DNA of 64,000 nt, taken from assembly GCF_023374055.1 (NCBI RefSeq), contig NZ_JAMBEP010000001.1, forward strand, positions 744,001 through 808,000. The letters are read 5' to 3'. The position numbers and the translations under genes are program-made. Source of the stretch: Luteimonas galliterrae (lineage in GTDB: Bacteria; Pseudomonadota; Gammaproteobacteria; Xanthomonadales; Xanthomonadaceae). Shown piece after piece: positions 1 to 64,000 of the stretch. A model generated the notes under the pieces. The model saw only the letters and a list, made by a program, of their open reading frames with translations, was not told where the DNA came from and did no database searches. Each line of letters opens with the position of its first letter. The first letter of the stretch is position 1.

Positions 1-1118
1 GCCACGGCCTCGTCGGGGTTGACGTCCTTGCGCGGTTCCTTGCCGAAGAAGTCGGCCACGGCCTGCTGCACTTTCGGCATGCGGGTCTGGCCGCCGACCA
101 GGATCACTTCGCCGATTTCGCTGGCGCGCAGGCCTGCGTCGTTCAGCGCGATGCGGCACGGTTCGATGGTCTTCTTGATCAGGTCCTCGACCAGGGCTTC
201 GAGCTTGGCGCGCGTGAGCTTCAGGTTGAGGTGCTTGGGACCGGAAGCGTCGGCGGTCACGTACGGCAGGTTCACTTCGGTCTGCTGCGAGCTGGAGAGC
301 TCGATCTTGGCGCGCTCGGCCGCATCCTTCAGGCGCTGCAACGCCAACGGATCCTTGCGCAGGTCGATGCCCTGCTCTTTCTGGAATTCGTCGACCAGGT
401 AGTCGATGACGCGCTTGTCGAAATCTTCGCCGCCCAGGAAGGTGTCGCCGTTGGTAGCCAGCACTTCGAACTGCTTTTCGCCGTCGACGTTGGCGATTTC
501 GATGATCGACACGTCGAAGGTGCCGCCGCCCAGGTCGTAGACGACGATCTTGCGGTCGCCGCCGGCCTTGTCCAGGCCATAGGCCAGCGCAGCCGCGGTC
601 GGCTCGTTGATGATGCGCTTGACGTCCAGGCCGGCGATCTTGCCGGCGTCCTTGGTGGCCTGGCGCTGGCTGTCGTTGAAGTAGGCCGGCACCGTGATCA
701 CCGCTTCGGTGACCGTCTCGCCCAGGTAGGCCTCGGCGGTCTTCTTCATCTTTTCGAGGATGCGCGCGGACACTTCCTGCGCGGACAGCTTCTTGCCGTC
801 GCTGGTCGCGACCCAGGCGTCGCCGTTGTCGTGCTCGACGATCGCGTACGGGACCAGGTCGCGGTCCTTCTTCACTTCCGCATCGTTGAACTTGCGGCCG
901 ATCAGGCGCTTGACGGCGTAGAAGGTGTTCTTGGGATTGGTGACGGCCTGGCGCTTGGCGGAAGCGCCCACCAACACCTCGCCGTCCTTGCTGTAGGCGA
1001 CGATCGAAGGCGTGGTGCGGTCGCCCTCCGAATTTTCGATGACGCGGGCCTTGCCGCCCTCCATGATCGCCACGCACGAATTGGTCGTGCCGAGATCGAT
1101 GCCGATGATCTTGCCCAT
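1..1118 (-). CDS. dnaK: Chaperone protein DnaK (Hsp70), C-terminal part outside window
   Basis: ATP-dependent cytosolic Hsp70 chaperone that works with GrpE and DnaJ. The 372 visible codons cover the start and essentially the whole nucleotide-binding domain: the phosphate-1 motif [13 protein letters not shown] right after the start, the motif [11 protein letters not shown] near residue 200, and [11 protein letters not shown] before the window edge. The substrate-binding domain lies beyond position 1. The start ATG (1118-1116) is preceded by a GAGGGAGC ribosome site. It lies 104 bp downstream of grpE in the usual hrcA-grpE-dnaK order, so it is probably co-transcribed. Identity is certain; only the truncation limits it. 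Confidence 0.98.
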
Positions 1119-1222
1119 GGTATTGCTCCCTCTCTCGAATCTGAATGTTGGGGACGGCCGTTGCCGTCGATGTCCGTAATCTGGGGCCTGGGGCCGCCGG
1201 TTCAAGCGTTCGCCTACATCGT

Positions 1223-1741
1223 CTAGTCGTGCTTGGCGACAACCACCATGGCCGGCCGCAGCAAGCGCTCGTTCAACAGGTAACCCTTCTGGAAGGTCTG
1301 GGCGACCGCGCCCGGGGGCACGCCCTGCGCGTCGACCACGCTCGCGGCCTGGTGCCGGTCCGGGTCGAAACTGTCGCCGGGCATCGGCGCCACTTCGACC
1401 AGGCCATTGGCCTCGGCGACCTTGTGCAGCTGGCGCAGGGTCAGCTCCACGCCGGCACGCAGCGGGTCGTTTTGCGGGGCGGTGACCAGCGCCGCTTCCA
1501 GGCTGTCGAACACCGGCAGCAGATCGGCCAGCAGGCGCTCGTTGGCGAATTTGCGGGCCAGCTCGACGTCGCGCGCCAGGCGCTTGCGCTGGTTGTCCAG
1601 GTCGGCGCGCTCGCGCAGCGATTCGGCGCGCAGTTGTTCCAGGTCGCCTTTCAGAGTCTCGATCAAGCCGTACAGGGGGTGGTCGGCGTCCAGGGCCGCT
1701 TCTGCGGCCGCATCGTCGGGTCGTTGTTCGGTTGCGGTCAT
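1223..1741 (-). CDS. grpE: Nucleotide exchange factor GrpE
   Basis: 172 aa, normal length. GrpE is a homodimer that releases ADP from DnaK. Residues about 20-70 form the long charged coiled-coil helix ([13 protein letters not shown] then [14 protein letters not shown]), and the C-terminal half carries the family signature ending in [19 protein letters not shown]. It sits between hrcA (41 bp upstream) and dnaK on the same strand, as in other heat-shock operons. No separate promoter is evident between the genes. Confidence 0.97.
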
Positions 1742-1783
1742 GTCCAGGTTCCGGGCGGTCGTCCTGCCGCCCTACCCGACAAC

Positions 1784-2839
1784 CTATGAGGGCTGGGCCC
1801 CGGGATTCAAGGCGGAACCCAGCGCGTCGGCCGCCGCCTGCACGACCGGAATGACTCGGTCGTAGGCCATCCGGGTCGGCCCGATCACGCCCAGCACGCC
1901 CAGCACGCGGCCGCCGGCGGCATACGGCGCGGTCACCAGCGACACGCCGTCCAGCGGCGCCAGGCCGGTCTCCTCGCCGATGAAGATGCGCACGCCGGGC
2001 GCGTGCACCGTGCGCTCCAGCAATTGCAGGATCTCGCGCTTGCGGGCGAAGGCTTCGAACAACTCGCGCAGGCGGTCCAGGTCCGCCAGGTCCTGCACGC
2101 CGATCAGCCGTGTCTGGCCGGCCAGCAGCATGTCTTCGGCGCCGGGCGCCAGGGCCTGTTCGGCCAGTTCCACGGTTTGCGCCAGCAGGCTCTCCATCTC
2201 GCTGCGGGCGCTGCGCATTTCGTGCAGCAGCGTGGCGCGGATGTCGGCCAGCGGCCGTCCGGCGAAATGATGGTTGAGGTAATTGGCGACGCGCTCCAGC
2301 TCGGCCGGGCCGTAGACGCGGCGCGTCTGCAGGATGCGGTTCTGCACGTCGTTGTCGGCGAACACTAGGATCGCCAGTACGCGTTGGCCGTCCAGCGGGA
2401 CGAAGTCGATGTGCTTGAACGCAAACTGCTCGCGCTGCGGCACGCTGACCACGCCGACGAAATGGGTCATCGCCGACAGCAGCTCGGAAGCGTTGCCGAG
2501 CAGGTTCTGGGTGCCCGCCCCCGCCGGCAGTTCGCTGCGCAGCCGCGACAGTTCGCCTTCGGCCAGCGGTTTGACCTGCAGCAGGCTGTCGACGAAGACG
2601 CGGTAGCCCTGGGCGGTGGGTATGCGCCCGGCGGAAGCGTGCGGCGCGCTGAGCAGGCCGGTGTCTTCCAGGTCGGCCAGGATGTTGCGGATCGTCGCCG
2701 GGCTGACGTCCAGACCGGCGTGGCGCGCCAGGGTCTGCGAACCGACCGGCTCGCCGTCGCGGATGTAGCGCGCGATCAGCGTGCGCAGCAGCTGGCGCGC
2801 GCGCGGGTCTAGGGACGAGTCGTCGGAAGGTCTGGCCAC
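1784..2839 (-). CDS. hrcA: Heat-inducible transcription repressor HrcA
   Basis: 351 aa from a GTG start (2839-2837, peptide [15 protein letters not shown]), which fits the usual ~350 aa; the frame stays open upstream to 2956 but adds an unlikely leader. Residues 1-80 form the winged-helix DNA-binding domain ([32 protein letters not shown]), followed by the dimerisation/GAF-like region. HrcA represses class I heat-shock genes through CIRCE operators. I see no clear CIRCE inverted repeat in the 119 bp shared with the divergent recN gene, so its own control here may instead be by sigma-32. First gene of hrcA-grpE-dnaK. Confidence 0.96.
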
Positions 2840-2958
2840 GTGGGCGGTATAAGCCGGACCGGCGGTGCGCGCAAGCGTCGCTCGTGGATTGCGGCCCTGT
2901 CGCAAGTTCCGCGACCCGCGCATGGCAGGCTGGCGGGCCGCACGGCACAATTGCATCC

Positions 2959-4626
2959 ATGCTGACGCTACTGACGATCAAGGACTTCGCCGTCGTCCGG
3001 ACCGCCGAACTCGAGTTCGGCGCGGGCTTGACCGTGATCTCGGGCGAAACCGGCGCCGGCAAGTCGCTGCTCGTCGATGCGCTCGGCTTCCTGTCCGGGC
3101 TGCGCGCCGACAGCGGCATGGTCAGGCACGGCGCCGAGCGCGCCGAACTCAGCGCGCAATTCGACCTGAGCGATGCCATGCCCGCCCGCGATTGGCTGCG
3201 CGAACAGGAACTGGACGAAGGCGACGACTGCCAGCTGCGCCGCACCCTACGCGCCGACGGCGGTTCCAAGGCCTGGATCAACGGCCGCCCGGCCACGCTG
3301 GCGCAGTTGGGCGAACTGGCGGGCCTGCTGGTCGAAATCCACGGCCAGCACGAACACCAGGCGTTGCTGTCTAAGGCCAGCCAGCTGGCCCTGCTCGACG
3401 GTTTCGGCGGACACGAGGCGGCATTGACTGCGGTCGAAACCGTGGCCGCGCACTGGAACGCCTTGCTGCGCGAGCGCGAGGCGTTATCGAAACAGGGCGA
3501 CGTCTCCGAGCGCATCGCCTACCTGGAGCACCAGTTCGCAGAATTGCAGCGCGAAGCGCTGGAGCCGGATGCCATCGCCGAACTCGGCGCCACGCATCGC
3601 CGGCACGCGCATGCAGCCGCGCTGATCGCGGCCTGCGACGGCGCCTTCGCGCGCCTGGCCGGCGAGGACGCGCCATCGATGACGCGGCAACTGCAACAGA
3701 CCCGCAGCGAACTGATGCGGGTGGTCGAACACGAGCCGCGGCTGGCCGACATCGATGCCCTGCTCGACGCCGCATCGATCCAGCTCGACGAGGCGATCGC
3801 GCTGATCGAACGCGTCCGCGAAGACCTGGACCTGGATCCGGCACAGTTCGAAGACATGGAACGCCGCCTGGGCCGCATCCACGATCTCGCCCGCAAACAC
3901 CGCGTCGCGCCCGAGCAGCTTGCGGCGCAGCGAGATGCGCTCGCGGCGGAGCTGGAATTGCTGCGCAGCGCCGGCCAGCGCGTGACAGCACTCGACGGCG
4001 AGATCGCCGCCGCCCGCAAGCAGTGGCAAGCTGCTGCCGCCAAACTCACCGAGGCCCGTACCAAGACGGCCAAAGCGCTGTCCAAATCCACCACCGCCCT
4101 GATCGGCGAGCTGGGCATGGGCGGCGGCAAATTCGAAGTGGCGTTGGAGCCGAACGCGGCCGAGCGTCCCGATGCCAACGGCGCCGAGCGCGTGGAATTC
4201 CTAGTTTCGGCCAATGCGGGCCAGCCCCCGCGGCCGTTGCGCAAGGTCGCGTCCGGCGGCGAGTTGTCGCGCATTTCGCTGGCGATCGAAGTGGCCGCAT
4301 TGGGCGGCGATCTGGTGCCGACGATGGTGTTCGACGAGGTGGATTCGGGCATCGGCGGCGCGGTGGCCGAAATCGTCGGCCAAAAGCTGCGCGCACTCGG
4401 CGAAAAGCGCCAGGCCCTATGCGTGACCCACCTGCCCCAGGTGGCGGCGCAAGGGCATGCGCATTACCGCGTCAGCAAGGCCGCCAGCGATGGCGTGACC
4501 CAGAGCGCGGTGGAAAAACTCGATGCCAAGCAGCGTGCCGAAGAGCTGGCGCGGATGCTGGGCGGCGTGGAAGTGAGCAAGGAAGCGCGCGCCGCGGCCA
4601 AGCGTCTTCTCAGCAACGTCGATTGA
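2959..4626 (+). CDS. recN: DNA repair protein RecN
   Basis: 555 aa, close to E. coli RecN (553 aa). It is an SMC-like ATPase used in recombinational repair of double-strand breaks. The Walker A motif GETGAGKS lies near residue 30, a central coiled coil spans about 160-370, and the ABC signature ([14 protein letters not shown]) and Walker B ([14 protein letters not shown]) lie near residues 430-460. The chosen start is the ATG giving [13 protein letters not shown], the conserved N-terminus; the frame extends upstream to 2884 without support. It is divergent from hrcA and convergent with fur. No LexA box was recognised in the upstream gap. Confidence 0.97.
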
Positions 4627-4643
4627 GCGTCCGCTTGGCTTTT

Positions 4644-4722
4644 GTGGGAGCGGCTTCAGCCGCGAGCTTTTTTCATGCGCGGCGATCGGAAAACAAGAGC
4701 TCGCGGCTGAAGCCGCTCCCAC
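4644..4722. repeat. REP-like palindrome (GAGCGGCTTCAGCCGCGAGC family), copy 1
   Basis: Two arms, GTGGGAGCGGCTTCAGC at the left and its complement at the right, enclose about 30 unrelated bases. They form a long hairpin in the convergent gap between recN and fur. At least five more copies occur in the window (near 6935, 43588, 46145, 50772 and 56596), all intergenic or touching a stop codon. The hairpin may act as a bidirectional terminator here. Confidence 0.9.
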
Positions 4723-4741
4723 GAAAAGCGCGCAGTGAGGC

Positions 4742-5143
4742 TCAGCGTTTCTTGCGGACGTACAGCACGAGCGAATGCTCTTCCAGCAGATAACCGTGCC
4801 GGGCGGCGATTTCGTGCTGCAGCTTCTCGATCTCGACGCTCTCGAACTCGATGATCTTGCCGGTATCGATGTCCACCATGTGGTCGTGGTGGCCGCCGCG
4901 GTCGAGCTCGTAAACCGCATGCCCGCCCTCGAAGTTGTGCTTCAGGACCAGGCCGGCCGCTTCGAACTGGGTCAGCACGCGGTAGACCGTGGCCAGGCCG
5001 ATCTCCTCGCCCTCTTCCAGCAGGTGCCGGTAGATGTCTTCTGCCGTCATGTGCCGCGGCTTGGACTGCTCCAGCAGCTCCAGGATGCGCATCCGGGGGT
5101 GGGTGACCTTCAGGCCGACCTTGCGTAGATCTTGCGATTCCAT
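4742..5143 (-). CDS. fur: Ferric uptake regulator Fur
   Basis: 133 aa from ATG 5143 (MESQDLRKVGLKVTHPR), preceded by GGAG at good spacing; an in-frame extension to 5167 is unlikely. The N-terminal winged helix includes AEDIYRHL and GLATVYRVLTQFE. The C-terminal dimerisation domain has the metal-binding HHDHMVDIDTGKI. Fur is an iron-dependent repressor of iron uptake. The protein contains no cysteine at all, so it lacks the CxxC structural zinc site of E. coli Fur. It is divergent from bamE/omlA, an arrangement known from Xanthomonas (fur-omlA). Confidence 0.97.
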   Translation of the reverse strand: MESQDLRKVGLKVTHPRMRILELLEQSKPRHMTAEDIYRHLLEEGEEIGLATVYRVLTQFEAAGLVLKHNFEGGHAVYELDRGGHHDHMVDIDTGKIIEFESVEIEKLQHEIAARHGYLLEEHSLVLYVRKKR

Positions 5144-5250
5144 CAGCACTCCGTGCGCGATAACCAAGGATGAACGCGTTGGCGGGCGCGGGCGGGGCCG
5201 CGTGGCTTCGGTGTATTATCGCCGCAATCCGCCCCAGCCGCGAACCCTGA

Positions 5251-5655
5251 ATGCGCAAGCCGAGCCAAGCCGTCCTCCTCGTCCTCATCGCCGCCCTCAC
5301 CGCCGGCTGCGGCATCGTCTACCGGCAGCCGATCTACCAGGGCAACCTGCTGGAAAAGAGCGCGGTGGACCAGTTGCAGCCCGGCATGGGCAAGCAGCAG
5401 GTCGCAGCGCTGCTCGGTTCGCCGTCGATCGCCGACCCCTTCCACCACGACCGCTGGGATTACACCACCACCCAGCGCACCGGCCGCGTCGGCAAGACCG
5501 AGGTCAAGAATCTCACCCTGCATTTCGAGAACGACACCTTGACCAAATGGGAAGGCGAATACTTCCCCGAGCAGGACGAACAACTGGCGATCCTGGCGCC
5601 CAAGCAATTCGGCTACAACCTGAAGAGGGACGACAAGAAAAAGGGCGGCCGCTGA
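5251..5655 (+). CDS. bamE: Outer membrane protein assembly factor BamE (OmlA/SmpA family lipoprotein)
   Basis: 134 aa. A lipoprotein signal peptide ends in the lipobox LTAGC (Cys at about 20), and the conserved BamE core follows: QGNLLEKSAVDQLQPGM, QVAALLGSPSI and DRWDYTT. BamE is a small lipoprotein subunit of the BAM complex that folds beta-barrels into the outer membrane. The C-terminus is lysine-rich (KRDDKKKGGR). A TATTAT sequence at 5214-5219 could be its -10 element. It is divergent from fur, with which it shares a 107-bp promoter region. Confidence 0.95.
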   Translation: MRKPSQAVLLVLIAALTAGCGIVYRQPIYQGNLLEKSAVDQLQPGMGKQQVAALLGSPSIADPFHHDRWDYTTTQRTGRVGKTEVKNLTLHFENDTLTKWEGEYFPEQDEQLAILAPKQFGYNLKRDDKKKGGR

Positions 5656-5668
5656 TCGTTCGGCGCGC

Positions 5669-5923
5669 TCAAGCCTTGCGCGCGCGGCGACGCCGCGCCT
5701 CTTTGGGGTCGGCCTGCAACGGCCGCAGCAATTCCACCCGGTCGCCCTCGCCCAACACCGTATCGGCCCGCACGCGCTGGCCGAAGACCGCATAGCCGTC
5801 GATCCCTGCGATATCGCTCCAGCCCGCGGCGGCGACGGCATCGGCCACGGTGGCACCGGTCGGCAATTGCAGCGTCGCCGATTCGGCGCGCCGCGGCCAG
5901 GCCAGCACTACTTCGATCTTCAT
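5669..5923 (-). CDS. rnfH: RnfH family ubiquitin-like protein
   Basis: 84 aa with a beta-grasp (ubiquitin-like) pattern. It starts MKIEVVLAWPRR, has the family segment GYAVFGQRVRADTVL, and ends with EGDRVELLRPLQADPKEARRRRA, the typical RnfH tail. Its biochemical role is not established. It lies 3 bp downstream of ratA on the same strand, the usual ratA-rnfH pair, so the two are very probably co-transcribed. Recognition is by family resemblance. Confidence 0.93.
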   Translation of the reverse strand: MKIEVVLAWPRRAESATLQLPTGATVADAVAAAGWSDIAGIDGYAVFGQRVRADTVLGEGDRVELLRPLQADPKEARRRRARKA

Positions 5924-5926
5924 AGT

Positions 5927-6352
5927 TCAGCCGCGGTCCGCGGTGCGGACGAAATCGTCGACCATGCGGTCGGCCAGGCCTTGCAGGCCCAGCGCCACCG
6001 CTGGCGCCAGCAGCTTGGACGCCGCCTCGAACGACAACGTCAGCGTCACTTTGCAGGCCGACTCGTCGAGCGCATGGAATTCCCAGCGCCCGCCGAGTGC
6101 CTTGAACGGCCCTTCGCGCAGCTTCATGTCGATATGGTGCGGCGGCGCCAGCGAGTTCTCGGTGACGAACCAGGTGCGGAAGCTGCCCAGCTTCAGATCC
6201 AGCCGCGCCACCACGCGGCTCTCGCCGGCTTCCAGCACCTGGGCCGATTCGCACCAGTCGAAGCGCCGCGGGTAGGCGCCGATATCGTTGACCAGCGCGA
6301 ACATGCGGGCGGCGGAATGTTCGACCAGGGCGGAGCGATGGATGGTAGGCAT
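5927..6352 (-). CDS. ratA: RatA family START/SRPBCC protein (coenzyme Q-binding, COQ10-like)
   Basis: 141 aa, a single SRPBCC/START hydrophobic-pocket domain (MPTIHRSALVEHSAARMFALVND at the start, LTLSFEAASKLLAPAVAL near the end). E. coli RatA was described as a toxin blocking 70S ribosome association, while homologues (COQ10) bind ubiquinone; sequence alone does not decide between these roles. It is followed by rnfH on the same strand and is divergent from smpB across 46 bp. Length and motifs are normal. Confidence 0.92.
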   Translation of the reverse strand: MPTIHRSALVEHSAARMFALVNDIGAYPRRFDWCESAQVLEAGESRVVARLDLKLGSFRTWFVTENSLAPPHHIDMKLREGPFKALGGRWEFHALDESACKVTLTLSFEAASKLLAPAVALGLQGLADRMVDDFVRTADRG

Positions 6353-6398
6353 GGCGGGAAATTAGCGCGCCAGGCCCCCATCGGGGACAATGGACACG

Positions 6399-6905
6399 AT
6401 GAGCAAGACTTCCAACAAGAAGGCCGGCAAGGATAAGGCAAACGGCGGCGGGACGATCGCGCTGAACAAGCGCGCGCGCCACGACTACCACTTGGAGCAG
6501 CGCTTCGAAGCCGGCCTGGCGCTGCAGGGCTGGGAGCTGAAGGCGATCCGCGCCGGCCGCGCCAATATCGTCGAAGCCTACGCGATGATCCTCAAGGGCG
6601 AATTGTTCCTGATCGGGGCGCAAATGACGCCGTTGATCTCCGCTTCGACCCACGTCGTGGCCGACGCCCACCGCACCCGCAAACTGCTGCTGCACAAGCG
6701 CGAGATCGACGAGTTGATCGGCCGCGTGCAGCGCGACGGCTATACCTTGGTGCCGACCGCCCTGTATTGGAAAGGCAACAAGGTGAAGGCGGAATTGGCC
6801 CTGGCCAAGGGCAAGCAGTCGCACGACAAGCGCGAAGCCGCCAAGGACCGCGATTGGGCGCGCGACAAGCAGCGTCTGATGCGACGCCACAACAAAGACG
6901 CCTGA
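6399..6905 (+). CDS. smpB: SsrA-binding protein SmpB
   Basis: 168 aa from ATG 6399 ([11 protein letters not shown]). An in-frame ATG at 6390 lies only 3 nt after a GGGG stretch, so the start is uncertain by three codons. SmpB binds tmRNA and delivers it to stalled ribosomes for trans-translation. Visible family motifs are [33 protein letters not shown] and the basic tail [16 protein letters not shown] that enters the decoding centre. Its partner RNA, ssrA, lies 2.4 kb away at 9368, the common smpB-ssrA neighbourhood. Confidence 0.97.
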
Positions 6906-6934
6906 ACCGTCCTCTCCTTGTAGATCGGCTTTTT

Positions 6935-7012
6935 GTAGGAGCGGCTTTAGCCGCGAGCTCTTTCTCCAAGCGCGTCGCCGCTCGAAAAGCTCGCGGCTAA
7001 GGCCGCTCCTAC
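6935..7012. repeat. REP-like palindrome, copy 2
   Basis: Arms GTAGGAGCGGCTTTAGC and its near complement (a G-for-A change in the right arm), in the convergent gap between smpB and the histidine kinase gene. Same family as the repeat at 4644; probably also serves as a transcription end for both genes. Confidence 0.88.
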
Positions 7013-7032
7013 AAAAGCACGCGTCTACAAAA

Positions 7033-9252
7033 TCAGGCGCCCTCGCCAGGCAACGTGAATTTGAATGTCGCGCCCTCGCCCGGCTTGCCGTCGGCCTGGA
7101 TCGTGCCGCCGTGGCGTTCCACGATCCGCCTGACCGAGGCCAGTCCGATGCCGTGTCCGCTGAACTGCTCCTGGCTATGCAGGCGCTGGAACGGGCGGAA
7201 CAATTTTCCGACGTAATCCGCTTCGAAACCGGCGCCGTTGTCGCGCACTACGAAAACCGGTTCGTCCGCGACACCCCGCGTCTCCCGGAAGAATTCGATC
7301 CGCGGCCGGTCGCAATCGCGGGTGAACTTCCAGGCATTGCCCAACAGGTTCATCAACAGATTGCGCACCAGTGCCGGGTCGCCGACGGCCTGCAAACCGG
7401 GCGCGATCGCCACCTCGACTTCGCGACCCGGCTCGGCGCTGCGCAATTCGGCGACCACTTCGGCCGCCAGTTGGCTCAGATCCAACGGCAACGGATTGAG
7501 TTGGCTGCGGCTGAGGCGGGACATCTTCAGCAAGGCTTCGATCAGCTCGCTCATCCGCGAGGTGGCGTTGCGGATCCGCGCCAGATAGTCGCGGCCCGCT
7601 CCGTCAAGCTGCTGCTGATAGCGTTCGGCGAGCAGGCGGCTGAAGCCTTCGATCGACCGCAACGGCGTGCGCAGATCGTGCGAAATGCTGTATGCGAACG
7701 ACTCCAGCTCGTTGTTGGCGGCGCTCAGCTCGCGCGTGCGCTGGGCGACGCGGGTCTCCAGCGTGCGGTTCAGGGCGCGCACCTGCGCTTCGGCGTGCAG
7801 CCGCTCGCTGACGTCCTCCACCTGCACCAGGCGGGCGATGTCCTGCCCCACGTTGCCTGGCACCGGCGCGTAAGTGAGCTGCACATAACGTAGCTCGTCG
7901 TTGCGGTGCAGCCGACGCGTGGTCCGATACACGCCCTCCGCTACCGCTTCCATCTCGGTCGTGCGGATCGGATCGGTGGCGTCGTCGAACAGGGACGAGA
8001 AAGGCACGCCCGCCAGTCGCTCGGGGTCGCGCCCGACGATGTCGCACAAGGCGGGATTGGCTTCGACCACGCGCCCTTCGTGGTCCAGCAGCGCCTTGCC
8101 GATCGCCGAATACACCATCGCCATGCGGAAGCGCTGTTCGCTGCGCCGATAGTCCTCGGTCAATTGCGTGGCGATCTGGCGGGCACGGTTCTCGGTCCGC
8201 GCCAACAGCATCGCCAGCCAAAACAGCAGCAGCGACGACAGCAGTCCGACCAGCAACAGCGTGCGCAACCCGGCCAGGCCCGGACTGATCGCTTCCGCAG
8301 GGCCCGAACGGAAGTCCATGCGCCAGCGCCGCCCGTACGCTTCCGATTGCACGCTGCGCGAGAAAGCGGCTTCGTCCGATTTGCCGAATTCGGCGTCGGT
8401 GTACAACAGTTCCGCCTTCGGCCCCGTGTCGTCGTAGATCTGCAGTTGGATGCCTTCGTAACGATCGCGGTACGGCAACGCCGTCTGCACCAGCGCCGGC
8501 ATATGAAACGGGATATAGACCCAGCCCTGCAACGATTCCCGCCGCGCATCCAGGCTCCGGGGCGTGTCGCCGAGGCGGAAGATCGGCGAGTACAGCAGAA
8601 GGCCCGTCTGCCGGCTCCCGGCGAAATCGTCCTGCAACAGCTTCACCGGTCCGGACAGTCGCGGCTTGCCGCTGTCGCGCGCTGCGATCATGGCCGTGCG
8701 CCGCACGGGCTCGGAAAACATGTCGTAACCGATCACGCCGCGGTTCTCCAGCGTCATCGGCGCCAGGTACAGGATCGGCCCGTAGTTGGCGCGGACGCCC
8801 GGCGGCCGTATGCGGAACAGCCCATAACCGGCGTCGTGGCTTTCGATCTGCAACTGGCGCAGTCCGTCCGGCGTCACGTACGGCGCGAAGCCCATGCCCA
8901 GCAGGCCGGGAAAACGTTCGCGCGTATCCAGGCCATCGACGAAGGACTGCCACTGCTGCGGCGTCGGCCGCACGCTGGCGAACAGCGCGGCGCCGCCGCC
9001 CAGCGCCAACTCGTAGTTGATCATCCGCTGCTGGACCAGCGCGGCCATCTGCTGCGTGGCGGAAACGAAATCCGCCTGCGCCGCGCTCATTTCCCGCTCG
9101 TAGGCGTTGCGCCAGAACAGGATCACCGACGCCACCGAACCGAGCAGCACCGCCAGCGCCAGCAAATAGCCCCGGAAAGGCGTCACCGGCACATGCCTGC
9201 CGTATTCGCCGGGCGGTGGAGCCGATGCGGGGGGACGGGCCTGGGCGCTCAT
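7033..9252 (-). CDS. CHASE-PAS sensor histidine kinase
   Basis: 739 aa from ATG 9252 (MSAQARPP); the frame opens to 9345 but that would run into the ssrA promoter. There is a membrane segment near 27-47 (YLLALAVLLGSVASVILFW), a periplasmic CHASE-type domain (about 60-310, GLLGMGFAPYV and LYLAPMTLENRGVIGYDM), a second membrane segment (about 340, LLLVGLLSSLLLFWLAML), and a PAS domain with PAC tail. A coiled coil leads into HisKA with phospho-acceptor His525 in SISHDLRTPL, then HATPase_c (N box LLGNAWKF, G boxes DNGAGFE and GHGIGLA). It senses an unknown extracellular ligand. No response regulator gene is adjacent, so it is an orphan kinase. Confidence 0.92.
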   Translation of the reverse strand: MSAQARPPASAPPPGEYGRHVPVTPFRGYLLALAVLLGSVASVILFWRNAYEREMSAAQADFVSATQQMAALVQQRMINYELALGGGAALFASVRPTPQQWQSFVDGLDTRERFPGLLGMGFAPYVTPDGLRQLQIESHDAGYGLFRIRPPGVRANYGPILYLAPMTLENRGVIGYDMFSEPVRRTAMIAARDSGKPRLSGPVKLLQDDFAGSRQTGLLLYSPIFRLGDTPRSLDARRESLQGWVYIPFHMPALVQTALPYRDRYEGIQLQIYDDTGPKAELLYTDAEFGKSDEAAFSRSVQSEAYGRRWRMDFRSGPAEAISPGLAGLRTLLLVGLLSSLLLFWLAMLLARTENRARQIATQLTEDYRRSEQRFRMAMVYSAIGKALLDHEGRVVEANPALCDIVGRDPERLAGVPFSSLFDDATDPIRTTEMEAVAEGVYRTTRRLHRNDELRYVQLTYAPVPGNVGQDIARLVQVEDVSERLHAEAQVRALNRTLETRVAQRTRELSAANNELESFAYSISHDLRTPLRSIEGFSRLLAERYQQQLDGAGRDYLARIRNATSRMSELIEALLKMSRLSRSQLNPLPLDLSQLAAEVVAELRSAEPGREVEVAIAPGLQAVGDPALVRNLLMNLLGNAWKFTRDCDRPRIEFFRETRGVADEPVFVVRDNGAGFEADYVGKLFRPFQRLHSQEQFSGHGIGLASVRRIVERHGGTIQADGKPGEGATFKFTLPGEGA

Positions 9253-9313
9253 GGCGCCAGCATAGCCGGCCATGGCGCCGATGAACGCGTCCTGTGCCTG
9301 GGCGCGAACGCCC

Positions 9314-9341
9314 TTGAGACCGGGCCGGCACGCCCTATACT
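9314..9341 (+). promoter_or_regulatory. Sigma-70 promoter of ssrA
   Basis: TTGAGA (9314-9319) and TATACT (9336-9341) are separated by 16 bp, close to the consensus. Transcription should begin near 9348, about 20 nt before the mature tmRNA 5' end at 9368, leaving a short leader for RNase P to remove. Confidence 0.8.
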
Positions 9342-9367
9342 GCACAGGTCAGCAACAACGACATCCC

Positions 9368-9721
9368 GGGGGTGCACTGGCTTCGACGGGGGTCGCGAAA
9401 TCGCCTGGCGCATGCCGAGGGGGTAGCTTTCCTCGTTAATCCAGCTGCAAAACTCTAGTTGCCAACGACGACAACTACGCTCTCGCCGCTTAAGGCGTAA
9501 GCCCCGAACCCACTTGTGTCCGTGCTCGTGGATGTAGGGTCATTATCACGGAATCGATCGCGGCGGCGACCCGCCAACCGCGGTTCAACCTTAGCGGGTG
9601 TGTGCCTGGGTGTGCTTTGCGCGCCGTGTTGCCCAGGTACGAGAACTAACGGCGCGCTAAGCATGTAGTGCCGGGGATGGAGTGCCTTCGGACGGGGGTT
9701 CGATTCCCCCCACCTCCACCA
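9368..9721 (+). ncRNA. ssrA: Transfer-messenger RNA (tmRNA)
   Basis: 354 nt, one-piece tmRNA. The 5' end GGGGGTG pairs over 7 bp with CACCTCC before the terminal ACCA at 9718-9721. The 5' tRNA-like part has the hallmark CTGGCTTCGACGGGGG, and the T arm is GGGGTTCGATTCCCC. The tag reading frame (9461-9493) encodes ANDDNYALAA followed by TAA, one residue different from the E. coli tag. It rescues stalled ribosomes with SmpB (6399-6905). The 3' end borders the Rhs island; ssrA 3' ends are well-known island integration sites, but I see neither an integrase nor a duplicated 3' end here. Confidence 0.98.
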
Positions 9722-9747
9722 TTAGCCGGTCCGATCAGGACCGAGAC

Positions 9748-9786
9748 AGGCCGGAAATTCCGCACGGAGTTCCGGCCTTTTTCTTG
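9748..9786 (+). terminator. Rho-independent terminator of ssrA
   Basis: A 9-bp stem AGGCCGGAA / TTCCGGCCT (9748-9756 with 9770-9778) is followed by a T-rich run, 27 bp after the tmRNA 3' end. Confidence 0.85.
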
Positions 9787-9794
9787 TCCGGCGC

Positions 9795-9836
9795 CTACTC
9801 GTCCGGGATTTCGCGGTTCGAGAAGTAGGCGTTCCA
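9795..9836 (-). pseudogene. Remnant of the 3' end of a GNAT-like gene (copy of 22382-22885)
   Basis: Read on the minus strand, this 42-bp stretch encodes WNAYFSNREIPDE and a stop, almost the same as the last 13 codons (WKAYFSNREIPDE) of the gene at 22382-22885. The two copies bracket the whole Rhs island in the same orientation. Nothing upstream of the remnant resembles the rest of that gene. The rest of 9722-10017 holds the ssrA terminator and a 10-bp perfect hairpin at 9883-9909, and I see no other gene there. Confidence 0.7.
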
Positions 9837-10017
9837 GCACGTGATCTTGGGGTTTCATCCCGACCTACCGCACCGAAGGACGCAGAAGGCCGTCGACGGC
9901 GGCCTTCTGAGTTCACGAAGCAGCGAGACGTTCTTGAAAGCGGGATTTTTATCCCAGCTTTCATTCGAAAAAAAGAGATGGCAGAGGCGTTTAAACGAAC
10001 GACCGCCAAAGTACCTG

Positions 10018-10338
10018 TCACTGCGTCAACAGCTCCTTCAAGGCCTCGACCGGGAGGTCGTACTCGCATTCCGGCTTCAGTTTGACGATGACCTCGTGCA
10101 GCAGAATACGGGCGTGCTTCCTGCATATGCTTTTGCGGAAACCATCGAACTCGAACACCTTGCCGACAATGGCATGGCTCAAGTTGACCGGACCGGGGCC
10201 GCCGTAGCCCCAACTGAAGCCGCCGCTGTAATCGTATAAATCGCGTCGAGGCGCAAGCAGCTCAGCGGCTTGGCTGGCCTCGTGTCGATACAGAGCTACG
10301 CCGGCGCCTTCGACATAGCGGAGGAGGATTTCTGGCAT
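10018..10338 (-). CDS. Hypothetical protein with DUF6166-like core
   Basis: 106 aa from ATG 10338, with a strong ribosome site AAGGAG seven bases upstream. The centre GGFSWGYGGPGPVNLSHAI resembles the WGYGGSGPxxLA core of small DUF6166 proteins; I assign this from memory of the pattern, and the family has no known function. The C-terminus (ECEYDLPVEALKELL) is acidic and helical. No signal peptide or membrane segment. It sits at the edge of the Rhs island, downstream of the gene at 10468 with a 129-bp gap. Confidence 0.6.
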   Translation of the reverse strand: MPEILLRYVEGAGVALYRHEASQAAELLAPRRDLYDYSGGFSWGYGGPGPVNLSHAIVGKVFEFDGFRKSICRKHARILLHEVIVKLKPECEYDLPVEALKELLTQ

Positions 10339-10467
10339 GACGAAACTCCTTGCTTCATCATCATTGGAAATCGCATCCCCCGATACATTTGTTGTGTGGA
10401 CAACCTGAACTTTCAGCTAGATGGCATGTTGAGTATCGCTTCGCTCAACTCATCCTATGCCAACTTG

Positions 10468-11178
10468 CTAATGTCGAAATTCGATCATGAATTTTCGATC
10501 TAGGGTGAAATTAACGGGAATACGGACCAAGCCCGAGAATTTAATGCCGTTTTTTGTAACCCACGGATAATAGCGCCATCTTTTCGCCGCCTCAGCGGCA
10601 GCACCGTCCAGTAAATCGTCACCACTCGATTGCCCAATCAATATCTTCTTCGGCAGGCCATTCGAATCTACAGTTACGACAAGAAGCACCATGCCGTGCC
10701 CACGGGCCCGTGAAACCTCCCGAGGTACCTTTGGCATATGTTTGCGTGCCCATTCGATGTCCAAGCTTGCTCCCGTCATTGGTTGACGGGTCGCCATATT
10801 GCTTTCCGCCTTTGCCAATACGGCAGACCACGGGGCCGTGTCGTGGAGTCCGATCAGATCTGGGTCTTCCTTGAGGTGTTTTAAGTCCCAGAAGTACGGG
10901 TTGTTGATAGCTTTCTCTAGATACGACATGGCTTCCGTCTCACGACCCGCCAGGGCTAAGCAACAGGCCGCGTTGTAGTGATCAACCTGCATGGCCTGAT
11001 CGTCCTTGAAAAATTGGCTTGTCGCATTGAACGAATCTAGAAATAAGTTCGCGCATGCAGCGTAATCTTTTTCCTCATAAGCTTTCATTGCTTGCTTTGC
11101 CATCTCTTCTGACTGAGCACTCACGTTTGTGGATATCAACACCAGCAGACCGGCGAATACAATCATGCGTAAAGACAC
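10468..11178 (-). CDS. Secreted protein with TPR-like repeats and TonB C-terminal domain
   Basis: 236 aa from a GTG start at 11178 with AAGGAG six bases upstream. A signal peptide (MIVFAGLLVLISTNVSAQ) precedes a tetratricopeptide-like helical region at about 25-110 (AYEEKDYAACANLFLDSF, YNAACCLALAGRETEAMSYLEKA). The C-terminal ~90 residues look like a TonB_C domain (HGMVLLVVTVDSNGLPKKILIGQSSG, AAAEAAKRWRYYPW, VRIPVNFTL). Unlike classical TonB it has no uncleaved N-terminal membrane anchor or proline-rich spacer, so it is unlikely to energise receptors. Function unknown. Confidence 0.75.
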   Translation of the reverse strand: MSLRMIVFAGLLVLISTNVSAQSEEMAKQAMKAYEEKDYAACANLFLDSFNATSQFFKDDQAMQVDHYNAACCLALAGRETEAMSYLEKAINNPYFWDLKHLKEDPDLIGLHDTAPWSAVLAKAESNMATRQPMTGASLDIEWARKHMPKVPREVSRARGHGMVLLVVTVDSNGLPKKILIGQSSGDDLLDGAAAEAAKRWRYYPWVTKNGIKFSGLVRIPVNFTLDRKFMIEFRH

Positions 11179-11319
11179 GAAGCACTCCTTAGTTTCTATA
11201 AGAACAAAAGCAGAGTCGCGAACTGAGCTGCCTCTATCAACCTAGTGTCGTAGCCCATTCGCAGCTTGAGACCGCCTCAGCCTGCAAGTTCCCAGGGCCT
11301 CACTTATCCCGTTTCTTTG

Positions 11320-11754
11320 CTATGACCTTCGTTTACAGTAGGAAGCAAAATTTCCCCAACTGGCTTCCAGGTAGTACCTGAAGGAATTTTCTGATAAAGC
11401 AGTCGGCCCAACTATTTTTATGACAACTGGTTCCTTGCAATGAATGTAAGTTCTCACAAGCGGAGTTTCCATCTGCCTCCAACCATGTCTTGCCAGATTT
11501 ACGCCAATTTTTTCTTCGGCTACTCGATCTGATGAAATGACTGTTGTACTTGCGGAAACCAATATGGTTTTATCCAAAAAATCAATTCTTCCTATCTGGA
11601 ATTGATCCGAGCTCGACGCTGCTATTAGCAAATCTTGTCTGAGCGATTCGTTGCTTGGCCTTGGCTTATTTGACCCGCTCTGCATACTTCTCAACGTTAA
11701 AAAACCAATCGCCGCGATCAACATCGCGCCTAGTACGTTTATCCAAACTTTCAT
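11320..11754 (-). CDS. Small single-pass membrane protein, putative Rhs immunity protein (module 4)
   Basis: 144 aa from ATG 11754 (MKVWINVLGAMLIAAIGF). The A of the start codon is the last base of the TGA of the preceding Rhs tip (TGATG), so translation is coupled. One N-terminal membrane segment at about 5-22, then a soluble domain ending FASYCKRRS. The gene at 14731-15174 has the same plan (N-terminal anchor, YCR ending, same 1-nt overlap with an Rhs tip of the same type), so I read both as one family. Assignment as immunity rests on position only. Markedly AT-richer than the chromosome around it. Confidence 0.6.
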   Translation of the reverse strand: MKVWINVLGAMLIAAIGFLTLRSMQSGSNKPRPSNESLRQDLLIAASSSDQFQIGRIDFLDKTILVSASTTVISSDRVAEEKIGVNLARHGWRQMETPLVRTYIHCKEPVVIKIVGPTALSENSFRYYLEASWGNFASYCKRRS

Positions 11755-12175
11755 CACCAATCCAGCCCAGTCTGCATTAGAGGATTTGAGCCACCTACGG
11801 TGCCAGGCGACACGTCAACGCCAGCACCAAATCCAAATAGCACTGCACCACCTGTGCCCGGTGAGTATTCATAGCCTCCGCCAAATACGGCATGAGCCGT
11901 TGCAGAATATGACAGCCCTGTTATTTGCTTGTCCGCGGCTGCAGCTTGCTGATCGCGATCTGGACATTCCTTCGTCAAATGGCCAGCGTTTACCGACGCC
12001 CCAAGCCCTCGAACTGGATTTGGATATCCTCGCGAAATCCCCATCGATCCGTAAAGATTTCCGCTCCTGCTCAATGTCAAATTTCCCGAGAAAAAATAGA
12101 GCGATATGGATGCTTGAATGTAGTCAGCTTTCTGATCCCATGGAATATCTAGAGGCGTCTGTCCAAGCGAGGGCA
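11754..12175 (-). pseudogene. Headless Rhs C-terminal tip (module 4), TLSRSGN type
   Basis: The open frame runs from about 12175 to the stop at 11754. Its upper part (for example PWDQKADYIQASISLYFF) aligns with the tip at 15174-15680: TLSRSGNLYGSMGISRGYPNP here against TLSRSGNMYVSGGVGRAYPTP there. The YD repeats and the DPxGL boundary are missing; homology stops where the ~120-bp inverted repeat begins at 12176. The only in-frame starts are weak (TTG 12080), and the upstream repeat reads a stop in this frame, so it is probably not expressed by itself. Glycine-rich, secreted-looking domain of unknown activity. Confidence 0.6.
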
Positions 12176-12296
12176 GATAAAGGGGACGGAGTAATTATCC
12201 GTTTGAATCGGCTTTCATCAGGTGGCATCAGCTGACAGAGTCATAGGCTGTAGAAAACACCGAATTCAAACAGATAATTACTCCGTCCCCTTTTTT
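12176..12296. repeat. ~120-bp inverted-repeat element (GGGGACGGAGTAATTATC family), copy a
   Basis: The ends AAAGGGGACGGAGTAATTATC and GATAATTACTCCGTCCCCTTTT are inverted copies, with a conserved interior (ATCAGCTGACAGA, TAGAAAACACCGAATTC). Further copies lie at 14288, 17076 and 17334, with a half copy at 17198. It separates the module 4 tip from imm3. This copy has one extra T in GGCTTTCATCA, which breaks the reading frame that copies b and c provide. Confidence 0.9.
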
Positions 12297-12322
12297 GCCT
12301 AAAGCCAAGGGGGTCAGAAGAA

Positions 12323-12547
12323 TTATTTATCGCGCTTTGCTTTCCGTTGGGCATCAGCATACTCAAGCAGTGGCCTCAAAACCAAAACATAGAGTGCAGC
12401 TGCCAGTAATAACGCCGTGGCTATTTTTATAGTGTTTATAGAGCCCGGTGCTATGTGCGCTAAATACTTGTTGATCTGCCCTGTAAGAATGGCAAGCAGT
12501 AAACCAAGGCCTATTCTGACCGCCAGAGACCATTTATTCTCCTTCAC
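12323..12547 (-). CDS. Small membrane protein, putative Rhs immunity protein (module 3)
   Basis: 74 aa from a GTG start (12547) that overlaps the end of the Rhs fragment ending at 12534: [18 protein letters not shown]. Two hydrophobic segments (about 10-24 and 39-60, [15 protein letters not shown]), then a basic tail (QRKAKRDK). The gene after module 2 (15684-15974) has the same overlap, the same GTG start and the same two-segment plan. The frame stays open to 12628, but that part lies inside the Rhs gene. Immunity role inferred from its position behind a matching Rhs tip. Confidence 0.6.
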
Positions 12548-14330
12548 AGGTGCAATCTCCCCAGCGAGCGTTTGCAGCATCAATTCCTTTCTCAACAATC
12601 TTACTTGCTGAGGCCGCCGCACTACCAATCAATCCCCCCTTTATTGCTGGCCCGAGCGTCGCACCATAGGTTGTCGCTCGAGCCGCTGATGTAACCGGGG
12701 AGTTCAGGACGCCTTCAATCGCGCCTATGGCACCACCGGCTATCGGCTGGCCTCCCGAAGCTTCAGTAAGCCCTCCGGCCGCAGCACCTATCGCAAAGGT
12801 CACAAAATTTCGCGGCCCTGCGGCAACTGCGCTCAAACCTCCCGTAAGCGCTGACGACGCCGTGGGTCCGGCGAAGTAACCAACGCCTCCCCCCACTATT
12901 CCTGCACCGGCTATCGCCCAAGGATTCCCTCGCGCAGCGAATCCCATCGAAACCATGGCACCTGTGGCACCGGAAGCCGCATTTTTTGCATTCTTACTAA
13001 TACACAACAAGCCAAAGGGGTCATACGCATTAATCGGATTCCCCCCAACATAGGCATACGTATTCAACCCTCCTGCCAACCCAATCGGATCGGTCTGCAA
13101 GTACCGCCCGATGCTCTTGTTGTAGTCCCGGAATCCGTTATGCCAATTCCCGGTCTCCGCATCGTAGTACTGCCCCGGGAACCCGAGGTTGAGCCCGCCG
13201 ATGCTGTCGAGCGTCACCGTGCGGTCGAACGCGTAGTTGCTGGCCCGCCACACGGGCGCTTTGGCGGCGTTGGTCGCCAACTCCGGCCGGCCCAGATGGT
13301 CGTTGTGCAGGAAGGTCAGCTGGTTGCCGCGCACCATCGCGATCGGTTCGCCGCCCAGGCGCAGGTAATGGGTCCAACCCGGGCCGTTCCAGTCGTACTC
13401 CGCCGCCAGCTGCCCGTCCAGGCCGTATACGAAGCCCTTGGCCTTGGGGGCGCCCTGGCTCTTGTACGTCCGCTGGCCCAGCGCGTTGACCCAGTAGGTG
13501 GTTTGGATGCCATCCTTGGTCGCGCTGCTCAACCGGTTGAACGCATCGTAGGTGTAAGTGGTCGCGCCTACCGAGGTGATGTGGCCGTTGGCATTGTGCA
13601 TAAACGTCTTGGCGCGCGGCCCGATGATCGCGGTGAGCTTGTTGCTGGCCGGGGCGGTGGCGTAGCCATCCACCAGCCCGCCCCAGGTGTGGCTGGTGCG
13701 GTTGCCGGTTTTGTCGTATCCCAAGCTCTGGTTGGCGTTGGTGGCCGTGACCGAAGTCAGCCGCGATAGCTCGTCGTAGCCGTAGGTCTGCGTCAATGCC
13801 GCGTTGGCGCCGTTGGTGATCTTGGTGACCGCATCGTTGGCGTTGAACGCATAAGTCAGGCTCTGCAGCACGGTGTTGGCGTTCTTGGTGCTCAGGCCGA
13901 AGGTGCGTCCGTCCAAGTCGTGGTTGGTGCCGCGGGCCAGACCGTTGCCGTAATTCCAACCCGCCACCGGGCCGAACGGTTGGTAGGTCAGCGGGTCGGC
14001 CACCGTTTTCCAGGTATCGCCGATCTTGGCCCACAGTTCGGTCAGCTGGCCGTCGGCATAGGCATACGTGAAGGCGACCCCGCCGGAGTGGATGTGCCAG
14101 GTCAAACGGCCCTGGCCGTCGTAGGCGAAGGTCTGGTTGAAGGCGATGCCGCTGGCGCCGATCTTCTGCAACTGCGACAGCCGCCAGCCTTGGGGCGAGT
14201 AGGTGTAGTCCAGTTGGCCGTAGGGATCGGTGACCCGGCACAGCAGGCCCTTGCCGCCGGTGCAAGCATCGTAGGTGAAGCCGCGGCAGATAAAGGGGAC
14301 GGAGTAATTATCCGTTTGAATCGGCTTCAT
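12534..14330 (-). CDS. Truncated Rhs/YD-repeat protein (module 3), start supplied by a repeat element
   Basis: 598 aa. The first 13 residues ([13 protein letters not shown]) come from the inverted repeat at 14288-14407. From [11 protein letters not shown] onward the protein is nearly identical to the full Rhs gene at 17912-21586, including the YD repeats ([14 protein letters not shown]) and the core [25 protein letters not shown]...DPFGL. After DPFGL comes a different tip of ~160 residues, rich in Gly and Ala with several hydrophobic stretches, ending [10 protein letters not shown]. The N-terminal half of an Rhs shell is missing, so it may be a stored tip rather than a working toxin carrier. 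It overlaps its putative immunity gene by 14 nt. Confidence 0.75.
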
Positions 14331-14407
14331 CAGGTGTCATCAGCTGACAGAATCATAGGTTGTAGAAAACACCGAATTCAAACAGATAATTACTCCGTCC
14401 CCTTTTC
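14288..14407. repeat. ~120-bp inverted-repeat element, copy b
   Basis: Same element as at 12176, here lying between two Rhs core fragments. On the minus strand it carries ATG AAG CCG ATT CAA, read in frame into the module 3 Rhs fragment. Confidence 0.9.
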
Positions 14408-14640
14408 TGGTTGACCGTCCAGGCCGTACATGAACCCCTTCGCCTTCGGTGCGCCTTGGCTCTTGTAGGTACGCTGGCCCAGGGCATTGACCCAATACAC
14501 CGTGCCTACGCCGTCCTTGGAGGCCTGGCTCAACCGGTTGAACGCATCGTAGGTGTAAGCGGTGCCGCCGACCGAGGTGATGTTGCCGTTGGCGTTGTGC
14601 ATGAAGGCCTTGGCGCGCGGTCCGCTGATGGCGGTGAGCT
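14408..14640 (-). pseudogene. Isolated piece of Rhs core
   Basis: In frame on the minus strand: KLTAISGPRAKAFMHNANG, then [16 protein letters not shown], then [17 protein letters not shown], ending GLDGQ where the repeat at 14407 cuts it. It matches the Rhs core at about 18700-18930 of the full gene but is more diverged (GTVYWVN for TTYWVN). Both ends are formed by repeat elements (14288-14407 and 14642-14683). No start, no tip, no immunity gene attached. Confidence 0.8.
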
Positions 14641-14641
14641 T

Positions 14642-14683
14642 AAAAATAGGGTCAGAGTGTCTTTCTGAAAAACGTACTCTGAC
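14642..14683. repeat. Small palindrome, GGTCAGAGT...ACTCTGAC family, copy 1
   Basis: GTCAGAGT and ACTCTGAC bracket TCTTTCTGAAAAACG. A second copy with the same interior lies at 17570-17612. It ends the Rhs core piece at 14640. Together with the other family this looks like REP-type sequence colonising the island; no RAYT transposase gene is present in the window. Confidence 0.8.
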
Positions 14684-14730
14684 GCATGTTCCTCGTGCAT
14701 TTTAGCGCCTCGATAATTGCTTTCCTGACA

Positions 14731-15174
14731 TCACCGACAATATCTCGAATCGCCCGGATCGGATGACCAATAAGTTCCAGTCGTAATAACATTCTGTTCG
14801 GAGTGGTTGGAATTCATTTCAATGTCGTGAGCAAATGAATCGTCACAGTAAATTACGCGATAGTGACCTTCTCGTTCTTGCTTAGTCTTGATGGTCCATT
14901 TTTTCTTCTCCGCAATTTTCGAGTACTCATCAATCAATACTCGAATACTTGAATTAGAAATAATTCGTGATTTGTATCCGAAGAAAGTAATCTTTGAAAC
15001 TTGTATCTCGGAAATTTTTTTTCCGCCTAACGGAACTCCTACTCCATTGTGAATTACCTTTAATTGCTCGATCGATGGTTTCGAAGACCAATCTGTTTTT
15101 GCCAATCGGAGGCTAACTATCCAAAAACAAACGATGATGAATGCAATGACGATTACTTTTGATAAAAAATTCAT
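14731..15174 (-). CDS. Small single-pass membrane protein, putative Rhs immunity protein (module 2b)
   Basis: 147 aa from ATG 15174, sharing one base with the stop of the Rhs tip upstream (TGATG). N-terminal membrane segment IVIAFIIVCFWIVSLRLA, then a soluble domain with lysines and beta-strand-like stretches, ending DPGDSRYCR. Same architecture as 11320-11754, which follows the same type of tip. Strongly AT-rich compared with flanking genes. Function inferred from context only. Confidence 0.6.
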   Translation of the reverse strand: MNFLSKVIVIAFIIVCFWIVSLRLAKTDWSSKPSIEQLKVIHNGVGVPLGGKKISEIQVSKITFFGYKSRIISNSSIRVLIDEYSKIAEKKKWTIKTKQEREGHYRVIYCDDSFAHDIEMNSNHSEQNVITTGTYWSSDPGDSRYCR

Positions 15175-15680
15175 CACCATCCTCCGCCAAGACTGCCATC
15201 TGGATATGCGACCTCTCCAGGAGATGCCCCGCCGCCCACGCCAACGCCCGCCTCCGTCGCGGTACCGTTGCCAGGTGACCAGGAAACTCCCCCGCCAATG
15301 CCATCGTAACCCGCAGCTCCAGCCATGCCGTAGCCACTAAGAAAATCATCAACGTCTGACCCCGATGGTTCTTCGCACTGATTCAACCAGCCCACTGATA
15401 GCGAGGCTTGCAACTTGAATTTTGGGGTTGGGTATGCGCGCCCAACTCCTCCTGAGACATACATGTTGCCGCTGCGTGAAAGCGTTCTGGCGGCACTAAA
15501 GACATAGAGACTGGCTTGAACTCTCACATAGTCCGGCGCTCTCATGTTTGCTTTTCGCTCTGGCATTCTGTCTACCACGCCAGACCCATACAAGATTGCA
15601 CTTACGTCATCCAAACCTGCTGGATCAATTCGATTTGCCGGATTGGCCGAGACGTAGGCATATACGTTCAACGCCCGATC
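15174..15680 (-). CDS. Orphan Rhs C-terminal tip (module 2b), TLSRSGN type
   Basis: The frame begins directly 3 bp after the stop of the previous immunity-like gene and at once reads the Rhs boundary motif LNVYAYVSANPANRIDPAGL, so the module starts exactly where Rhs tips are normally exchanged. A tip of about 145 residues follows, with TLSRSGNMYVSGGVGRAYP and several GxGxGxSWSPGN-type glycine-rich segments, ending GSLGGGW. The TTG at 15671 is the only plausible start; translation could also come by coupling from upstream. Biochemical activity is not recognisable. Confidence 0.65.
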   Translation of the reverse strand, partial: DRALNVYAYVSANPANRIDPAGLDDVSAILYGSGVVDRMPERKANMRAPDYVRVQASLYVFSAARTLSRSGNMYVSGGVGRAYPTPKFKLQASLSVGWLNQCEEPSGSDVDDFLSGYGMAGAAGYDGIGGGVSWSPGNGTATEAGVGVGGGASPGEVAYPDGSLGGGW

Positions 15681-15683
15681 TCA

Positions 15684-15974
15684 TCAGCCCTGATTACCGC
15701 GATCATCATGCCCATCTGCTGGACTCTCTTTCTGAGGAGGATGAGTTTGCTTTCCAACGATTTGAAAACCTAATTCTTTGACTAGTAACGGCATGACTAA
15801 AAAAGCCAGCAAGACTGCAAACAAAATCATCAGTACCACATTGACAGCAACGGAATACTCTGGAAAGGCCGCGGTCACTTCATCGAGAATAAATCGACAG
15901 CCAAACGCAACTAAAGCAAAGAGCAGCAGAATTCCGGCTATCCGCAACCAACGAATTTCTCTTCTACTTTTCAC
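15684..15974 (-). CDS. Small membrane protein, putative Rhs immunity protein (module 2)
   Basis: 96 aa from a GTG at 15974 ([19 protein letters not shown]) overlapping the last codons of the Rhs fragment that ends at 15964. Two strongly hydrophobic segments (about 10-28 and 42-65, [20 protein letters not shown]), then a polar tail. It matches the gene at 12323-12547 in position, start type and layout. The frame is open upstream to 16040, inside the Rhs gene. Confidence 0.6.
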
Positions 15975-17118
15975 AGCTACAGTCTCCAAAGCGCGAATTG
16001 AAAGCATCCACAGCGCTTTCAGCCAGTTCGCTTGCACCATAGCCTACGGCCCCACCAGCCACGCCACGTAGCGCAGGGCCTGCAACTGCATTCCAACCCG
16101 TCGGGTTGATTGCCCGCGGTGCATTTGCTGCTCCTTCGATAGCCCCCATAGACCCAGCTACCAGTGCAGATGATTCCGCTCCTGCAAGCCCGCCGGTAGC
16201 CGCGCCAATTGCAGCTGCTCTGGGGCTGAACTTCCCGCCTCCAGGAGAAAAACCGGCCGCTACGCCCCCGGTTGCGGCGCTTCCGCCCGCATCACCTAGT
16301 GCATAACCACTAATGCCACCCACCACCGTCATAATTGCAGTTGCCCAGGGATTCTTCGTCGTAACAGCAGCACCTGCCCCAGCACCAGCTGCACCTGAAA
16401 TCGCGCTCTTGGCACGATTCGAGATACACACCAATCCAAGCGGATCAACGAAGTTAACCGGATTCCCTCCGACATAGGCATACGTATTCAACCCACCCGC
16501 CAACCCAATCGGATCGGTCTCCAGATAGCGCCCCAATCCAGGCACGAACGTCCGGTTGAGGTTGTACCAATTCCCCGTCTCCGCATCGAAATACTGCCCC
16601 GGGAACCCGAGATTGAGCCCGCCGATGCTGTCCAGCGTCACCGTGCGGTCGAACGCATAGTTGCTGGCCCGCCACACGGGGGCTTTGGCGGCGTTGGTCG
16701 CCAACTCCGGCCGCCCCAGATGGTCGTTGTGCAGGAAGGTCAGCTGGCTGCCGCGCACCATCGCGATCGGCTCGCCGCCCAGGCGCAGGTAATGGGTCCA
16801 ACCCGGACCGTTCCAGTCGTACTCCGCCGCCAGCTGCCCGTCCAGGCCGTATACGAAGCCCTTGGCCTTGGGGGCGCCCTGGCTCTTGTACGTCCGCTGG
16901 CCCAGCGCGTTGACCCAGTAGGTGGTTTGGATGCCATCCTTGGTCGCGCTGCTCAACCGGTTGAACGCATCGTAGGTGTAAGTGGTCGCGCCTACCGAGG
17001 TGATGTGGCCGTTGGCGTTGTGCATAAACGTCTTGGCCCGCGGCCCGGTAATGGCGGTGAGCTTGTTGCTGGGCGAGATAAAGGGGACGGAGTAATTATC
17101 CGTTTGAATCGGCTTCAT
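15964..17118 (-). CDS. Truncated Rhs protein (module 2), start supplied by a repeat element
   Basis: 384 aa. [13 protein letters not shown] is encoded by the inverted repeat at 17076-17195, and the Rhs core follows from [15 protein letters not shown] onward, nearly identical to the full gene. The core ends at [25 protein letters not shown]...DPLGL. The tip is ~170 residues of Gly/Ala-rich, partly hydrophobic sequence ending RFGDCSCEK. It resembles the module 3 tip ([10 protein letters not shown]) in layout and C-terminal CxC motif but differs along most of its length. Overlaps its immunity-like gene by 11 nt. Confidence 0.75.
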
Positions 17119-17195
17119 CAGGTGGCATCAGCTGACAGAGTCATAGGTTGTAGAAAACACCGAATTCAAACAGATAATTACTCCGCCCCCTTTTC
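17076..17195. repeat. ~120-bp inverted-repeat element, copy c
   Basis: Full copy ending in CTCCGCCCCCTTTTCT. On the minus strand it supplies the start codon and 13 codons of the module 2 Rhs fragment. Confidence 0.9.
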
Positions 17196-17333
17196 TGGAA
17201 TTCAAACAGATAATTACTCCGTCTCCTTTTCGCCTAGAGTTCATTCCAGCCTTCTCGGCCTAAGAGCTTGCGGGGGGGGGGGGGGGGGCACATAATCCGT
17301 CGGGAACGCCTAATGCCTAGAGCTCACGACCGC
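17196..17333. repeat. Half copy of the inverted-repeat element plus a run of 17 G
   Basis: 17198-17231 repeats only the right end of the element (GAATTCAAACAGATAATT onward). It is followed by about 100 bp without coding potential that contains an uninterrupted run of 17 G at 17272-17288. No gene seen. Confidence 0.8.
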
Positions 17334-17452
17334 AGATAAAGGGGACGGAGTAATTATCCGTTCGAATCGGCTTCATCAGGTGGCATCAGCTGACAGAATC
17401 ATAGGTTGTAGAAAACACCGAATTCAAACAGATAATTACTCCGCCCCTTTTT
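17334..17452. repeat. ~120-bp inverted-repeat element, copy d
   Basis: Full copy with small differences (GTTCGAATCGG; right end CCGCCCCTTTTTTGG). It truncates the short remnant gene at 17453-17557. Confidence 0.88.
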
Positions 17453-17557
17453 TGGTCCATGGTTTGGAGGACCAGTCCGCATCGATGAGCCGGCGTCAGA
17501 CCACAACAGACAAGACGCAATGAATAAAATTGCTATGACCTTAACTGCGGTGCTCAT
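17453..17557 (-). pseudogene. 5' remnant of a small membrane-anchored (immunity-like) gene
   Basis: From ATG 17557 the minus strand reads MSTAVKVIAILFIASCLLW and about 15 more residues before running into the repeat at 17452. The N-terminal hydrophobic segment and an ATGA overlap with a preceding in-frame stop (GWR then TGA) match the immunity-like genes at 11320 and 14731. It is the stump of a fifth module whose Rhs tip has been lost. Confidence 0.55.
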
Positions 17558-17569
17558 CGCCAACCTCTA

Positions 17570-17612
17570 AAAAACGAGATCAGATTGTCTTTCTGAAAAA
17601 CGCACTCTGACC
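17570..17612. repeat. Small palindrome, TCAGAGT family, copy 2
   Basis: ATCAGATTGTCTTTCTG...CACTCTGAC, sharing the TCTTTCTGAAAAACG interior with the copy at 14642. Confidence 0.75.
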
Positions 17613-17639
17613 ACCGTTTCGCTGATCCGCCCAGGGTCA

Positions 17640-17915
17640 TCAGGAACCTAAGAAACGAACGATTAGCGCAATCGAAACTGCAAAAGTAAACCCCGCAGCA
17701 ACTAATCCAACAAATACCGACTTGACACCAATTCCCGATCGGCGAACCGTTAAATAGATACCCGATAAGAACGATGCAGCTGTAAAAAGAAAAAGTGGAA
17801 TATAGCTTCGCGCTCCACCAAAAAACGCCGGAAGCACGAGCCAATATGCGATGAACGCCGTGCCCGCAAAAATGGTTGCGCACAAGAGAACAGCTAACGC
17901 CGTACTTCGTGTCAT
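17640..17915 (-). CDS. Three-pass membrane protein, putative immunity protein of the full-length Rhs (module 1)
   Basis: 91 aa from ATG 17915, overlapping the Rhs stop as ATGA (an upstream in-frame start at 17954 lies inside the Rhs gene). Three hydrophobic segments: about 4-24, 30-50 and 66-87 ([20 protein letters not shown]). It is translationally coupled to the Rhs gene, the standard position for a cognate immunity protein. No database family recognised. A membrane immunity protein would fit a toxin acting in the envelope. Confidence 0.6.
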
Positions 17916-20900
17916 GGCGATATTCCATACATCATCTGCATCGACAACCCCCAAAGATTCTGGACTTCGGTTTTGCAGTTATTTGTAATGACCCCATTGC
18001 CGTGTTCGTATTTCGATTGATTTAGCTCACGAAATGCTTTCATCACATACGGATCGAGCTTCGCATCTCCAACCTTGACAGCAAGCCCCTTAACCAAGGC
18101 TTCTGCAGCAGTTTTTCTATCGATCGCTTGATCTAGATTCCATCCTCTCAAGTTTGCATCGTTACCCCAGCTGTAAGTGTGCTCAAGAGAGCCATCTGGG
18201 TTCGTGGTAAACATGAAAGTATGTGTAAGCGGATTGTCAATTGAACGGGCCGAATCACCTAGTGCAGACAAATCCCTATTAACCACAAAAGTATCGAGCC
18301 CAAGCGGGTCAATCGCATTGACCGGATTTCCCGCAACATAGGTAAACGGGTTGATCCCTCCTGCCAACCCAATCGGATCGGTCTCCAAGTAGCGCCCCAA
18401 TCCAGGCACGAACGTCCGGTTGAGGTTGTACCAATTCCCCGTCTCGGCATCGAAATACTGCCCCGGGAACCCGAGATTGAGCCCGCCGATGCTGTCCAGC
18501 GTCACCGTGCGGTCGAACGCATAGTTGCTGGCCCGCCACACGGGGGCTTTGGCGGCGTTGGTCGCCAACTCCGGCCGCCCCAGATGGTCGTTGTGCAGGA
18601 AGGTCAGCTGGTTGCCGCGCACCATCGCGATCGGTTCGCCGCCCAGGCGCAGGTAGTGGGTCCAGCCCGGACCGTTCCAGTCGTACTCCGCCGCCAGCTG
18701 CCCGTCCAGGCCGTATACGAAACCCTTGGCCTTGGGGGCGCCCTGGCTCTTGTACGTCCGCTGGCCCAGCGCGTTGACCCAGTAGGTGGTTTGGATGCCA
18801 TCCTTGGTCGCGCTGCTCAACCGGTTGAACGCATCGTAGGTGTAAGTGGTCGCGCCTACCGAGGTGATGTGGCCGTTGGCGTTGTGCATAAACGTCTTGG
18901 CCCGCGGCCCGGTGATCGCGGTGAGCTTGTTGCTGGCCGGGGCGGTGGCGTAGCCATCCACCAGCCCGCCCCAGGTGTGGCTGGTGCGGTTGCCGGTTTT
19001 GTCGTATCCCAAGCTCTGGTTGGCGTTGGTGGCCGTGACCGAAGTCAGCCGCGATAGCTCGTCGTAGCCGTAGGTCTGCGTCAATGCCGCGTTGGCGCCG
19101 TTGGTGATCTTGGTGACCGCATCGTTGGCGTTGAACGCGTAGGTCAGGCTTTGCAGCACCGTGTTGGCGTTCATGGTGCTCAGGCCGAAGGTGCGTCCGT
19201 CCAAGTCGTGGTTGGTGCCGCGGGCCAGACCGTTGCCGTAATTCCAACCCGCCACCGGGCCGAACGGTTGGTAGGTCAGCGGGTCGGCCACCGTTTTCCA
19301 GGTATCGCCGATCTTGGCCCACAGTTCGGTCAGCTGGCCGTCGGCATAGGCATACGTGAAGGCGACCCCGCCGGAGTGGATGTGCCAGGTCAAACGGCCC
19401 TGGCCGTCGTAGGCGAAGGTCTGGTTGAAGGCGATGCCGCTGGCGCCGATCTTCTGCAACTGCGACAGCCGCCAGCCTTGGGGCGAGTAGGTGTAGTCCA
19501 GTTGGCCGTAGGGATCGGTGACCCGGCACAGCAGGCCCTTGCCGCCGGTGCAAGCATCGTAGGTAAAGCCGTGCACTTGCCCGGCCGCGGTGATGCCGGT
19601 CAAGCGGCCGAGTGTGTCGCTATAGGCATAGGTCGTGACCGTGCCATCCGCGCGGGTGAGCTGGGTGCGTTGCCCGGCCGCGTTGTAGGCGAACGAGTTG
19701 ACGCCGCTATCCGGGCTGGTCTGCTTCCACAACTGGCCGAAGCCGTCCAGGTCGTAGCGGGTGATCGCGTTGCGCGGATCGGTGACCTGGATCAGCTGGC
19801 CGCCGGGGTCATAGGCGAACTGGGTAATACCGGCTTTGGGATCGGTGGACTGGATCAGCTGGCCCAGCGCGTCGTAGGCCAGCGTGGTGGTCTTGTTCAA
19901 CGAATCAACGATCGTTTTGATGTTGCCGTTGGCATCGTAGGTGTAGCGCACGTTCTGGCCGGCGTTGCCGCGGCGGGCGCGGACCCGGCCCAGTTCGTCG
20001 TAGTCGATGAAGGTGCGCCAGGTGACCAGGACCTTGCGGGTGGGCTGCGGGTTGGGCGGGTCCATCTCGCAATCAGGCTGCGGGTGGCACAGGCCGGGTT
20101 CTTCGGCGTCGGACGCTTCGGGGGGCGCGAAGCCGTTCAAGGGCAGGTAATCGACGCCTTTTTCGATCTTGGTCGGGTTCCCGGCCAAGTCGTAGGTGAA
20201 GCGCTGGAAGGCGATGAAGTCGCTGCCCAGGCTGACATAGGCCGAGTGCTTGTCCGGCCGGGTGATGGTGACCAGGCGGTTATTGGTCTCGTAGGCGTAC
20301 GTGGTGGTCACGCCATCGGGCGCGGTCGTCTTGATCAGGCGCCCACGGTTGTCATAGGTGTGGTTCGTTGCGTGCCAAACCCCCAGGACAAAATGCGCTT
20401 CGACCAGCACTTTGCCGCGCGCATCGTAGGTGTAGCCGGTGACCGCGCCGTTGATCCCCGTCACTCGACCCGGCAGCCCGAGTCCGTTGTGCTGGGAATA
20501 GGTCACCGTGTGGCTCAGCTTGTTGCGCACCGCGATCAGGTTGCCCAGCGCGTCGTATTCTTGAGTGACCGCATCGCCATCGCCGGGCAGCGGGCCATCC
20601 ATGGTGGACGTTTTCAACAAGCCATTGGGATGCGTGGTGTAGCTGTAGGCGGTGGTGCGGACTTGGCCCGCGACGCCCTTGGCGCTGAGGTTGGTGGTCT
20701 TGACCTGGCTCAGGCGGCCGTTGGCGAAGTAAATGTAATCGGTCTGTCGGTAGCCGGTCACCGTCTCGCGGGTGATGCGGTTCTTGGCCGGATCCCACTG
20801 GTAGGTCGTGACCCGGGCGTACGGCGTGCCCGCGCCTTCAGTCTTCTTCAGCAACTGGCCCTTGGCGTTGTAGTCGGTGTCGGTGATGCCGTCGCCGAAG

Positions 20901-21586
20901 TCGGTGGCCTTGTCCTGGTAGCCGTTGGCGTCGTAGGTGATCTCGCGGTAGGTCGCGCCGGGACAATACAGAGAGGCTTGACCGGTCTCGGACTGCAGCT
21001 CGCCATGCTTGAATACGAACGCGGTTTTCTTGCCCAGCGGATTGGTGTGCTCGACATTGAGGATGCCCTCACCGCCAAAACCGTACACAAACGTGTGCTT
21101 GTCCGCGCCGCCGCTGTGCACGCTGCTGGTGGCGCGGTTGTAGTTGTCGTAGGTGAAGGTGGAATACCGCACGCCGTTATAGCTTTTGCCCGTCAGCGCG
21201 CCGGGATTGAACGGCAGTTCGTAGTGATAGGTAATCGTCGTAATCGGCGTGCCGGGCTGGGAAACGAACACCAGCTGGTGGATGCCCGGCGCCGAATTCC
21301 AGTAGCTGTAGGTGAACACGTTGCCGGCCGGATCGGTGACGCTGGTCAACAGATCGCCGGTCCAGCCGAACAGGACCTTGCGGCCGGAGGTGTGGCCGGC
21401 CTGGGTCAGCTTGCCGTCCGCGTACGTAAAGGCGATGCCGATGCCTTGCTGGTTTTTGAGGCTGGTGATCTGCCCGGCGGCATTGTAGGTCTCCAGGCTG
21501 TCGTCTTCGCCGTACAGGAGGTAGCCGCTACCGCTGGCCACGATCTTGGACACCGGCTGCTCCTTGGTTCTCGTACCAGGCCGCAC
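17912..21586 (-). CDS. Rhs/YD-repeat polymorphic toxin-like protein, main part (module 1)
   Basis: 1,224 codons in one frame. Dozens of YD repeats (for example [16 protein letters not shown]), then the Rhs core [35 protein letters not shown], after which the unique ~130-residue tip begins. The repeats should form the hollow shell that encloses the tip. The tip has THTFMF near its start and [11 protein letters not shown] near its end; a His followed much later by an NC-plus-E motif recalls circularly permuted NlpC/P60-type (LRAT-like) enzymes, but that is a guess. The N-terminus is in another frame (21528-22124), with the break near 21562, so the gene is damaged unless this is a sequencing error. 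Overlaps the immunity-like gene by ATGA. Confidence 0.85.
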
Positions 21587-22124
21587 TGGGTACGGCGTTG
21601 TAGACGTACTTCACCTTGCGGCCGTCGCTGCGGTAGGCGGTGATGATCTTGTTGTCCGGCGTCTTGGCGATGCGCAAATCGAAATTGCTCAGCCAGTAGT
21701 AGCCGAACAGGCCCTTCTGGTCCCAGTAGCGGTTGTAGGTGCGCTTGAGGAACAGCGGCATCTCGCCGGTGGAGACGAAGTCGGTCTCCGGTTCGATCTT
21801 GTTGCCGGTGGACGGGAGGATGGGATTGCCCAGGCCGCAGTCTTTTTGGGCGGCGTCTTGGGCGCCTTGGGCCACGTCGCCTGGGTTGCCGACGAAGGCA
21901 TCTGAGCCGTGATTGAAGCCATCGATGACGGGTTGATCCCGGTTTGCACTGACAAAAAGTCCGCTCGGCCATTCGCCAACGGTATTCCCTGGATAAGGCC
22001 ATTCACCATGTGACGTGACCTTGGGCAAATCTTGTGCTTGTTCTGCACAAACTAATGCCGGCAACAAAAGCATTGCCGTGAAAAGCCCCCATGCGATGCG
22101 TCGGGGCTCCGATAGACACTTCAT
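21528..22124 (-). CDS. N-terminal part of the module 1 Rhs protein (frameshifted from the rest)
   Basis: 198 codons from ATG 22124, with AGGAAG upstream. It has a Sec signal peptide ([27 protein letters not shown]) and the entry to the Rhs shell: [24 protein letters not shown], then [17 protein letters not shown]. The frame ends after [16 protein letters not shown]. Removing one base in the GG at about 21562-21563 would read [17 protein letters not shown] and continue into the frame of 17912-21586, so the two ORFs are one gene. The signal peptide suggests export rather than loading by VgrG/PAAR of a type VI system; no PAAR motif seen. Confidence 0.85.
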
Positions 22125-22228
22125 GTGTACTTCCTGAGTGAAATTACAGGCATTGCGTCCTGCTCGCCTCCCCGATACGGATCGCATCCCACGACCACGT
22201 CTGTGGAATGCGATGCGGGTTCAAAGAC

Positions 22229-22257
22229 GAAAAAGGCCGCCAATGGCGGCCTTTCGA
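22229..22257 (-). terminator. Rho-independent terminator after the GNAT-like gene
   Basis: On the minus strand AAAGGCCGCC / GGCGGCCTTT forms a 10-bp stem with loop ATT, followed by TTTTTCGTC. It lies 125 bp downstream of the stop at 22382 and before the Rhs start. The rest of 22125-22381 shows no gene. Confidence 0.8.
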
Positions 22258-22381
22258 AATTCAGTGATACGAGATCAATTTCCGATATGCGATAGGAGTC
22301 GCATTTATCTCAGCACTTCCAAGCTCAACCGATTCTCAGCGCCTGTCGGCCACACAGATCGATCAGCTTGAACATCTTCGC

Positions 22382-22885
22382 TCACTCGTCCGGAATTTCG
22401 CGGTTCGAGAAGTAGGCTTTCCAGAACGGGTATTCGTCCGCGAGCCACTGGCGCAACGCGCGGTACGTCTTGGCGTAGTAGCCTGCTTCGTAAGCGCTCG
22501 GCGTGACCCACCAGCTGACATCGACGTCGTAGCGCAGCAATTCGTCGTCGAGCTGCGTGCGCCGTCCCATCGGGTACAGGTAGCAGCAGCCGAGATAGCC
22601 GCCTTCGTCGTCCCGCAGGACATACGTGAACGACTCGCGCTCGCGGAACTCGAGCTCGTGCCAGACCAGGTCGACGTAGTTGAAGTCTTCTGTCACGGCT
22701 TCGGCCGGCCATCCTCCACCTCTCGTCCTGCGGATCAGCGCCAGGCTCGCATTGATGCCGCGGACATCGTCCTGGAGGTCGTCCCGCGTGATCGCCGTGG
22801 CCACGATCCCTTCGCCGGCCAGGCGGAGCGGCGGGGAAAAGTCGGCGGGCATGTCGAGCCGCTTGGTCAGCAGACGGTAATCCAT
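22382..22885 (-). CDS. GNAT-like N-acetyltransferase family protein
   Basis: 167 aa. The order ESFTYVLRDDEGGYLGCCYLYPMG (two strands) followed by DVSWWVTPSAYEAGYYAKTYRALRQWL matches the strand-strand-helix core of GNAT acetyltransferases, although the classical Q/RxxGxG/A loop is weak (TPSAYEAG). Substrate unknown. A 13-codon copy of its 3' end lies at 9795-9836, at the other edge of the Rhs island. It has its own terminator at 22229-22257 and is separated from the GH47 gene upstream by 40 bp. Confidence 0.65.
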   Translation of the reverse strand: MDYRLLTKRLDMPADFSPPLRLAGEGIVATAITRDDLQDDVRGINASLALIRRTRGGGWPAEAVTEDFNYVDLVWHELEFRERESFTYVLRDDEGGYLGCCYLYPMGRRTQLDDELLRYDVDVSWWVTPSAYEAGYYAKTYRALRQWLADEYPFWKAYFSNREIPDE

Positions 22886-22925
22886 CGGTCCCTCCAGTAT
22901 TGGCGATAGAAGCGGCGTTGCCGGC

Positions 22926-24317
22926 TCACTGTTTGGGCTGAACGCTCGCGCGGCGCAGCGGATGCGCTTCGGTATTGAAAACGATGCCGTCGAAATCCAA
23001 CGCCTTCGGCGATGCGAACAGCAGGTAGTAGTACTTGAAGGTCTCGGCGAACAGGAAACTCTCCATCGAATCGTCCTTCTCCATCGTTCGCACGTCTTTC
23101 AAGGCCGCGTAGCCATGCTCCGTGCGGCAATGGCGCACGAAATCCTCGAAGAATTCGCGGCCCATCTCGCGGTACTTCGCGTCGCCGGTGAAGTGGTGGA
23201 GGTAATAGGCCGATTCGACGATTTCCGGGCGCAGGTGATAGCTGCCGGAGGTGACTTTCATGGCGACGTAGTCGAGCGATTCGGGCTCGATGCCGTGCAG
23301 CCGCCACATCTTCAACCCGGAATCCTGCAGCCGGCGCGCCCGCGGCAGATCGCCGCCCAAAGCGAGCAGCGCCGGCATGAAGGCGTCCAAGGCGCCGTAA
23401 CGCGTCGTGGTGCGCTTGCCGGTGTTCATGTCCGCGCGGCCGTACCAAAGCTCGCCGTCGCGCACTTCGTCGGCCAGATAGCGGTTCACGGCCGGGATGC
23501 TGTCGTCCCACATCTTCTTGCATTCGGCGTCGCCGAACAGCAGCCAGCATTTGTAGAGGTATTCGTAGTACGAATCGATGCCGCCGCCGATATGGCTGTC
23601 GCTGCGCGTCCAATCGCCGGTTTCGACGTCGATGGCCGCGCCGACCAGCCCGATCTTGGAACGCCGCTTGTAGGTTTCGACCAGGGCCCGCTTGGCTTTT
23701 TCGTAATAGACCGGGTCGCCGGTCAGCTTGCTCAGGCTGCCGAACTCGATCAGCAACGTGCCCGTCTCCGCCGGATTGCTCACTTTTCCTTTCACCTGGC
23801 CCGTGCGCAGGTTGACGTGCGTGTAAGGCAGGCCGGTCTTGGAACCGAACACGGGCAGCAGGCGCTTGCCCAGGTCTTCGGCAAGCTTGAGCAGCCGCTC
23901 GTCGCCGGTCAGCTGGTAGGCGGACAGCAATCCGCCGAGCAGGCGGATGGTGACTTCGAAATTCTGCACGTACAGGTCGCGGTCGAAGGACAGCTTGGCG
24001 ATGATCAATTCGCGCGCTTCCTTGGCTTCTGCGTCCAAGCCCATCAGGATCAGCGTGTCCAACGCGTCCACCGGCGACATCAGCAAGGATTGCTCGTACC
24101 AGTCGCGCGCGCCCTTGCTGAGGGGCTTCAGGTCGTCGTGGCCCCAGGCGTAGCGCTTGTAGCCCTGCCAGGCGTGCTGGGTTTCGGCTTTGACGCGCTG
24201 CGCCAGCGTCGCGGCTTCCGCATCGGTCATCGGGCCTTTCGAGTCCGCCGCCTGCGCCGGCGACGGCAGGAAGGCCAGCGCAAGCGCGGTCAGCGTGATG
24301 GATAGGAGGGCTCTCAT
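22926..24317 (-). CDS. GH47-family alpha-1,2-mannosidase, secreted
   Basis: 463 aa with a Sec signal peptide (MRALLSITLTALALAFLPSPAQA). The (alpha/alpha)7 barrel of class I mannosidases is visible in order: WQGYKRYAWGHDDLKPLS, LLMSPVDALDTLILMGL, VNLRTGQVKGKVSNPAETGTL, LRPEIVESAYYLHHFTG, SFLFAETFKYYYLLF and finally VFNTEAHPL, whose Thr binds the catalytic calcium in this family. GH47 enzymes cut alpha-1,2-linked mannose from high-mannose glycans with inversion; they are common in eukaryotes and less so in bacteria. Last gene of the mannose cluster, 7 bp after the beta-mannosidase gene. Confidence 0.9.
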   Translation of the reverse strand: MRALLSITLTALALAFLPSPAQAADSKGPMTDAEAATLAQRVKAETQHAWQGYKRYAWGHDDLKPLSKGARDWYEQSLLMSPVDALDTLILMGLDAEAKEARELIIAKLSFDRDLYVQNFEVTIRLLGGLLSAYQLTGDERLLKLAEDLGKRLLPVFGSKTGLPYTHVNLRTGQVKGKVSNPAETGTLLIEFGSLSKLTGDPVYYEKAKRALVETYKRRSKIGLVGAAIDVETGDWTRSDSHIGGGIDSYYEYLYKCWLLFGDAECKKMWDDSIPAVNRYLADEVRDGELWYGRADMNTGKRTTTRYGALDAFMPALLALGGDLPRARRLQDSGLKMWRLHGIEPESLDYVAMKVTSGSYHLRPEIVESAYYLHHFTGDAKYREMGREFFEDFVRHCRTEHGYAALKDVRTMEKDDSMESFLFAETFKYYYLLFASPKALDFDGIVFNTEAHPLRRASVQPKQ

Positions 24318-24324
24318 CGGGATA

Positions 24325-26958
24325 TCACCTCTGTTGTGGCCTTAACCAGCGCAGTTTCATGGAGCGACGCAGTTCTTCCGCGCCGGCTTTCGAGCGCACG
24401 CGCAACGCGACGGTTTCGCCGGGCAGCAAGGTCAGCGCGTTGTCCGACACTTCGGCATCCGTATCGCCGAATTCGACCCACACTGCGCGCGCGAGAGCGA
24501 GTGCGCGGAGTTCGAGCCGGTACTCGCCGTCGTCGCGCCGCAACGTCGCGCGCAGGCCCGGATCGGGCAAATCCAGCGACTTGGCCGCCTCGAAATAGAC
24601 CAGGCGGCGCGAAACCGGAGCGCCGTTCACCGACAACTCGAAAACGGCCACCGTTCGCTTCGGGTCCGCGCCCTGCAGCAAGTCCGCGTCCGCGTAGTCG
24701 CCCGCCGGCGTCGCTGCCAGCGGCGCCAATACGACCGTTCTGTGTTCGTCGCGGTGCGTCTTGCCGTCTACGTCCAGTACGCGAATGCGCAATTGCGCAT
24801 CGACCGGTTCGGTCTTGTCGGAAACCAGCATTACCGCAGTCCTGCCGCGATGGCGCAGCGCAGCGACCGCCAAGTCGGCATAGAAACGCCGCGCATGGAA
24901 ATGCAGCGGCTTCCAGCGGCCGTAGTAGTCGATGCTGGACCACGACGCCCCCGGCCAGACATCGTTCAGCTGCCAATACAACGAACCCATCGTGCGTGGG
25001 CGCGAGGCACGATGGTGCAATGCGGCCAGTTCGATGCCCTCGGCCTGCATTACTTGGCTGAGATAGACGAAATCCTCGAAATCCCGCGGTTCGCCGTAGC
25101 CGGCGCGGATGTAGTGCAGCAGGCGCTGGTTGCCGTCGCCGGCCAGGAATTTCTGGTGGGCCCGGACGACCGGCGCGTCGATTCGCAGGTCGCTCGGTTG
25201 CGCGAAGCTGCGGATGGTCGCCATCGACGGCCAGGCCTGCAGGCCGTACTCGGACATGAAGCGCGGCGTCTCGTCGAGATAATTCTCCAACGGTTCGGAG
25301 CCCGCCCATACCCCCCAGTAGTGCTTGTCGCCGTGGTCGGAATCGTTGCTGCGTCCATCGAGGTCGTTGCTGGGCGAACTGGACCAGTAAGGCACGCCGC
25401 CGCCCTCCTCCGCCACGATCTCGCGCAAATCATTGCCGAACAACTGCACGTAGCCGTCCCAAACCTTGCGGGCGAACGCGGGCGCCTCCGCGGTCAGCTT
25501 CTTGCCCTGGCCCCAATCCTTCCAGGCGGTTTCTTCCTCGTTGTTGCCGCACCACAACGCGATGCTGGGATGGTGGCGCAAGCGCCGCACCTGGTCGCGC
25601 GCTTCGGCGCGGACGTTGGCGCGGAACGCCGCATCGTAACCGGGCTGCATGCCGCCGCCGAACATGAAGTCCTGCCAGACCAACAGACCCAATTCGTCGG
25701 CCAGATCGAAGAAGGCATCGCTTTCGTAATAACCGCCGCCCCAGTTGCGGATCATGTTCATGTTCGCGTCGCGCGCCGATTCCAGCACGCGGCGCAATTG
25801 CGCCTGCGTCACGCGCGCGGGGAAAGCATCGAGCGGAATCGCATTGGCGCCCTTGGCGAAGATCGGGATGCCGTTGACGACGAAGGCGAAGCCCCGGCCC
25901 CACCGGTCCTTGTCGCGGCGCAGCTCGATGCTGCGCAGGCCGGTGCGGCGGCCGGATTGCGCTGCCGAGCCGTCGGCGCCCACGATTCTCGCGGTAAACC
26001 GGTATAGCGCCTGTTCGCCGTAACCGGCCGGATACCAGCGCCTGGGGCGTTCGATGCTCACGGGGAGCGATGTCCGGTTGCTGCCCGGCGCGAGCGTCAC
26101 CCGTTGCTTCGCGGCGGATATCGTTTTGCCGTCGGGATCGAGGTATTCGATTTCCAGCGTGGCTTCCTGCGCGCTATCGGCCTGGATCCGCAACTCGGCG
26201 GACAGCTCGGCCCGCTCGCTATCCACGTGCGATTGCCGGATGTGCAGTTCGTCGATACGCAAACCATCCCAGCTTTCCAGGCGCAGCGGCCGCCAGATGC
26301 CGGCGGTCACGTAGCGCGGCCCCCAATCCCAACCGTAGTGGTAGCCGGGCTTGCGCGCGAAATTGGCCGTCATCGCGTCCTTCGGCTCGTCGCCGTAGGG
26401 CGACGGGTAATTGCCGGCGATCTTGTGCGGCATCGCCTGCACCCGGGGCAGCAGTCGCCGGATCGGCGAATGGAACACCACCCGCAATTCGTTGCCGCGC
26501 GCCGACAAAACGCCCTGCACCGGAATGCGCCACGTGCGATGGCTGTTGTCGGCCGAAAGCAGCTTCTTGCCGTTGAGGTGGACGTCGGCGAACGTGTCCA
26601 GGCCTTCGAAAACCAGTTCGGCGTGCTTGCGGCCGAGCGTGGCCTGGTCCACGTCGAATTCGGTGCGGTACTCCCATTCTGCGAGGCCGATCCATTGCAG
26701 GCCCGCTTCCGGCGCGCCGGCGTAGGGATCGGCGATCAGTCCGTTCGCCAGCAGGTCGGTATGCACGCTGCCCGGTACCCTGGCCGGATGCCACTCCGCC
26801 GCCTTCGCATGCGCGGCCGCGACCGTATCGTTCGGCGACAGGCGGAACTGCCAGCCGCTATCGAGCGCGCGCGATACGGGCGATGCCGTCGCTGCGGCGG
26901 TCCAGGCCATGGCGAAAACCGCAAGCCAAATGCGCAAAGAATGCCGCCATGCGTGCAT
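24325..26958 (-). CDS. GH2-family beta-mannosidase, secreted
   Basis: 877 aa with a signal peptide (about 1-25, ending ATAS). The domain order is that of GH2 beta-mannosidases: sugar-binding jelly roll (SGWQFRLSPN, VPGSVHTDLLANGLI, EWEYRTEF), Ig-like domain, then the TIM barrel with the acid/base Glu in WCGNNEEE and the nucleophile Glu in FMSEYGLQAWP, and C-terminal beta domains. It would remove the beta-1,4-linked core mannose left after alpha-mannosidases act. 24 bp after the epimerase gene and 7 bp before GH47, so part of one transcript. Confidence 0.94.
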   Translation of the reverse strand: MHAWRHSLRIWLAVFAMAWTAAATASPVSRALDSGWQFRLSPNDTVAAAHAKAAEWHPARVPGSVHTDLLANGLIADPYAGAPEAGLQWIGLAEWEYRTEFDVDQATLGRKHAELVFEGLDTFADVHLNGKKLLSADNSHRTWRIPVQGVLSARGNELRVVFHSPIRRLLPRVQAMPHKIAGNYPSPYGDEPKDAMTANFARKPGYHYGWDWGPRYVTAGIWRPLRLESWDGLRIDELHIRQSHVDSERAELSAELRIQADSAQEATLEIEYLDPDGKTISAAKQRVTLAPGSNRTSLPVSIERPRRWYPAGYGEQALYRFTARIVGADGSAAQSGRRTGLRSIELRRDKDRWGRGFAFVVNGIPIFAKGANAIPLDAFPARVTQAQLRRVLESARDANMNMIRNWGGGYYESDAFFDLADELGLLVWQDFMFGGGMQPGYDAAFRANVRAEARDQVRRLRHHPSIALWCGNNEEETAWKDWGQGKKLTAEAPAFARKVWDGYVQLFGNDLREIVAEEGGGVPYWSSSPSNDLDGRSNDSDHGDKHYWGVWAGSEPLENYLDETPRFMSEYGLQAWPSMATIRSFAQPSDLRIDAPVVRAHQKFLAGDGNQRLLHYIRAGYGEPRDFEDFVYLSQVMQAEGIELAALHHRASRPRTMGSLYWQLNDVWPGASWSSIDYYGRWKPLHFHARRFYADLAVAALRHRGRTAVMLVSDKTEPVDAQLRIRVLDVDGKTHRDEHRTVVLAPLAATPAGDYADADLLQGADPKRTVAVFELSVNGAPVSRRLVYFEAAKSLDLPDPGLRATLRRDDGEYRLELRALALARAVWVEFGDTDAEVSDNALTLLPGETVALRVRSKAGAEELRRSMKLRWLRPQQR

Positions 26959-26982
26959 CGCAGATCGGCTCCTCGGCGGCGG

Positions 26983-28182
26983 TTAAGGGGAATCCATTAC
27001 GTTCAACGCTTCGTAGCAGGCGCCCATCGTGTGATAGTCCGTTTTGCCAGCGGGGCTCTTCTCGTCGCTGTATTTGCGGTTATCCGCGTCGAGGATGCGG
27101 TACCACGCCCCGTATTGGTGGTCGACGAAATGCCGCCATGCGTAGGTCCACAGGCGTTCGTACCAATCCCAATAGGCGGCGTCGCCCGTGCGCGCGGCGA
27201 GCAAGGCTGCCGCGGCCAGGGATTCGGCCTGCACCCAGAAATACTTGTCGTCGTCGCATACGCTGCCGTCGGGCGCGAAGCCGTAGTACATGCCGCCGCG
27301 CCGCCCATCCCACGAACGCGTGAGCGCCGTATCGAAAAGATGGCGCGCGGTCGGCACCAGCCATTCTGCCTGCACGTGGCGATCCAGGATCAGCAGCAGC
27401 TTGGCCCATTCGGTCTGGTGGCCGGGCTGGAAGCCCCACGGACGGAACAGGTGCTTGGGATCATCGCGGTTGTAGTCCCAGTCGATGTTCCAGTCGCGAT
27501 CGTAATGTTCCCAAACCAGGCCGTCGGCTTTCGCCGCCTGGCGGCGCGTCATGCGGTCGGCCAGTTGCAGGGCGCGATCCAGATAGCGGCGTTCGCCGCT
27601 CGCTTCGAACGCGGCCAGCATCGCCTCGCACATGTGCATATTGGCGTTCTGGCCGCGGTAGGGCGAGAAATTCCAATCGGCGTCGGCCTCGTCCTTGTAC
27701 AGGCCGGCCTCGGCCTCCCAGAAACGGGATTCGAGCAAGCGCCAGGTTTCGTCCATCCACGCGCTGGCCTCTTCGACACCTGCCTTCAGCGCGGTCGAAT
27801 ACGCCAGCAGCACGAATGCGACGCCGTAGCAGTGATTCGTCCGGTCCTCCGGTACGCCGTCGCGCAGCGTCCAGGCATAACCGCCGCCGGGGTCGCGATG
27901 CGCTCGACGCAGATAATCCAGGCCGTGGCGCGCGGCATCCAGGTACTCGCGATTCCCGAACTCGCGATAAGCCATCGCGTAGTTGAAGACGAAACGCGTG
28001 CTGCTGACCAAGTGGCGGTGGCTGGCGTCGTAGACGCTGCCGTCGTCGCGAAAATAGTGGAAGAAGCCGCCTGCGGGATCGATGGCGCGCGGATGGTAGA
28101 ACGCCATGGTGTCGGCGATATGCGCGCGCAGGAATGCGCGCGAACGGAAATCGGGTAGCGGATTCGTCTCAGGCGTGTTCAT
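26983..28182 (-). CDS. AGE-family epimerase/isomerase, probably acting on mannose
   Basis: 399 aa from ATG 28182 (MNTPETNPLPDFRSRAFLRA); the frame opens further but overlaps the fructokinase gene too far. (alpha/alpha)6 barrel of the N-acylglucosamine 2-epimerase superfamily, with SSTRFVFNYAMAYREFG, the active-site stretch GFQPGHQTEWAKLLL, and KYFWVQAESLAAA. Between a fructokinase and mannosidases, mannose-fructose isomerisation is the most sensible reaction. Its start overlaps the fructokinase stop by 14 bp. No signal peptide, so cytoplasmic. N-acylglucosamine epimerase activity cannot be excluded. Confidence 0.85.
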   Translation of the reverse strand: MNTPETNPLPDFRSRAFLRAHIADTMAFYHPRAIDPAGGFFHYFRDDGSVYDASHRHLVSSTRFVFNYAMAYREFGNREYLDAARHGLDYLRRAHRDPGGGYAWTLRDGVPEDRTNHCYGVAFVLLAYSTALKAGVEEASAWMDETWRLLESRFWEAEAGLYKDEADADWNFSPYRGQNANMHMCEAMLAAFEASGERRYLDRALQLADRMTRRQAAKADGLVWEHYDRDWNIDWDYNRDDPKHLFRPWGFQPGHQTEWAKLLLILDRHVQAEWLVPTARHLFDTALTRSWDGRRGGMYYGFAPDGSVCDDDKYFWVQAESLAAAALLAARTGDAAYWDWYERLWTYAWRHFVDHQYGAWYRILDADNRKYSDEKSPAGKTDYHTMGACYEALNVMDSP

Positions 28183-29173
28183 TCGATCGCGCTTCCAGCA
28201 AGGCTTGGACATCGGAAAGCCGCGGCATCGCGGCGAAGGCGCCATTGCGGGTCACCGCGAGGCCGCCGGCCGCCGCCGCGAAACGCAATGCATCGGCCAG
28301 GGCCGCCGTATCGCTCAGGAAACCGGGCAAATGGGCGCCATCGATGCCGTGCCGGGCCAGGCGGAACAGCAAGCCGCCGACGAACGCATCGCCGGCCGCA
28401 GTGGTGTCCACCGCACGCACATCGAAACTCGGCACGTCGCCGGCGCTTGCGCGCGTGTACCAGCGAACCGGCGCAGCGCCATCGGTAACGACAACGATCT
28501 GGGTCCGTCCCCGCCATAGCCGCGCCAGCACGGCTTCCTCGTCGCCGCCCGACGGCGCCGCCAGGTATTCGAGTTCCGAACGGGCGAGCTTGACCAGGTC
28601 CGCAGCCTGCAACGCGTCCCAGAGCCGAGGATGAGGGTCGACATCCTGCGCCCAAAGCGCCGGACGCAGGTTCAGGTCCATGCTGACCAAGGCGCCGGCT
28701 TCGTGCGCCCGCCCCATGCCCGCCAAGGTCGCATGGGCGATGCCGGTTTCGGTGAGGCTGTTAGAACAGACGTGGAACGCGGCGGCGCCGTCGAAGCAGG
28801 TCGGCGCATAGTGCTCGGCACGGAACAACAGGTCCGCCGACGGCGGGCGGTAGAAACTGAAACTGCGTTCGCCGTCCGCATCCAGCGCGACGAAAGCGAG
28901 CGCCGTCTTGGCCTGCTCGGTGCGAACCACGAAATCCGTGCCCACGCCCGCTCCGTGCAGGCTGTCGAGCAGGAAGTCGCCGAACATGTCCGCGCCCAGC
29001 ATGCCGACGAATTGCGTGTCGCCGCCCAGATGCGCGACCGCGACCGCGACGTTGGCCGGCGCGCCGCCGGCGAATTGCAGGAACGCACGCGGCGAGTCCG
29101 CCGTTTGCGGCGGCTGCGCGAGGAAATCGATCAGGGCTTCGCCGAAGCAGACGATCGTCCCGGTCCGCGTCAT
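28169..29173 (-). CDS. PfkB-family fructokinase
   Basis: 334 aa from ATG 29173, which forms an ATGA overlap with the transporter stop. PfkB ribokinase fold: GEALIDFLAQ at the start, FAGGAPANVAVAVAHLGG (signature 1) and DTTAAGDAFVGGLLF with the catalytic Asp (signature 2). It would phosphorylate the fructose made from mannose by the epimerase encoded next to it; other sugar substrates are possible. Translationally coupled on both sides (transporter upstream, epimerase downstream), which supports a single catabolic route. Confidence 0.92.
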   Translation of the reverse strand: MTRTGTIVCFGEALIDFLAQPPQTADSPRAFLQFAGGAPANVAVAVAHLGGDTQFVGMLGADMFGDFLLDSLHGAGVGTDFVVRTEQAKTALAFVALDADGERSFSFYRPPSADLLFRAEHYAPTCFDGAAAFHVCSNSLTETGIAHATLAGMGRAHEAGALVSMDLNLRPALWAQDVDPHPRLWDALQAADLVKLARSELEYLAAPSGGDEEAVLARLWRGRTQIVVVTDGAAPVRWYTRASAGDVPSFDVRAVDTTAAGDAFVGGLLFRLARHGIDGAHLPGFLSDTAALADALRFAAAAGGLAVTRNGAFAAMPRLSDVQALLEARSNEHA

Positions 29174-30495
29174 GTCTGTGGCGCCTCCGGCGCCAGGCGC
29201 GAGCCGTAAAGGCCGTACCAGATGATGTAGGCATAGCACAGCAGCGGCAGCGCGAATGCGGCCTGCACGCCTATGCGATCGGCAAGAACGCCTTGCGCCA
29301 ACGGCACGATCGCGCCGCCGACGATCGCCATCACCAGCAGGCTGGAGGCTTTCTCTGTCATCGGCCCGAGACGCTCGATGCCCAGGGTGAAGATGGTCGG
29401 GAACATGATCGAATTGAACAACCCGATCGCGATCACGCTCCACATCGCCACGAGCCCATGGCTGGACACCGTAACCAGCAGCAGGACGCAGGCGATCGCC
29501 GCGTACAACGCCAGCAGCCGGCGGGCGCTCACCCGCAGCAACAGCGCGGAGCCGAGGAAACGGCCGACCATCGCCCCGCCCCAATAGAACGACACGTATT
29601 TCGCGGCGCTGGCCTCGCTCATCGCGCCGATGTCGGCCTGGGCGATGTAATTGATCAGGAAACTGCCGATCGCGACTTCGGCGCCGACGTAAACGAAGAT
29701 CGCCACCACGCCCCAACGCACGTGCGGAATGCGCAGCACTTCGGAAAACGTGTGATGGCGCCGGGCCGCGCGTTCGGTCGCTTCGGTCAATGCCGGCAGG
29801 CGCAGGACGAACACGACCGCCGCCAGCACGAACAACGTCAGCGCCAAACCGAGATAGGGAATCTGGACGGACTGGGCTTGCGCGGCCTGGTAAGCCTGTT
29901 GCTGCTGCTCGCTGAGCGCGGCCAGTTGTTCGGCTCCCAGTACGGCCGTCGCCAGGATCAGCATGCCGCCGACCCACGGCGCGGTGGTGTGGCCGAGGGA
30001 ATTCAGCGCCTGGGCTAGGTTCAAGCGGCTGGCGGCGCGGGCGGGATCGCCCAGCAGGCTGACGTAGGGATTGGCCGAGACCTGCAACAAGGTGATGCCA
30101 CTGGCCAGCGTGAAGAGCGCGCCGAGGAACAGGTAATACCACTGGATCTGCGCAGCCGGCAGGAACAGCAACGCGCCGCAGCCCGCCACGACCAGGCCGA
30201 TCACGATGCCGAGCTTGTAGCCGACCTTGTCCACCACCCATCCCGCCGGCACGGACATCACGAAGTACGCGCCGAAGAAAGTGAACTGGATCAGCATCGT
30301 CCGCGTCCAGTTGAGTTCGAACACGGCCTTCAGGTGCGGGATCAGCACATCGTTGAGCGCCGTCAGGAAGCCCCACATGAAGAAGATGGCGGTAACCGCC
30401 GCGAACGCGATCCGCGTGTCGACGGTGGGCATCGCGCCGGCCGCCGCGTTTGCGGCGCGCTCGGCCGAAGGGGATGGAATACCTGTTCCGGTCAT
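29170..30495 (-). CDS. FHS-family (FucP/GluP-like) sugar:proton symporter, MFS
   Basis: 441 aa with about 12 hydrophobic segments. Opening segment AAVTAIFFMWGFLTALNDVLIPHLKAVFEL and the segment LLQVSANPYVSLLGDP with ALNSLGHTTAPWVGG are typical of the fucose/galactose/glucose transporter family. Probable inner-membrane uptake of mannose or short mannosides released in the periplasm. Overlaps the LacI stop (ATGA at 30495-30492) and the fructokinase start (ATGA), so it sits inside a tightly coupled operon. Confidence 0.92.
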   Translation of the reverse strand: MTGTGIPSPSAERAANAAAGAMPTVDTRIAFAAVTAIFFMWGFLTALNDVLIPHLKAVFELNWTRTMLIQFTFFGAYFVMSVPAGWVVDKVGYKLGIVIGLVVAGCGALLFLPAAQIQWYYLFLGALFTLASGITLLQVSANPYVSLLGDPARAASRLNLAQALNSLGHTTAPWVGGMLILATAVLGAEQLAALSEQQQQAYQAAQAQSVQIPYLGLALTLFVLAAVVFVLRLPALTEATERAARRHHTFSEVLRIPHVRWGVVAIFVYVGAEVAIGSFLINYIAQADIGAMSEASAAKYVSFYWGGAMVGRFLGSALLLRVSARRLLALYAAIACVLLLVTVSSHGLVAMWSVIAIGLFNSIMFPTIFTLGIERLGPMTEKASSLLVMAIVGGAIVPLAQGVLADRIGVQAAFALPLLCYAYIIWYGLYGSRLAPEAPQT

Positions 30496-31565
30496 GCGCC
30501 GTCTCTATCGGGAGGAGGACAACTGCTTGCGCGCACCAGCAATTGCACCGGCGCGACCGTCTGCTGCGCCGGCTGTTCGCGCTGGCGGATGCGTTGCAGC
30601 AGCAACCGCGCGGCCTGGCGGCCGCGTTCGCGCGGATCGACGGCTACCGTGGTCAACGCGGGTACGGCCAGGGCCGCTTCGGGAATATCGTCGAAGCCGG
30701 TCAGGGCGAAATCGTGGCCGGGCCGACGGCCATGCGCGGTCAGTCCCAGCATGAGGCCCAGCGCGACCGTGTCGTTGTAGCAGACCGCAGCGGTCGGCGG
30801 CACGGCGGCATCCGCGAACAAGGCGTCGCTGTGCGTAGCCGCATCCAGGCGGGTCGGCGCGGTTTCGATCAGCCCTTCCGGCGACGGGGCGATGCCGGCC
30901 GCAGCCAGCGCATCGGTATAGCCTTGGCGGCGTTCGCGGCACGAGCTGGAATCGGCATGGCCGCCGAAGAAGGCGATGCGGCGATGGCCGAGTTCGAGCA
31001 GATGTTCCGTCGCCAGCCTGGCGCCGCGGCGATTGTCCAGAGCCAGGAAGTCCCAGTGCGCGCCGGGCAATTCGCGGTTGAACACCAGCACCGGCGCCTG
31101 CGTGCCGAGCACGCGTTCCAGCCGCTCGCCGTCGCTGTGCTCGGCCGGCGAAAGGATCACGCCCGCCGGCTGGTGCTCCATCAATGAAGCGAGCACCGCT
31201 TGCTCGCGTTCCGGCGATTCGCCGGTATTGCCGAGCAGCGTGACGTAGCCTTCGGCCATGACGACATCGTCCACGCCTGCCGCGAACTCGGCGAAGAAGG
31301 GATTGGACAGGTCGTTGATGACCAGCGCCACGCTCGACGAGGTGCGCCGGCGCAGGTTGGCCGCGCTGCGGTTGTAGACGTAGCCCTGGCGCTTGAGCTC
31401 GGCCTCGACCTTGGCGCGCGTATCGGCATGCACCAACGGACTGCCGCGCAGCACCAGCGATACCGTCGCGCGCGACACGCCGCTGCCGCGGGCGATATCC
31501 GTGACGGTCACGGCTTTGCGTTCGCTGCGGGATCCGCTCATCGTTTGCGGGCCTGCGGCCGGCAT
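30492..31565 (-). CDS. LacI-family transcriptional regulator of the mannose-glycan cluster
   Basis: 357 aa from ATG 31565, which has GGAG seven bases upstream; ATG 31541 (MSGSRSERKAVTV) is an alternative giving 349 aa. N-terminal helix-turn-helix VTVTDIARGSGVSRATVSLVLRG, hinge NRSAANLRRRTSSSVALVI, then a periplasmic-binding-type effector domain (FVxxNNR-like FLALDNRRGARLATEHLLELGHRRIAF). A likely target is the 18-bp palindrome upstream of the TonB receptor gene (37317-37334). Effector unknown; mannose or a phosphorylated derivative is plausible. Confidence 0.93.
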   Translation of the reverse strand: MPAAGPQTMSGSRSERKAVTVTDIARGSGVSRATVSLVLRGSPLVHADTRAKVEAELKRQGYVYNRSAANLRRRTSSSVALVINDLSNPFFAEFAAGVDDVVMAEGYVTLLGNTGESPEREQAVLASLMEHQPAGVILSPAEHSDGERLERVLGTQAPVLVFNRELPGAHWDFLALDNRRGARLATEHLLELGHRRIAFFGGHADSSSCRERRQGYTDALAAAGIAPSPEGLIETAPTRLDAATHSDALFADAAVPPTAAVCYNDTVALGLMLGLTAHGRRPGHDFALTGFDDIPEAALAVPALTTVAVDPRERGRQAARLLLQRIRQREQPAQQTVAPVQLLVRASSCPPPDRDGA

Positions 31566-31696
31566 GCGCGTTGCTCCATGTCGGCGCGCTTCATAGGGGC
31601 CTGCTTCATAGGGAAATGCCGTCCTGCGCAAACCTCGGAATCCGCGAATCATTACACGGCGCGGGCGACGGCTGGAGATAGGCATGGCCGTTCGCA

Positions 31697-34267
31697 TCAC
31701 CGCGGCGCCGCGCAAGGCGACGCCGGCAGGTCGGCCGGGCGCGTTCCCCAGCCTGCGCCGGGCGTTGCCGTCAGCTCGAACGAGAGCGTGCCGCCGTCGC
31801 GCAGTTGCGCCCAATCCACCCAGGCGCGGTCGCTGGATTCGCCATCGATACGCACGCCGGCGACGTACTGCAGCCGGTTCCCGTCGGCGCCCGGAGCCTC
31901 GATCCGCAACGACCTGCCCTCGCCCAGGTCCAGCGTCACGGCAGGGAAGCGCGGCGCATGCAGCAGCAACTGGCCCGTGCCGGGCACCGCCGGATACAGG
32001 CCGATGGCGCTGAACAGATACCAGGCCGACATCGTGCCCAGGTCGTCGTTGCCGGTAACGCCATTGGGCGCATTGGCGAACAAGGCCTGTGCGGCGCGCA
32101 GCACCGTGGAGGTCTTCCACGGTTCGCCGATCAGCGTGTACATCCACGGCGCATGCAGATCGGGTTCGTTGTTGGGGTTGTAGCGGTATTGGTTGTAGTA
32201 GCTGTAGGGGCCGACTACCCAATCCTTGCGCGCAGCCGTCGATGGATTGGCGAGCAGATCGTCGTAGGCGAAGAACGCATCCAGACGCGCTATCGCTTCG
32301 GTTTTGCCGCCCATCGCCCGCACCAGGCCAGGCACGTCCTGCTGCACCAACCATTGGTATTGCCAAGCCGTACCTTCGTGGAAGCCATGGTCGGACGCCG
32401 GACTGTAGGCGCCTTCCTTGGGCACGTACCACTTGCCGTCGAGCGTGCGCGGCCGCGGGAAACCGGTGAAACCGCGTTCCTTGTCGCGCACGTCGGCATC
32501 CCAAAGCTTGCGCCAATTTCGGCCGCGTCCGCTGTAGCGGGCCGCATCGGCGGTTTCGCCCAGGCTCTGCGCCATCTGCGACAACGCGCAATCGGCCAAT
32601 GCGTACTCGAGCGTGGCCGATCCGCCGTGATGGGGATCCACGTCCATGCCCTTGGGCTTGAACGCCTTGTCGTATTGCACGAACCCTTGTTTTAGATAGC
32701 TCTCGTTGCCGGAACGCCCCGCCATCCTGGATTCCGTCGGCGGCAAGCCGTCCGCGTTCTGCTTCAACGCCGCATAAGCCTGTTTTTCGCGGCCTTCGAG
32801 CGCGCCGAATCGCCACAGGTCGGCCAGGAACGGCGTCACCGGGTCGCCGGTCATGATGTTGGTTTCGTAATTGGCGTAGCCCCAGCGCGGCAGCCAGCCG
32901 GCCTGCTCGTGGATCTTCAGCACCGAGGCGGCGATATCGCGGGCGCGTTGCGGACGCAGCATCGCCAGCCACTGGTTCTGGGTGCGGTAGGTGTCCCAAA
33001 GCGAGAAGAACTCGTAATAGGTCCAACCGTCCGCGCGATGGATGCGGCCGTCCCAGCCGCGGTAACGGCCATCGGCGTCGTTGCCGGTCAACGGCTGCAA
33101 CAGCGCGTGGTACAGCGCGGTGTAGAAGACGATACGGTCGTCCGCGCCGCCGCCGTCGATGCGCACCGTGGCCAGCTCCTTGCGCCACGCATCCTGCGCA
33201 CGCTGCTTCATCTCGTCGAAACGCAGCAGTCGCTTGCCTTGCATGCCTTCCGTCTGCAGGTTGCCGCGGGCGCCATCCGCATCGACGTGCGAAACGGCGC
33301 TGACGACGGTCACCGATTTCGTTTTGCCCAGGTCGAAACTCAACCAAGCGCCGTTGGCCGCTTCGCCGGCGCTGCTTTCGCGCGAATCGGACTTGCCGCC
33401 GGCCGCGTTCCAGGTGCCATGTCCTTTGAATGGCCGGTCGAACTGCAAGCGGAACCAGGTGGTGTAGCGCGTACCGCCGCAGAAGCTCAGCGTTTCCACT
33501 TCGCCTTCCACGATGCGGTCGCCGACGATGCGCAGCGCGCTGCGCATCACCCGATGGCGCTCGTTGGCTTGGCCCAGGTTGACCAGGAGGTGGCCCTGCT
33601 TGCCGCCGGAGAACGTGTAGCGTTCCGCCGCGGCGCGGGTCAGCGCGGTGGCTTCGGCGTCGATGCCGCCGTAATCGGTCAAACGGACCTTGTAGTAGCC
33701 GGCCTGCCCGACTTCGCCGTCATGACTGTAGGCCGAGGCGTACTTCTTCTGATCGAAACTGTCCGCCTTGCGGGTGTCGAACGCGGCGCCCGGGCCTATC
33801 TTGCCCGTCACCGGCAGCACCGACACTTGTCCGCCCTGTTCCCAGCAACCCGCGCCGGACAGGAAGAAATGGCCGAAGCCGCGGATCTTGGGATCGTCGT
33901 AACGCCAGCCGGAGTAATGCGTGCCGATCGGGCTGACCTGGATCATCCCGAACGGCGCCGATGCGCCTGGAAAGGTATTGCCGTCGTCCTTGCTGCCGAT
34001 GAAAGTGTTGACCTGAGTCGCAAGGTCGGCGCTTCGCCCGCCGGCATCCTGCTTTCCTTCTTCCGCCGGGAGAAGGTGCCCGTAGGGCGGATGAGGGTTC
34101 GGCACGGGACCGGGGCTACGCACTTGCGCCGAACCCTCATCCGGCGCTGTCGCGCCACTTTCTCCCGTTGGGAGAAGGAAAGCTGGCAACACCGCGAACA
34201 AGACGGCGATCAACCCGCCATTGCGGCGGGTCGAGCCGGATTTTGCATGACTCGGCAGCTTAAGCAT
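31697..34267 (-). CDS. GH92-family exo-alpha-mannosidase, secreted
   Basis: 856 aa from ATG 34267; a TTG at 34300 overlapping the receptor stop is possible. Hydrophobic signal (GLIAVLFAVLPAFLL), then an odd Pro/Gly-rich linker (residues about 29-73) encoded by an inverted repeat, then the GH92 domain from VNTFIGSKDDGNTFPGASAPFGM through YYEFFSLWDTYRTQNQW to NDDLGTMSAWYLFSAIGLYP, all family hallmarks. GH92 enzymes are calcium-dependent, inverting exo-alpha-mannosidases that trim N-glycans and mannans. 29 bp after the TonB receptor gene. Confidence 0.94.
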   Translation of the reverse strand: MLKLPSHAKSGSTRRNGGLIAVLFAVLPAFLLPTGESGATAPDEGSAQVRSPGPVPNPHPPYGHLLPAEEGKQDAGGRSADLATQVNTFIGSKDDGNTFPGASAPFGMIQVSPIGTHYSGWRYDDPKIRGFGHFFLSGAGCWEQGGQVSVLPVTGKIGPGAAFDTRKADSFDQKKYASAYSHDGEVGQAGYYKVRLTDYGGIDAEATALTRAAAERYTFSGGKQGHLLVNLGQANERHRVMRSALRIVGDRIVEGEVETLSFCGGTRYTTWFRLQFDRPFKGHGTWNAAGGKSDSRESSAGEAANGAWLSFDLGKTKSVTVVSAVSHVDADGARGNLQTEGMQGKRLLRFDEMKQRAQDAWRKELATVRIDGGGADDRIVFYTALYHALLQPLTGNDADGRYRGWDGRIHRADGWTYYEFFSLWDTYRTQNQWLAMLRPQRARDIAASVLKIHEQAGWLPRWGYANYETNIMTGDPVTPFLADLWRFGALEGREKQAYAALKQNADGLPPTESRMAGRSGNESYLKQGFVQYDKAFKPKGMDVDPHHGGSATLEYALADCALSQMAQSLGETADAARYSGRGRNWRKLWDADVRDKERGFTGFPRPRTLDGKWYVPKEGAYSPASDHGFHEGTAWQYQWLVQQDVPGLVRAMGGKTEAIARLDAFFAYDDLLANPSTAARKDWVVGPYSYYNQYRYNPNNEPDLHAPWMYTLIGEPWKTSTVLRAAQALFANAPNGVTGNDDLGTMSAWYLFSAIGLYPAVPGTGQLLLHAPRFPAVTLDLGEGRSLRIEAPGADGNRLQYVAGVRIDGESSDRAWVDWAQLRDGGTLSFELTATPGAGWGTRPADLPASPCAAPR
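34051..34183. repeat. Inverted-repeat element inside the GH92 coding sequence
   Basis: GCTTTCCTTC (34051-34060) pairs with GAAGGAAAGC (34174-34183), GGGAGAA pairs with TTCTCCC, and GGATGAGGGTTCGGC (34089-34103) pairs with GCCGAACCCTCATCC (34128-34142). It is normally an intergenic type of repeat, but here it is read through in frame as about 44 codons (LLPTGESGATAPDEG to HLLPAEEGKQDAG). Confidence 0.85.
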
Positions 34268-34296
34268 CGTCGCAGACCCGTCGCGTCCGGAAGTAC

Positions 34297-37269
34297 TCAA
34301 TTTAGCTTGAACACGTATTCCAGCGCGATCTCGCGGCCGACCGGATTGAACAGGCGGCTGTTGTAGAACTCGTAGTCCAGCTTATACGGATCCTTATGGT
34401 TCCAGCCCGTGCTGTTGAACGCGTTGTTGACGTAGAAATTCAACCGGGCCCGCTCGCTGAACTGATAGCCGACATTGAAATTCCAGGTGATCGCAGGGCC
34501 CACCCGGCCGAAATAGCGCGAGGTCTTCTGCTGGTAGGTGGGGCTATTGGGGTCGGTATCGACGCAATCGGCGCGATCGTTGGGCACGCCGCCATCCGGG
34601 AACGGCGTGCAGCCGCCAAAGCCGCCCAGCACCGGATCCCAGTGATAGCGCACGCCCGGCACCGAACCGATGCGGTCGCCGTACACGTTCCAGTTCCACT
34701 TCTCTCCCTGCCAGCTGACGCTGCCGCGGATCTTGCTGCGGATGTCGCGATCGCGACGCTCCGGGTTCGGGTCGGTGCGGTAGGTCTGTTCGCGCAGCGA
34801 GCGCAGGTTGGTGTAGTTGAGCGCGAACTGGAAATCGCCCCAGCGGGCCGTATCCAGGCGGTAGCGCAACGAAGCGTCGATGCCCTCGACGTGCTTCTGC
34901 GCGATATTGATCGGCCCGCGTTCGACCGATACGATCTGGCCGTCGGCGTCGCGCACCACGCGCGAGACGATCGATGCGCAATAGTCCGCGCCGCCGGGAT
35001 TGGTCCATGGCACGTTCGGATCGATGGTCTTGCCGGTGCGGCAGCCGGCTTCGTCGCGCAGCACGATGTCCTCGCCGATGTCGCGGATTTCGTCTTCCAG
35101 GTCGATCGACCAGTAGTCGGTGGTGAGCGACAGGTTGTCCAGCACGTCCCAGACCAGGCCGACCGTCCACGAATCGCCCAGTTCCGAGCGCAAATCGGGG
35201 GTACCGCGGCGGTTGATGTCGAAAGCGTAGAAATGCGGACTGCCCTGCCCGCAATTGGCGATCAGATAGTCGCCGCTCTGGATGCAGGTGTAGGGATCGG
35301 TGGTCTGCACCTGCGACGAACTCGGCTGCGCCAGCAGGAAGTGCATATCGGGCGCACGGAAACTGGTGGCATAGCTGCCGCGCAGCAACAGATTGTCGGT
35401 GGGCCGCCATTCCAAGCCTGCATTCCAGGTGGATTCGCTCTGGGTGCCGATCTCGAGACGGTCGGCGTTGTCGAACGCTTTGTAATCGCCGTAACGGTCG
35501 TAGCGGCCGGCAAGCGTGGCGGTCACCGACTCCAGCAACGGCACCTTGAATTCGACGCCCGCCGAATAGCGCCTGCGTTCGCCGCCGCCGCGATCGACGT
35601 TCTGCACTTCGTAATCGAGATTGGCGCGCGGATCCGGCCGCAGGCGATAGCCCTGCTCGGCCGCTTCGAGCACCGCGGCGAAACCGATCGGTCCGGCCCA
35701 GCCTTCGAACAGGTCGCCGTCGATGGTGAAGCTGCCCTGCGTGACCCAGGACGAGGCCTCGTTGATCGAGTGCGCGCCGAATTGCCGGTACTGCTCCGGC
35801 GTGACCGGACTCCACCAGCGCGATTCGTCCAGGTCGTAGATCGGCAGTCCGTCCGGCGTCGTGCCCAGTTGCGGCCCGAGGAAATAGGCTTCGGCCTTGT
35901 CCCAATCGACCGTCGAGATGTTCTCGCGCACGGTGTAGCGGGCCCGGCCCAGCGACGCTTCCCAATCGAAGCGATCCGCGATAGTGCCGCGCAAGCCCGC
36001 GCTCAAGTCCCAGGATTTTTCCTTGTTGGAGTTGCGCAAGGCGTCGAAACCGCCGGCCTCGCTGGGCGTGATGTTGCGGATGCCGATCAGGTTGCGGCCG
36101 CTGCCCGCATCGTGGAACGCCGGCAGCGCGGGGTTGCCCGGCAGCACCACCGCCGGCGGCGATGTGCCCCAGATGCCCTTCGCGTCGTACACCGCAAGGT
36201 TCGCCCAAGCCTGCAATCCGTTCTCGAAATCCCAGGTGCCGTGCAGGTAGCCGGAGAAGTCCTCGCTGCCGCTGCGCAACAGCCAATTGGCAAAGTCCGC
36301 GGACAGGCCGCAGAGTTGGCCGGTATCGGTGATCGTGCCGCTGTTGCGGTCGTACAACTGGCGATTGGCGAGGTAGTACTCGCCGCCGAAGCGGTCGCAG
36401 GCGCCCGCCGGCGGCGCGAGGCGGTTGCCGGTATCGGCGTCGATCAGGCCCAGGCCCGTACTCGGGCGGAAACCGAGCTTGCGCTGCTCCGCATTCCACG
36501 ACGGATAAGGCGCGTCGCCGGCGTCGTCCATCTGCGGCCGGTCGCGGCCGAACAGCGGCTCTTGCTTGGTGTACTGCACGGCATAGGTCAGATTCCACTG
36601 CGGCCCGCTCTTGCCGCCGGCCCACGACAGGTCGGTGGTCTCGCGTCCGCCCTCGGTCGACGCGCCATGCCGCAGGCGGATCTCGTCGCCTTGATAGCCT
36701 TGCTTGAGGATGACGTTGACCACGCCCGCGACGGCATCGGAGCCGTAGATCGCCGAAGCGCCGCCGGTGAGCACTTCGATGCGCTCCACCGCCGCAGCGG
36801 GGATGTTGCCGTAATTCGCGAAATTGCTCTGGCCGCCGTAAGGCAGCGGGTAATCCGCAACGCGGCGGCCATTGACCAGCAACAGGCTGCGGCCGGGGCC
36901 CATATTGCGCAGGTTCAACGGACTGGCGTTGGGCGTATGCGAGCCCCATTGCACGTCCGATTCGACGGTGCCGATCGCTTCGTTGAGCGTGGTCAGCGCG
37001 TCGTAAACGGTGACGAAGCCTTCCTTCTTGATCTGCTCGGCCGTGATCAGCGTCAGCGGCGCGGGGCCTTCGACTTCTGCGCGTTTGATGCGCGAACCGG
37101 TGACCGTGACCTTGTCCAGCTGTTTCGCGCCGGTTTGCGCCGCGGGCTCTTCGGGTTGCGCCTGCGTCGTCTGGGGCGCCGCCTGCGCCAGCGCAGCGAG
37201 CGGTGCGAAAAGGATCGGCAGCAGGGCTTTGGACAGGGCGTTTCGGGCGGGCCTGGGCTGGATCGTCAC
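34297..37269 (-). CDS. TonB-dependent outer membrane receptor for mannose-rich glycans
   Basis: 990 aa with a signal peptide (about 1-30, LLPILFAPLAALAQA). Plug domain from LDKVTVTGSRIKRAE (TonB-box region) through LLLVNGRRVADYPLPYGG and VERIEVLTGGASAIYGSDAVAGVVNVILK, then a 22-strand barrel ending REIALEYVFKLN. Of the large oligosaccharide-transporter type typical of xanthomonad glycan loci. First gene of the mannosidase cluster, with a perfect palindrome in its leader (37317-37334) and a ribosome site AAGGGGAC. Substrate inferred from the neighbouring GH92/GH47/GH2 genes. Confidence 0.93.
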   Translation of the reverse strand: MTIQPRPARNALSKALLPILFAPLAALAQAAPQTTQAQPEEPAAQTGAKQLDKVTVTGSRIKRAEVEGPAPLTLITAEQIKKEGFVTVYDALTTLNEAIGTVESDVQWGSHTPNASPLNLRNMGPGRSLLLVNGRRVADYPLPYGGQSNFANYGNIPAAAVERIEVLTGGASAIYGSDAVAGVVNVILKQGYQGDEIRLRHGASTEGGRETTDLSWAGGKSGPQWNLTYAVQYTKQEPLFGRDRPQMDDAGDAPYPSWNAEQRKLGFRPSTGLGLIDADTGNRLAPPAGACDRFGGEYYLANRQLYDRNSGTITDTGQLCGLSADFANWLLRSGSEDFSGYLHGTWDFENGLQAWANLAVYDAKGIWGTSPPAVVLPGNPALPAFHDAGSGRNLIGIRNITPSEAGGFDALRNSNKEKSWDLSAGLRGTIADRFDWEASLGRARYTVRENISTVDWDKAEAYFLGPQLGTTPDGLPIYDLDESRWWSPVTPEQYRQFGAHSINEASSWVTQGSFTIDGDLFEGWAGPIGFAAVLEAAEQGYRLRPDPRANLDYEVQNVDRGGGERRRYSAGVEFKVPLLESVTATLAGRYDRYGDYKAFDNADRLEIGTQSESTWNAGLEWRPTDNLLLRGSYATSFRAPDMHFLLAQPSSSQVQTTDPYTCIQSGDYLIANCGQGSPHFYAFDINRRGTPDLRSELGDSWTVGLVWDVLDNLSLTTDYWSIDLEDEIRDIGEDIVLRDEAGCRTGKTIDPNVPWTNPGGADYCASIVSRVVRDADGQIVSVERGPINIAQKHVEGIDASLRYRLDTARWGDFQFALNYTNLRSLREQTYRTDPNPERRDRDIRSKIRGSVSWQGEKWNWNVYGDRIGSVPGVRYHWDPVLGGFGGCTPFPDGGVPNDRADCVDTDPNSPTYQQKTSRYFGRVGPAITWNFNVGYQFSERARLNFYVNNAFNSTGWNHKDPYKLDYEFYNSRLFNPVGREIALEYVFKLN

Positions 37270-37316
37270 TGGAGTCCCCTTGGTCGGATATTCGGCTTAA
37301 ATATCGGATTTATTTG

Positions 37317-37334
37317 ATTTAGATCGATCTAAAT
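37317..37334. promoter_or_regulatory. Probable LacI-family operator (perfect 18-bp palindrome)
   Basis: ATTTAGATCGATCTAAAT is a perfect palindrome with the central CG typical of LacI-family sites, 47 bp upstream of the TonB receptor start. A second, half-conserved site (AACTGGATCGATCTAAAT, 37382-37399) lies 47 bp further upstream, so looping or cooperative binding is possible. The presumed regulator is encoded at 30492-31565. Confidence 0.7.
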
Positions 37335-37339
37335 TCACG

Positions 37340-37364
37340 ATAAATAAAACCGGCATGAGCCGGT
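37340..37364 (-). terminator. Short hairpin with T-rich tail before the receptor gene
   Basis: Minus strand ACCGGC-TCAT-GCCGGT followed by TTTATTTATC. It lies between the two operator-like sites, so it could end transcription arriving from cutC or act as part of the leader. Confidence 0.5.
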
Positions 37365-37494
37365 GATCCAGCGCCCCTGTGAACTGGATCGATCTAAATG
37401 AAAGCACGATGACAGCGGAAAGGCATGACGCGGCGCAGCAAGTGCTGTGCACGCTCCTAGCGTCCTGCGGGATTCACATTGCTTCGTTTTTAAG

Positions 37495-37650
37495 CCGTCA
37501 TTCCCGCGAAGGCGGGAATCCAGTGACTTGAAGGCCTCACCAGATCGCCACGAGGCCATCGGAAATATCGCGTGCCCTCACCCAACCCTCTCCCGCCAAC
37601 GGGAGAGGGCTAAAGCCAAGTCACTGGATTCCCGCCTTTGCGGGAATGAC
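37495..37650. repeat. Nested repeats between the receptor gene and cutC
   Basis: The gene-free stretch 37270-37656 contains the operator sites and then two outward copies of GTCATTCCCGCGAAGGCGGGAATCC (37498 on) and its inverse (near 37625-37650, GATTCCCGCCTTTGCGGGAATGAC). They enclose a second hairpin CCCTCTCCCGCC/GGGAGAGGG at 37582-37609. The same families recur near 52415-52600, 54417-54520 and 62104-62491. No gene seen. Confidence 0.85.
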
Positions 37651-37656
37651 GGCTTC

Positions 37657-38406
37657 TTAAGAGCGGGGCACGCGCTTCAGCGCGACCATCAACGCCCGCA
37701 CCCTCTCGACATCGGTTTGCATGCGATCCGGCTCCAATCCCTGCAAGCCGGACTGCCGAAACCGCATCGCGGAGCGATGCAAAGCGCGCGCAGAAGCGTG
37801 GAACTCGTGCGCACCGCTGCGTTCGGCGATCAGGCCGATATTGTCCGCCGTGATCCCGGCGCCAGCCATGATGCGCAGTCCCTGCCCTGCCCCTTTCGCG
37901 AGTGCGGCAATGTTGCTGGCGCCCGATAGGGCATCGGCAGCAGCGCCGGACGTCAGAACGCGTTCGCAACCCAGCGCGATGACCGCCTGCAACGCCTCGG
38001 TCTGATCGCGAGCGGCGTCGAAGGCGCGGTGGAAGGTAACGCCGATCGGGCCGGCGGCGGCGATCAGGTCGCGGCAACGCGGCATGTCGATCGCGCCGTC
38101 GGCGTCGAGCGCCCCGATCACCACGCCATCGCAGCCCAAACGAACGCAGTGCTCGATATCCCGGCGCATCGTTTCGAACTCGGCGTCGTCGTAAAGGAAA
38201 TCGCCGCCGCGCGGGCGGATCAGCACATACACCGGTATGCGCAGGCGCTCGCGGACGACGGCGAGCGTACCGTGCGAGGGCGTGGTGCCGCCCTCGCCCA
38301 GGTTCTCGCACAATTCGATGCGGTCGGCGCCGCCGGCTTGCGCGGCCAATGCCGAAGCCACGGAATTGGCCGCGATTTCCAGCAGCGGCCGGTCCGCCGC
38401 GCTCAT
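37657..38406 (-). CDS. cutC: CutC family protein
   Basis: 249 aa from ATG 38406, which overlaps the asparaginase stop (ATGA). TIM-barrel CutC family: LEIAANSVASALAAQAGGADRIELCENLGEGGTTPS near the start, VYVLIRPRGGDFLYDDAEF, GVTFHRAFD and LTSGAAADA. It was originally named for copper homeostasis, but the metal role is poorly supported. The translational coupling to a glycosylasparaginase and placement in a glycan locus suggest a role in sugar metabolism. No signal peptide, so cytoplasmic. Confidence 0.93.
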   Translation of the reverse strand: MSAADRPLLEIAANSVASALAAQAGGADRIELCENLGEGGTTPSHGTLAVVRERLRIPVYVLIRPRGGDFLYDDAEFETMRRDIEHCVRLGCDGVVIGALDADGAIDMPRCRDLIAAAGPIGVTFHRAFDAARDQTEALQAVIALGCERVLTSGAAADALSGASNIAALAKGAGQGLRIMAGAGITADNIGLIAERSGAHEFHASARALHRSAMRFRQSGLQGLEPDRMQTDVERVRALMVALKRVPRS

Positions 38407-39407
38407 TTCTGTTCGGTCGCGTAGACCGAATCCGCATCTAGCAACGCATCCTGCTTGCCTGCATCGCAAACCGCGTAAACGAAGCCCTTGTGCAGGGCGA
38501 ACGCGCCGACCTCGCCGTGCTTGTTCAACGCGAGGAAGCACACCTGCAGCGTTTTGCTCGCTTCAGGCCGTTTGCGCACCACGCGGTCGATCGCTTCGCG
38601 GCAGGCCTCGGCCGGCGTGCGGCCCTGCCGCATCAGTTCGACGACCAGGAAACTCGCGGCGTTGCGGATCATCTCCTCGCCGACGCCGGACGCGGTCGCC
38701 GCGCCGACTTCGTTGTCCACGTACAGGCCCGCGCCGACGATCGGGCTGTCGCCGACGCGGCCATGCAGCTTCCACGCCATGCCGCTGGTGGTGCAGGCGC
38801 CTGAGAGTTTGCCGCCGGCATCGAGCGCGAGCATGCCCAGGGTGTCGTGGTTCTCTTTGTTGCCGGGAATTCTGGCGCGCTCGGCGTTGATCTGCGGCCG
38901 GTATTGCGCGGTCTTCAACCATTCGCGCCAGGCTTTTTCAGCCTGCGGCGTCAGCAGCTTTTCCTTGGCGAAACCCTGCTGCACGGCGAACTGTTGCGCG
39001 CCCTCGCCCACCAGCATCACGTGCGGCGTTTTCTCCATCACCCGCCGTGCGACCGACACCGGGTGCGCGATGTCCTGCAAGGCCGCGACCGCGCCGCAAC
39101 GGCCGTCGCCATCCATGATGCTCGCATCGAGCGTCAGCGCGCCGTCGCGATCGGGATTGCCGCAGCGGCCGACGGTCGGATTGCACAGTTCGCTTTCGGC
39201 CCAGCGCGCGCCGGCTTCGACCGCATCCAGCGCCGAACCGCCGCGCGCCAGGACCCGCCATGCGGCCTGGTTGGCCGGCACGCCGAAATCCCAGGTCGAT
39301 ACGACTTTCGCACCGTTGCTTGCGGCGGCGGCGCGCACCGCCCGCGGCAATGCCAGCGCGCCGGCGGCGATCAGGGAGGTTTGCAGGAAGTCGCGGCGAG
39401 TGGTCAC
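38403..39407 (-). CDS. N4-(beta-N-acetylglucosaminyl)-L-asparaginase (glycosylasparaginase), exported
   Basis: 334 aa with a twin-arginine signal (TTRRDFLQTSLIAAGALALP). Ntn-hydrolase that self-cleaves before the Thr of HDTLGMLALD near residue 190; the new N-terminal Thr is the nucleophile. Other family motifs: CNPTVGRCGNPDRDG and DSPIVGAGLYVDNEVGAA with GVGEEMIRN. It splits GlcNAc-Asn, the last step in taking N-glycans off glycoprotein remnants, which ties this locus to the mannosidases downstream. ATGA overlap with cutC. Confidence 0.93.
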   Translation of the reverse strand: MTTRRDFLQTSLIAAGALALPRAVRAAAASNGAKVVSTWDFGVPANQAAWRVLARGGSALDAVEAGARWAESELCNPTVGRCGNPDRDGALTLDASIMDGDGRCGAVAALQDIAHPVSVARRVMEKTPHVMLVGEGAQQFAVQQGFAKEKLLTPQAEKAWREWLKTAQYRPQINAERARIPGNKENHDTLGMLALDAGGKLSGACTTSGMAWKLHGRVGDSPIVGAGLYVDNEVGAATASGVGEEMIRNAASFLVVELMRQGRTPAEACREAIDRVVRKRPEASKTLQVCFLALNKHGEVGAFALHKGFVYAVCDAGKQDALLDADSVYATEQK

Positions 39408-39459
39408 TGTGGAAGCCTTGGTTCGTTGTGTCGTGGGAACGTCCCTACACGCCTTGTCA

Positions 39460-39540
39460 TCCCGAACGCAGTGAGGATCTCAGGCCCGACGGACGTGGCG
39501 AAGTGCGTGAAGCAGATCCCTCACTGCGTTCCGGATGACA
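39460..39540. repeat. Palindromic repeat between the asparaginase gene and glk
   Basis: TCATCCCGAACGCAGTGAGGATCT at the left (two pieces: TCATCCCGAACGCAG and TGAGGATCT) is mirrored by AGATCCCTCACTGCG and TTCCGGATGACA at the right, around a ~30-bp loop. A different family from the other repeats in the window. Minus-strand genes lie on both sides, and the asparaginase promoter would lie in or after it. Confidence 0.8.
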
Positions 39541-39569
39541 GAGCAAAAGCTGCTGGAAGAAGCTCGCAA

Positions 39570-40598
39570 TCACTCCGCGGCACGCCGATCCATGTACCAG
39601 GCGGCCGCACCAATCAGCCCGAAGCGGCCATGCTCGATCAACCACACCGGCACGCTCGCCAGCACGCTGCGCAGCACGCCCTTGTTGAGGAAGCGCTCGA
39701 CGAAACCGCTCTGCTGCAGGAACGGGCGGATATGCGCCGGTATGCCGCCGGCCAGGTACACGGCTTGCGCACCGAACGTCAGCACCAGGTCACCGACCAG
39801 GCTGCCGAGCATGGCGCAAAAGATCTGCAGGGCTTCCAACGCTTGCGCATCGTCGCCGCGTTCCGCAGCCGCGGCGATCTCGGCGGGATCCGTCCATCGC
39901 GGCGCGACGCCTTCCATGTCGCACAGGCAGCGATAGGCGTTGAGCAGCCCCGGACCCGACAGCACGCGTTCGTTGTCGACGTGCGGCCATTGCCGCAACA
40001 GCCGGCGCAGCAATTCCAGCTCGCGTTCGTTGCCTGGCGCCAATGCCGCATGGCCGGCTTCGGTGGCCATGACCGTCGAATGCGCGTCGCGCGATGCCGG
40101 CGGCATCCACAAGGCGGCGCCGAGTCCGGTGCCCGGACCGATCACCAGCGTCGGCCCGGGCGGCGCAGCCAGCGCGGGGCCGGTCAACAGCGTGGCCGCG
40201 GCCGGATCGATGTAAGGCGTAGCGCGGGCCATCGCTTCGAAATCGTTGATCAGCGCCAGTTCGCTCAGCGACAGCGCGCGCCGCATCTGCGACAGCGAGA
40301 CCTGCCACGGCAGGTTGGTGTTGACCAGCTCGTCGCCGTGCAGCACCCCGGCGATCGCGATGGCGGCATGCTCGACGCCGCCGGCGTCGAAAGCATCGAT
40401 GAAATCCCGCACGATCGCCGACAGGCCTTCGTGCTCGGCGCAGACGTACTGCCGGTAATGCAGCATCGTCGCCGCGCCGCCGCCGATGCCGGCCCGCATC
40501 AGCGCGATACGGGCGTGGGTGCCGCCGACATCCGCAGCGATGAAAGGCCGCTCGTGCGGCACGGAAGTGGGCATCGCTGCGATTGCGCTCTGGGCCAT
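39570..40598 (-). CDS. glk: Glucokinase
   Basis: 342 aa from ATG 40598, preceded by GGGAG; an upstream frame to 40679 is less likely. Bacterial Glk family (hexokinase/actin fold): phosphate-1 FIAADVGGTHARIAL, INDFEAMARATPY, IGPGTGLGAALW and EAGHAALAPGNERELELL. It phosphorylates glucose to glucose-6-phosphate in the cytoplasm and would use sugars freed by the glycan enzymes. Separated from the asparaginase gene by 162 bp holding a repeat; divergent from the ketosynthase operon across 235 bp. Confidence 0.94.
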   Translation of the reverse strand: MAQSAIAAMPTSVPHERPFIAADVGGTHARIALMRAGIGGGAATMLHYRQYVCAEHEGLSAIVRDFIDAFDAGGVEHAAIAIAGVLHGDELVNTNLPWQVSLSQMRRALSLSELALINDFEAMARATPYIDPAAATLLTGPALAAPPGPTLVIGPGTGLGAALWMPPASRDAHSTVMATEAGHAALAPGNERELELLRRLLRQWPHVDNERVLSGPGLLNAYRCLCDMEGVAPRWTDPAEIAAAAERGDDAQALEALQIFCAMLGSLVGDLVLTFGAQAVYLAGGIPAHIRPFLQQSGFVERFLNKGVLRSVLASVPVWLIEHGRFGLIGAAAWYMDRRAAE

Positions 40599-40833
40599 TA
40601 CGCTCCCGTGGCGAAGACCGGCGGTGATCTTCGAATCATTGGGCTCCTGCGGCGGATTATTGAATATTCCGCGCGACATTCCTATCGATTCCCGGCGCCC
40701 GGCGTCGTGCGCAGGCGCATGACGGCATCAATACGGTAGCGTTTGCGGCGAGCCCGGACCGTTCCGATCGGTTCGGCGCATTACGGGCCGGGCCGGCTTT
40801 TCGGTATAAAGCGGACACGGACAAGGAAATCGC

Positions 40834-42714
40834 ATGCGGTTCGACAACGTCTACATCACCTCCACGGGCGCCTATTTCCCGGGCGACCCGGTCGGCAACG
40901 ACGACATCGACCGTTACATCGCGCCGATCAACGCCCTGTCGCCGCGGATCAAACGCCGCATCCTGGGCGAAAACGGCATCCAGACCCGCCATTACGCCCT
41001 GGACGAGCAGGGCCGCAGCACGCACACCTGCGCGGCGCTGGCCGCCAACGCCGTACGCGCCTGCCTGGGCGACGATGCCCAGGCGGCCTTGCGCGAGATC
41101 GACCTGCTGGCCGCGGCCAGTTCGTCCGGCGACCTGATCCTGCCCGGCTTCGCCAACATGCTGCAGGCCGAACTGCGCGCGCCGGCGATGACCACGGCCA
41201 GCCATCACGGCGTCTGCGCATCGGGCATGGCGGCGCTGCAACATGCGGCGCTTGCGCTGCAGCATGGGCAGCACCGCAATGCAGTCGTGGCGGCGGCGGA
41301 ATTCCCGTCGCGGTTGTTCAAGCGCTCGCGTTTCGCTCCGGGCGGCTACAACGCCGATTTCGACGCGCACTTCTTGCGCTGGATGCTGTCCGACGGCGCC
41401 GGCGCATGGCGCCTGTCCACGCGTCCCGGCGCCGGCATCGCATTGAAACTCGAGCGTCTGCACCTGAAATCCTTCTCCGGCGAATTGCCTTTGTGCATGC
41501 AAGCCGGTCAGGCGCCCGACGGCAGCCTGTGGGGCGACCACGAGGATTTCACCGCCGCCGACGCGGCAGGCGCGATGCTGCTGCGCCAGGACATCCGCCT
41601 GCTACCGCAACTGTTCGACGTGGCCACGCACGAATACGTGAAGCTGGCGCAGGCCGGCGCCATCGATCCGGCCGCGGTCGACCACTTCCTCTGCCATTAT
41701 TCTTCTGAGCGCTTCGCGCCGGTGGTCAAGCAGTGCCTGCAGTTGGCGCAACTCGATATTCCCGAAGACAAGTGGTACAGCAACCTGAAGTTCCGCGGCA
41801 ACCTAGGCTCGGCATCGATCTTCACCATGCTCGACGATTTCCTGCGCGAGCGGCGACCGCAGCCGGGGCAGAACATATTGCTGTTCGTGCCGGAATCCGG
41901 ACGTTTCACCGTCGCCTTCGCGCTGCTGAAAGTCGTCGATGCGGACGCGCCCGCAACGCAGACCGCGGCGACGACGCGAGCGATCGAACCGCCCTCGCCC
42001 TCGCCCGTGCCGCTGCCGGCGCCGCCGCATGCCGCCGACGACAGGCAACTGCCCGAAGTCGCGCGCCTGCTGCGCGAACTGGCCCTGGTCTGGCACGACT
42101 ACCGCAGCCGGGTCTGGAAAACGCCGCTGGTCGGCAAGATCCTCGACGGCAGCGTCGGCAAGGCCGATTACGTCGGCTGGATGGAGCAATGGGTGCCGCA
42201 GGTACGCCAAGGCAGCCTTTGGATGCGTAAAGCGGCCGACCACCTCACGCCGAAATACGCCGTGCTGCGCGACACCGTTCGCCACCACGCCGACGACGAA
42301 CAGTTCGACTACGACGTGCTGTTCGAGGATTACCGCAACGCCGGCGGCAAGGTCGCCTCGCTCGACGAGCTCAAGCGCAATCCCGGCGGCGAAGCGCTCA
42401 ACGCCTACCTGCATGCGCGCGCCGCGCAACCCGACGCGCTGGGCCTGCTCGGCGCGATGTACGTCATCGAAGGCACCGGCCAGCGGATCGTGCCGGCGCT
42501 GTTGCCTTTGCTGCGGCAGCGGCTGGGCTGGCTGGGCCGCAGTTTCAACTTCCTGGCCTATCACGGAGAGAACGACGTGGCGCATCTGCAACGCTGGCTG
42601 GCGGCGGTGGAAACCGCGCTGGCCATCGGCGGGCGCGACATCGCCGACGACATCGTCGATGATGCGCGCCATGTGGCCGCGCTCTACGCCAGGCAGTTGG
42701 AGATGATCCGGTGA
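40834..42714 (+). CDS. Fusion of ketoacyl-ACP synthase III-like domain with heme-oxygenase-like diiron (HDO) domain
   Basis: 626 aa in two domains. Residues 1-375 are a thiolase-fold ketosynthase III with the complete triad: Cys128 (HHGVCASGMAAL), His288 (LCHYSSERF) and Asn323 (FRGNLGSASI). After a Pro/Ala-rich linker (about 380-405), residues 410-626 form a helical bundle of the TenA/PqqC/heme-oxygenase-like superfamily. It carries a set of potential iron ligands: Glu451 (WMEQW), His485 with Glu489 (HHADDE), Glu546 (YVIEGTG), His577, Asp581 and His584 (HGENDVAH). HDO enzymes oxidise or cleave acyl and amino-acid chains (UndA makes alkenes from fatty acids). A combined condensing/oxidising step on a fatty chain is inferred; the product is unknown. 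GTGA overlap with the next gene. Confidence 0.85.
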   Translation: MRFDNVYITSTGAYFPGDPVGNDDIDRYIAPINALSPRIKRRILGENGIQTRHYALDEQGRSTHTCAALAANAVRACLGDDAQAALREIDLLAAASSSGDLILPGFANMLQAELRAPAMTTASHHGVCASGMAALQHAALALQHGQHRNAVVAAAEFPSRLFKRSRFAPGGYNADFDAHFLRWMLSDGAGAWRLSTRPGAGIALKLERLHLKSFSGELPLCMQAGQAPDGSLWGDHEDFTAADAAGAMLLRQDIRLLPQLFDVATHEYVKLAQAGAIDPAAVDHFLCHYSSERFAPVVKQCLQLAQLDIPEDKWYSNLKFRGNLGSASIFTMLDDFLRERRPQPGQNILLFVPESGRFTVAFALLKVVDADAPATQTAATTRAIEPPSPSPVPLPAPPHAADDRQLPEVARLLRELALVWHDYRSRVWKTPLVGKILDGSVGKADYVGWMEQWVPQVRQGSLWMRKAADHLTPKYAVLRDTVRHHADDEQFDYDVLFEDYRNAGGKVASLDELKRNPGGEALNAYLHARAAQPDALGLLGAMYVIEGTGQRIVPALLPLLRQRLGWLGRSFNFLAYHGENDVAHLQRWLAAVETALAIGGRDIADDIVDDARHVAALYARQLEMIR

Positions 42715-43592
42715 GCAAGACCGAAGCCTGGCTGCATGCGCCGCACGATCCTCGCGATCCCAATCCCTGGCTCGCGCTCTATCTCGATGCCAGCGGACCC
42801 TTGGCGGACGAAGTCAAACGCGCCTGGCTGTCGGATGCCGCTTCCCGTTCGCGGCAATTCGTCCTGCCGGTGGTGCGGCCGCTGGCGCGGCTGGCGATCG
42901 TGCTGATCCAGCTGCTGAAGATCGTGATGCCGAACGATCTGACCTCGTCGCGGATCCTGCACCGGCTGATCGTTTGGGGCATGAAGACTTTCGTCCGTCC
43001 CGAAGCGAACTGGCTGATCCTGCGCCATTTCCACCTCGGCTCGCAGGTGCTGGCCTTCATCGGCGCCAATGCGCTACCTGGGCAGACGCTGCCGTCTCAT
43101 CCGCTGAAACCTGCCGATATCGACGCGCTGCGCGACGACGTCTTCCTGCAGCACGACCTGAACCTCTTCAATTTCGTGATCAACCTGAACCGCGCGCTCG
43201 GCGGGAAGCCGATCGAACCGCCGGCGCGGCCGGATTTCTCGATGATCGACCAGCCGCCGCTGCGCCTGCAGGACATGCCGGACCGCTGGACCAATTTCAT
43301 CGACCTGCAGACCGCGATCGAGGTCTACACGCCGGTGTACCAATTGTTCCTGACAGACAACGATTTCTGGCGCGCGACCAATTCGCTGCAGCTGGACGAG
43401 GTGATCGGCATTTATGCGGCGACGCTGCTGAAGAAGCCGGAGTATCTGGTCTTCCTCAACAACAAGCATCCGCTGGTGCCGTTGACCACGTTGCGGGCCG
43501 GGTTCCGGCTGGTGCTGCATGGATTGTCGACCGAGATGCTGCATGCGTTGTTGAGCCGCGCGAAAGCCGAGCAAGCCGCCAGCTCTTCGTAA
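42711..43592 (+). CDS. Uncharacterised protein coupled to the KAS III-HDO fusion
   Basis: 293 aa from a GTG start overlapping the previous stop (GTGA). I do not recognise the family. One hydrophobic stretch at about 48-72 (FVLPVVRPLARLAIVLIQLLKIVMP) may attach it to the membrane; the rest is soluble, with the segments EANWLILRHFHLGSQVLAFIG and VFLQHDLNLFNFVINLNRAL, and a C-terminal helical part (LHGLSTEMLHALLSRA). The His/Asp pattern H-x3-S and QHDLN could be metal or catalytic residues, but this is speculation. Strict coupling suggests it acts on, or carries, the product of the fusion enzyme. Its last codons (SSS, stop) lie inside a repeat arm. Confidence 0.7.
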   Translation: MSKTEAWLHAPHDPRDPNPWLALYLDASGPLADEVKRAWLSDAASRSRQFVLPVVRPLARLAIVLIQLLKIVMPNDLTSSRILHRLIVWGMKTFVRPEANWLILRHFHLGSQVLAFIGANALPGQTLPSHPLKPADIDALRDDVFLQHDLNLFNFVINLNRALGGKPIEPPARPDFSMIDQPPLRLQDMPDRWTNFIDLQTAIEVYTPVYQLFLTDNDFWRATNSLQLDEVIGIYAATLLKKPEYLVFLNNKHPLVPLTTLRAGFRLVLHGLSTEMLHALLSRAKAEQAASSS

Positions 43593-43672
43593 GAGCGGCT
43601 TCAGCCGCGAGCTTCTTGTGCCGAACGATCGCGATTGGTAAAGCTCGCGGCTGAAGCCGCTCTTACGAAGAG
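43581..43672. repeat. REP-like palindrome, copy 3
   Basis: AGCTCTTCGTAAGAGCGG...CCGCTCTTACGAAGAGC around the GAGCGGCTTCAGCCGCGAGC core. The stop codon of the preceding gene is within the left arm. Convergent gap with the OmpA-like gene. Confidence 0.9.
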
Positions 43673-43696
43673 CAGAGCCCTCGCTTCCGGAATGCC

Positions 43697-43727
43697 AAAA
43701 AAACGGGCCGCAAAAGCGGCCCGTTTT
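43697..43727 (-). terminator. Rho-independent terminator of the OmpA-like gene
   Basis: Minus strand AAAACGGGCCGC-TTTT-GCGGCCCGTTTT followed by TTTGG, 24 bp after the stop at 43752. Confidence 0.85.
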
Positions 43728-43751
43728 GCTGAGGAAGATTGCCCCTCGGCG

Positions 43752-44489
43752 TTACGACCGCACCGGCACCAGCGTGATCTCCACGCGCCGGTTCTGCGCG
43801 CGTCCCGATTCGGTATCGTTGCTCGCGATCGGCCGCGACTCGCCCGCGCCTACGATGATGAAGCGGTCGCGCATCACGCCGCGGCTCATCAGGTAATTGC
43901 CGACCGCATTGGCGCGGCGCTCGGACAGCGCCTGGTTGTAGCTGTCCGTGCCGACGCTGTCGGTGTGGCCGGCCACTTCGATGATGGTCTGGTTGTATTC
44001 CTGCAACGTGTTGGCGACGTTGTCGAGCACCGGATAGAAACCGGGATCGAGGTTGGAACTGTCGAAGCCGAACGTGATGCCGCTGGGCATGTTGAGGGTG
44101 ATGTTGTCGCCCTGGCGGACCACGTCCACGCCGCTGCCGGCGGTGCGCTCGCGCAGGATCTTCTCCTGGCGGTCCTGGTAGGCGCCGATGGCGCCGCCGG
44201 TAAGGCCGCCGACGCCCACGCCGACCAGGGCGCGCTGGCGCCGCTCGGTGGCGTCGCCGCCGCTGAGCAGGCCCGCAGCCGCGCCGATGGCCGCGCCGAT
44301 CAGTGCGCCCTTGCTGGTTTTGCTCATGCCGCCCTGCTGCTGCGGCTGGCCTTGCTGACCTTGCGGCGGAGGAGGCGGCTGGTTGCCGTAATAGCCGCCG
44401 TTGTAGCCGCCGCCGGTGCTCATGCAGCCCGTCAGCAGCATGCTTCCCGCTACCGCCATCGCTATTGCGGATTGCTTGAACAAGTTCAT
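43752..44489 (-). CDS. OmpA-family outer membrane lipoprotein with glycine zipper (YiaD-like)
   Basis: 245 aa. Lipoprotein signal with lipobox LLTGC (Cys about 22), then a Gly/Pro/Gln-rich stretch, a glycine-zipper segment (GALIGAAIGAAAGLLSGG, then GVGGLTGGAIGAYQD), and a C-terminal OmpA domain that binds peptidoglycan (ITFGFDSSNLDPGFYPVLDNVA, VAGHTDSVGTDSYNQALSERRA, GESRPIASNDTESGRAQNRRVEI). It links the outer membrane to the wall. Single-gene unit with its own terminator. Confidence 0.93.
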   Translation of the reverse strand: MNLFKQSAIAMAVAGSMLLTGCMSTGGGYNGGYYGNQPPPPPQGQQGQPQQQGGMSKTSKGALIGAAIGAAAGLLSGGDATERRQRALVGVGVGGLTGGAIGAYQDRQEKILRERTAGSGVDVVRQGDNITLNMPSGITFGFDSSNLDPGFYPVLDNVANTLQEYNQTIIEVAGHTDSVGTDSYNQALSERRANAVGNYLMSRGVMRDRFIIVGAGESRPIASNDTESGRAQNRRVEITLVPVRS

Positions 44490-44598
44490 ATGACGCTCCT
44501 CGTCGTTGGGAGTGGATTTCGCGCCGACAAGCTAATCACGTCGGCGTCGCCGGCGGGTGACGGGACCCCAAACGTCGGAATCGCCGCATACGCCCCGT

Positions 44599-46071
44599 TC
44601 AGCCGATGTCGGCCATCAGCGCTTCGGCGGAGACCGAATCCATCGAACGGTCCCAATCGCCCATCAGCGACAGGTACAGCAGCTTGTCGAACTCGGCGCC
44701 GAAGCGGCGGATCACCGCGTCCGGATCGGGGATCAGCTTGGCGTCGGCGATCAGGCCGAAATGGACGCGGCCGTTGTAGCTGAGGATCGAGATGCCGATG
44801 CCGATCGAGCCGGTTTGCGGCACCCAGAACATCATCTCGCGCAAAGTGCAGCCCGCCATGTACAGCGGCTGCTGCGGGCCCGGCACATTGGTCGCCACCG
44901 CGCTGGCCTTGCGGCTGAACAACTCCAGAGCGACGCCCTGGACGGCAGCCGGCGCCATGCCTAAAGCCGCCAATAGCCCAAATGCAACAATAGCTTGGCG
45001 TGAGTTCTTCAACTGGTTCATGCACTCCGCGACGTGTTCGAGCCGACGGATCGGATTGCCCTCCCCGACCGGCAGATCGAGGAAGACCAGGCCGAAATGG
45101 TTGCCGAGCTTGCGTGCGTGTTCGAGCGGTCGCAGGTTCACCGGCACCGTGGCGCGCAAGGTCATGCCGTCGACATCGTCGCCGCGCTCCCGCATGTAAT
45201 CGCGCAGTGCACCTGCGGCGGCAGCCATCAGCACGTCGTTGACAGTGCAATCGCAGGCGCGGCCGACCGCCTTGACCTCTTCAAGGTCCAGCGGCGGCGC
45301 CCAGGCCACGCGCTTGCTGACGCCGAGCTTGCCGCGCAGCATCGACGGCGGGTCGTCCGGCAGCGACAGCGCATGGAGCAGCTCGCGCGCGATCTCGCCG
45401 CCTTCCTTGGCCAGCATCGCCGCCAGCGTCGGATCGCGGTACATCTCCATGCCTTTTTCGAGGACCTTGCCGCCGAGCTTGCTGTAGCGCGCGACCGCCC
45501 CGACCCGGCGCGCGACTTCGGCGCCGTCCTGCTTCAACCATGCCTTGTCGAGTTCGCTGCGCTTGTCGGGCACGGCCTTGGTGTCGGTCAGCGACAACAG
45601 CACCTGCACCAACGCGATGCCGTCGGCGTAGCTGTGGTGGATGCGCGCCACCAGCGCGGAGCCGCCTTCGTATTTTTCGACCAGATGGAATTGCCAGAGT
45701 GGCCTGGACTTGTCGAGCGGACTGGAGGCCAGCTGGCTTACGAAACGTTCCAAAGCCTTCTTGTCGGCGCGTCCGGGCAGCGCCGCCAGCTGCACGTGCC
45801 AGTCGAGATCGAAATGCTCGTCGTCCTGCCAGGACGCGCCGGCGGCGGCATCGACGGCCTTTTGGCGGAAGCGAGCGTAATCCAGGAAGCGGTGCTCGAT
45901 GACGCTCTTGAGCTTGGCCAGCGCCATCGGCTCGGCGAACATCAGCACGCCGGTGATCATCATCGGGTTGGTCGGGCGCTCCATGCGCAGCCATGCCGTA
46001 TCGACGCGCGACATGGCCTCTTTGCGCCGGGCCCGTTTGCGGACCGGTTTGACTGCGCCCTGCTTGGGCAT
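44599..46071 (-). CDS. Wax ester synthase / diacylglycerol acyltransferase (WS/DGAT)
   Basis: 490 aa. The acyltransferase active site HHSYADG (HHxxxDG) lies near residue 145; the N-terminal MSRVDTAWLRMERPTNPMMITGVL and the C-terminal NVPGPQQPLYMAGCTLREMMFW with GIGISILSYNGRVHFGLIAD are family blocks. It esterifies long-chain alcohols or diacylglycerol with acyl-CoA to make storage wax or triacylglycerol. Peripheral membrane, no signal peptide. It stands alone between the OmpA-like gene and the photolyase gene. It lies 1 kb from the ketosynthase operon but on the other strand, so any link is only suggestive. Confidence 0.93.
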   Translation of the reverse strand: MPKQGAVKPVRKRARRKEAMSRVDTAWLRMERPTNPMMITGVLMFAEPMALAKLKSVIEHRFLDYARFRQKAVDAAAGASWQDDEHFDLDWHVQLAALPGRADKKALERFVSQLASSPLDKSRPLWQFHLVEKYEGGSALVARIHHSYADGIALVQVLLSLTDTKAVPDKRSELDKAWLKQDGAEVARRVGAVARYSKLGGKVLEKGMEMYRDPTLAAMLAKEGGEIARELLHALSLPDDPPSMLRGKLGVSKRVAWAPPLDLEEVKAVGRACDCTVNDVLMAAAAGALRDYMRERGDDVDGMTLRATVPVNLRPLEHARKLGNHFGLVFLDLPVGEGNPIRRLEHVAECMNQLKNSRQAIVAFGLLAALGMAPAAVQGVALELFSRKASAVATNVPGPQQPLYMAGCTLREMMFWVPQTGSIGIGISILSYNGRVHFGLIADAKLIPDPDAVIRRFGAEFDKLLYLSLMGDWDRSMDSVSAEALMADIG

Positions 46072-46144
46072 TGCATGCTCCCGCTGGCAATGCGGTCAGT
46101 GAATCACGGCCTCGGATGACGGTCAACGCGACTCGGCCTGCTCT

Positions 46145-46226
46145 TGTAGGAGCGGCTTCAGCCGCGAGCCCTGCCTGCCCATAAGAATGTGTAACGAGAA
46201 GCTCGCGGAAGCCGCTCCTACGAAGA
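46145..46226. repeat. REP-like palindrome, copy 4
   Basis: Left arm GTAGGAGCGGCTTCAGC; the right arm lacks the CTG triplet (GCTCGCGGAAGCCGCTCC). The photolyase stop codon (46218-46220) lies inside the right arm. Confidence 0.88.
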
Positions 46227-47645
46227 GCGGAGCGTCAAAGCGCGATAGGCCGCCAGCGCGGCGTCGCGGCCTTTGGCCAGGTCCACGATCGGCTTGCTTG
46301 GATAATGCGGTGCGTAAGTCGCGGCCAGGTGCGGATGCAACCATGGCGCGAATTTCGCCGGCACCGGCAAGGCCGCAAGCTCGGGCACCCACTTTGCGAT
46401 GTAGGCACCGTCCGGATCGAACTTTTCGGCCTGCACCACCGGATTGAAGACGCGGAAGTAAGGCGAGGCGTCGGCGCCGGTGCCGGCGACCCATTGCCAA
46501 CCCAGCGTGTTGTCGGCCAGATCGGCGTCGACCAGCGTGTCCCAGAACCAGCGCGCGCCCTCCAGCCAGTGCTGACGCAGGTGCTTGCACAGATAGCTGG
46601 CGACGACCATCCGCGCGCGGTTGTGCATCCAGCCCGTCTGCCACAGCTCGCGCATGCCGGCATCGACGATCGGCACGCCCGTCGCGCCCGAACGCCAGGC
46701 TTCGGTCTGGCGCGGATTGCGCCGCGCCCAATCGAACTTGTCGAACCGCGGGTTGAGGTTGCGATCGACCGTATCGGGGAAGTGATGCAGCAGATGGTGG
46801 GCGAATTCGCGCCAGCCCAGTTGGCGAATGCAGGTGTCGATATCGGCTGCCATGCCCGCAGAGCGCACGTCTTCCAGCACGGCGATCACGCGCCACGGCG
46901 CGATCTCGCCGAAATGCAGATGCGGCGACAGGCGCGAAGTGCCGATGCGGTCGGGGCGATCGCGCTGTTCGCGATAGCCGTGCAGCGCGCCGTCGACGAA
47001 GGCCTCCAGCGCTTCGCGCGCACCCGCCTCGCCCGGCGACCATTGTCGCCAGAAGTTTTCGTCCCAACGCTGCGACGGGAACAGTTTCAGCACGTCCAGC
47101 GCGACGCCGTCGGGCCCTTCTTCCGTTTCTTCGATGCGCTTGGGCGCATCGTGCACCGCTTGCGGCCGCCATGCGGCGAGCGCAGCGCGCCAGAACGGCG
47201 CGAACACCTGGTAGGGCCCGCGTTCTCGGGTCTGCAACGTCCAGGGCTCGAACAGCAAGCTGCCGTTGAAGCTCTCGGCGCGGAGGCCTTGCGCGCGCAG
47301 CGTCTTCTTGATCGCCGTGTCGCGTTTCTCGATGGCGGGCTCGTAACGGCGATTCCAGAACACGCCCTCGGCATCGCAGGCCATCAGCAAGGTCTGCAGC
47401 GTCGGCAAAGTCGGGCCGAAGAACAGGCGCAGCCGCGAACCGCGCTGGCGCAGATCCGCATCCAATGCCGCCAGCGAACGGTGGCGCCAGGCATCGGAGG
47501 CCGCACCGGGCGCCCAGCCGCCCTCCTCGTCCGGCGCGTGGATGTAGATGCAGATCGGCACGTAGCCGTCGTCCAGCGCGGCCTGCAGCGCCGGGTTGTC
47601 GGCCAGGCGCAAGTCGTTGCGGAACCAGACCAGGGCGTTGGGCAT
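46218..47645 (-). CDS. phrB: Deoxyribodipyrimidine photolyase (class I)
   Basis: 475 aa. Antenna-binding Rossmann domain (ALVWFRNDLRLADNPAL), then the FAD domain with TSRLSPHLHFGEIAPWRV, GWREFAHHLLHHFP, GVPIVDAGMRELWQTGWMHNRARMVVASYL and DTLVDADLADNTLGWQWVAGTGADASPYFRVFNP. It repairs cyclobutane pyrimidine dimers using blue light. Full length. The last codons fall in a REP-like repeat, so the C-terminus (RSS) is repeat-derived. Downstream of alr on the same strand (52 bp). Confidence 0.95.
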   Translation of the reverse strand: MPNALVWFRNDLRLADNPALQAALDDGYVPICIYIHAPDEEGGWAPGAASDAWRHRSLAALDADLRQRGSRLRLFFGPTLPTLQTLLMACDAEGVFWNRRYEPAIEKRDTAIKKTLRAQGLRAESFNGSLLFEPWTLQTRERGPYQVFAPFWRAALAAWRPQAVHDAPKRIEETEEGPDGVALDVLKLFPSQRWDENFWRQWSPGEAGAREALEAFVDGALHGYREQRDRPDRIGTSRLSPHLHFGEIAPWRVIAVLEDVRSAGMAADIDTCIRQLGWREFAHHLLHHFPDTVDRNLNPRFDKFDWARRNPRQTEAWRSGATGVPIVDAGMRELWQTGWMHNRARMVVASYLCKHLRQHWLEGARWFWDTLVDADLADNTLGWQWVAGTGADASPYFRVFNPVVQAEKFDPDGAYIAKWVPELAALPVPAKFAPWLHPHLAATYAPHYPSKPIVDLAKGRDAALAAYRALTLRSS

Positions 47646-47697
47646 GGCGCAGTATCGCCAAGCCCCGTGCAGGCCGCATCAGCGCCCGCGGCCCGGC

Positions 47698-48816
47698 TCA
47701 GGCCTGGCGGTATTCGCGCGGGATGCGCTCGTTCAGGCCGACCAGCACTTCGTATGGAATCAGGCCCGCGGCCTGTGCGAGCGATTCGGCCGCGATCGCG
47801 GCGTCGCCCTGCGCGCCGATCAAGACGACTTCGTCCTCGTTCCAGGCGCTGTCGCTGCCGATGTCGACCATGAACTGGTCCATGCAGATCCTGCCGACCA
47901 CGGGATAGACGTGGCCCCGGATCAGTACCTGTCCGCGCGAAGAGAGGCCGCGCGGGTAGCCGTCGCCGTAGCCGATCGGCACGGTCACTACGCGGGTGTC
48001 GTGAGCCGGCGCCCAGGTGGCGCCGTAGCTGACCGGATTGCCGGCTTTGACCACCTTGAAGTACACGACTTGCGAGACCAGCGATAGCGCCGGCTTCACC
48101 GCCACGGCGGGCCGCGAGGCGGGATCGGGCAGCACGCCGTACAGCACGATGCCCGGGCGCACCATGTCCAGATGGGTCTGCGGAAAATGCAGCACGCCGC
48201 CGGAATTGGCCAGGTGGCGCAGTGGCATCGGCGCGCCGATCCGGTTGAAATGCTCGCAGGCTTCGAGGAAGCGCTCGAGCTGCAAGGCCGTCATCGGCGA
48301 AACCGGATCGTCGGCGCAGGCCAGGTGCGAATACACGCCCTTGACCACGCACCATTGCGACGCCGCGGCAGCTTCGATGAAAGGCCCGGCGGAATAGCTG
48401 TGCACGCCGATGCGTTCCATGCCGGTATCGACCTTCAGATGTATCACGGCCTTGCGCCCCAAGGCCTCGGCGGCCGCTTCGACCTGACGGAGCTTGTCGA
48501 CCGAAGACACTGTGATCTCGAGATCGTGCGCGATGAACTGCGCCGCCTGCGGCCCGAAGATGCCGCCCATGACCAGGATCGGCGCCGTGATGCCGCCTCT
48601 GCGCAGGGCGATGCCCTCCTCCAGGAACGCGACCCCCAACGCGTCCACGCCCTGCGTTTGCAGATGCGCCGCCACGGGCACCAGCCCATGCCCGTAGGCG
48701 TTGGCTTTGACGATGCCCATCACCGGCACGCCGACATGCGCACGGATGCTGCGCAGGTTGAAGGCCAGGCGGTCGAGGTCGACCACGATGCGGGTGGGCC
48801 GGGAGGGATCGCTCAT
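47698..48816 (-). CDS. alr: Alanine racemase
   Basis: 372 aa from ATG 48816 (MSDPSRPTRIVVDLDRLAFN). Fold-type III PLP enzyme: PLP Lys in MGIVKANAYGHG (about residue 35), LKVDTGMERIGV, GVYSHLACADDP, the catalytic Tyr in PVSYGATW, and VGRICMDQFMVDIG. It makes D-alanine for peptidoglycan. In the dnaB-KTSC-alr-phrB run of minus-strand genes, 156 bp after the KTSC gene. Confidence 0.95.
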   Translation of the reverse strand: MSDPSRPTRIVVDLDRLAFNLRSIRAHVGVPVMGIVKANAYGHGLVPVAAHLQTQGVDALGVAFLEEGIALRRGGITAPILVMGGIFGPQAAQFIAHDLEITVSSVDKLRQVEAAAEALGRKAVIHLKVDTGMERIGVHSYSAGPFIEAAAASQWCVVKGVYSHLACADDPVSPMTALQLERFLEACEHFNRIGAPMPLRHLANSGGVLHFPQTHLDMVRPGIVLYGVLPDPASRPAVAVKPALSLVSQVVYFKVVKAGNPVSYGATWAPAHDTRVVTVPIGYGDGYPRGLSSRGQVLIRGHVYPVVGRICMDQFMVDIGSDSAWNEDEVVLIGAQGDAAIAAESLAQAAGLIPYEVLVGLNERIPREYRQA

Positions 48817-48972
48817 CGCGCCGACTCGAAGCGGCCGACCGAGCAACGGACCGAAGTTGCGGCGCGGGACATGGAAGCGACGTGGGCGGAGGCAGGTCTG
48901 GCCATGCCGCCATTGTAATGTCCCGTGCCGCGCCGCTTCAGCTCTTCGTAAGAGCGAGGCTGTGCGGCGGAC

Positions 48973-49185
48973 TTACCGCTGTTCGTACTGGAAGCCCGCA
49001 TCGCGGATGTGGTCGCTGAAGAATTCCCCGTGCGAAGCCGCGGTCATCAGCCCGGCATACACCGTCTCCGGCACATCGAAATAACGGTAGACCTTGCCGC
49101 TGTTGAACTCGATCTCCAGGATGCGCCGGTCCGGGTCGTAGCCCACGCTACGCAGCGCATCCGATTCGACCTGCTCCCGGCGCAT
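48973..49185 (-). CDS. KTSC domain-containing protein
   Basis: 70 aa, a single KTSC domain: SVGYDPDRRILEIEFNSGKVYRYFDVPETVYAGLMTAASHGEFFSDHIRD. The family is small and uncharacterised, sometimes fused to RNA- or tRNA-related enzymes. It starts 3 bp after the dnaB stop, so it is probably co-translated with the helicase. Downstream, 48939-48970 holds a fragment of the REP-like family. Confidence 0.9.
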   Translation of the reverse strand: MRREQVESDALRSVGYDPDRRILEIEFNSGKVYRYFDVPETVYAGLMTAASHGEFFSDHIRDAGFQYEQR

Positions 49186-49188
49186 GGC

Positions 49189-50661
49189 CTATTCGAAGCT
49201 GCCCACCGAATCGTGGGCCAGGTTGTCGAAGCGGGTGTATTCGCCGAAGAACTTCAGCTTGATCGCTCCGGTCGGGCCGTTACGCTGCTTGCCGATGATG
49301 ATTTCGGCCAGGCCCTTGTCCGGCGAGTTTTCCTTGTTGTAGTACTCGTCGCGGTAGATGAAGACGATCAGATCCGCGTCCTGCTCGATCGCGCCCGATT
49401 CGCGCAAGTCGGCCATCACCGGGCGCTTGTCGGTGCGCGTTTCCAGCGAGCGGTTCAGCTGCGACAGCGCGATCACCGGTACGTTGAGCTCCTTGGCCAG
49501 CGCTTTCAAACCGCGCGAAATCTCCGAGATTTCGGTGGCGCGGTTCTCGCTGTTGCCGGGCACGGCCATCAGTTGCAGGTAGTCGATCACGATCAGGCCC
49601 AGGTCGTGCTCGCGCTTCAGGCGGCGCGCCTTGCTGCGCAGCACTTCCGGCGACAATGCCGGGGTGTCGTCGATAAACACCTTCACTTCGCGCAGCTGGC
49701 GGATGGCGCTGGTGACTCGGCTCCAGTCCTCGTCCTCCAGCTGGCCGGTGCGCAGGCGGGTGGCGTTGACGCGGCCGACCGAGGAGATCAGGCGCAGCGC
49801 CAGCTGGCTGGCCGACATTTCCATCGAGAACACGGCCACCGCCTTCTTGGTCTTGAGCGCGGCGTATTCGGCCATGTTCAGCGCCAGCGTGGTCTTGCCC
49901 ATCGACGGGCGCGCGGCCAGGATCACCAGATCCGTAGGCTGCAAGCCGGCGGTCATGTCGTCGAACTCGGTGTAGCCGGTCGGCAGGCCGGTGATGCTGC
50001 CGCCGTTGGCGTAGCGCGTCTGCAGTACGTCGAAGGCTTCGGACAGCGCCTTGTGCACGCTGGTGAAGTCGCTGCGCCCGCGCGCGCCGGCCTCGGCGAT
50101 GGCGAACACGTCCTGCTCGGCCTTGGCCAGGATCTCGCTGCTGTCGCGGCCTTCGGGCTGGAAGCCGTCGTTGACGATGCCGGTGCCCACATCGATCAGC
50201 TTCCGCAACACCGCCTTGTCGCGCACGATCTCGGCGTAGGCGGCGATGTTGGCGGCCGAAGGCGTGGTGCTGGCCAGTTCGACCAGATAGGCGCCGCCGG
50301 CGACCTGCTCGATCAGGCCCTGCGATTCGAACCATTCGCCCAGGGTGACCGCGTCGTAGGGCCGATTGCGCTCGGCCAGTTCGCGGATGGCGCGGAAGAT
50401 CAACTGATGGTCGCGACGGTAGAAGTCGTGGTCGGTGAGCTGGTCGGCGATGCGGTCGAAGGCATCCGGCGCCAGCATCAGGCCGCCGAGCACCGCCTGT
50501 TCGGCTTCGACCGACTGCGGCGGCACGCGGAGCTGCTCGATGCGGCTGTCGCCACGGTCGTTGCGGAGGTCGTTGCGGAAACCGGGGCGTGCGGACATCG
50601 GGTTTTGGGATTCCAGAGCTCTTGAGTGGCTGACGGAGGTAAAGGGTATCGGGTCGGCCAT
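49189..50661 (-). CDS. dnaB: Replicative DNA helicase DnaB
   Basis: 490 aa from ATG 50661 (MADPIPFTSVSHSR), supported by AGGAG eight bases upstream; a shorter form from 50598 (MSARPGFRN) is possible. N-terminal domain QLRVPPQSVEAEQAVLGGLML, then the RecA-like motor with Walker A ARPSMGKTTLALNMA, Walker B LIVIDYLQLM and SRGLKALAKELNVPVIALSQLNR. Hexameric fork helicase. No intein is present. Downstream of rplI on the same strand, separated by 255 bp with a repeat. Confidence 0.96.
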   Translation of the reverse strand: MADPIPFTSVSHSRALESQNPMSARPGFRNDLRNDRGDSRIEQLRVPPQSVEAEQAVLGGLMLAPDAFDRIADQLTDHDFYRRDHQLIFRAIRELAERNRPYDAVTLGEWFESQGLIEQVAGGAYLVELASTTPSAANIAAYAEIVRDKAVLRKLIDVGTGIVNDGFQPEGRDSSEILAKAEQDVFAIAEAGARGRSDFTSVHKALSEAFDVLQTRYANGGSITGLPTGYTEFDDMTAGLQPTDLVILAARPSMGKTTLALNMAEYAALKTKKAVAVFSMEMSASQLALRLISSVGRVNATRLRTGQLEDEDWSRVTSAIRQLREVKVFIDDTPALSPEVLRSKARRLKREHDLGLIVIDYLQLMAVPGNSENRATEISEISRGLKALAKELNVPVIALSQLNRSLETRTDKRPVMADLRESGAIEQDADLIVFIYRDEYYNKENSPDKGLAEIIIGKQRNGPTGAIKLKFFGEYTRFDNLAHDSVGSFE

Positions 50662-50771
50662 CGTAGTCGCTCCTTGCCGGAAGCGTTGCAGATAACCATG
50701 TGGATAACCGGTGGGAATCGCAAATGCTGCGACGCACCCAACGGTGGCCTTCAATCGCCGTGCTCCGCTCT

Positions 50772-50851
50772 TCGTAGGAGCGGCTTCAGCCGCGAGCTTT
50801 TGTCGTCGCGATCGTCTGGCAAAAAGCTCGCGGCCGAGGCCGCTCCTACGA
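50772..50851. repeat. REP-like palindrome, copy 5
   Basis: CGTAGGAGCGGCTTCAGC and the slightly diverged complement (GCGGCCGAGGCCGCTCC) between rplI and dnaB, both minus strand. Confidence 0.88.
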
Positions 50852-50869
50852 AAAGCCACGGCCCCAAAC

Positions 50870-50895
50870 GAAACGGGCGCCTTGCGGCGCCCGTC
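50870..50895 (-). terminator. Rho-independent terminator of rplI
   Basis: Minus strand ACGGGCGCCGCAAGGCGCCCGT followed by TTCGTTT, 22 bp after the rplI stop. It should limit read-through from the ribosomal genes into dnaB. Confidence 0.8.
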
Positions 50896-50916
50896 CGTAA
50901 AAAGCTTCGAAGCGCG

Positions 50917-51372
50917 TTAGGCGGCTTCTGCTTCCACGACCACCTTCACCGGGGTTTCGACGTCGGCGTGCAGGTGCACGATGACCTCGAACTCGCCGAT
51001 GTGGCGGATGGCGCCTTCGCCCATCACCACTTCGGACTTCTCGACGGTCACGCCGGTAGCCTTGGTCAGCGCCTCGGCGATGTCGCGCGGGCCGATCGAG
51101 CCGTACAGCTTGCCTTCGGTCGACGCATTGGCATGCAGGGTCACGCTGGCGCCTTCCAGCTTGGCGCGGCGGCCTTCGGCCTCGTCGTGGATGGCCTTGG
51201 CCTTGGCTTCGTACTCGGCGCGCTTGGCCTCGAACTGGGCGATGTTGGCTGGCGTGGCCGGCACGGCCTTGCCTTGCGGCACCAGGTAATTGCGGCCGTA
51301 GCCCGGCTTGACGTTGACCTTGTCGCCAAGGTTGCCGAGGTTCACGACTTTCTGCAGCAGGATCAGTTGCAT
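50917..51372 (-). CDS. rplI: 50S ribosomal protein L9
   Basis: 151 aa. N-terminal rRNA-binding domain [40 protein letters not shown] (seen in pieces), central connecting helix [22 protein letters not shown], and C-terminal domain ending [21 protein letters not shown]. Third gene of rpsF-rpsR-rplI. Separated from rpsR by 175 bp that contain repeats, longer than usual for this operon. Confidence 0.98.
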
Positions 51373-51429
51373 TTGATTGACTCCGTATTCGTTAGCGACG
51401 CAGAGCGCCGCAACTTAAGTTGCTGTCCG

Positions 51430-51545
51430 AAGGACGGTGGATTAAGCCCTCCCATTCAAGGAGAGGGTTGGGTGGGGATGGTTTTGCTACGTCGCGGCTC
51501 AACCATCCCCATCCCGGCCTTCCCCTTGAAGGGGAAGGAGGATTT
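51430..51545. repeat. Inverted repeat between rpsR and rplI
   Basis: GGTGGGGATGGTT (about 51472) is mirrored by AACCATCCCCATCC (about 51500), and CCATTCAAGGAGAGG by CCTTCCCCTTGAAGG at the outside. The same kind of GGAGAGGG repeat occurs at 37582 and 52560. It interrupts a ribosomal protein operon without an obvious promoter. Confidence 0.75.
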
Positions 51546-51547
51546 CG

Positions 51548-51778
51548 TTACGCGTTGTGGTTGTCCGTGTACGGGATCAACGCCAGGAAACGCGCGCGCT
51601 TGACCGCACTGGCCAACTGGCGCTGGTAGCGCGACTTGGTGCCGGTGATGCGGCTCGGCACGATCTTGCCGGTCTCGGTGAGGTTCTGGCGCAGGGTGTT
51701 GAGATCCTTGTAGTCGATCTCGACCACGCCCTCGGCGGTGAACTTGCAGAACTTGCGGCGGCGGAAAAACTTGGACAT
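51548..51778 (-). CDS. rpsR: 30S ribosomal protein S18
   Basis: 76 aa: [18 protein letters not shown] at the start and [18 protein letters not shown] near the end, the canonical S18 sequence, with a single cysteine. Partner of S6, encoded 12 bp upstream. Confidence 0.98.
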
Positions 51779-51790
51779 GTCAGATGCTCC

Positions 51791-52222
51791 TTAGGCGGCT
51801 TCGGCGGTTTCGTCGGTGGCAACGTCGGCGGTACCGATCGCGCCTTCGCTGTCCTCGTCGCGGCGGCGGCGTTCGCCGCGCTCCGGCTTGTCGCCCTTCT
51901 CGTCCTTGTTCTTCATGATCAGCGACATCTCGGTCACGGCGTCGTCGCGCTTCATGACCAGGTGGCGCAGGATGGCGTCGTTGAAGCGGAAGCCATCGAC
52001 CAGCTCGTTCAGGCCTTCCTGGCCGACTTCGATGTTGAGCAGCACGTAATGGGCCTTGACCAGGTCCTGGATCGGATAGGCCAGCATGCGGCGGCCCCAA
52101 TCCTCGAGACGGTGGACTTTGCCGCCGGCGTTTTCGATCAAGCCCTTGTAGCGCTCGACCATGGCCGGTACTTGCTCGCTCTGGTCCGGATGGACCAGGA
52201 ATACGATTTCGTAATGACGCAT
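51791..52222 (-). CDS. rpsF: 30S ribosomal protein S6
   Basis: 143 aa. Ferredoxin-like core [69 protein letters not shown], then a long acidic/basic tail ([19 protein letters not shown]) that is longer than in E. coli. First gene of rpsF-rpsR-rplI. Upstream, 52223-52604 carries no gene, only repeats and presumably the operon promoter. Confidence 0.98.
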
Positions 52223-52414
52223 GTTTGATTCCTTATGGATGGGGTCCGGATTCGCATCCGGGCCGGACAGCTCCCCGACCGCCCGGGCTGGGCGCGGTGG
52301 AGCAAGGTCTCCCGATGGATCGGGAGCCGGAAATTATGGCAGATTCAGGGACTTGGGCGCAAATAGGGTTGACCTGCGGCCTTGCGCTACGCCCGGAAGA
52401 GGTCTATAGAGGCC

Positions 52415-52600
52415 GTCATCCCCGCGAAGGCGGGACTGCGAAGGCCGAAGGCCGTAGCGAATATCTGCGTCAGCAGATGGCCCGGAGGGCGAGCAAAGCG
52501 AGTAATCCAGTGACTTCGGGCTTCCCCAGAAAGCGACGTGGCATCTGATGCTCCGCGCGCCCTCACCCAACCCTCTCCCGCAGGCGGGAGAGGGCTAAAG
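52415..52600. repeat. Composite repeats between iscA and rpsF
   Basis: GTCATCCCCGCGAAGGCGGGA at the left (two pieces, GTCATCCCCGCGAAGG and CGGGA), a middle part with GCAGATGGCCCGGAGGGCG and AATCCAGTGACTTC, and at the right the hairpin CCCTCTCCCGCAGGCGGGAGAGGG (52569-52592, given as CCCTCTCCCG / CGGGAGAGGG). No coding sequence is seen in 52223-52604. Confidence 0.8.
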
Positions 52601-52604
52601 CGGA

Positions 52605-52943
52605 TCAGGCCGCTTCGGCATCCGTCGTGAAGCTCTCCCCGCACCCGCACTCGGCGGCCACGTTGGGGTTGCGGAACACGAACTGTTCGTTCAGGCCCTG
52701 CTTGAGGAAGTCGATCTCGGTGCCGTCGACCAGGGCCTGGCTGTCGGCATCGACGTAGATCCGCACGCCGTCCTGCTCGCTGATCGTGTCGTCTTCGCGC
52801 TGGTCGCGGGCCAGATCGACCACATAGCCCCAACCGGAACAACCGGTGCGCTTGACGCCGAAACGCAGGCCGATGGCGGCCGGCGTGTCCGCAAGATAGC
52901 CCTTGACGCGTTCGAGTGCGGCGGGAGCGAGGGTAATGGCCAT
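52605..52943 (-). CDS. iscA: A-type iron-sulfur carrier protein IscA
   Basis: 112 aa from ATG 52943 (MAITLAPAALERVKGYL); the frame begins three codons earlier at 52952. The three cluster ligands are present: Cys in KRTGCSGWGYVVD and the pair in ECGCGESF. DFLKQGLNEQFVFRNPNVAAECGCGE is closer to IscA than to ErpA. It carries or delivers Fe-S clusters in the cytoplasm. Here it is outside an isc operon, divergent from asnS with 65 bp between. Confidence 0.93.
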   Translation of the reverse strand: MAITLAPAALERVKGYLADTPAAIGLRFGVKRTGCSGWGYVVDLARDQREDDTISEQDGVRIYVDADSQALVDGTEIDFLKQGLNEQFVFRNPNVAAECGCGESFTTDAEAA

Positions 52944-53008
52944 GACCGGCATTCTACTCTTGTTAAACTGCCCGACCTATATCGCTACTAAAACGCAGGA
53001 TTCAAGGT

Positions 53009-54409
<1,401 letters not shown>

Positions 54410-54416
54410 CCACATC

Positions 54417-54520
54417 ATCGTCATCCCAGCGAAAGCTGGGACCCATTTTGATCTTGATTTTCGAACAAGAACGGCAACGTCAAAATGGGTTCCTGCTTTC
54501 GCAGGAATGACGGGAATTTG
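54417..54520. repeat. Large inverted repeat after asnS
   Basis: CGTCATCCCAGCGAAAGCTGGGACCCATTTTGA (in pieces) is mirrored by TCAAAATGGGTTCCTGC and TTTCGCAGGAATGACG, with a ~35-bp loop. Variant of the GTCATTCCCGCGAAGGCGGGAATCC family. Could terminate asnS. Confidence 0.85.
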
Positions 54521-54536
54521 AAGGCAACGCCTAAAC

Positions 54537-54845
54537 GTGATCCTCTTCCTCGCCCTACTCTTCGTCGCCATCGCCATCGCCGGCGCCTGCGCTTTCGTCA
54601 TCTTCTGGCCGCTGGCGCTGGTGCACGTGCGCGACCGCCACCCGGCGATCGCGGAGCAACTCGGTCCAGGCGCCTTCCTCAAACCGTCCGCGTTGTGGTG
54701 GCTGCTGGCCGGCGGCTATCGGCAAACGCGCGATCCGCAGTTCAGCGGCCTGGCCACGCCGGCGCGGCTGTCGCTGATGACCATCCTGTTCGGCCTGGTG
54801 TGCGCCGGCCTGTTGTGGCTGTGGTCGCTGGCGGGCGCGGCATGA
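54537..54845 (+). CDS. Small two-pass membrane protein, unknown
   Basis: 102 aa from a GTG start. Two hydrophobic segments: 2-29 (LFLALLFVAIAIAGACAFVIFWPLAL) and about 78-99 (LMTILFGLVCAGLLWLWSL), with a basic/aromatic stretch between (HPAIAEQLGPGAFLKPSALWWLLAGGYRQTRDP). The layout, with helices at both ends and a middle region near PxxxxxxGxGxFL, loosely recalls UspB, but I cannot claim homology. ATGA overlap with the next gene. Confidence 0.65.
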   Translation: MILFLALLFVAIAIAGACAFVIFWPLALVHVRDRHPAIAEQLGPGAFLKPSALWWLLAGGYRQTRDPQFSGLATPARLSLMTILFGLVCAGLLWLWSLAGAA

Positions 54846-55147
54846 GCGGCGGCCGCTACGAATGGTGGCTGGCCTCGCTCGGACGCACGATCGTGTGGGC
54901 GCGGCTGCACGTGCACGAATCCGGCGTCGCGGACGTCTTCGACAGCGACGGCAACACCCTGGTCTACGACAGCGAGGACACCGCCCGCGCGATGCTGATG
55001 GACGCGGAATTCGTGGCTTTCGACGGCCTCGACGAAGACGATGCATTGGCGCGCGGCTTCAGCCTGGCCGAGATCGCGCCGCCGCAGGGCCTGACCGAGG
55101 ACAGCCTGCGCCCGCGCATGGTCCAGCAACTCGGCAGCCGCGCATGA
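54842..55147 (+). CDS. Small acidic protein, unknown
   Basis: 101 aa from ATG 54842. It opens MSGGRYEWWLASLGRTIVWARLHVHESGVADVFDSDGNT (in pieces: RYEWWLASLGRTIVWARLHV) and continues with a strongly acidic half (DSEDTARAMLMDAEF, DGLDEDDALARGF) ending in a helix-breaking Pro-rich tail. Beta-strand-like first half, no signal or membrane segment. Overlaps both neighbours by ATGA (54842-54845 and 55144-55147), so the three genes are co-translated. Family not recognised. Confidence 0.65.
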   Translation: MSGGRYEWWLASLGRTIVWARLHVHESGVADVFDSDGNTLVYDSEDTARAMLMDAEFVAFDGLDEDDALARGFSLAEIAPPQGLTEDSLRPRMVQQLGSRA

Positions 55148-55776
55148 ACGCGCAGATGTACCTGCCGCGCGCGTTCGCCGAAACCGATCTGGCACGATTG
55201 GATGCGCTGGTCGCGTCCGACGCTTTCGTCACCCTGATCACCACGGATGCGCAGGGCGAAACGCACGCCAGCCACCTGCCTGTGCTGTACCGGCGCGACG
55301 GCGGCGCGGTGCTGATCGAAGGCCATTGGGCCAAACCCAATCCGCAGGCGCGCCACGAAGGCGACGCACTGATGATCCTGCATGGCCCGCACGCTTACGT
55401 GTCGCCGGGCTGGTATCCGGACAAGGAAGAAGCCGCGCGCGTGCCGACCTGGAACTACGCCGTCGCCCATCTGCGCGGCGCGCTGCAGCGCTACGACGAC
55501 GAAGCCGGGCTGGCCGATTTGGTGTCGCGCCTGAGCAAGCGCTTCGAAGCGCAGGTCGGCAGCGACTGGGAGTTCGAGCCCGGGCGCGAGGATCACCGCA
55601 GCCAATTGCGCGGCATCGTCGGCTTCCGTTTCGTACCGCAGCGCATCGAGATGAAGTTCAAGCTCAGCCAGAACCATCCGGAAGCCAATCGGCGCGCCGT
55701 GATCGCCGCGCTGTCCGGCCAGGCCGACGTCGGCGCGAACGCCATCGCAAGCATGATGAAGGCGCGCGAAGCGTGA
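55144..55776 (+). CDS. PaiB-like FMN-binding split-barrel protein
   Basis: 210 aa from ATG 55144, overlapping the preceding stop. PaiB/FMN-binding negative regulator family: MYLPRAFAETDLARLDALV, FVTLITTDAQGETHASHLPVLY, EGHWAKPNPQA, LMILHGPHAYVSPGWYPDKEEAARVPTWNYAVAHLRG (in pieces) and the C-terminal QLRGIVGFRFVPQRIEMKFKLSQNH. In Bacillus PaiB affects sporulation and protease genes; the molecular activity, perhaps flavin or heme handling, is not settled. 13 bp before the SDR gene. Confidence 0.88.
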   Translation: MNAQMYLPRAFAETDLARLDALVASDAFVTLITTDAQGETHASHLPVLYRRDGGAVLIEGHWAKPNPQARHEGDALMILHGPHAYVSPGWYPDKEEAARVPTWNYAVAHLRGALQRYDDEAGLADLVSRLSKRFEAQVGSDWEFEPGREDHRSQLRGIVGFRFVPQRIEMKFKLSQNHPEANRRAVIAALSGQADVGANAIASMMKAREA

Positions 55777-55789
55777 CCTGGAGAAAGTC

Positions 55790-56575
55790 ATGGACCTGAA
55801 CCTCAGCGGCCGACACGCACTCGTATGCGGCGCTTCCGAAGGCATCGGCCGCGCTGCCGCGCACGAACTCGCCCTGCTCGGCGCCGACGTGACCGTGCTC
55901 GCGCGGCGCGCCGAAGCATTGCAGCAGGTCGCCGATGCCCTGCCCCGCAGCGGGACCCAATGGCACGGCTGGATCGCCGCCGACGTCTCCAATGGCGAAG
56001 CGTTACGGGCCCGAATGCAAGCCCTCGTCGCCGAAAGGCCGGTCCACATCCTCGTCAACAACACCGGCGGCCCGCCCAGCGGTCCTGCGCATAGCGCGGA
56101 TGCGGAAGCCTTCCTGGATGCGTTCAACAAGCATCTGATCGCCAACCAGATCCTGTTGCAGGCCGTACTGCCGGGTATGCAGGCGGCGAACTGGGGCCGC
56201 GTCGTCAACGTGGTCTCAACTTCGGTGAAGGAGCCCATCGCGGGATTGGGCGTATCCAACACCGTGCGCGGCGCGGTGGCGGGTTGGGCCAAGACGCTGT
56301 CGCGCGAACTGGCGCCGCACGGCATCACCGTCAACAATGTGTTGCCGGGCTATACCGAGACATCGCGCGTCGAGCAGATCGTGCAAGACCGTGCCAAGGC
56401 CCAAAACAAATCCGAGGAGGCGGTGATCGCGGCCATGCGCGCCACGGTACCCGTCGGCCGTTTCGCCAAGCCCGAAGAAACCGGCGGCGTGATCGCCTTC
56501 CTGTGCTCGCCGGCGGCGGCCTATATCAACGGCGTGAGCCTGGCGGTCGATGGCGGCCGCATGAACTCCATCTAG
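55790..56575 (+). CDS. Atypical short-chain dehydrogenase/reductase
   Basis: 261 aa. Rossmann start with the NAD(P) motif GASEGIGRAA, the segment LVNNTGGPPSGP in place of NNAG, catalytic-type Ser143 in VNVVSTSV, and the C-terminal CSPAAAYINGVSLAVDGGRMNSI typical of SDRs. The canonical YxxxK is replaced: the aligned positions read Ser156 and Arg160 (GVSNTVRGAVAGWAKTL). It may thus not be an ordinary oxidoreductase, or it uses other residues. Located between paiB (13 bp) and the kynurenine genes, but separated from the latter by a REP-like repeat. Confidence 0.85.
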   Translation: MDLNLSGRHALVCGASEGIGRAAAHELALLGADVTVLARRAEALQQVADALPRSGTQWHGWIAADVSNGEALRARMQALVAERPVHILVNNTGGPPSGPAHSADAEAFLDAFNKHLIANQILLQAVLPGMQAANWGRVVNVVSTSVKEPIAGLGVSNTVRGAVAGWAKTLSRELAPHGITVNNVLPGYTETSRVEQIVQDRAKAQNKSEEAVIAAMRATVPVGRFAKPEETGGVIAFLCSPAAAYINGVSLAVDGGRMNSI

Positions 56576-56595
56576 CCTAGCTTTATATGGTTTTC

Positions 56596-56675
56596 GTGGG
56601 AGCGGCTTCAGCCGCGAGCTTTTCGAAAACCCGGCGCTAATGAGGAAAGAGCTCGCGGCTGAAGCCGCTCCCACA
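56596..56675. repeat. REP-like palindrome, copy 6
   Basis: CGTGGGAGCGGCTTCAGC and GCTGAAGCCGCTCCCAC in the 148-bp gap between the SDR gene and the kynurenine operon; a stub of another copy (CCGCTCCACA) follows at 56691. May end the SDR transcript. Confidence 0.9.
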
Positions 56676-56723
56676 AAATCCCTGCAAAAGCCGCTCCACA
56701 AAGCTATCGGTTAAGCTAAAGGC

Positions 56724-58151
56724 ATGCAGCAGCTCCCTCACTGGATCGACGGCAAGGCGCACGCCCCGGCCAACGGGCGCTGGCTGGACGTCTTCGATCC
56801 CGCCAACGGCAAGCCTTTCGCCCAGGTCGCCGACGGCGACGCGAGCGATGTCGATGCGGCCGTCGCCGCGGCCGAAGCCGCCTTCCCGGCATGGTCCGGC
56901 CTGCCCAACAGCGAGCGCTCGCGCTGGCTGGAAAAACTGGCCGATGCGCTGGAAGCGCGGCTCGACGATTTCGCCCACGCCGAATCCCGCGACGGCGGCA
57001 AGCCCCTGAAGCTGGCGCGCGAAGTCGAGATCCCGCGCGCGATATCCAACCTGCGCTTCTTCGCGCATGCCGCGACCCAGTTCGCCAGCGAATCGCACCA
57101 CGGCCAAGCCGGACTCAATTACACGCTGCGGCAGCCGCTGGGCGTGGTCGGCACGATTTCGCCGTGGAACCTGCCGCTGTACCTATTCACCTGGAAGATC
57201 GCGCCTGCCCTGGCCGCCGGCAACGCCGTCGTCGCCAAGCCCTCGGAGATCACGCCGCAGACCGCGACGATGCTCGGCGAGTTGATGGCCGCGATCGGTT
57301 TTCCGAAAGGCGCGCTCAATATCGTCAACGGGCTCGGGCCGAACGTCGGCGAAGCCATCGTCGCGCACCGCAAGATCAAGGCGATTTCGTTCACCGGCAG
57401 CACGCCCGTCGGCAAGCGCATCGCCGGCATCGCCGCGCCGATGCTCAAGAAGATCTCGCTGGAACTCGGCGGCAAGAACGCCACGCTGGTGTTCGCCGAC
57501 AGCGACTGGCGCGACCATCTCGACACGATCGTGCGTTCGGCTTTCCAGAACAGCGGCCAGATCTGCCTGTGCGGCTCGCGCATCCTGGTCGAACGCGGGA
57601 TCTACAACGAGTTCCGCGACGCGCTGGTGCAGCGCGCGCTGGCCTTGCGCGTCGGCGATCCGATCGACAGCGACGCGCAGCTCGGACCGCTGGTGTCGCA
57701 GGCGCATTTCGACAAGGTCGTAGCGGCGATCGCGCGCGCGCGCGATGAAGGCGGCCGGGTGCTGTGCGGCGGCAAAGCCCTGGAGCGTCCGGGCTGGTTC
57801 GTCGAGCCCACCGTCATCGAAGGTCTCGGTCCGGATTGCGCCACCAACCGCGACGAGATCTTCGGCCCGGTCGTGACGTTGCAGCGTTTCGATAACGACG
57901 AGCAGGCGTTGTCCCTGGCCAATACCGGCGATTACGGCCTGGCCACCTCGATCTGGACCCGCGACCTCAACCGTGCGCACCGCATCGCGGCGGAGATCCA
58001 TGCCGGCATCGTCTGGATCAACGCCTGGCTGATGCGCGACCTGCGCACGCCGTTCGGCGGCATGGGCCAGTCCGGCTTGGGCCGCGAAGGCGGCGCCGAG
58101 GCGATGCGTTTCTTCACCGAACCCAAGAACATAGGCATCGCATTGTCATGA
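56724..58151 (+). CDS. 2-aminomuconate-6-semialdehyde dehydrogenase (ALDH superfamily)
   Basis: 475 aa. Full ALDH fold: GTISPWNLPLYLFTWKIAPALAAGN (in pieces, with the catalytic Asn in SPWNLP), NAD motif SFTGSTPVGKRIA, catalytic Glu in LELGGKN, catalytic Cys in NSGQICLCGSR, and DEIFGPVVTLQRF. Closest in character to 2-hydroxymuconate/2-aminomuconate semialdehyde dehydrogenases (ALDH8-like). With ACMS decarboxylase and aminomuconate deaminase genes in the same operon, aminomuconate semialdehyde is the expected substrate. ATGA overlap with the carbonic anhydrase gene. Confidence 0.9.
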   Translation: MQQLPHWIDGKAHAPANGRWLDVFDPANGKPFAQVADGDASDVDAAVAAAEAAFPAWSGLPNSERSRWLEKLADALEARLDDFAHAESRDGGKPLKLAREVEIPRAISNLRFFAHAATQFASESHHGQAGLNYTLRQPLGVVGTISPWNLPLYLFTWKIAPALAAGNAVVAKPSEITPQTATMLGELMAAIGFPKGALNIVNGLGPNVGEAIVAHRKIKAISFTGSTPVGKRIAGIAAPMLKKISLELGGKNATLVFADSDWRDHLDTIVRSAFQNSGQICLCGSRILVERGIYNEFRDALVQRALALRVGDPIDSDAQLGPLVSQAHFDKVVAAIARARDEGGRVLCGGKALERPGWFVEPTVIEGLGPDCATNRDEIFGPVVTLQRFDNDEQALSLANTGDYGLATSIWTRDLNRAHRIAAEIHAGIVWINAWLMRDLRTPFGGMGQSGLGREGGAEAMRFFTEPKNIGIALS

Positions 58152-58801
58152 CCGCGCTCGACGAACTGCTGCGCAACAACCGCGAATGGGCCGAGCGCGT
58201 GGTCCGCGAGGATCCCGGCTTCTTCGACCGGCTCTCGAAGCAGCAGACGCCCAAGTACTTGTGGATCGGCTGCTCGGATTCGCGCGTGCCGGCCAACCAG
58301 ATCCTGGGCCTGGATCCGGGCGAAGTGTTCGTGCACCGCAACGTGGCTAATCTGGTGGTGCACACCGACCTCAACTGCCTGAGCGCGATCCAGTTCGCGG
58401 TCGACCTGCTCAAGGTCGAGCACATCCTGATCGTGGGCCATTACGGCTGCAGCGGCGTCCACGCCACGCTCACCGGCACCCGCGTCGGCCTGGCCGACAA
58501 CTGGCTGCGCCATGTCGGCGATGTGATGCAGAAGCACGAAGGCCTGCTGGAAGAAGCCGGCCCGGAACGCTCTCGCCACGAGCGCCTGTGCGAGCTCAAC
58601 GTGATCGAACAGGTGCTCAACGTCTGCCAGACCACGATCGTGCAGGACGCCTGGGCCCGCGGCCAGCAGGTGGCGGTGCACGGCTGGGTCTACAGCCTGG
58701 AGAACGGACGCGTACGGCAGTTGTCGATCGACGTCGCCGCCGCCGACGAAGTGACCGCCGCGTACCGTACCGCCATCGATTCCATTTCGTTGATGGATTG
58801 A
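58148..58801 (+). CDS. can: Beta-class carbonic anhydrase
   Basis: 217 aa. Zinc ligands and catalytic dyad of beta-carbonic anhydrases: Cys, Asp and Arg in WIGCSDSRVPANQ and His and Cys in GHYGCSGVHA, with VFVHRNVANLV between. Same length as E. coli Can (220 aa). It interconverts CO2 and bicarbonate. It starts inside the stop of the dehydrogenase gene (ATGA) and is followed by amnD after 15 bp, so it is a true member of the kynurenine operon. This makes sense because ACMS decarboxylase releases CO2. Confidence 0.96.
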   Translation: MTALDELLRNNREWAERVVREDPGFFDRLSKQQTPKYLWIGCSDSRVPANQILGLDPGEVFVHRNVANLVVHTDLNCLSAIQFAVDLLKVEHILIVGHYGCSGVHATLTGTRVGLADNWLRHVGDVMQKHEGLLEEAGPERSRHERLCELNVIEQVLNVCQTTIVQDAWARGQQVAVHGWVYSLENGRVRQLSIDVAAADEVTAAYRTAIDSISLMD

Positions 58802-58816
58802 ACGCAGGAGCCGCCC

Positions 58817-59245
58817 ATGACTTCGCCCTCGATCCACGCCAGCGCGGCCCCTAAGCCGGTCGGCGCCTATCCGCACGCGCGCCGCGTCGGCGAGCTGCTG
58901 TTCCTGTCCGGCATCGGCCCGCGCGATCCCGCGACCGACGCCATTCCGGGCAACGAAATGTTCGCCGACGGACGCGTACGCAAGTACGACATCGTCGCGC
59001 AGGCGCATGCGGTCTTCGCCAATGTGCGCACCGTGCTGGAAGCCAGCGGCGCGCGCTGGGAAGACCTGGTCGACGTCACCGTCTACCTCACCGACATGGC
59101 GCGCGACTTCAAGGCCTACAATGCCGTCTGGGCCGAGCATTTCCCGGATGCGGCCAGCGCCCCCTGCCGCACCACGCTCGGCATCACCGCCCTGCCGACG
59201 CCGATCGCGATCGAGCTCAAGTGCGTCGCGAGGATCAAGGAGTAG
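58817..59245 (+). CDS. amnD: 2-aminomuconate deaminase (RidA/YjgF family)
   Basis: 142 aa, with a ribosome site AGGAG. RidA fold: [72 protein letters not shown]. Length and the extra segment [18 protein letters not shown] match aminomuconate deaminases rather than the shorter RidA (128 aa). It would release ammonia from 2-aminomuconate to give 4-oxalocrotonate. Its position between the dehydrogenase and the dioxygenase genes supports this. Confidence 0.88.
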
Positions 59246-59250
59246 CGCCA

Positions 59251-59781
59251 ATGCTAGCCGCACCGCTCAATTTCCAAGCCTGGATCGAAGAACACCGCCA
59301 CCTGCTCAAGCCGCCGGTCGGCAACAAGTGCGTCTACGACGGCGACTTCATCGTCATGGTGGTCGGCGGCCCGAACGAGCGCACGGATTACCACTGGGAC
59401 GAAGGCCCGGAGTGGTTCTACCAGCTCGAAGGCGAGATGACGCTGCGCATCCAGGAGGACGGCAAGGTCCGCGACATCCCGATCAAGGCCGGCGAAACCT
59501 TCCTGCTGCCGCCGCGCGTGCCGCATTCGCCGCAGCGAGGCCCGAATTCCATCGGCCTGGTCATCGAACGCAAGCGTCTGCCGCACGAGGACGACGGATT
59601 GCTGTGGTTCTGCGAGAACTGCAACCACAAGATCTACGAGGAATATTTCTTCCTGCACGACATCGAAAAGGATTTTCCGCCTGTGTTCGAGCGGTTTTAT
59701 TCGTCGAAGGAGCATCGGACCTGCAAGAACTGCGGGCATCTGAATCCGGCGCCTTCGAAATACGTGATGCCGGATACTTGA
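59251..59781 (+). CDS. nbaC: 3-hydroxyanthranilate 3,4-dioxygenase
   Basis: 176 aa from ATG 59251. Cupin with the iron ligands in [17 protein letters not shown] (His and Glu) and VPHSPQRG (His). The C-terminal rubredoxin-like pairs CENC and CKNC mark the bacterial type with a second metal site. It opens the ring of 3-hydroxyanthranilate with O2 to give 2-amino-3-carboxymuconate semialdehyde (ACMS). 5 bp after amnD and 1 bp before the decarboxylase gene. Confidence 0.96.
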
Positions 59782-59782
59782 T

Positions 59783-60793
59783 GTGCTGAAAATCGACACC
59801 CACGCCCATTACCTGCCGCGCGACTGGCCGGACCTCGCCGCCAAATACGGCGACAACCGCTTCCCCGTGATCCATCACGGCGACGACGGCCGCCATCGCA
59901 TCTATAAGGACGGCAAATTCTTCCGCGAAATCTGGCCCAAGACCTGGGATCCGCACGAGCGCATCGCCGACTACGCGCGCTTCGACGTGCAGGTGCAGGT
60001 GATCAGCACGGTGCCGGTGATGTTCAGCTACTGGGCCAAGCCGCATCACGCGCTGGAGCTGCACGCCGCGCTCAACGACCACATGGCCGAAACCTGCCGT
60101 GCGCATCCGCGCCACTACGCCGGCATCGGCACGGTGCCGCTGCAGTCCCCTCGCCTGGCCGTGCAGGAGCTCGAGCGCTGCATGGACCAGCTCGGCCTGC
60201 AGGGCGTCCAGATCGGTTCGCACATCGGCGAATGGAACCTCGACGCGCCGGAACTGTTCGAATTCTTCCAGGCGGCCAGCGAACTGGGCGCAGCGATCCT
60301 GGTGCATCCCTGGGACATGATGGGCACCGACACCATGCCAAAATACTGGCTGCCGTGGCTGGTCGGCATGCCGGCCGAACAGGCCCGCGCCGCCTGCTGC
60401 CTGATCTTCGGCGGCGTGCTCGAGCGCTTGCCGAAACTGAAGGTCTGCTTCGCGCACGGCGGCGGCGCGTTCCCGTACACGATCGGCCGCATCGAACACG
60501 GCTTCAACATGCGCCCGGACCTGGTCGCCACCGACAACCCGCGCAATCCGCGCGAGTACCTGCACCGCGTGTATTTCGATTCCTGGGTGGCCGATCCGCG
60601 CGCGCTGCGATATCTCATAGATACCTGTGGTGTGGAACGGGTGATGCTCGGCACGGACTATCCCTTCCCGCTCGGCGAGCAAGAGCCGGGCGCCGGCATC
60701 GCCGCGCTGGATTTGAACGCCGCCGACCAGGCGCGGCTCTACCATGGCACGGCACTGGAATGGCTGGGCCTGCCCGCTTCCCGTTTCGCTTGA
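59783..60793 (+). CDS. 2-amino-3-carboxymuconate-6-semialdehyde decarboxylase (ACMSD)
   Basis: 336 aa from a GTG start one base after the preceding stop. Amidohydrolase-type TIM barrel: metal motif DTHAHYLP (HxH) at the start, HPWDMMG with a further His, CFAHGGGAFPYTIGRIEHGF, and the terminal Asp in GTDYPFPLGE. It removes the carboxyl group from ACMS as CO2, steering the pathway away from quinolinate (NAD synthesis) to degradation. Length matches characterised ACMSD proteins. Confidence 0.93.
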   Translation: MLKIDTHAHYLPRDWPDLAAKYGDNRFPVIHHGDDGRHRIYKDGKFFREIWPKTWDPHERIADYARFDVQVQVISTVPVMFSYWAKPHHALELHAALNDHMAETCRAHPRHYAGIGTVPLQSPRLAVQELERCMDQLGLQGVQIGSHIGEWNLDAPELFEFFQAASELGAAILVHPWDMMGTDTMPKYWLPWLVGMPAEQARAACCLIFGGVLERLPKLKVCFAHGGGAFPYTIGRIEHGFNMRPDLVATDNPRNPREYLHRVYFDSWVADPRALRYLIDTCGVERVMLGTDYPFPLGEQEPGAGIAALDLNAADQARLYHGTALEWLGLPASRFA

Positions 60794-60816
60794 CGGCGCC
60801 ACCGCCCTTGTCCTCG

Positions 60817-62094
60817 ATGCCCGAAATGAACCCACTGCACTCCGAGTCCTACGCCCAGGCGCAGGATGCCGCCGACCCACTGCGCGCATTTCGCGATGAA
60901 TTCCTCATCCCCAGGCACGACGGCGCCGAGCAGGCCTACTTCTGCGGCAATTCGCTCGGCCTGCAGCCGAAATCGGCGCGCGCCCATGTCGAGGAAGTGC
61001 TGGACAAGTGGGCCATGGAAGCGGTCGAGGGCCATTTCACCGGACAGGCGCAGTGGATGCCGTACCACGAGCTGGTCCGCGATCCGCTCGCGGCCGTGGT
61101 CGGCGCGCAGCCTTCCGAAGTGGTGGCGATGAATTCGCTCACCGCCAACCTGCACCTGATGATGGTCAGTTTCTACCGACCGACGCGGGAACGACCCGCG
61201 ATATTGATGGAAGCCGGCGCGTTCCCGTCGGATCGATATGCGTTGGAATCGCAAGTCCGGTTCCATGGCTTCGATCCGGCGACCGACTTGATCGAATTGC
61301 AACCGGACGAGCCGGACGGCACCTTCTCGATGCAGTCGATCGAACGCGCCATCGCCGAACACGGCTCGCGCCTGGCGCTGATCGTTTGGCCGGGCGTGCA
61401 GTACCGGAACGGCCAGGCTTTCGACCTGAAGGAAATCGCGCGCTTGGGCCATACGGCCGGCGCGCTCGTCGGCTTCGATCTGGCGCATGCGGTGGGCAAC
61501 ATTCCCCTGGGACTGCACGACAGCGATGCCGATTTCGCCGTGTGGTGCCACTACAAGTACATGAATTCCGGTCCTGGCGCAGTCGCAGGCTGCTTCGTGC
61601 ACGAGCGGCACGCGAACAGCGGCCGTCCTCGTTTCGCAGGCTGGTGGGGCCACCAACAGTCGACGCGCTTCCGCATGGGTCCCGATTTCGTGCCGACGCC
61701 GGGCGCCGACGGCTGGCAGCTCAGCAACCCGCCGATACTCGGCCTGGCACCGTTGCGCGGCTCGTTGGAATTGTTCGAACGCGCCGGCATGGCCGCATTG
61801 CGCGAGAAGTCGGTGAAGCTGACCGGATATCTGGAAACACTGATACGGGAGCGCCTGTCAGACACGCTGCAGATCGCTACGCCAGCCGAGCCGGAACGCC
61901 GCGGCTGCCAGTTGTCGTTGCGGGTGGTCGGCGGGCGCGAACGCGGGCGTCTATTGTTCGACTACCTGGCCACCCAGGGCGTGCTGGGCGATTGGCGGGA
62001 GCCGGATGTGATCCGTATTTCGCCTGCGCCTTTGTACAACACTTTCGCTGACGTGCTCCGTTTCATCCAGACAGTGCAAGGGTGGCCGGGATAG
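60817..62094 (+). CDS. kynU: Kynureninase
   Basis: 425 aa from ATG 60817 (MPEMNPLHSESYAQAQDAADPL); ATG 60826 is equally possible. PLP fold type I: YFCGNSLGLQPKSARAHV, MNSLTANLHLMMVSFYRP, GFDLAHAVGNIPLGLHD with the cofactor Asp, and the PLP Lys in WCHYKYMNSGPGAVAGCFVHE. It cleaves 3-hydroxykynurenine to 3-hydroxyanthranilate and alanine. 23 bp after the decarboxylase gene; followed by the GIY-YIG insertion before kmo. Confidence 0.95.
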   Translation: MPEMNPLHSESYAQAQDAADPLRAFRDEFLIPRHDGAEQAYFCGNSLGLQPKSARAHVEEVLDKWAMEAVEGHFTGQAQWMPYHELVRDPLAAVVGAQPSEVVAMNSLTANLHLMMVSFYRPTRERPAILMEAGAFPSDRYALESQVRFHGFDPATDLIELQPDEPDGTFSMQSIERAIAEHGSRLALIVWPGVQYRNGQAFDLKEIARLGHTAGALVGFDLAHAVGNIPLGLHDSDADFAVWCHYKYMNSGPGAVAGCFVHERHANSGRPRFAGWWGHQQSTRFRMGPDFVPTPGADGWQLSNPPILGLAPLRGSLELFERAGMAALREKSVKLTGYLETLIRERLSDTLQIATPAEPERRGCQLSLRVVGGRERGRLLFDYLATQGVLGDWREPDVIRISPAPLYNTFADVLRFIQTVQGWPG

Positions 62095-62103
62095 TTGCTT
62101 TTA

Positions 62104-62491
62104 GCCGTCATTCCCGCGAAGGCGGGAATCCAGCGACTTGGGCTTGGAGACGGCGATGGAAAAACAACCAGCGGTTTACATAAAGGCAAGGGATCGGAAT
62201 GCGACTTTGTATTTGGGCGTTACGAGCAACCTCGTCGGCCGGACCTGGCTGCACCGGGAACACATCGTGGATGGCTTCACCAAGAAATACGATATCGGGA
62301 AGCTGGCTTGGTATGAACTTCATGGCGACATGGTTTCGGCCATAACACGCGAGAAGCAGATCAAGAAATGGAATCGAGCCTGGAAGGTTCGGCTGATCGA
62401 AGAAAAGAATCCGTATTGGAACGACCATTGGGACGAGATTACGGGCCAGAGCAAAGTCACTGGATTCCCGCCTTCGCGGGAATGACGGCTT
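62104..62491. repeat. Inverted-repeat pair enclosing the GIY-YIG gene
   Basis: Left end CCGTCATTCCCGCGAAGG followed by CGGGAATCCAGCGACTT (62105-62140); right end AGTCACTGGATTCCCGCC followed by TTCGCGGGAATGACGG (62455-62489). These are inverted copies of the same ~35-bp repeat found alone at 37498 and 37625. Together with the gene between them they form a unit of about 385 bp placed between kynU and kmo. Confidence 0.85.
62156..62485 (+). CDS. GIY-YIG nuclease superfamily protein (single domain)
   Basis: 109 aa from ATG 62156 with GGAGA upstream (frame open from 62138). Stand-alone GIY-YIG domain: AVYIKARDRNATLYLGVTSNLVGRTWLHRE with YI...YLG for the GIY/YIG pair, the catalytic-type Arg, then FTKKYDIGKLAWYELHGDM and the Glu/Lys-rich TREKQIKKWNRAWKVRLIEEKNPYW typical of YhbQ-like proteins. 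The last ten residues (SKVTGFPPSRE) are encoded by the flanking repeat, and the stop is in the repeat arm. Possibly the enzyme that spreads the repeat. Confidence 0.88.
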   Translation: MEKQPAVYIKARDRNATLYLGVTSNLVGRTWLHREHIVDGFTKKYDIGKLAWYELHGDMVSAITREKQIKKWNRAWKVRLIEEKNPYWNDHWDEITGQSKVTGFPPSRE

Positions 62492-62496
62492 AGAGG

Positions 62497-62520
62497 CAAC
62501 AGCAACAGCAACAGCAACAG
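62497..62520. repeat. Tandem hexanucleotide repeat (CAACAG)x4
   Basis: Four perfect CAACAG units 13 bp upstream of the kmo start. The copy number could vary by slippage and change the spacing or leader of kmo. Confidence 0.9.
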
Positions 62521-62532
62521 TAAAGATCGTAT

Positions 62533-63912
62533 TTGGATGACGTCTTGAACACTTCGAACGACAATTCCCTCACCATCGTCGGCGCAGGCCTCGCCGGCGC
62601 CCTGCTTGCCACCCTGCTGGCCAGGCGCGGCTGGACGATCGACGTCTACGAGAAACGCGGCGATCCGCGAGTCAAGGGTTACGAAGGCGGCCGCTCGATC
62701 AATCTCGCGCTGGCCGAACGCGGGCTCAATGCCCTGCGCCAAGCCGACGCCGACGGGCCGGTAATGGCGCAAGCGGTGATGATGCGCGGCCGCATGGTGC
62801 ATTTCCTCGACGGCCAATCGCAGCTGCAACGCTACGGCCGCGACGATTCCGAAGTGATCTGGTCGGTGCACCGCGGCGATCTCAACATCACCCTGCTCGA
62901 CCTGGCCGAGCGCGCCGGCGCCAAGCTGCATTTCGACCGCCGGCTCGAAAGCGTCGATTTCGAGGTCCGTACCGCCCGCTTCCGCGACGACCGTACGGAC
63001 CAGCCCCACGAAATCGGTTTCCGCGCCCTGGTCGGCGCCGACGGCGCGGGCTCTGCGCTGCGCGCCGCGATGAACCGGCGCTCCGGCTTGGGCGAACGCA
63101 CCGAGTTCCTGGATCACTCCTACAAGGAATTGGAGATCCCGCCGGCGCCGGACGGCAGCTTCCGCATCGAGCCCAACGCTCTGCACATCTGGCCGCGCGG
63201 CCATTACATGTGCATCGCCCTGCCGAACGACGAGAAGACTTTCACCGTCACGTTGTTCCTGCCCAACGAAGGCGATCCCAGCTTCGCCACGGTCAAGACC
63301 GCAGCCGACGCGCGCGCCTTGTTCGAGCGCGACTTCGCGGACGCCCTGCCGCTGATCCCGCAGCTGGATGAGGACTGGCAGCGCAATCCGCCAGGCACGC
63401 TGGCGACGCTCTATCTCGATCGCTGGCATCTGGGCGGCGACGCCGTGCTGCTGGGCGATGCGGCGCACGCGATGGTGCCGTTCCACGGCCAGGGCATGAA
63501 TTGCGCTTTCGAAGACTGCGTCGCATTGGCGCGAAAGCTCGAAGCCTCCGACGATCTTGCCGCTGCGTTCGCCGCTTTCGAGGCCGACCGCAAGCCCAAC
63601 GCCGCCGCCATCCAGCAGATGGCGCTGGAGAACTATCTGGAGATGCGCGACCGCGTCGACGACCCAGATTTCCTGCTGCAACGCGAACTCGAGCGCGCGC
63701 TGCAGGAACGCCATCCGGGCCGCTTCGTGCCGCATTACGCGATGGTCACTTTCATGCTGATCCCGTACTCGGTCGCGCTCGAACGAAGCGATATCCAACG
63801 CGAAATACTGGTGCGCGCCACGCAGGGCCTAAATTCGCTGGAAGGCGTCGATTGGCCGGCCGTGGATGCGGAAGTGCTGGCCCGCCTGCGACCGCTGCAG
63901 GACGCCGCGTAG
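62533..63912 (+). CDS. kmo: Kynurenine 3-monooxygenase
   Basis: 459 aa from a TTG start (62533); a second TTG at 62545 is possible and no ATG is available nearby. FAD-dependent aromatic hydroxylase: dinucleotide motif TIVGAGLAGALLATLLARRG, KGYEGGRSINLALAERG, ALVGADGAGSALR (DG motif), and DAVLLGDAAHAMVPFHGQGMNCAFEDC (in pieces). It hydroxylates kynurenine to 3-hydroxykynurenine with NADPH and O2. Last pathway gene in the operon; its stop overlaps the start of sbcB by one base. Confidence 0.95.
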   Translation: MDDVLNTSNDNSLTIVGAGLAGALLATLLARRGWTIDVYEKRGDPRVKGYEGGRSINLALAERGLNALRQADADGPVMAQAVMMRGRMVHFLDGQSQLQRYGRDDSEVIWSVHRGDLNITLLDLAERAGAKLHFDRRLESVDFEVRTARFRDDRTDQPHEIGFRALVGADGAGSALRAAMNRRSGLGERTEFLDHSYKELEIPPAPDGSFRIEPNALHIWPRGHYMCIALPNDEKTFTVTLFLPNEGDPSFATVKTAADARALFERDFADALPLIPQLDEDWQRNPPGTLATLYLDRWHLGGDAVLLGDAAHAMVPFHGQGMNCAFEDCVALARKLEASDDLAAAFAAFEADRKPNAAAIQQMALENYLEMRDRVDDPDFLLQRELERALQERHPGRFVPHYAMVTFMLIPYSVALERSDIQREILVRATQGLNSLEGVDWPAVDAEVLARLRPLQDAA

Positions 63913-64000
63913 TGCCGGCCAGCTTCCTGTTCTACGATCTGGAAACCTTCGGCAGCGATCCGCGCCGGACGCGGATCGCGCAATTCGCCGCGATCCGCAC
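63912..64000 (+). CDS. sbcB: Exodeoxyribonuclease I, N-terminal fragment at window edge
   Basis: 29 codons from a GTG (63912) that overlaps the kmo stop TAG. PASFLFYDLETFGSDPRR and IAQFAAIRT match the start of exonuclease I (E. coli FLFHDYETFG...PAQFAAIRT), including the first exonuclease motif DxE (YDLET). Single-strand 3'-5' exonuclease; the rest lies beyond the window. Confidence 0.88.
   Translation, partial: MPASFLFYDLETFGSDPRRTRIAQFAAIR

Follow-up and report, generated by a model that had tools for sequence, protein, structure and literature searches.

A ketosynthase joined to a heme-oxygenase-like domain and encoded with a DUF6999 protein in Luteimonas and its relatives

Background

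What kind of chemistry might bring a ketosynthase (KS), an oxidase-like helical domain and a protein of an uncharacterized family together on two overlapping genes? The question is raised by a locus on the plus strand of a 64,000-nucleotide stretch of Luteimonas galliterrae DNA (hereafter the window), which comes from a 3.6-Mb genome of the Lysobacteraceae that is closest in sequence to Luteimonas and to uncultured Xanthomonadaceae. The first gene (40834-42714, stop codon included) encodes 626 residues, made up of a ketosynthase domain (residues 1-370, 40834-41943), a Pro/Ala-rich linker (residues 371-405, 41944-42048) and a heme-oxygenase-like (HO-like) domain of the HDO (heme-oxygenase-like diiron) type (residues 406-626, 42049-42711). 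The second gene (42711-43592) encodes a DUF6999 protein of 293 residues, and its GTG start codon overlaps the stop codon of the fusion gene, so that the two share the four bases GTGA (42711-42714). Both reading frames and their overlap lie exactly where an initial annotation, made from the letters of the DNA, had placed them. All of these parts fall into recognized superfamilies except DUF6999, which has been named but is uncharacterized. Our search of the open-access literature found no paper on DUF6999, and none describing a KS-HDO fusion, although reports may exist elsewhere.

Results and discussion

Fused and split forms of a three-part locus

The two genes occur together well beyond the window. 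Among 198 genomes of the family, 27 carry the fusion, and DUF6999 is found in exactly those 27 (raw counts, with kinship ignored), which supports the tight coupling to the second gene put forward in the initial annotation. Using DUF6999 to locate the corresponding region on 80 independent genome contigs, we found a clear single-ORF fusion beside it in 74, with the four-base overlap of stop and start codon repeated in 34 of these. Since the same fusion recurs in one open frame in so many related loci, the pairing is not an artefact of assembly. The six loci without a clear fusion ORF include three truncated contigs (L074, L101 and L128), a locus in which KS and HDO lie nearby on the opposite strand (L106), and two Variovorax loci (L091 and L107) in which DUF6999 has no fusion nearby. 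These last two were considered as instances of DUF6999 without a fusion and rejected, as the fusion is present elsewhere in each genome; in both, the set has been rearranged, with a hydroxylase and DUF6999 at one site (L091 4546-5418, L107 8001-8873) and the KS-HDO fusion at another. On a wider scale DUF6999 is rare, with 9 occurrences in 398 genomes phylum-wide and 6 in an alphaproteobacterial sample of 289, and in the genomes checked it was never seen without KS and HDO.

The same parts also occur as separate proteins. Seven distant loci, six of them alphaproteobacterial and one from a divergent gammaproteobacterium, carry KS and DUF6999 as separate genes, with order and shared strand unchanged. 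Between the two, an HDO gene of its own is resolved in L145, L146, L162, L163 and L166, and HDO homology is likewise present between them in L164 and L165, where the ORF picker took an overlapping frame. A tree of the KS sequences needs one change between the split and the fused form (support 85/99; the root is not fixed, the outgroup branch being very long), and is thus consistent with a single fusion event. That the three proteins are fused in one group of organisms and neighbours in another constitutes strong evidence that KS, HDO and DUF6999 have a joint function. Whether the locus moreover encodes two core components of a conserved module of three proteins, consisting of a StlD/DarB-like ketosynthase, an HO-like dimetal oxidase and DUF6999, is in our judgement evenly balanced.

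Two of the split loci have distinctive neighbours. In the alphaproteobacterial locus L145, a protein of 1133 residues combining MFS, acyltransferase and AMP-ligase parts, of the LplT-Aas (lysophospholipid-acylation) type, adjoins the split KS-HDO-DUF6999 genes (4697-8098). In L146, the most divergent locus, the split KS is preceded by a small His-rich membrane protein of 187 residues with no Pfam match (10441-11007).

A ketosynthase close to StlD and DarB

The KS domain is most similar to StlD and DarB (Photorhabdus stilbene, dialkylresorcinol). Its best NCBIfam match is the StlD/DarB family beta-ketosynthase model NF005293, which aligns over its full length to residues 6-368 with 319 bits, compared with 55-77 bits for the FabH models. 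StlD is also the best match in the PDB by sequence (5gk0; residues 4-368, E 1e-61) and the best match by fold (Foldseek E 7e-30, TM 0.86-0.91 by target length). The 319 bits nevertheless fall short of the 450 that NCBIfam sets as cut-off for NF005293 (the cut-off for DarB being 550), and the window KS is only 34-36% identical to StlD/DarB. For this reason we call the domain StlD/DarB-like, a relative of the family rather than a member as judged from its sequence, and its reaction may differ from that of StlD/DarB. It shares with them homology over the full length, the catalytic triad and the fold, and is set apart by its fusion to an HO-like domain and by its partners, namely DUF6999, a hydroxylase and a desaturase. 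The Cys-His-Asn triad of KAS III enzymes, described as intact in the initial annotation, is indeed so: Cys128, His288 and Asn323 are unchanged in 83 of 83 aligned sequences, split homologues included.

The same annotation had pointed to OleA, which carries out head-to-head Claisen condensation, and this comparison was not borne out in detail. OleA does appear among the Foldseek matches with a TM of 0.81 by target length (the best 50 matches of the whole fusion being ketosynthases only), and it has the same thiolase-superfamily KS fold and similar catalytic residues, but StlD is well ahead of it in both sequence and fold. Furthermore, OleB, C and D are not beside the fusion: as far as the neighbourhoods are concerned, the window has a glucokinase gene upstream and an OmpA-like gene (so called by inspection) downstream, both on the minus strand, and the neighbours in the relatives are FAH, FAD and DUF6999. 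One could still envisage that an OleA-like head-to-head condensation produces a 2-alkyl-3-keto acid, from which an UndA-like oxidative removal of the carboxylate would give an unsaturated ketone or a hydrocarbon, given that fatty acids are decarboxylated by UndA, itself an HDO (PMC13108848), and that the membrane fatty-acid enzymes described below suit acyl substrates. In addition to the nearer kinship with StlD and the glucokinase and OmpA-like genes in place of OleB, C and D, however, the HO-like domain is without the helix-1 E-H motif common to UndA, BesC, SznF and CADD (PMC11363339), and we consider this route unlikely.

The kinship with StlD/DarB itself suggests a different outcome. The KS could form a 1,3-cyclohexanedione out of two acyl chains, as DarB and StlD do, and the HO-like domain could take the place of the usual aromatase, resulting in a dialkylresorcinol or quinol that might serve as a signal or an antioxidant. 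The cyclohexanedione/resorcinol reaction of the family is cited in PMC8406957, and PqqC provides an example of an HO fold capable of ring oxidation (PMC13108848). Against this, the KS scores under the cut-offs for both DarB and StlD/DarB, and resorcinol clusters are not known to include a membrane hydroxylase or desaturase; such a product strikes us as improbable.

An HO-like domain with an altered helix 1

The C-terminal domain is assigned an HO-like fold on the basis of sequence profiles and helix content rather than a fold search. Residues 513-618 match PF14518 (Haem_oxygenas_2) with 36.5 bits (E 5.6e-9; gathering cut-off 28.9 bits), and a profile of 23 homologues matches a single PDB chain, 3dde, across the whole domain (E 1.9e-10). 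The AlphaFold model of the fusion (mean pLDDT 87.5, pTM 0.62) consists of an alpha/beta ketosynthase, a disordered linker (pLDDT below 50 at residues 376-395) and an all-helical C-terminal domain with helices from 407 to 623; the pTM is as expected for two domains joined by a flexible linker. An HO-like domain and the Pro/Ala linker, both put forward in the initial annotation, are thereby supported. 3DDE is a TenA/THI-4-like HO-fold protein without an assigned function, which has the conserved H, E, E, H, D and H positions in common with the window protein and differs from it in being stand-alone. UndA, which converts a free fatty acid to a 1-alkene, is absent from the PDB matches of the profile, and is likewise a stand-alone protein, whereas the domain studied here is fused to or operonic with a KS.

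HDOs bind their metals through a Glu followed by a His in helix 1, a Glu in helix 2 and a His-Asp/Glu-His set in helix 3, and the helix-1 Glu-then-His of this E-H-X-H-D-H pattern is present in about 85% of HDO groups (PMC11363339). Seven residues of this chemical type are invariant in our 83 sequences, even though the split homologues among them are only 31-39% identical: His485, Glu489, Asp492, Glu546, His577, Asp581 and His584. The helix-2 Glu (Glu546) and the helix-3 set (His577, Asp581, His584) are therefore found in 83 of 83, and the spacing H485-61-E546-31-H577-x3-D581-x2-H584 fits that of the ligands of AetD (H79, E140, H172, E176, H179; PMC10654658). Of the ligands put forward in the initial annotation, His485, Glu546, His577, Asp581 and His584 are accordingly retained, and Glu451, which is present in 48 of the 83 sequences only, was rejected. 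Helix 1 departs from the common pattern, in that no conserved acid precedes His485 at -3 (V482), -7 (L478) or -10 (Y475), and the invariant acids instead follow it at +4 and +7. The absence of the Glu-before-His pair makes dimetal binding less certain; Glu489, at i+4 of His485, is a candidate for the missing helix-1 ligand. Compared with the HDO superfamily (UndA, BesC, SznF, AetD, MboA), the domain thus has PF14518, the helix-2 Glu, the helix-3 H-x3-D-x2-H and an AetD-like spacing in common, and is distinguished by a helix-1 carboxylate that comes after the His (H485-x3-E489) rather than before it, and by its position behind a ketosynthase.

The missing helix-1 Glu could also be taken to mean that the domain is not a dimetal oxidase, and is instead metal-free, mononuclear, or structural or protective in function, similar to PqqC or TenA, or to DtpC of Acinetobacter. 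HO-fold enzymes do include mononuclear and metal-free ones (PMC11363339), the HDO DtpC can guard against oxidative stress (PMC13232832), and a possible helper carboxylate at position 459 varies between Glu, Gln and Val. The seven invariant His, Glu and Asp residues speak against this reading, most of all in its metal-free form, since one would not expect all seven to be retained in an enzyme that binds no metal, and we regard it as quite improbable.

Glu459 was itself considered as an essential ligand and rejected, as the position is Glu in 74 sequences, Gln in 9, including the window protein, and Val in L106. Codon 459 (42208-42210) specifies Gln in the window, in several Luteimonas (L057-L062, L068) and in L111, all of them without an adjoining desaturase; Glu459 is kept in three other loci of the Luteimonas group (L063, L064 and L066). 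The window genome also encodes a second, stand-alone PF14518 protein (L160, G000:C5:127032-127520, 50.7 bits), which contains an E-x9-H-like stretch reminiscent of SznF-type HDOs.

The DUF6999 protein

The initial annotation recognized no family for the product of the second gene, which turns out to match Pfam DUF6999 (PF22523) over profile positions 1-275 of 275, with 423.9 bits against a cut-off of 27. Its AlphaFold model is all-alpha (pLDDT 86.9, pTM 0.88) and is without a fold match in the PDB or in viral structure libraries. The possibility of a hidden HDO or another known fold was rejected (best E 1.9 in the PDB and 0.26 in BFVD), the weak matches to PolF having a TM of about 0.12. The residues His106, His148-Asp149, Asp198, Asp229, His270 and Glu275 are invariant, which makes a role as an enzyme plausible, and the most hydrophobic stretch of 19 residues, beginning at residue 51 with a Kyte-Doolittle mean of 1.9, makes contact with the membrane possible.

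Membrane-bound partners

Of the 70 loci with enough upstream sequence, 58 encode a membrane-bound fatty-acid hydroxylase (PF04116) upstream of the fusion and 56 a membrane-bound fatty-acid desaturase (PF00487), with both in 52. The two are found just upstream in most betaproteobacteria and in other Lysobacteraceae; the eight loci that have neither all belong to the Luteimonas group around the window, and neither gene adjoins the alphaproteobacterial loci. No ACP gene adjoins the fusion/DUF6999 pair in the window, and the earlier statement that no pathway gene is adjacent is correct there. It does not carry over to the relatives with hydroxylase and desaturase directly upstream, and the window genome does possess the hydroxylase, unlinked, on contig 2 (G000:C2:192874-193650; PF04116, 77.5 bits), with no homologue of the desaturase. 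Across the family, the hydroxylase is present in 25 of the 27 fusion-bearing genomes compared with 0 of the 171 others (raw counts, with kinship ignored). For the desaturase the figure is 13 of the 27, and none of the remaining genomes among the 198 has it. That the hydroxylase has been retained though unlinked argues that it still serves the KS-HDO pathway, a concrete prediction at which an inspection of the gene neighbourhood by itself would not arrive. These two membrane-bound partners also strengthen the case for an acyl or lipid product, and to that extent the unusual oxidized lipid suggested in the initial annotation. The cold-shock desaturases of Caulobacter (PMC8552747) were considered as well, and no link to the KS-HDO module was found.

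A possible mode of action

What is observed here is the identity of the domains, how they are conserved, the order of the genes, their occurrence in both fused and split form, and their co-occurrence. To this the scheme that we infer adds metal binding, the order of reactions, the substrate and the product, while C-C bond formation by the KS, activation of O2 by the oxidase and acyl-chain oxidation by the membrane enzymes are carried over from their families. The KS would take up an acyl chain on Cys128 and join it through a C-C bond to another acyl chain carried on ACP or CoA, in the manner of StlD/DarB, to form a beta-keto or cyclized compound. The tethered oxidase, using a dimetal centre and O2, would then immediately oxidize this product by dehydrogenation, aromatization or oxidative decarboxylation, such that the hand-over from KS to oxidase would correspond to a two- or four-electron oxidation, and tethering would prevent the reactive keto intermediate from leaking. 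DUF6999 might act on or bind the same intermediate, or support the oxidase, and the membrane hydroxylase and, in some lineages, the membrane desaturase would oxidize the acyl chains further. We see about equal grounds for accepting and for doubting the core of this proposal, the likeliest of the readings considered here, in which the KS would join two acyl chains and the oxidase would turn the product into an oxidized lipid or a lipid-derived small molecule. One could further speculate, tentatively and with some doubt, that the locus represents a class of lipid biosynthesis not described before, with the KS product passed within a single chain to a dimetal oxidase whose helix-1 ligands come in an unusual order, and with DUF6999 as an obligatory third enzyme that has a new fold.

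DUF6999, for which the PDB offers no fold relative, in this way gains a context that bears on function, and the KS-HDO fusion is an added architecture for the expanding HDO family. The apparent lipid pathway is widespread, extending over Luteimonas, Lysobacter, Variovorax, Bordetella, Collimonas and some alphaproteobacteria.

Signals around the genes

The motif AAGGA (40823-40827, plus strand), read in the sequence, is likely the ribosome-binding site of the fusion gene, and a simple consensus scan revealed no sigma-70-like promoter and no intrinsic terminator at the locus. The stop codon of the DUF6999 gene is spanned by a perfect 33-bp inverted repeat with a 26-bp spacer (43582-43673), the core of which, GAGCGGCTTCAGCCGCGA, is present in 12 copies in the window (at most 2 mismatches) and 306 in the genome, in the manner of a REP-like element.
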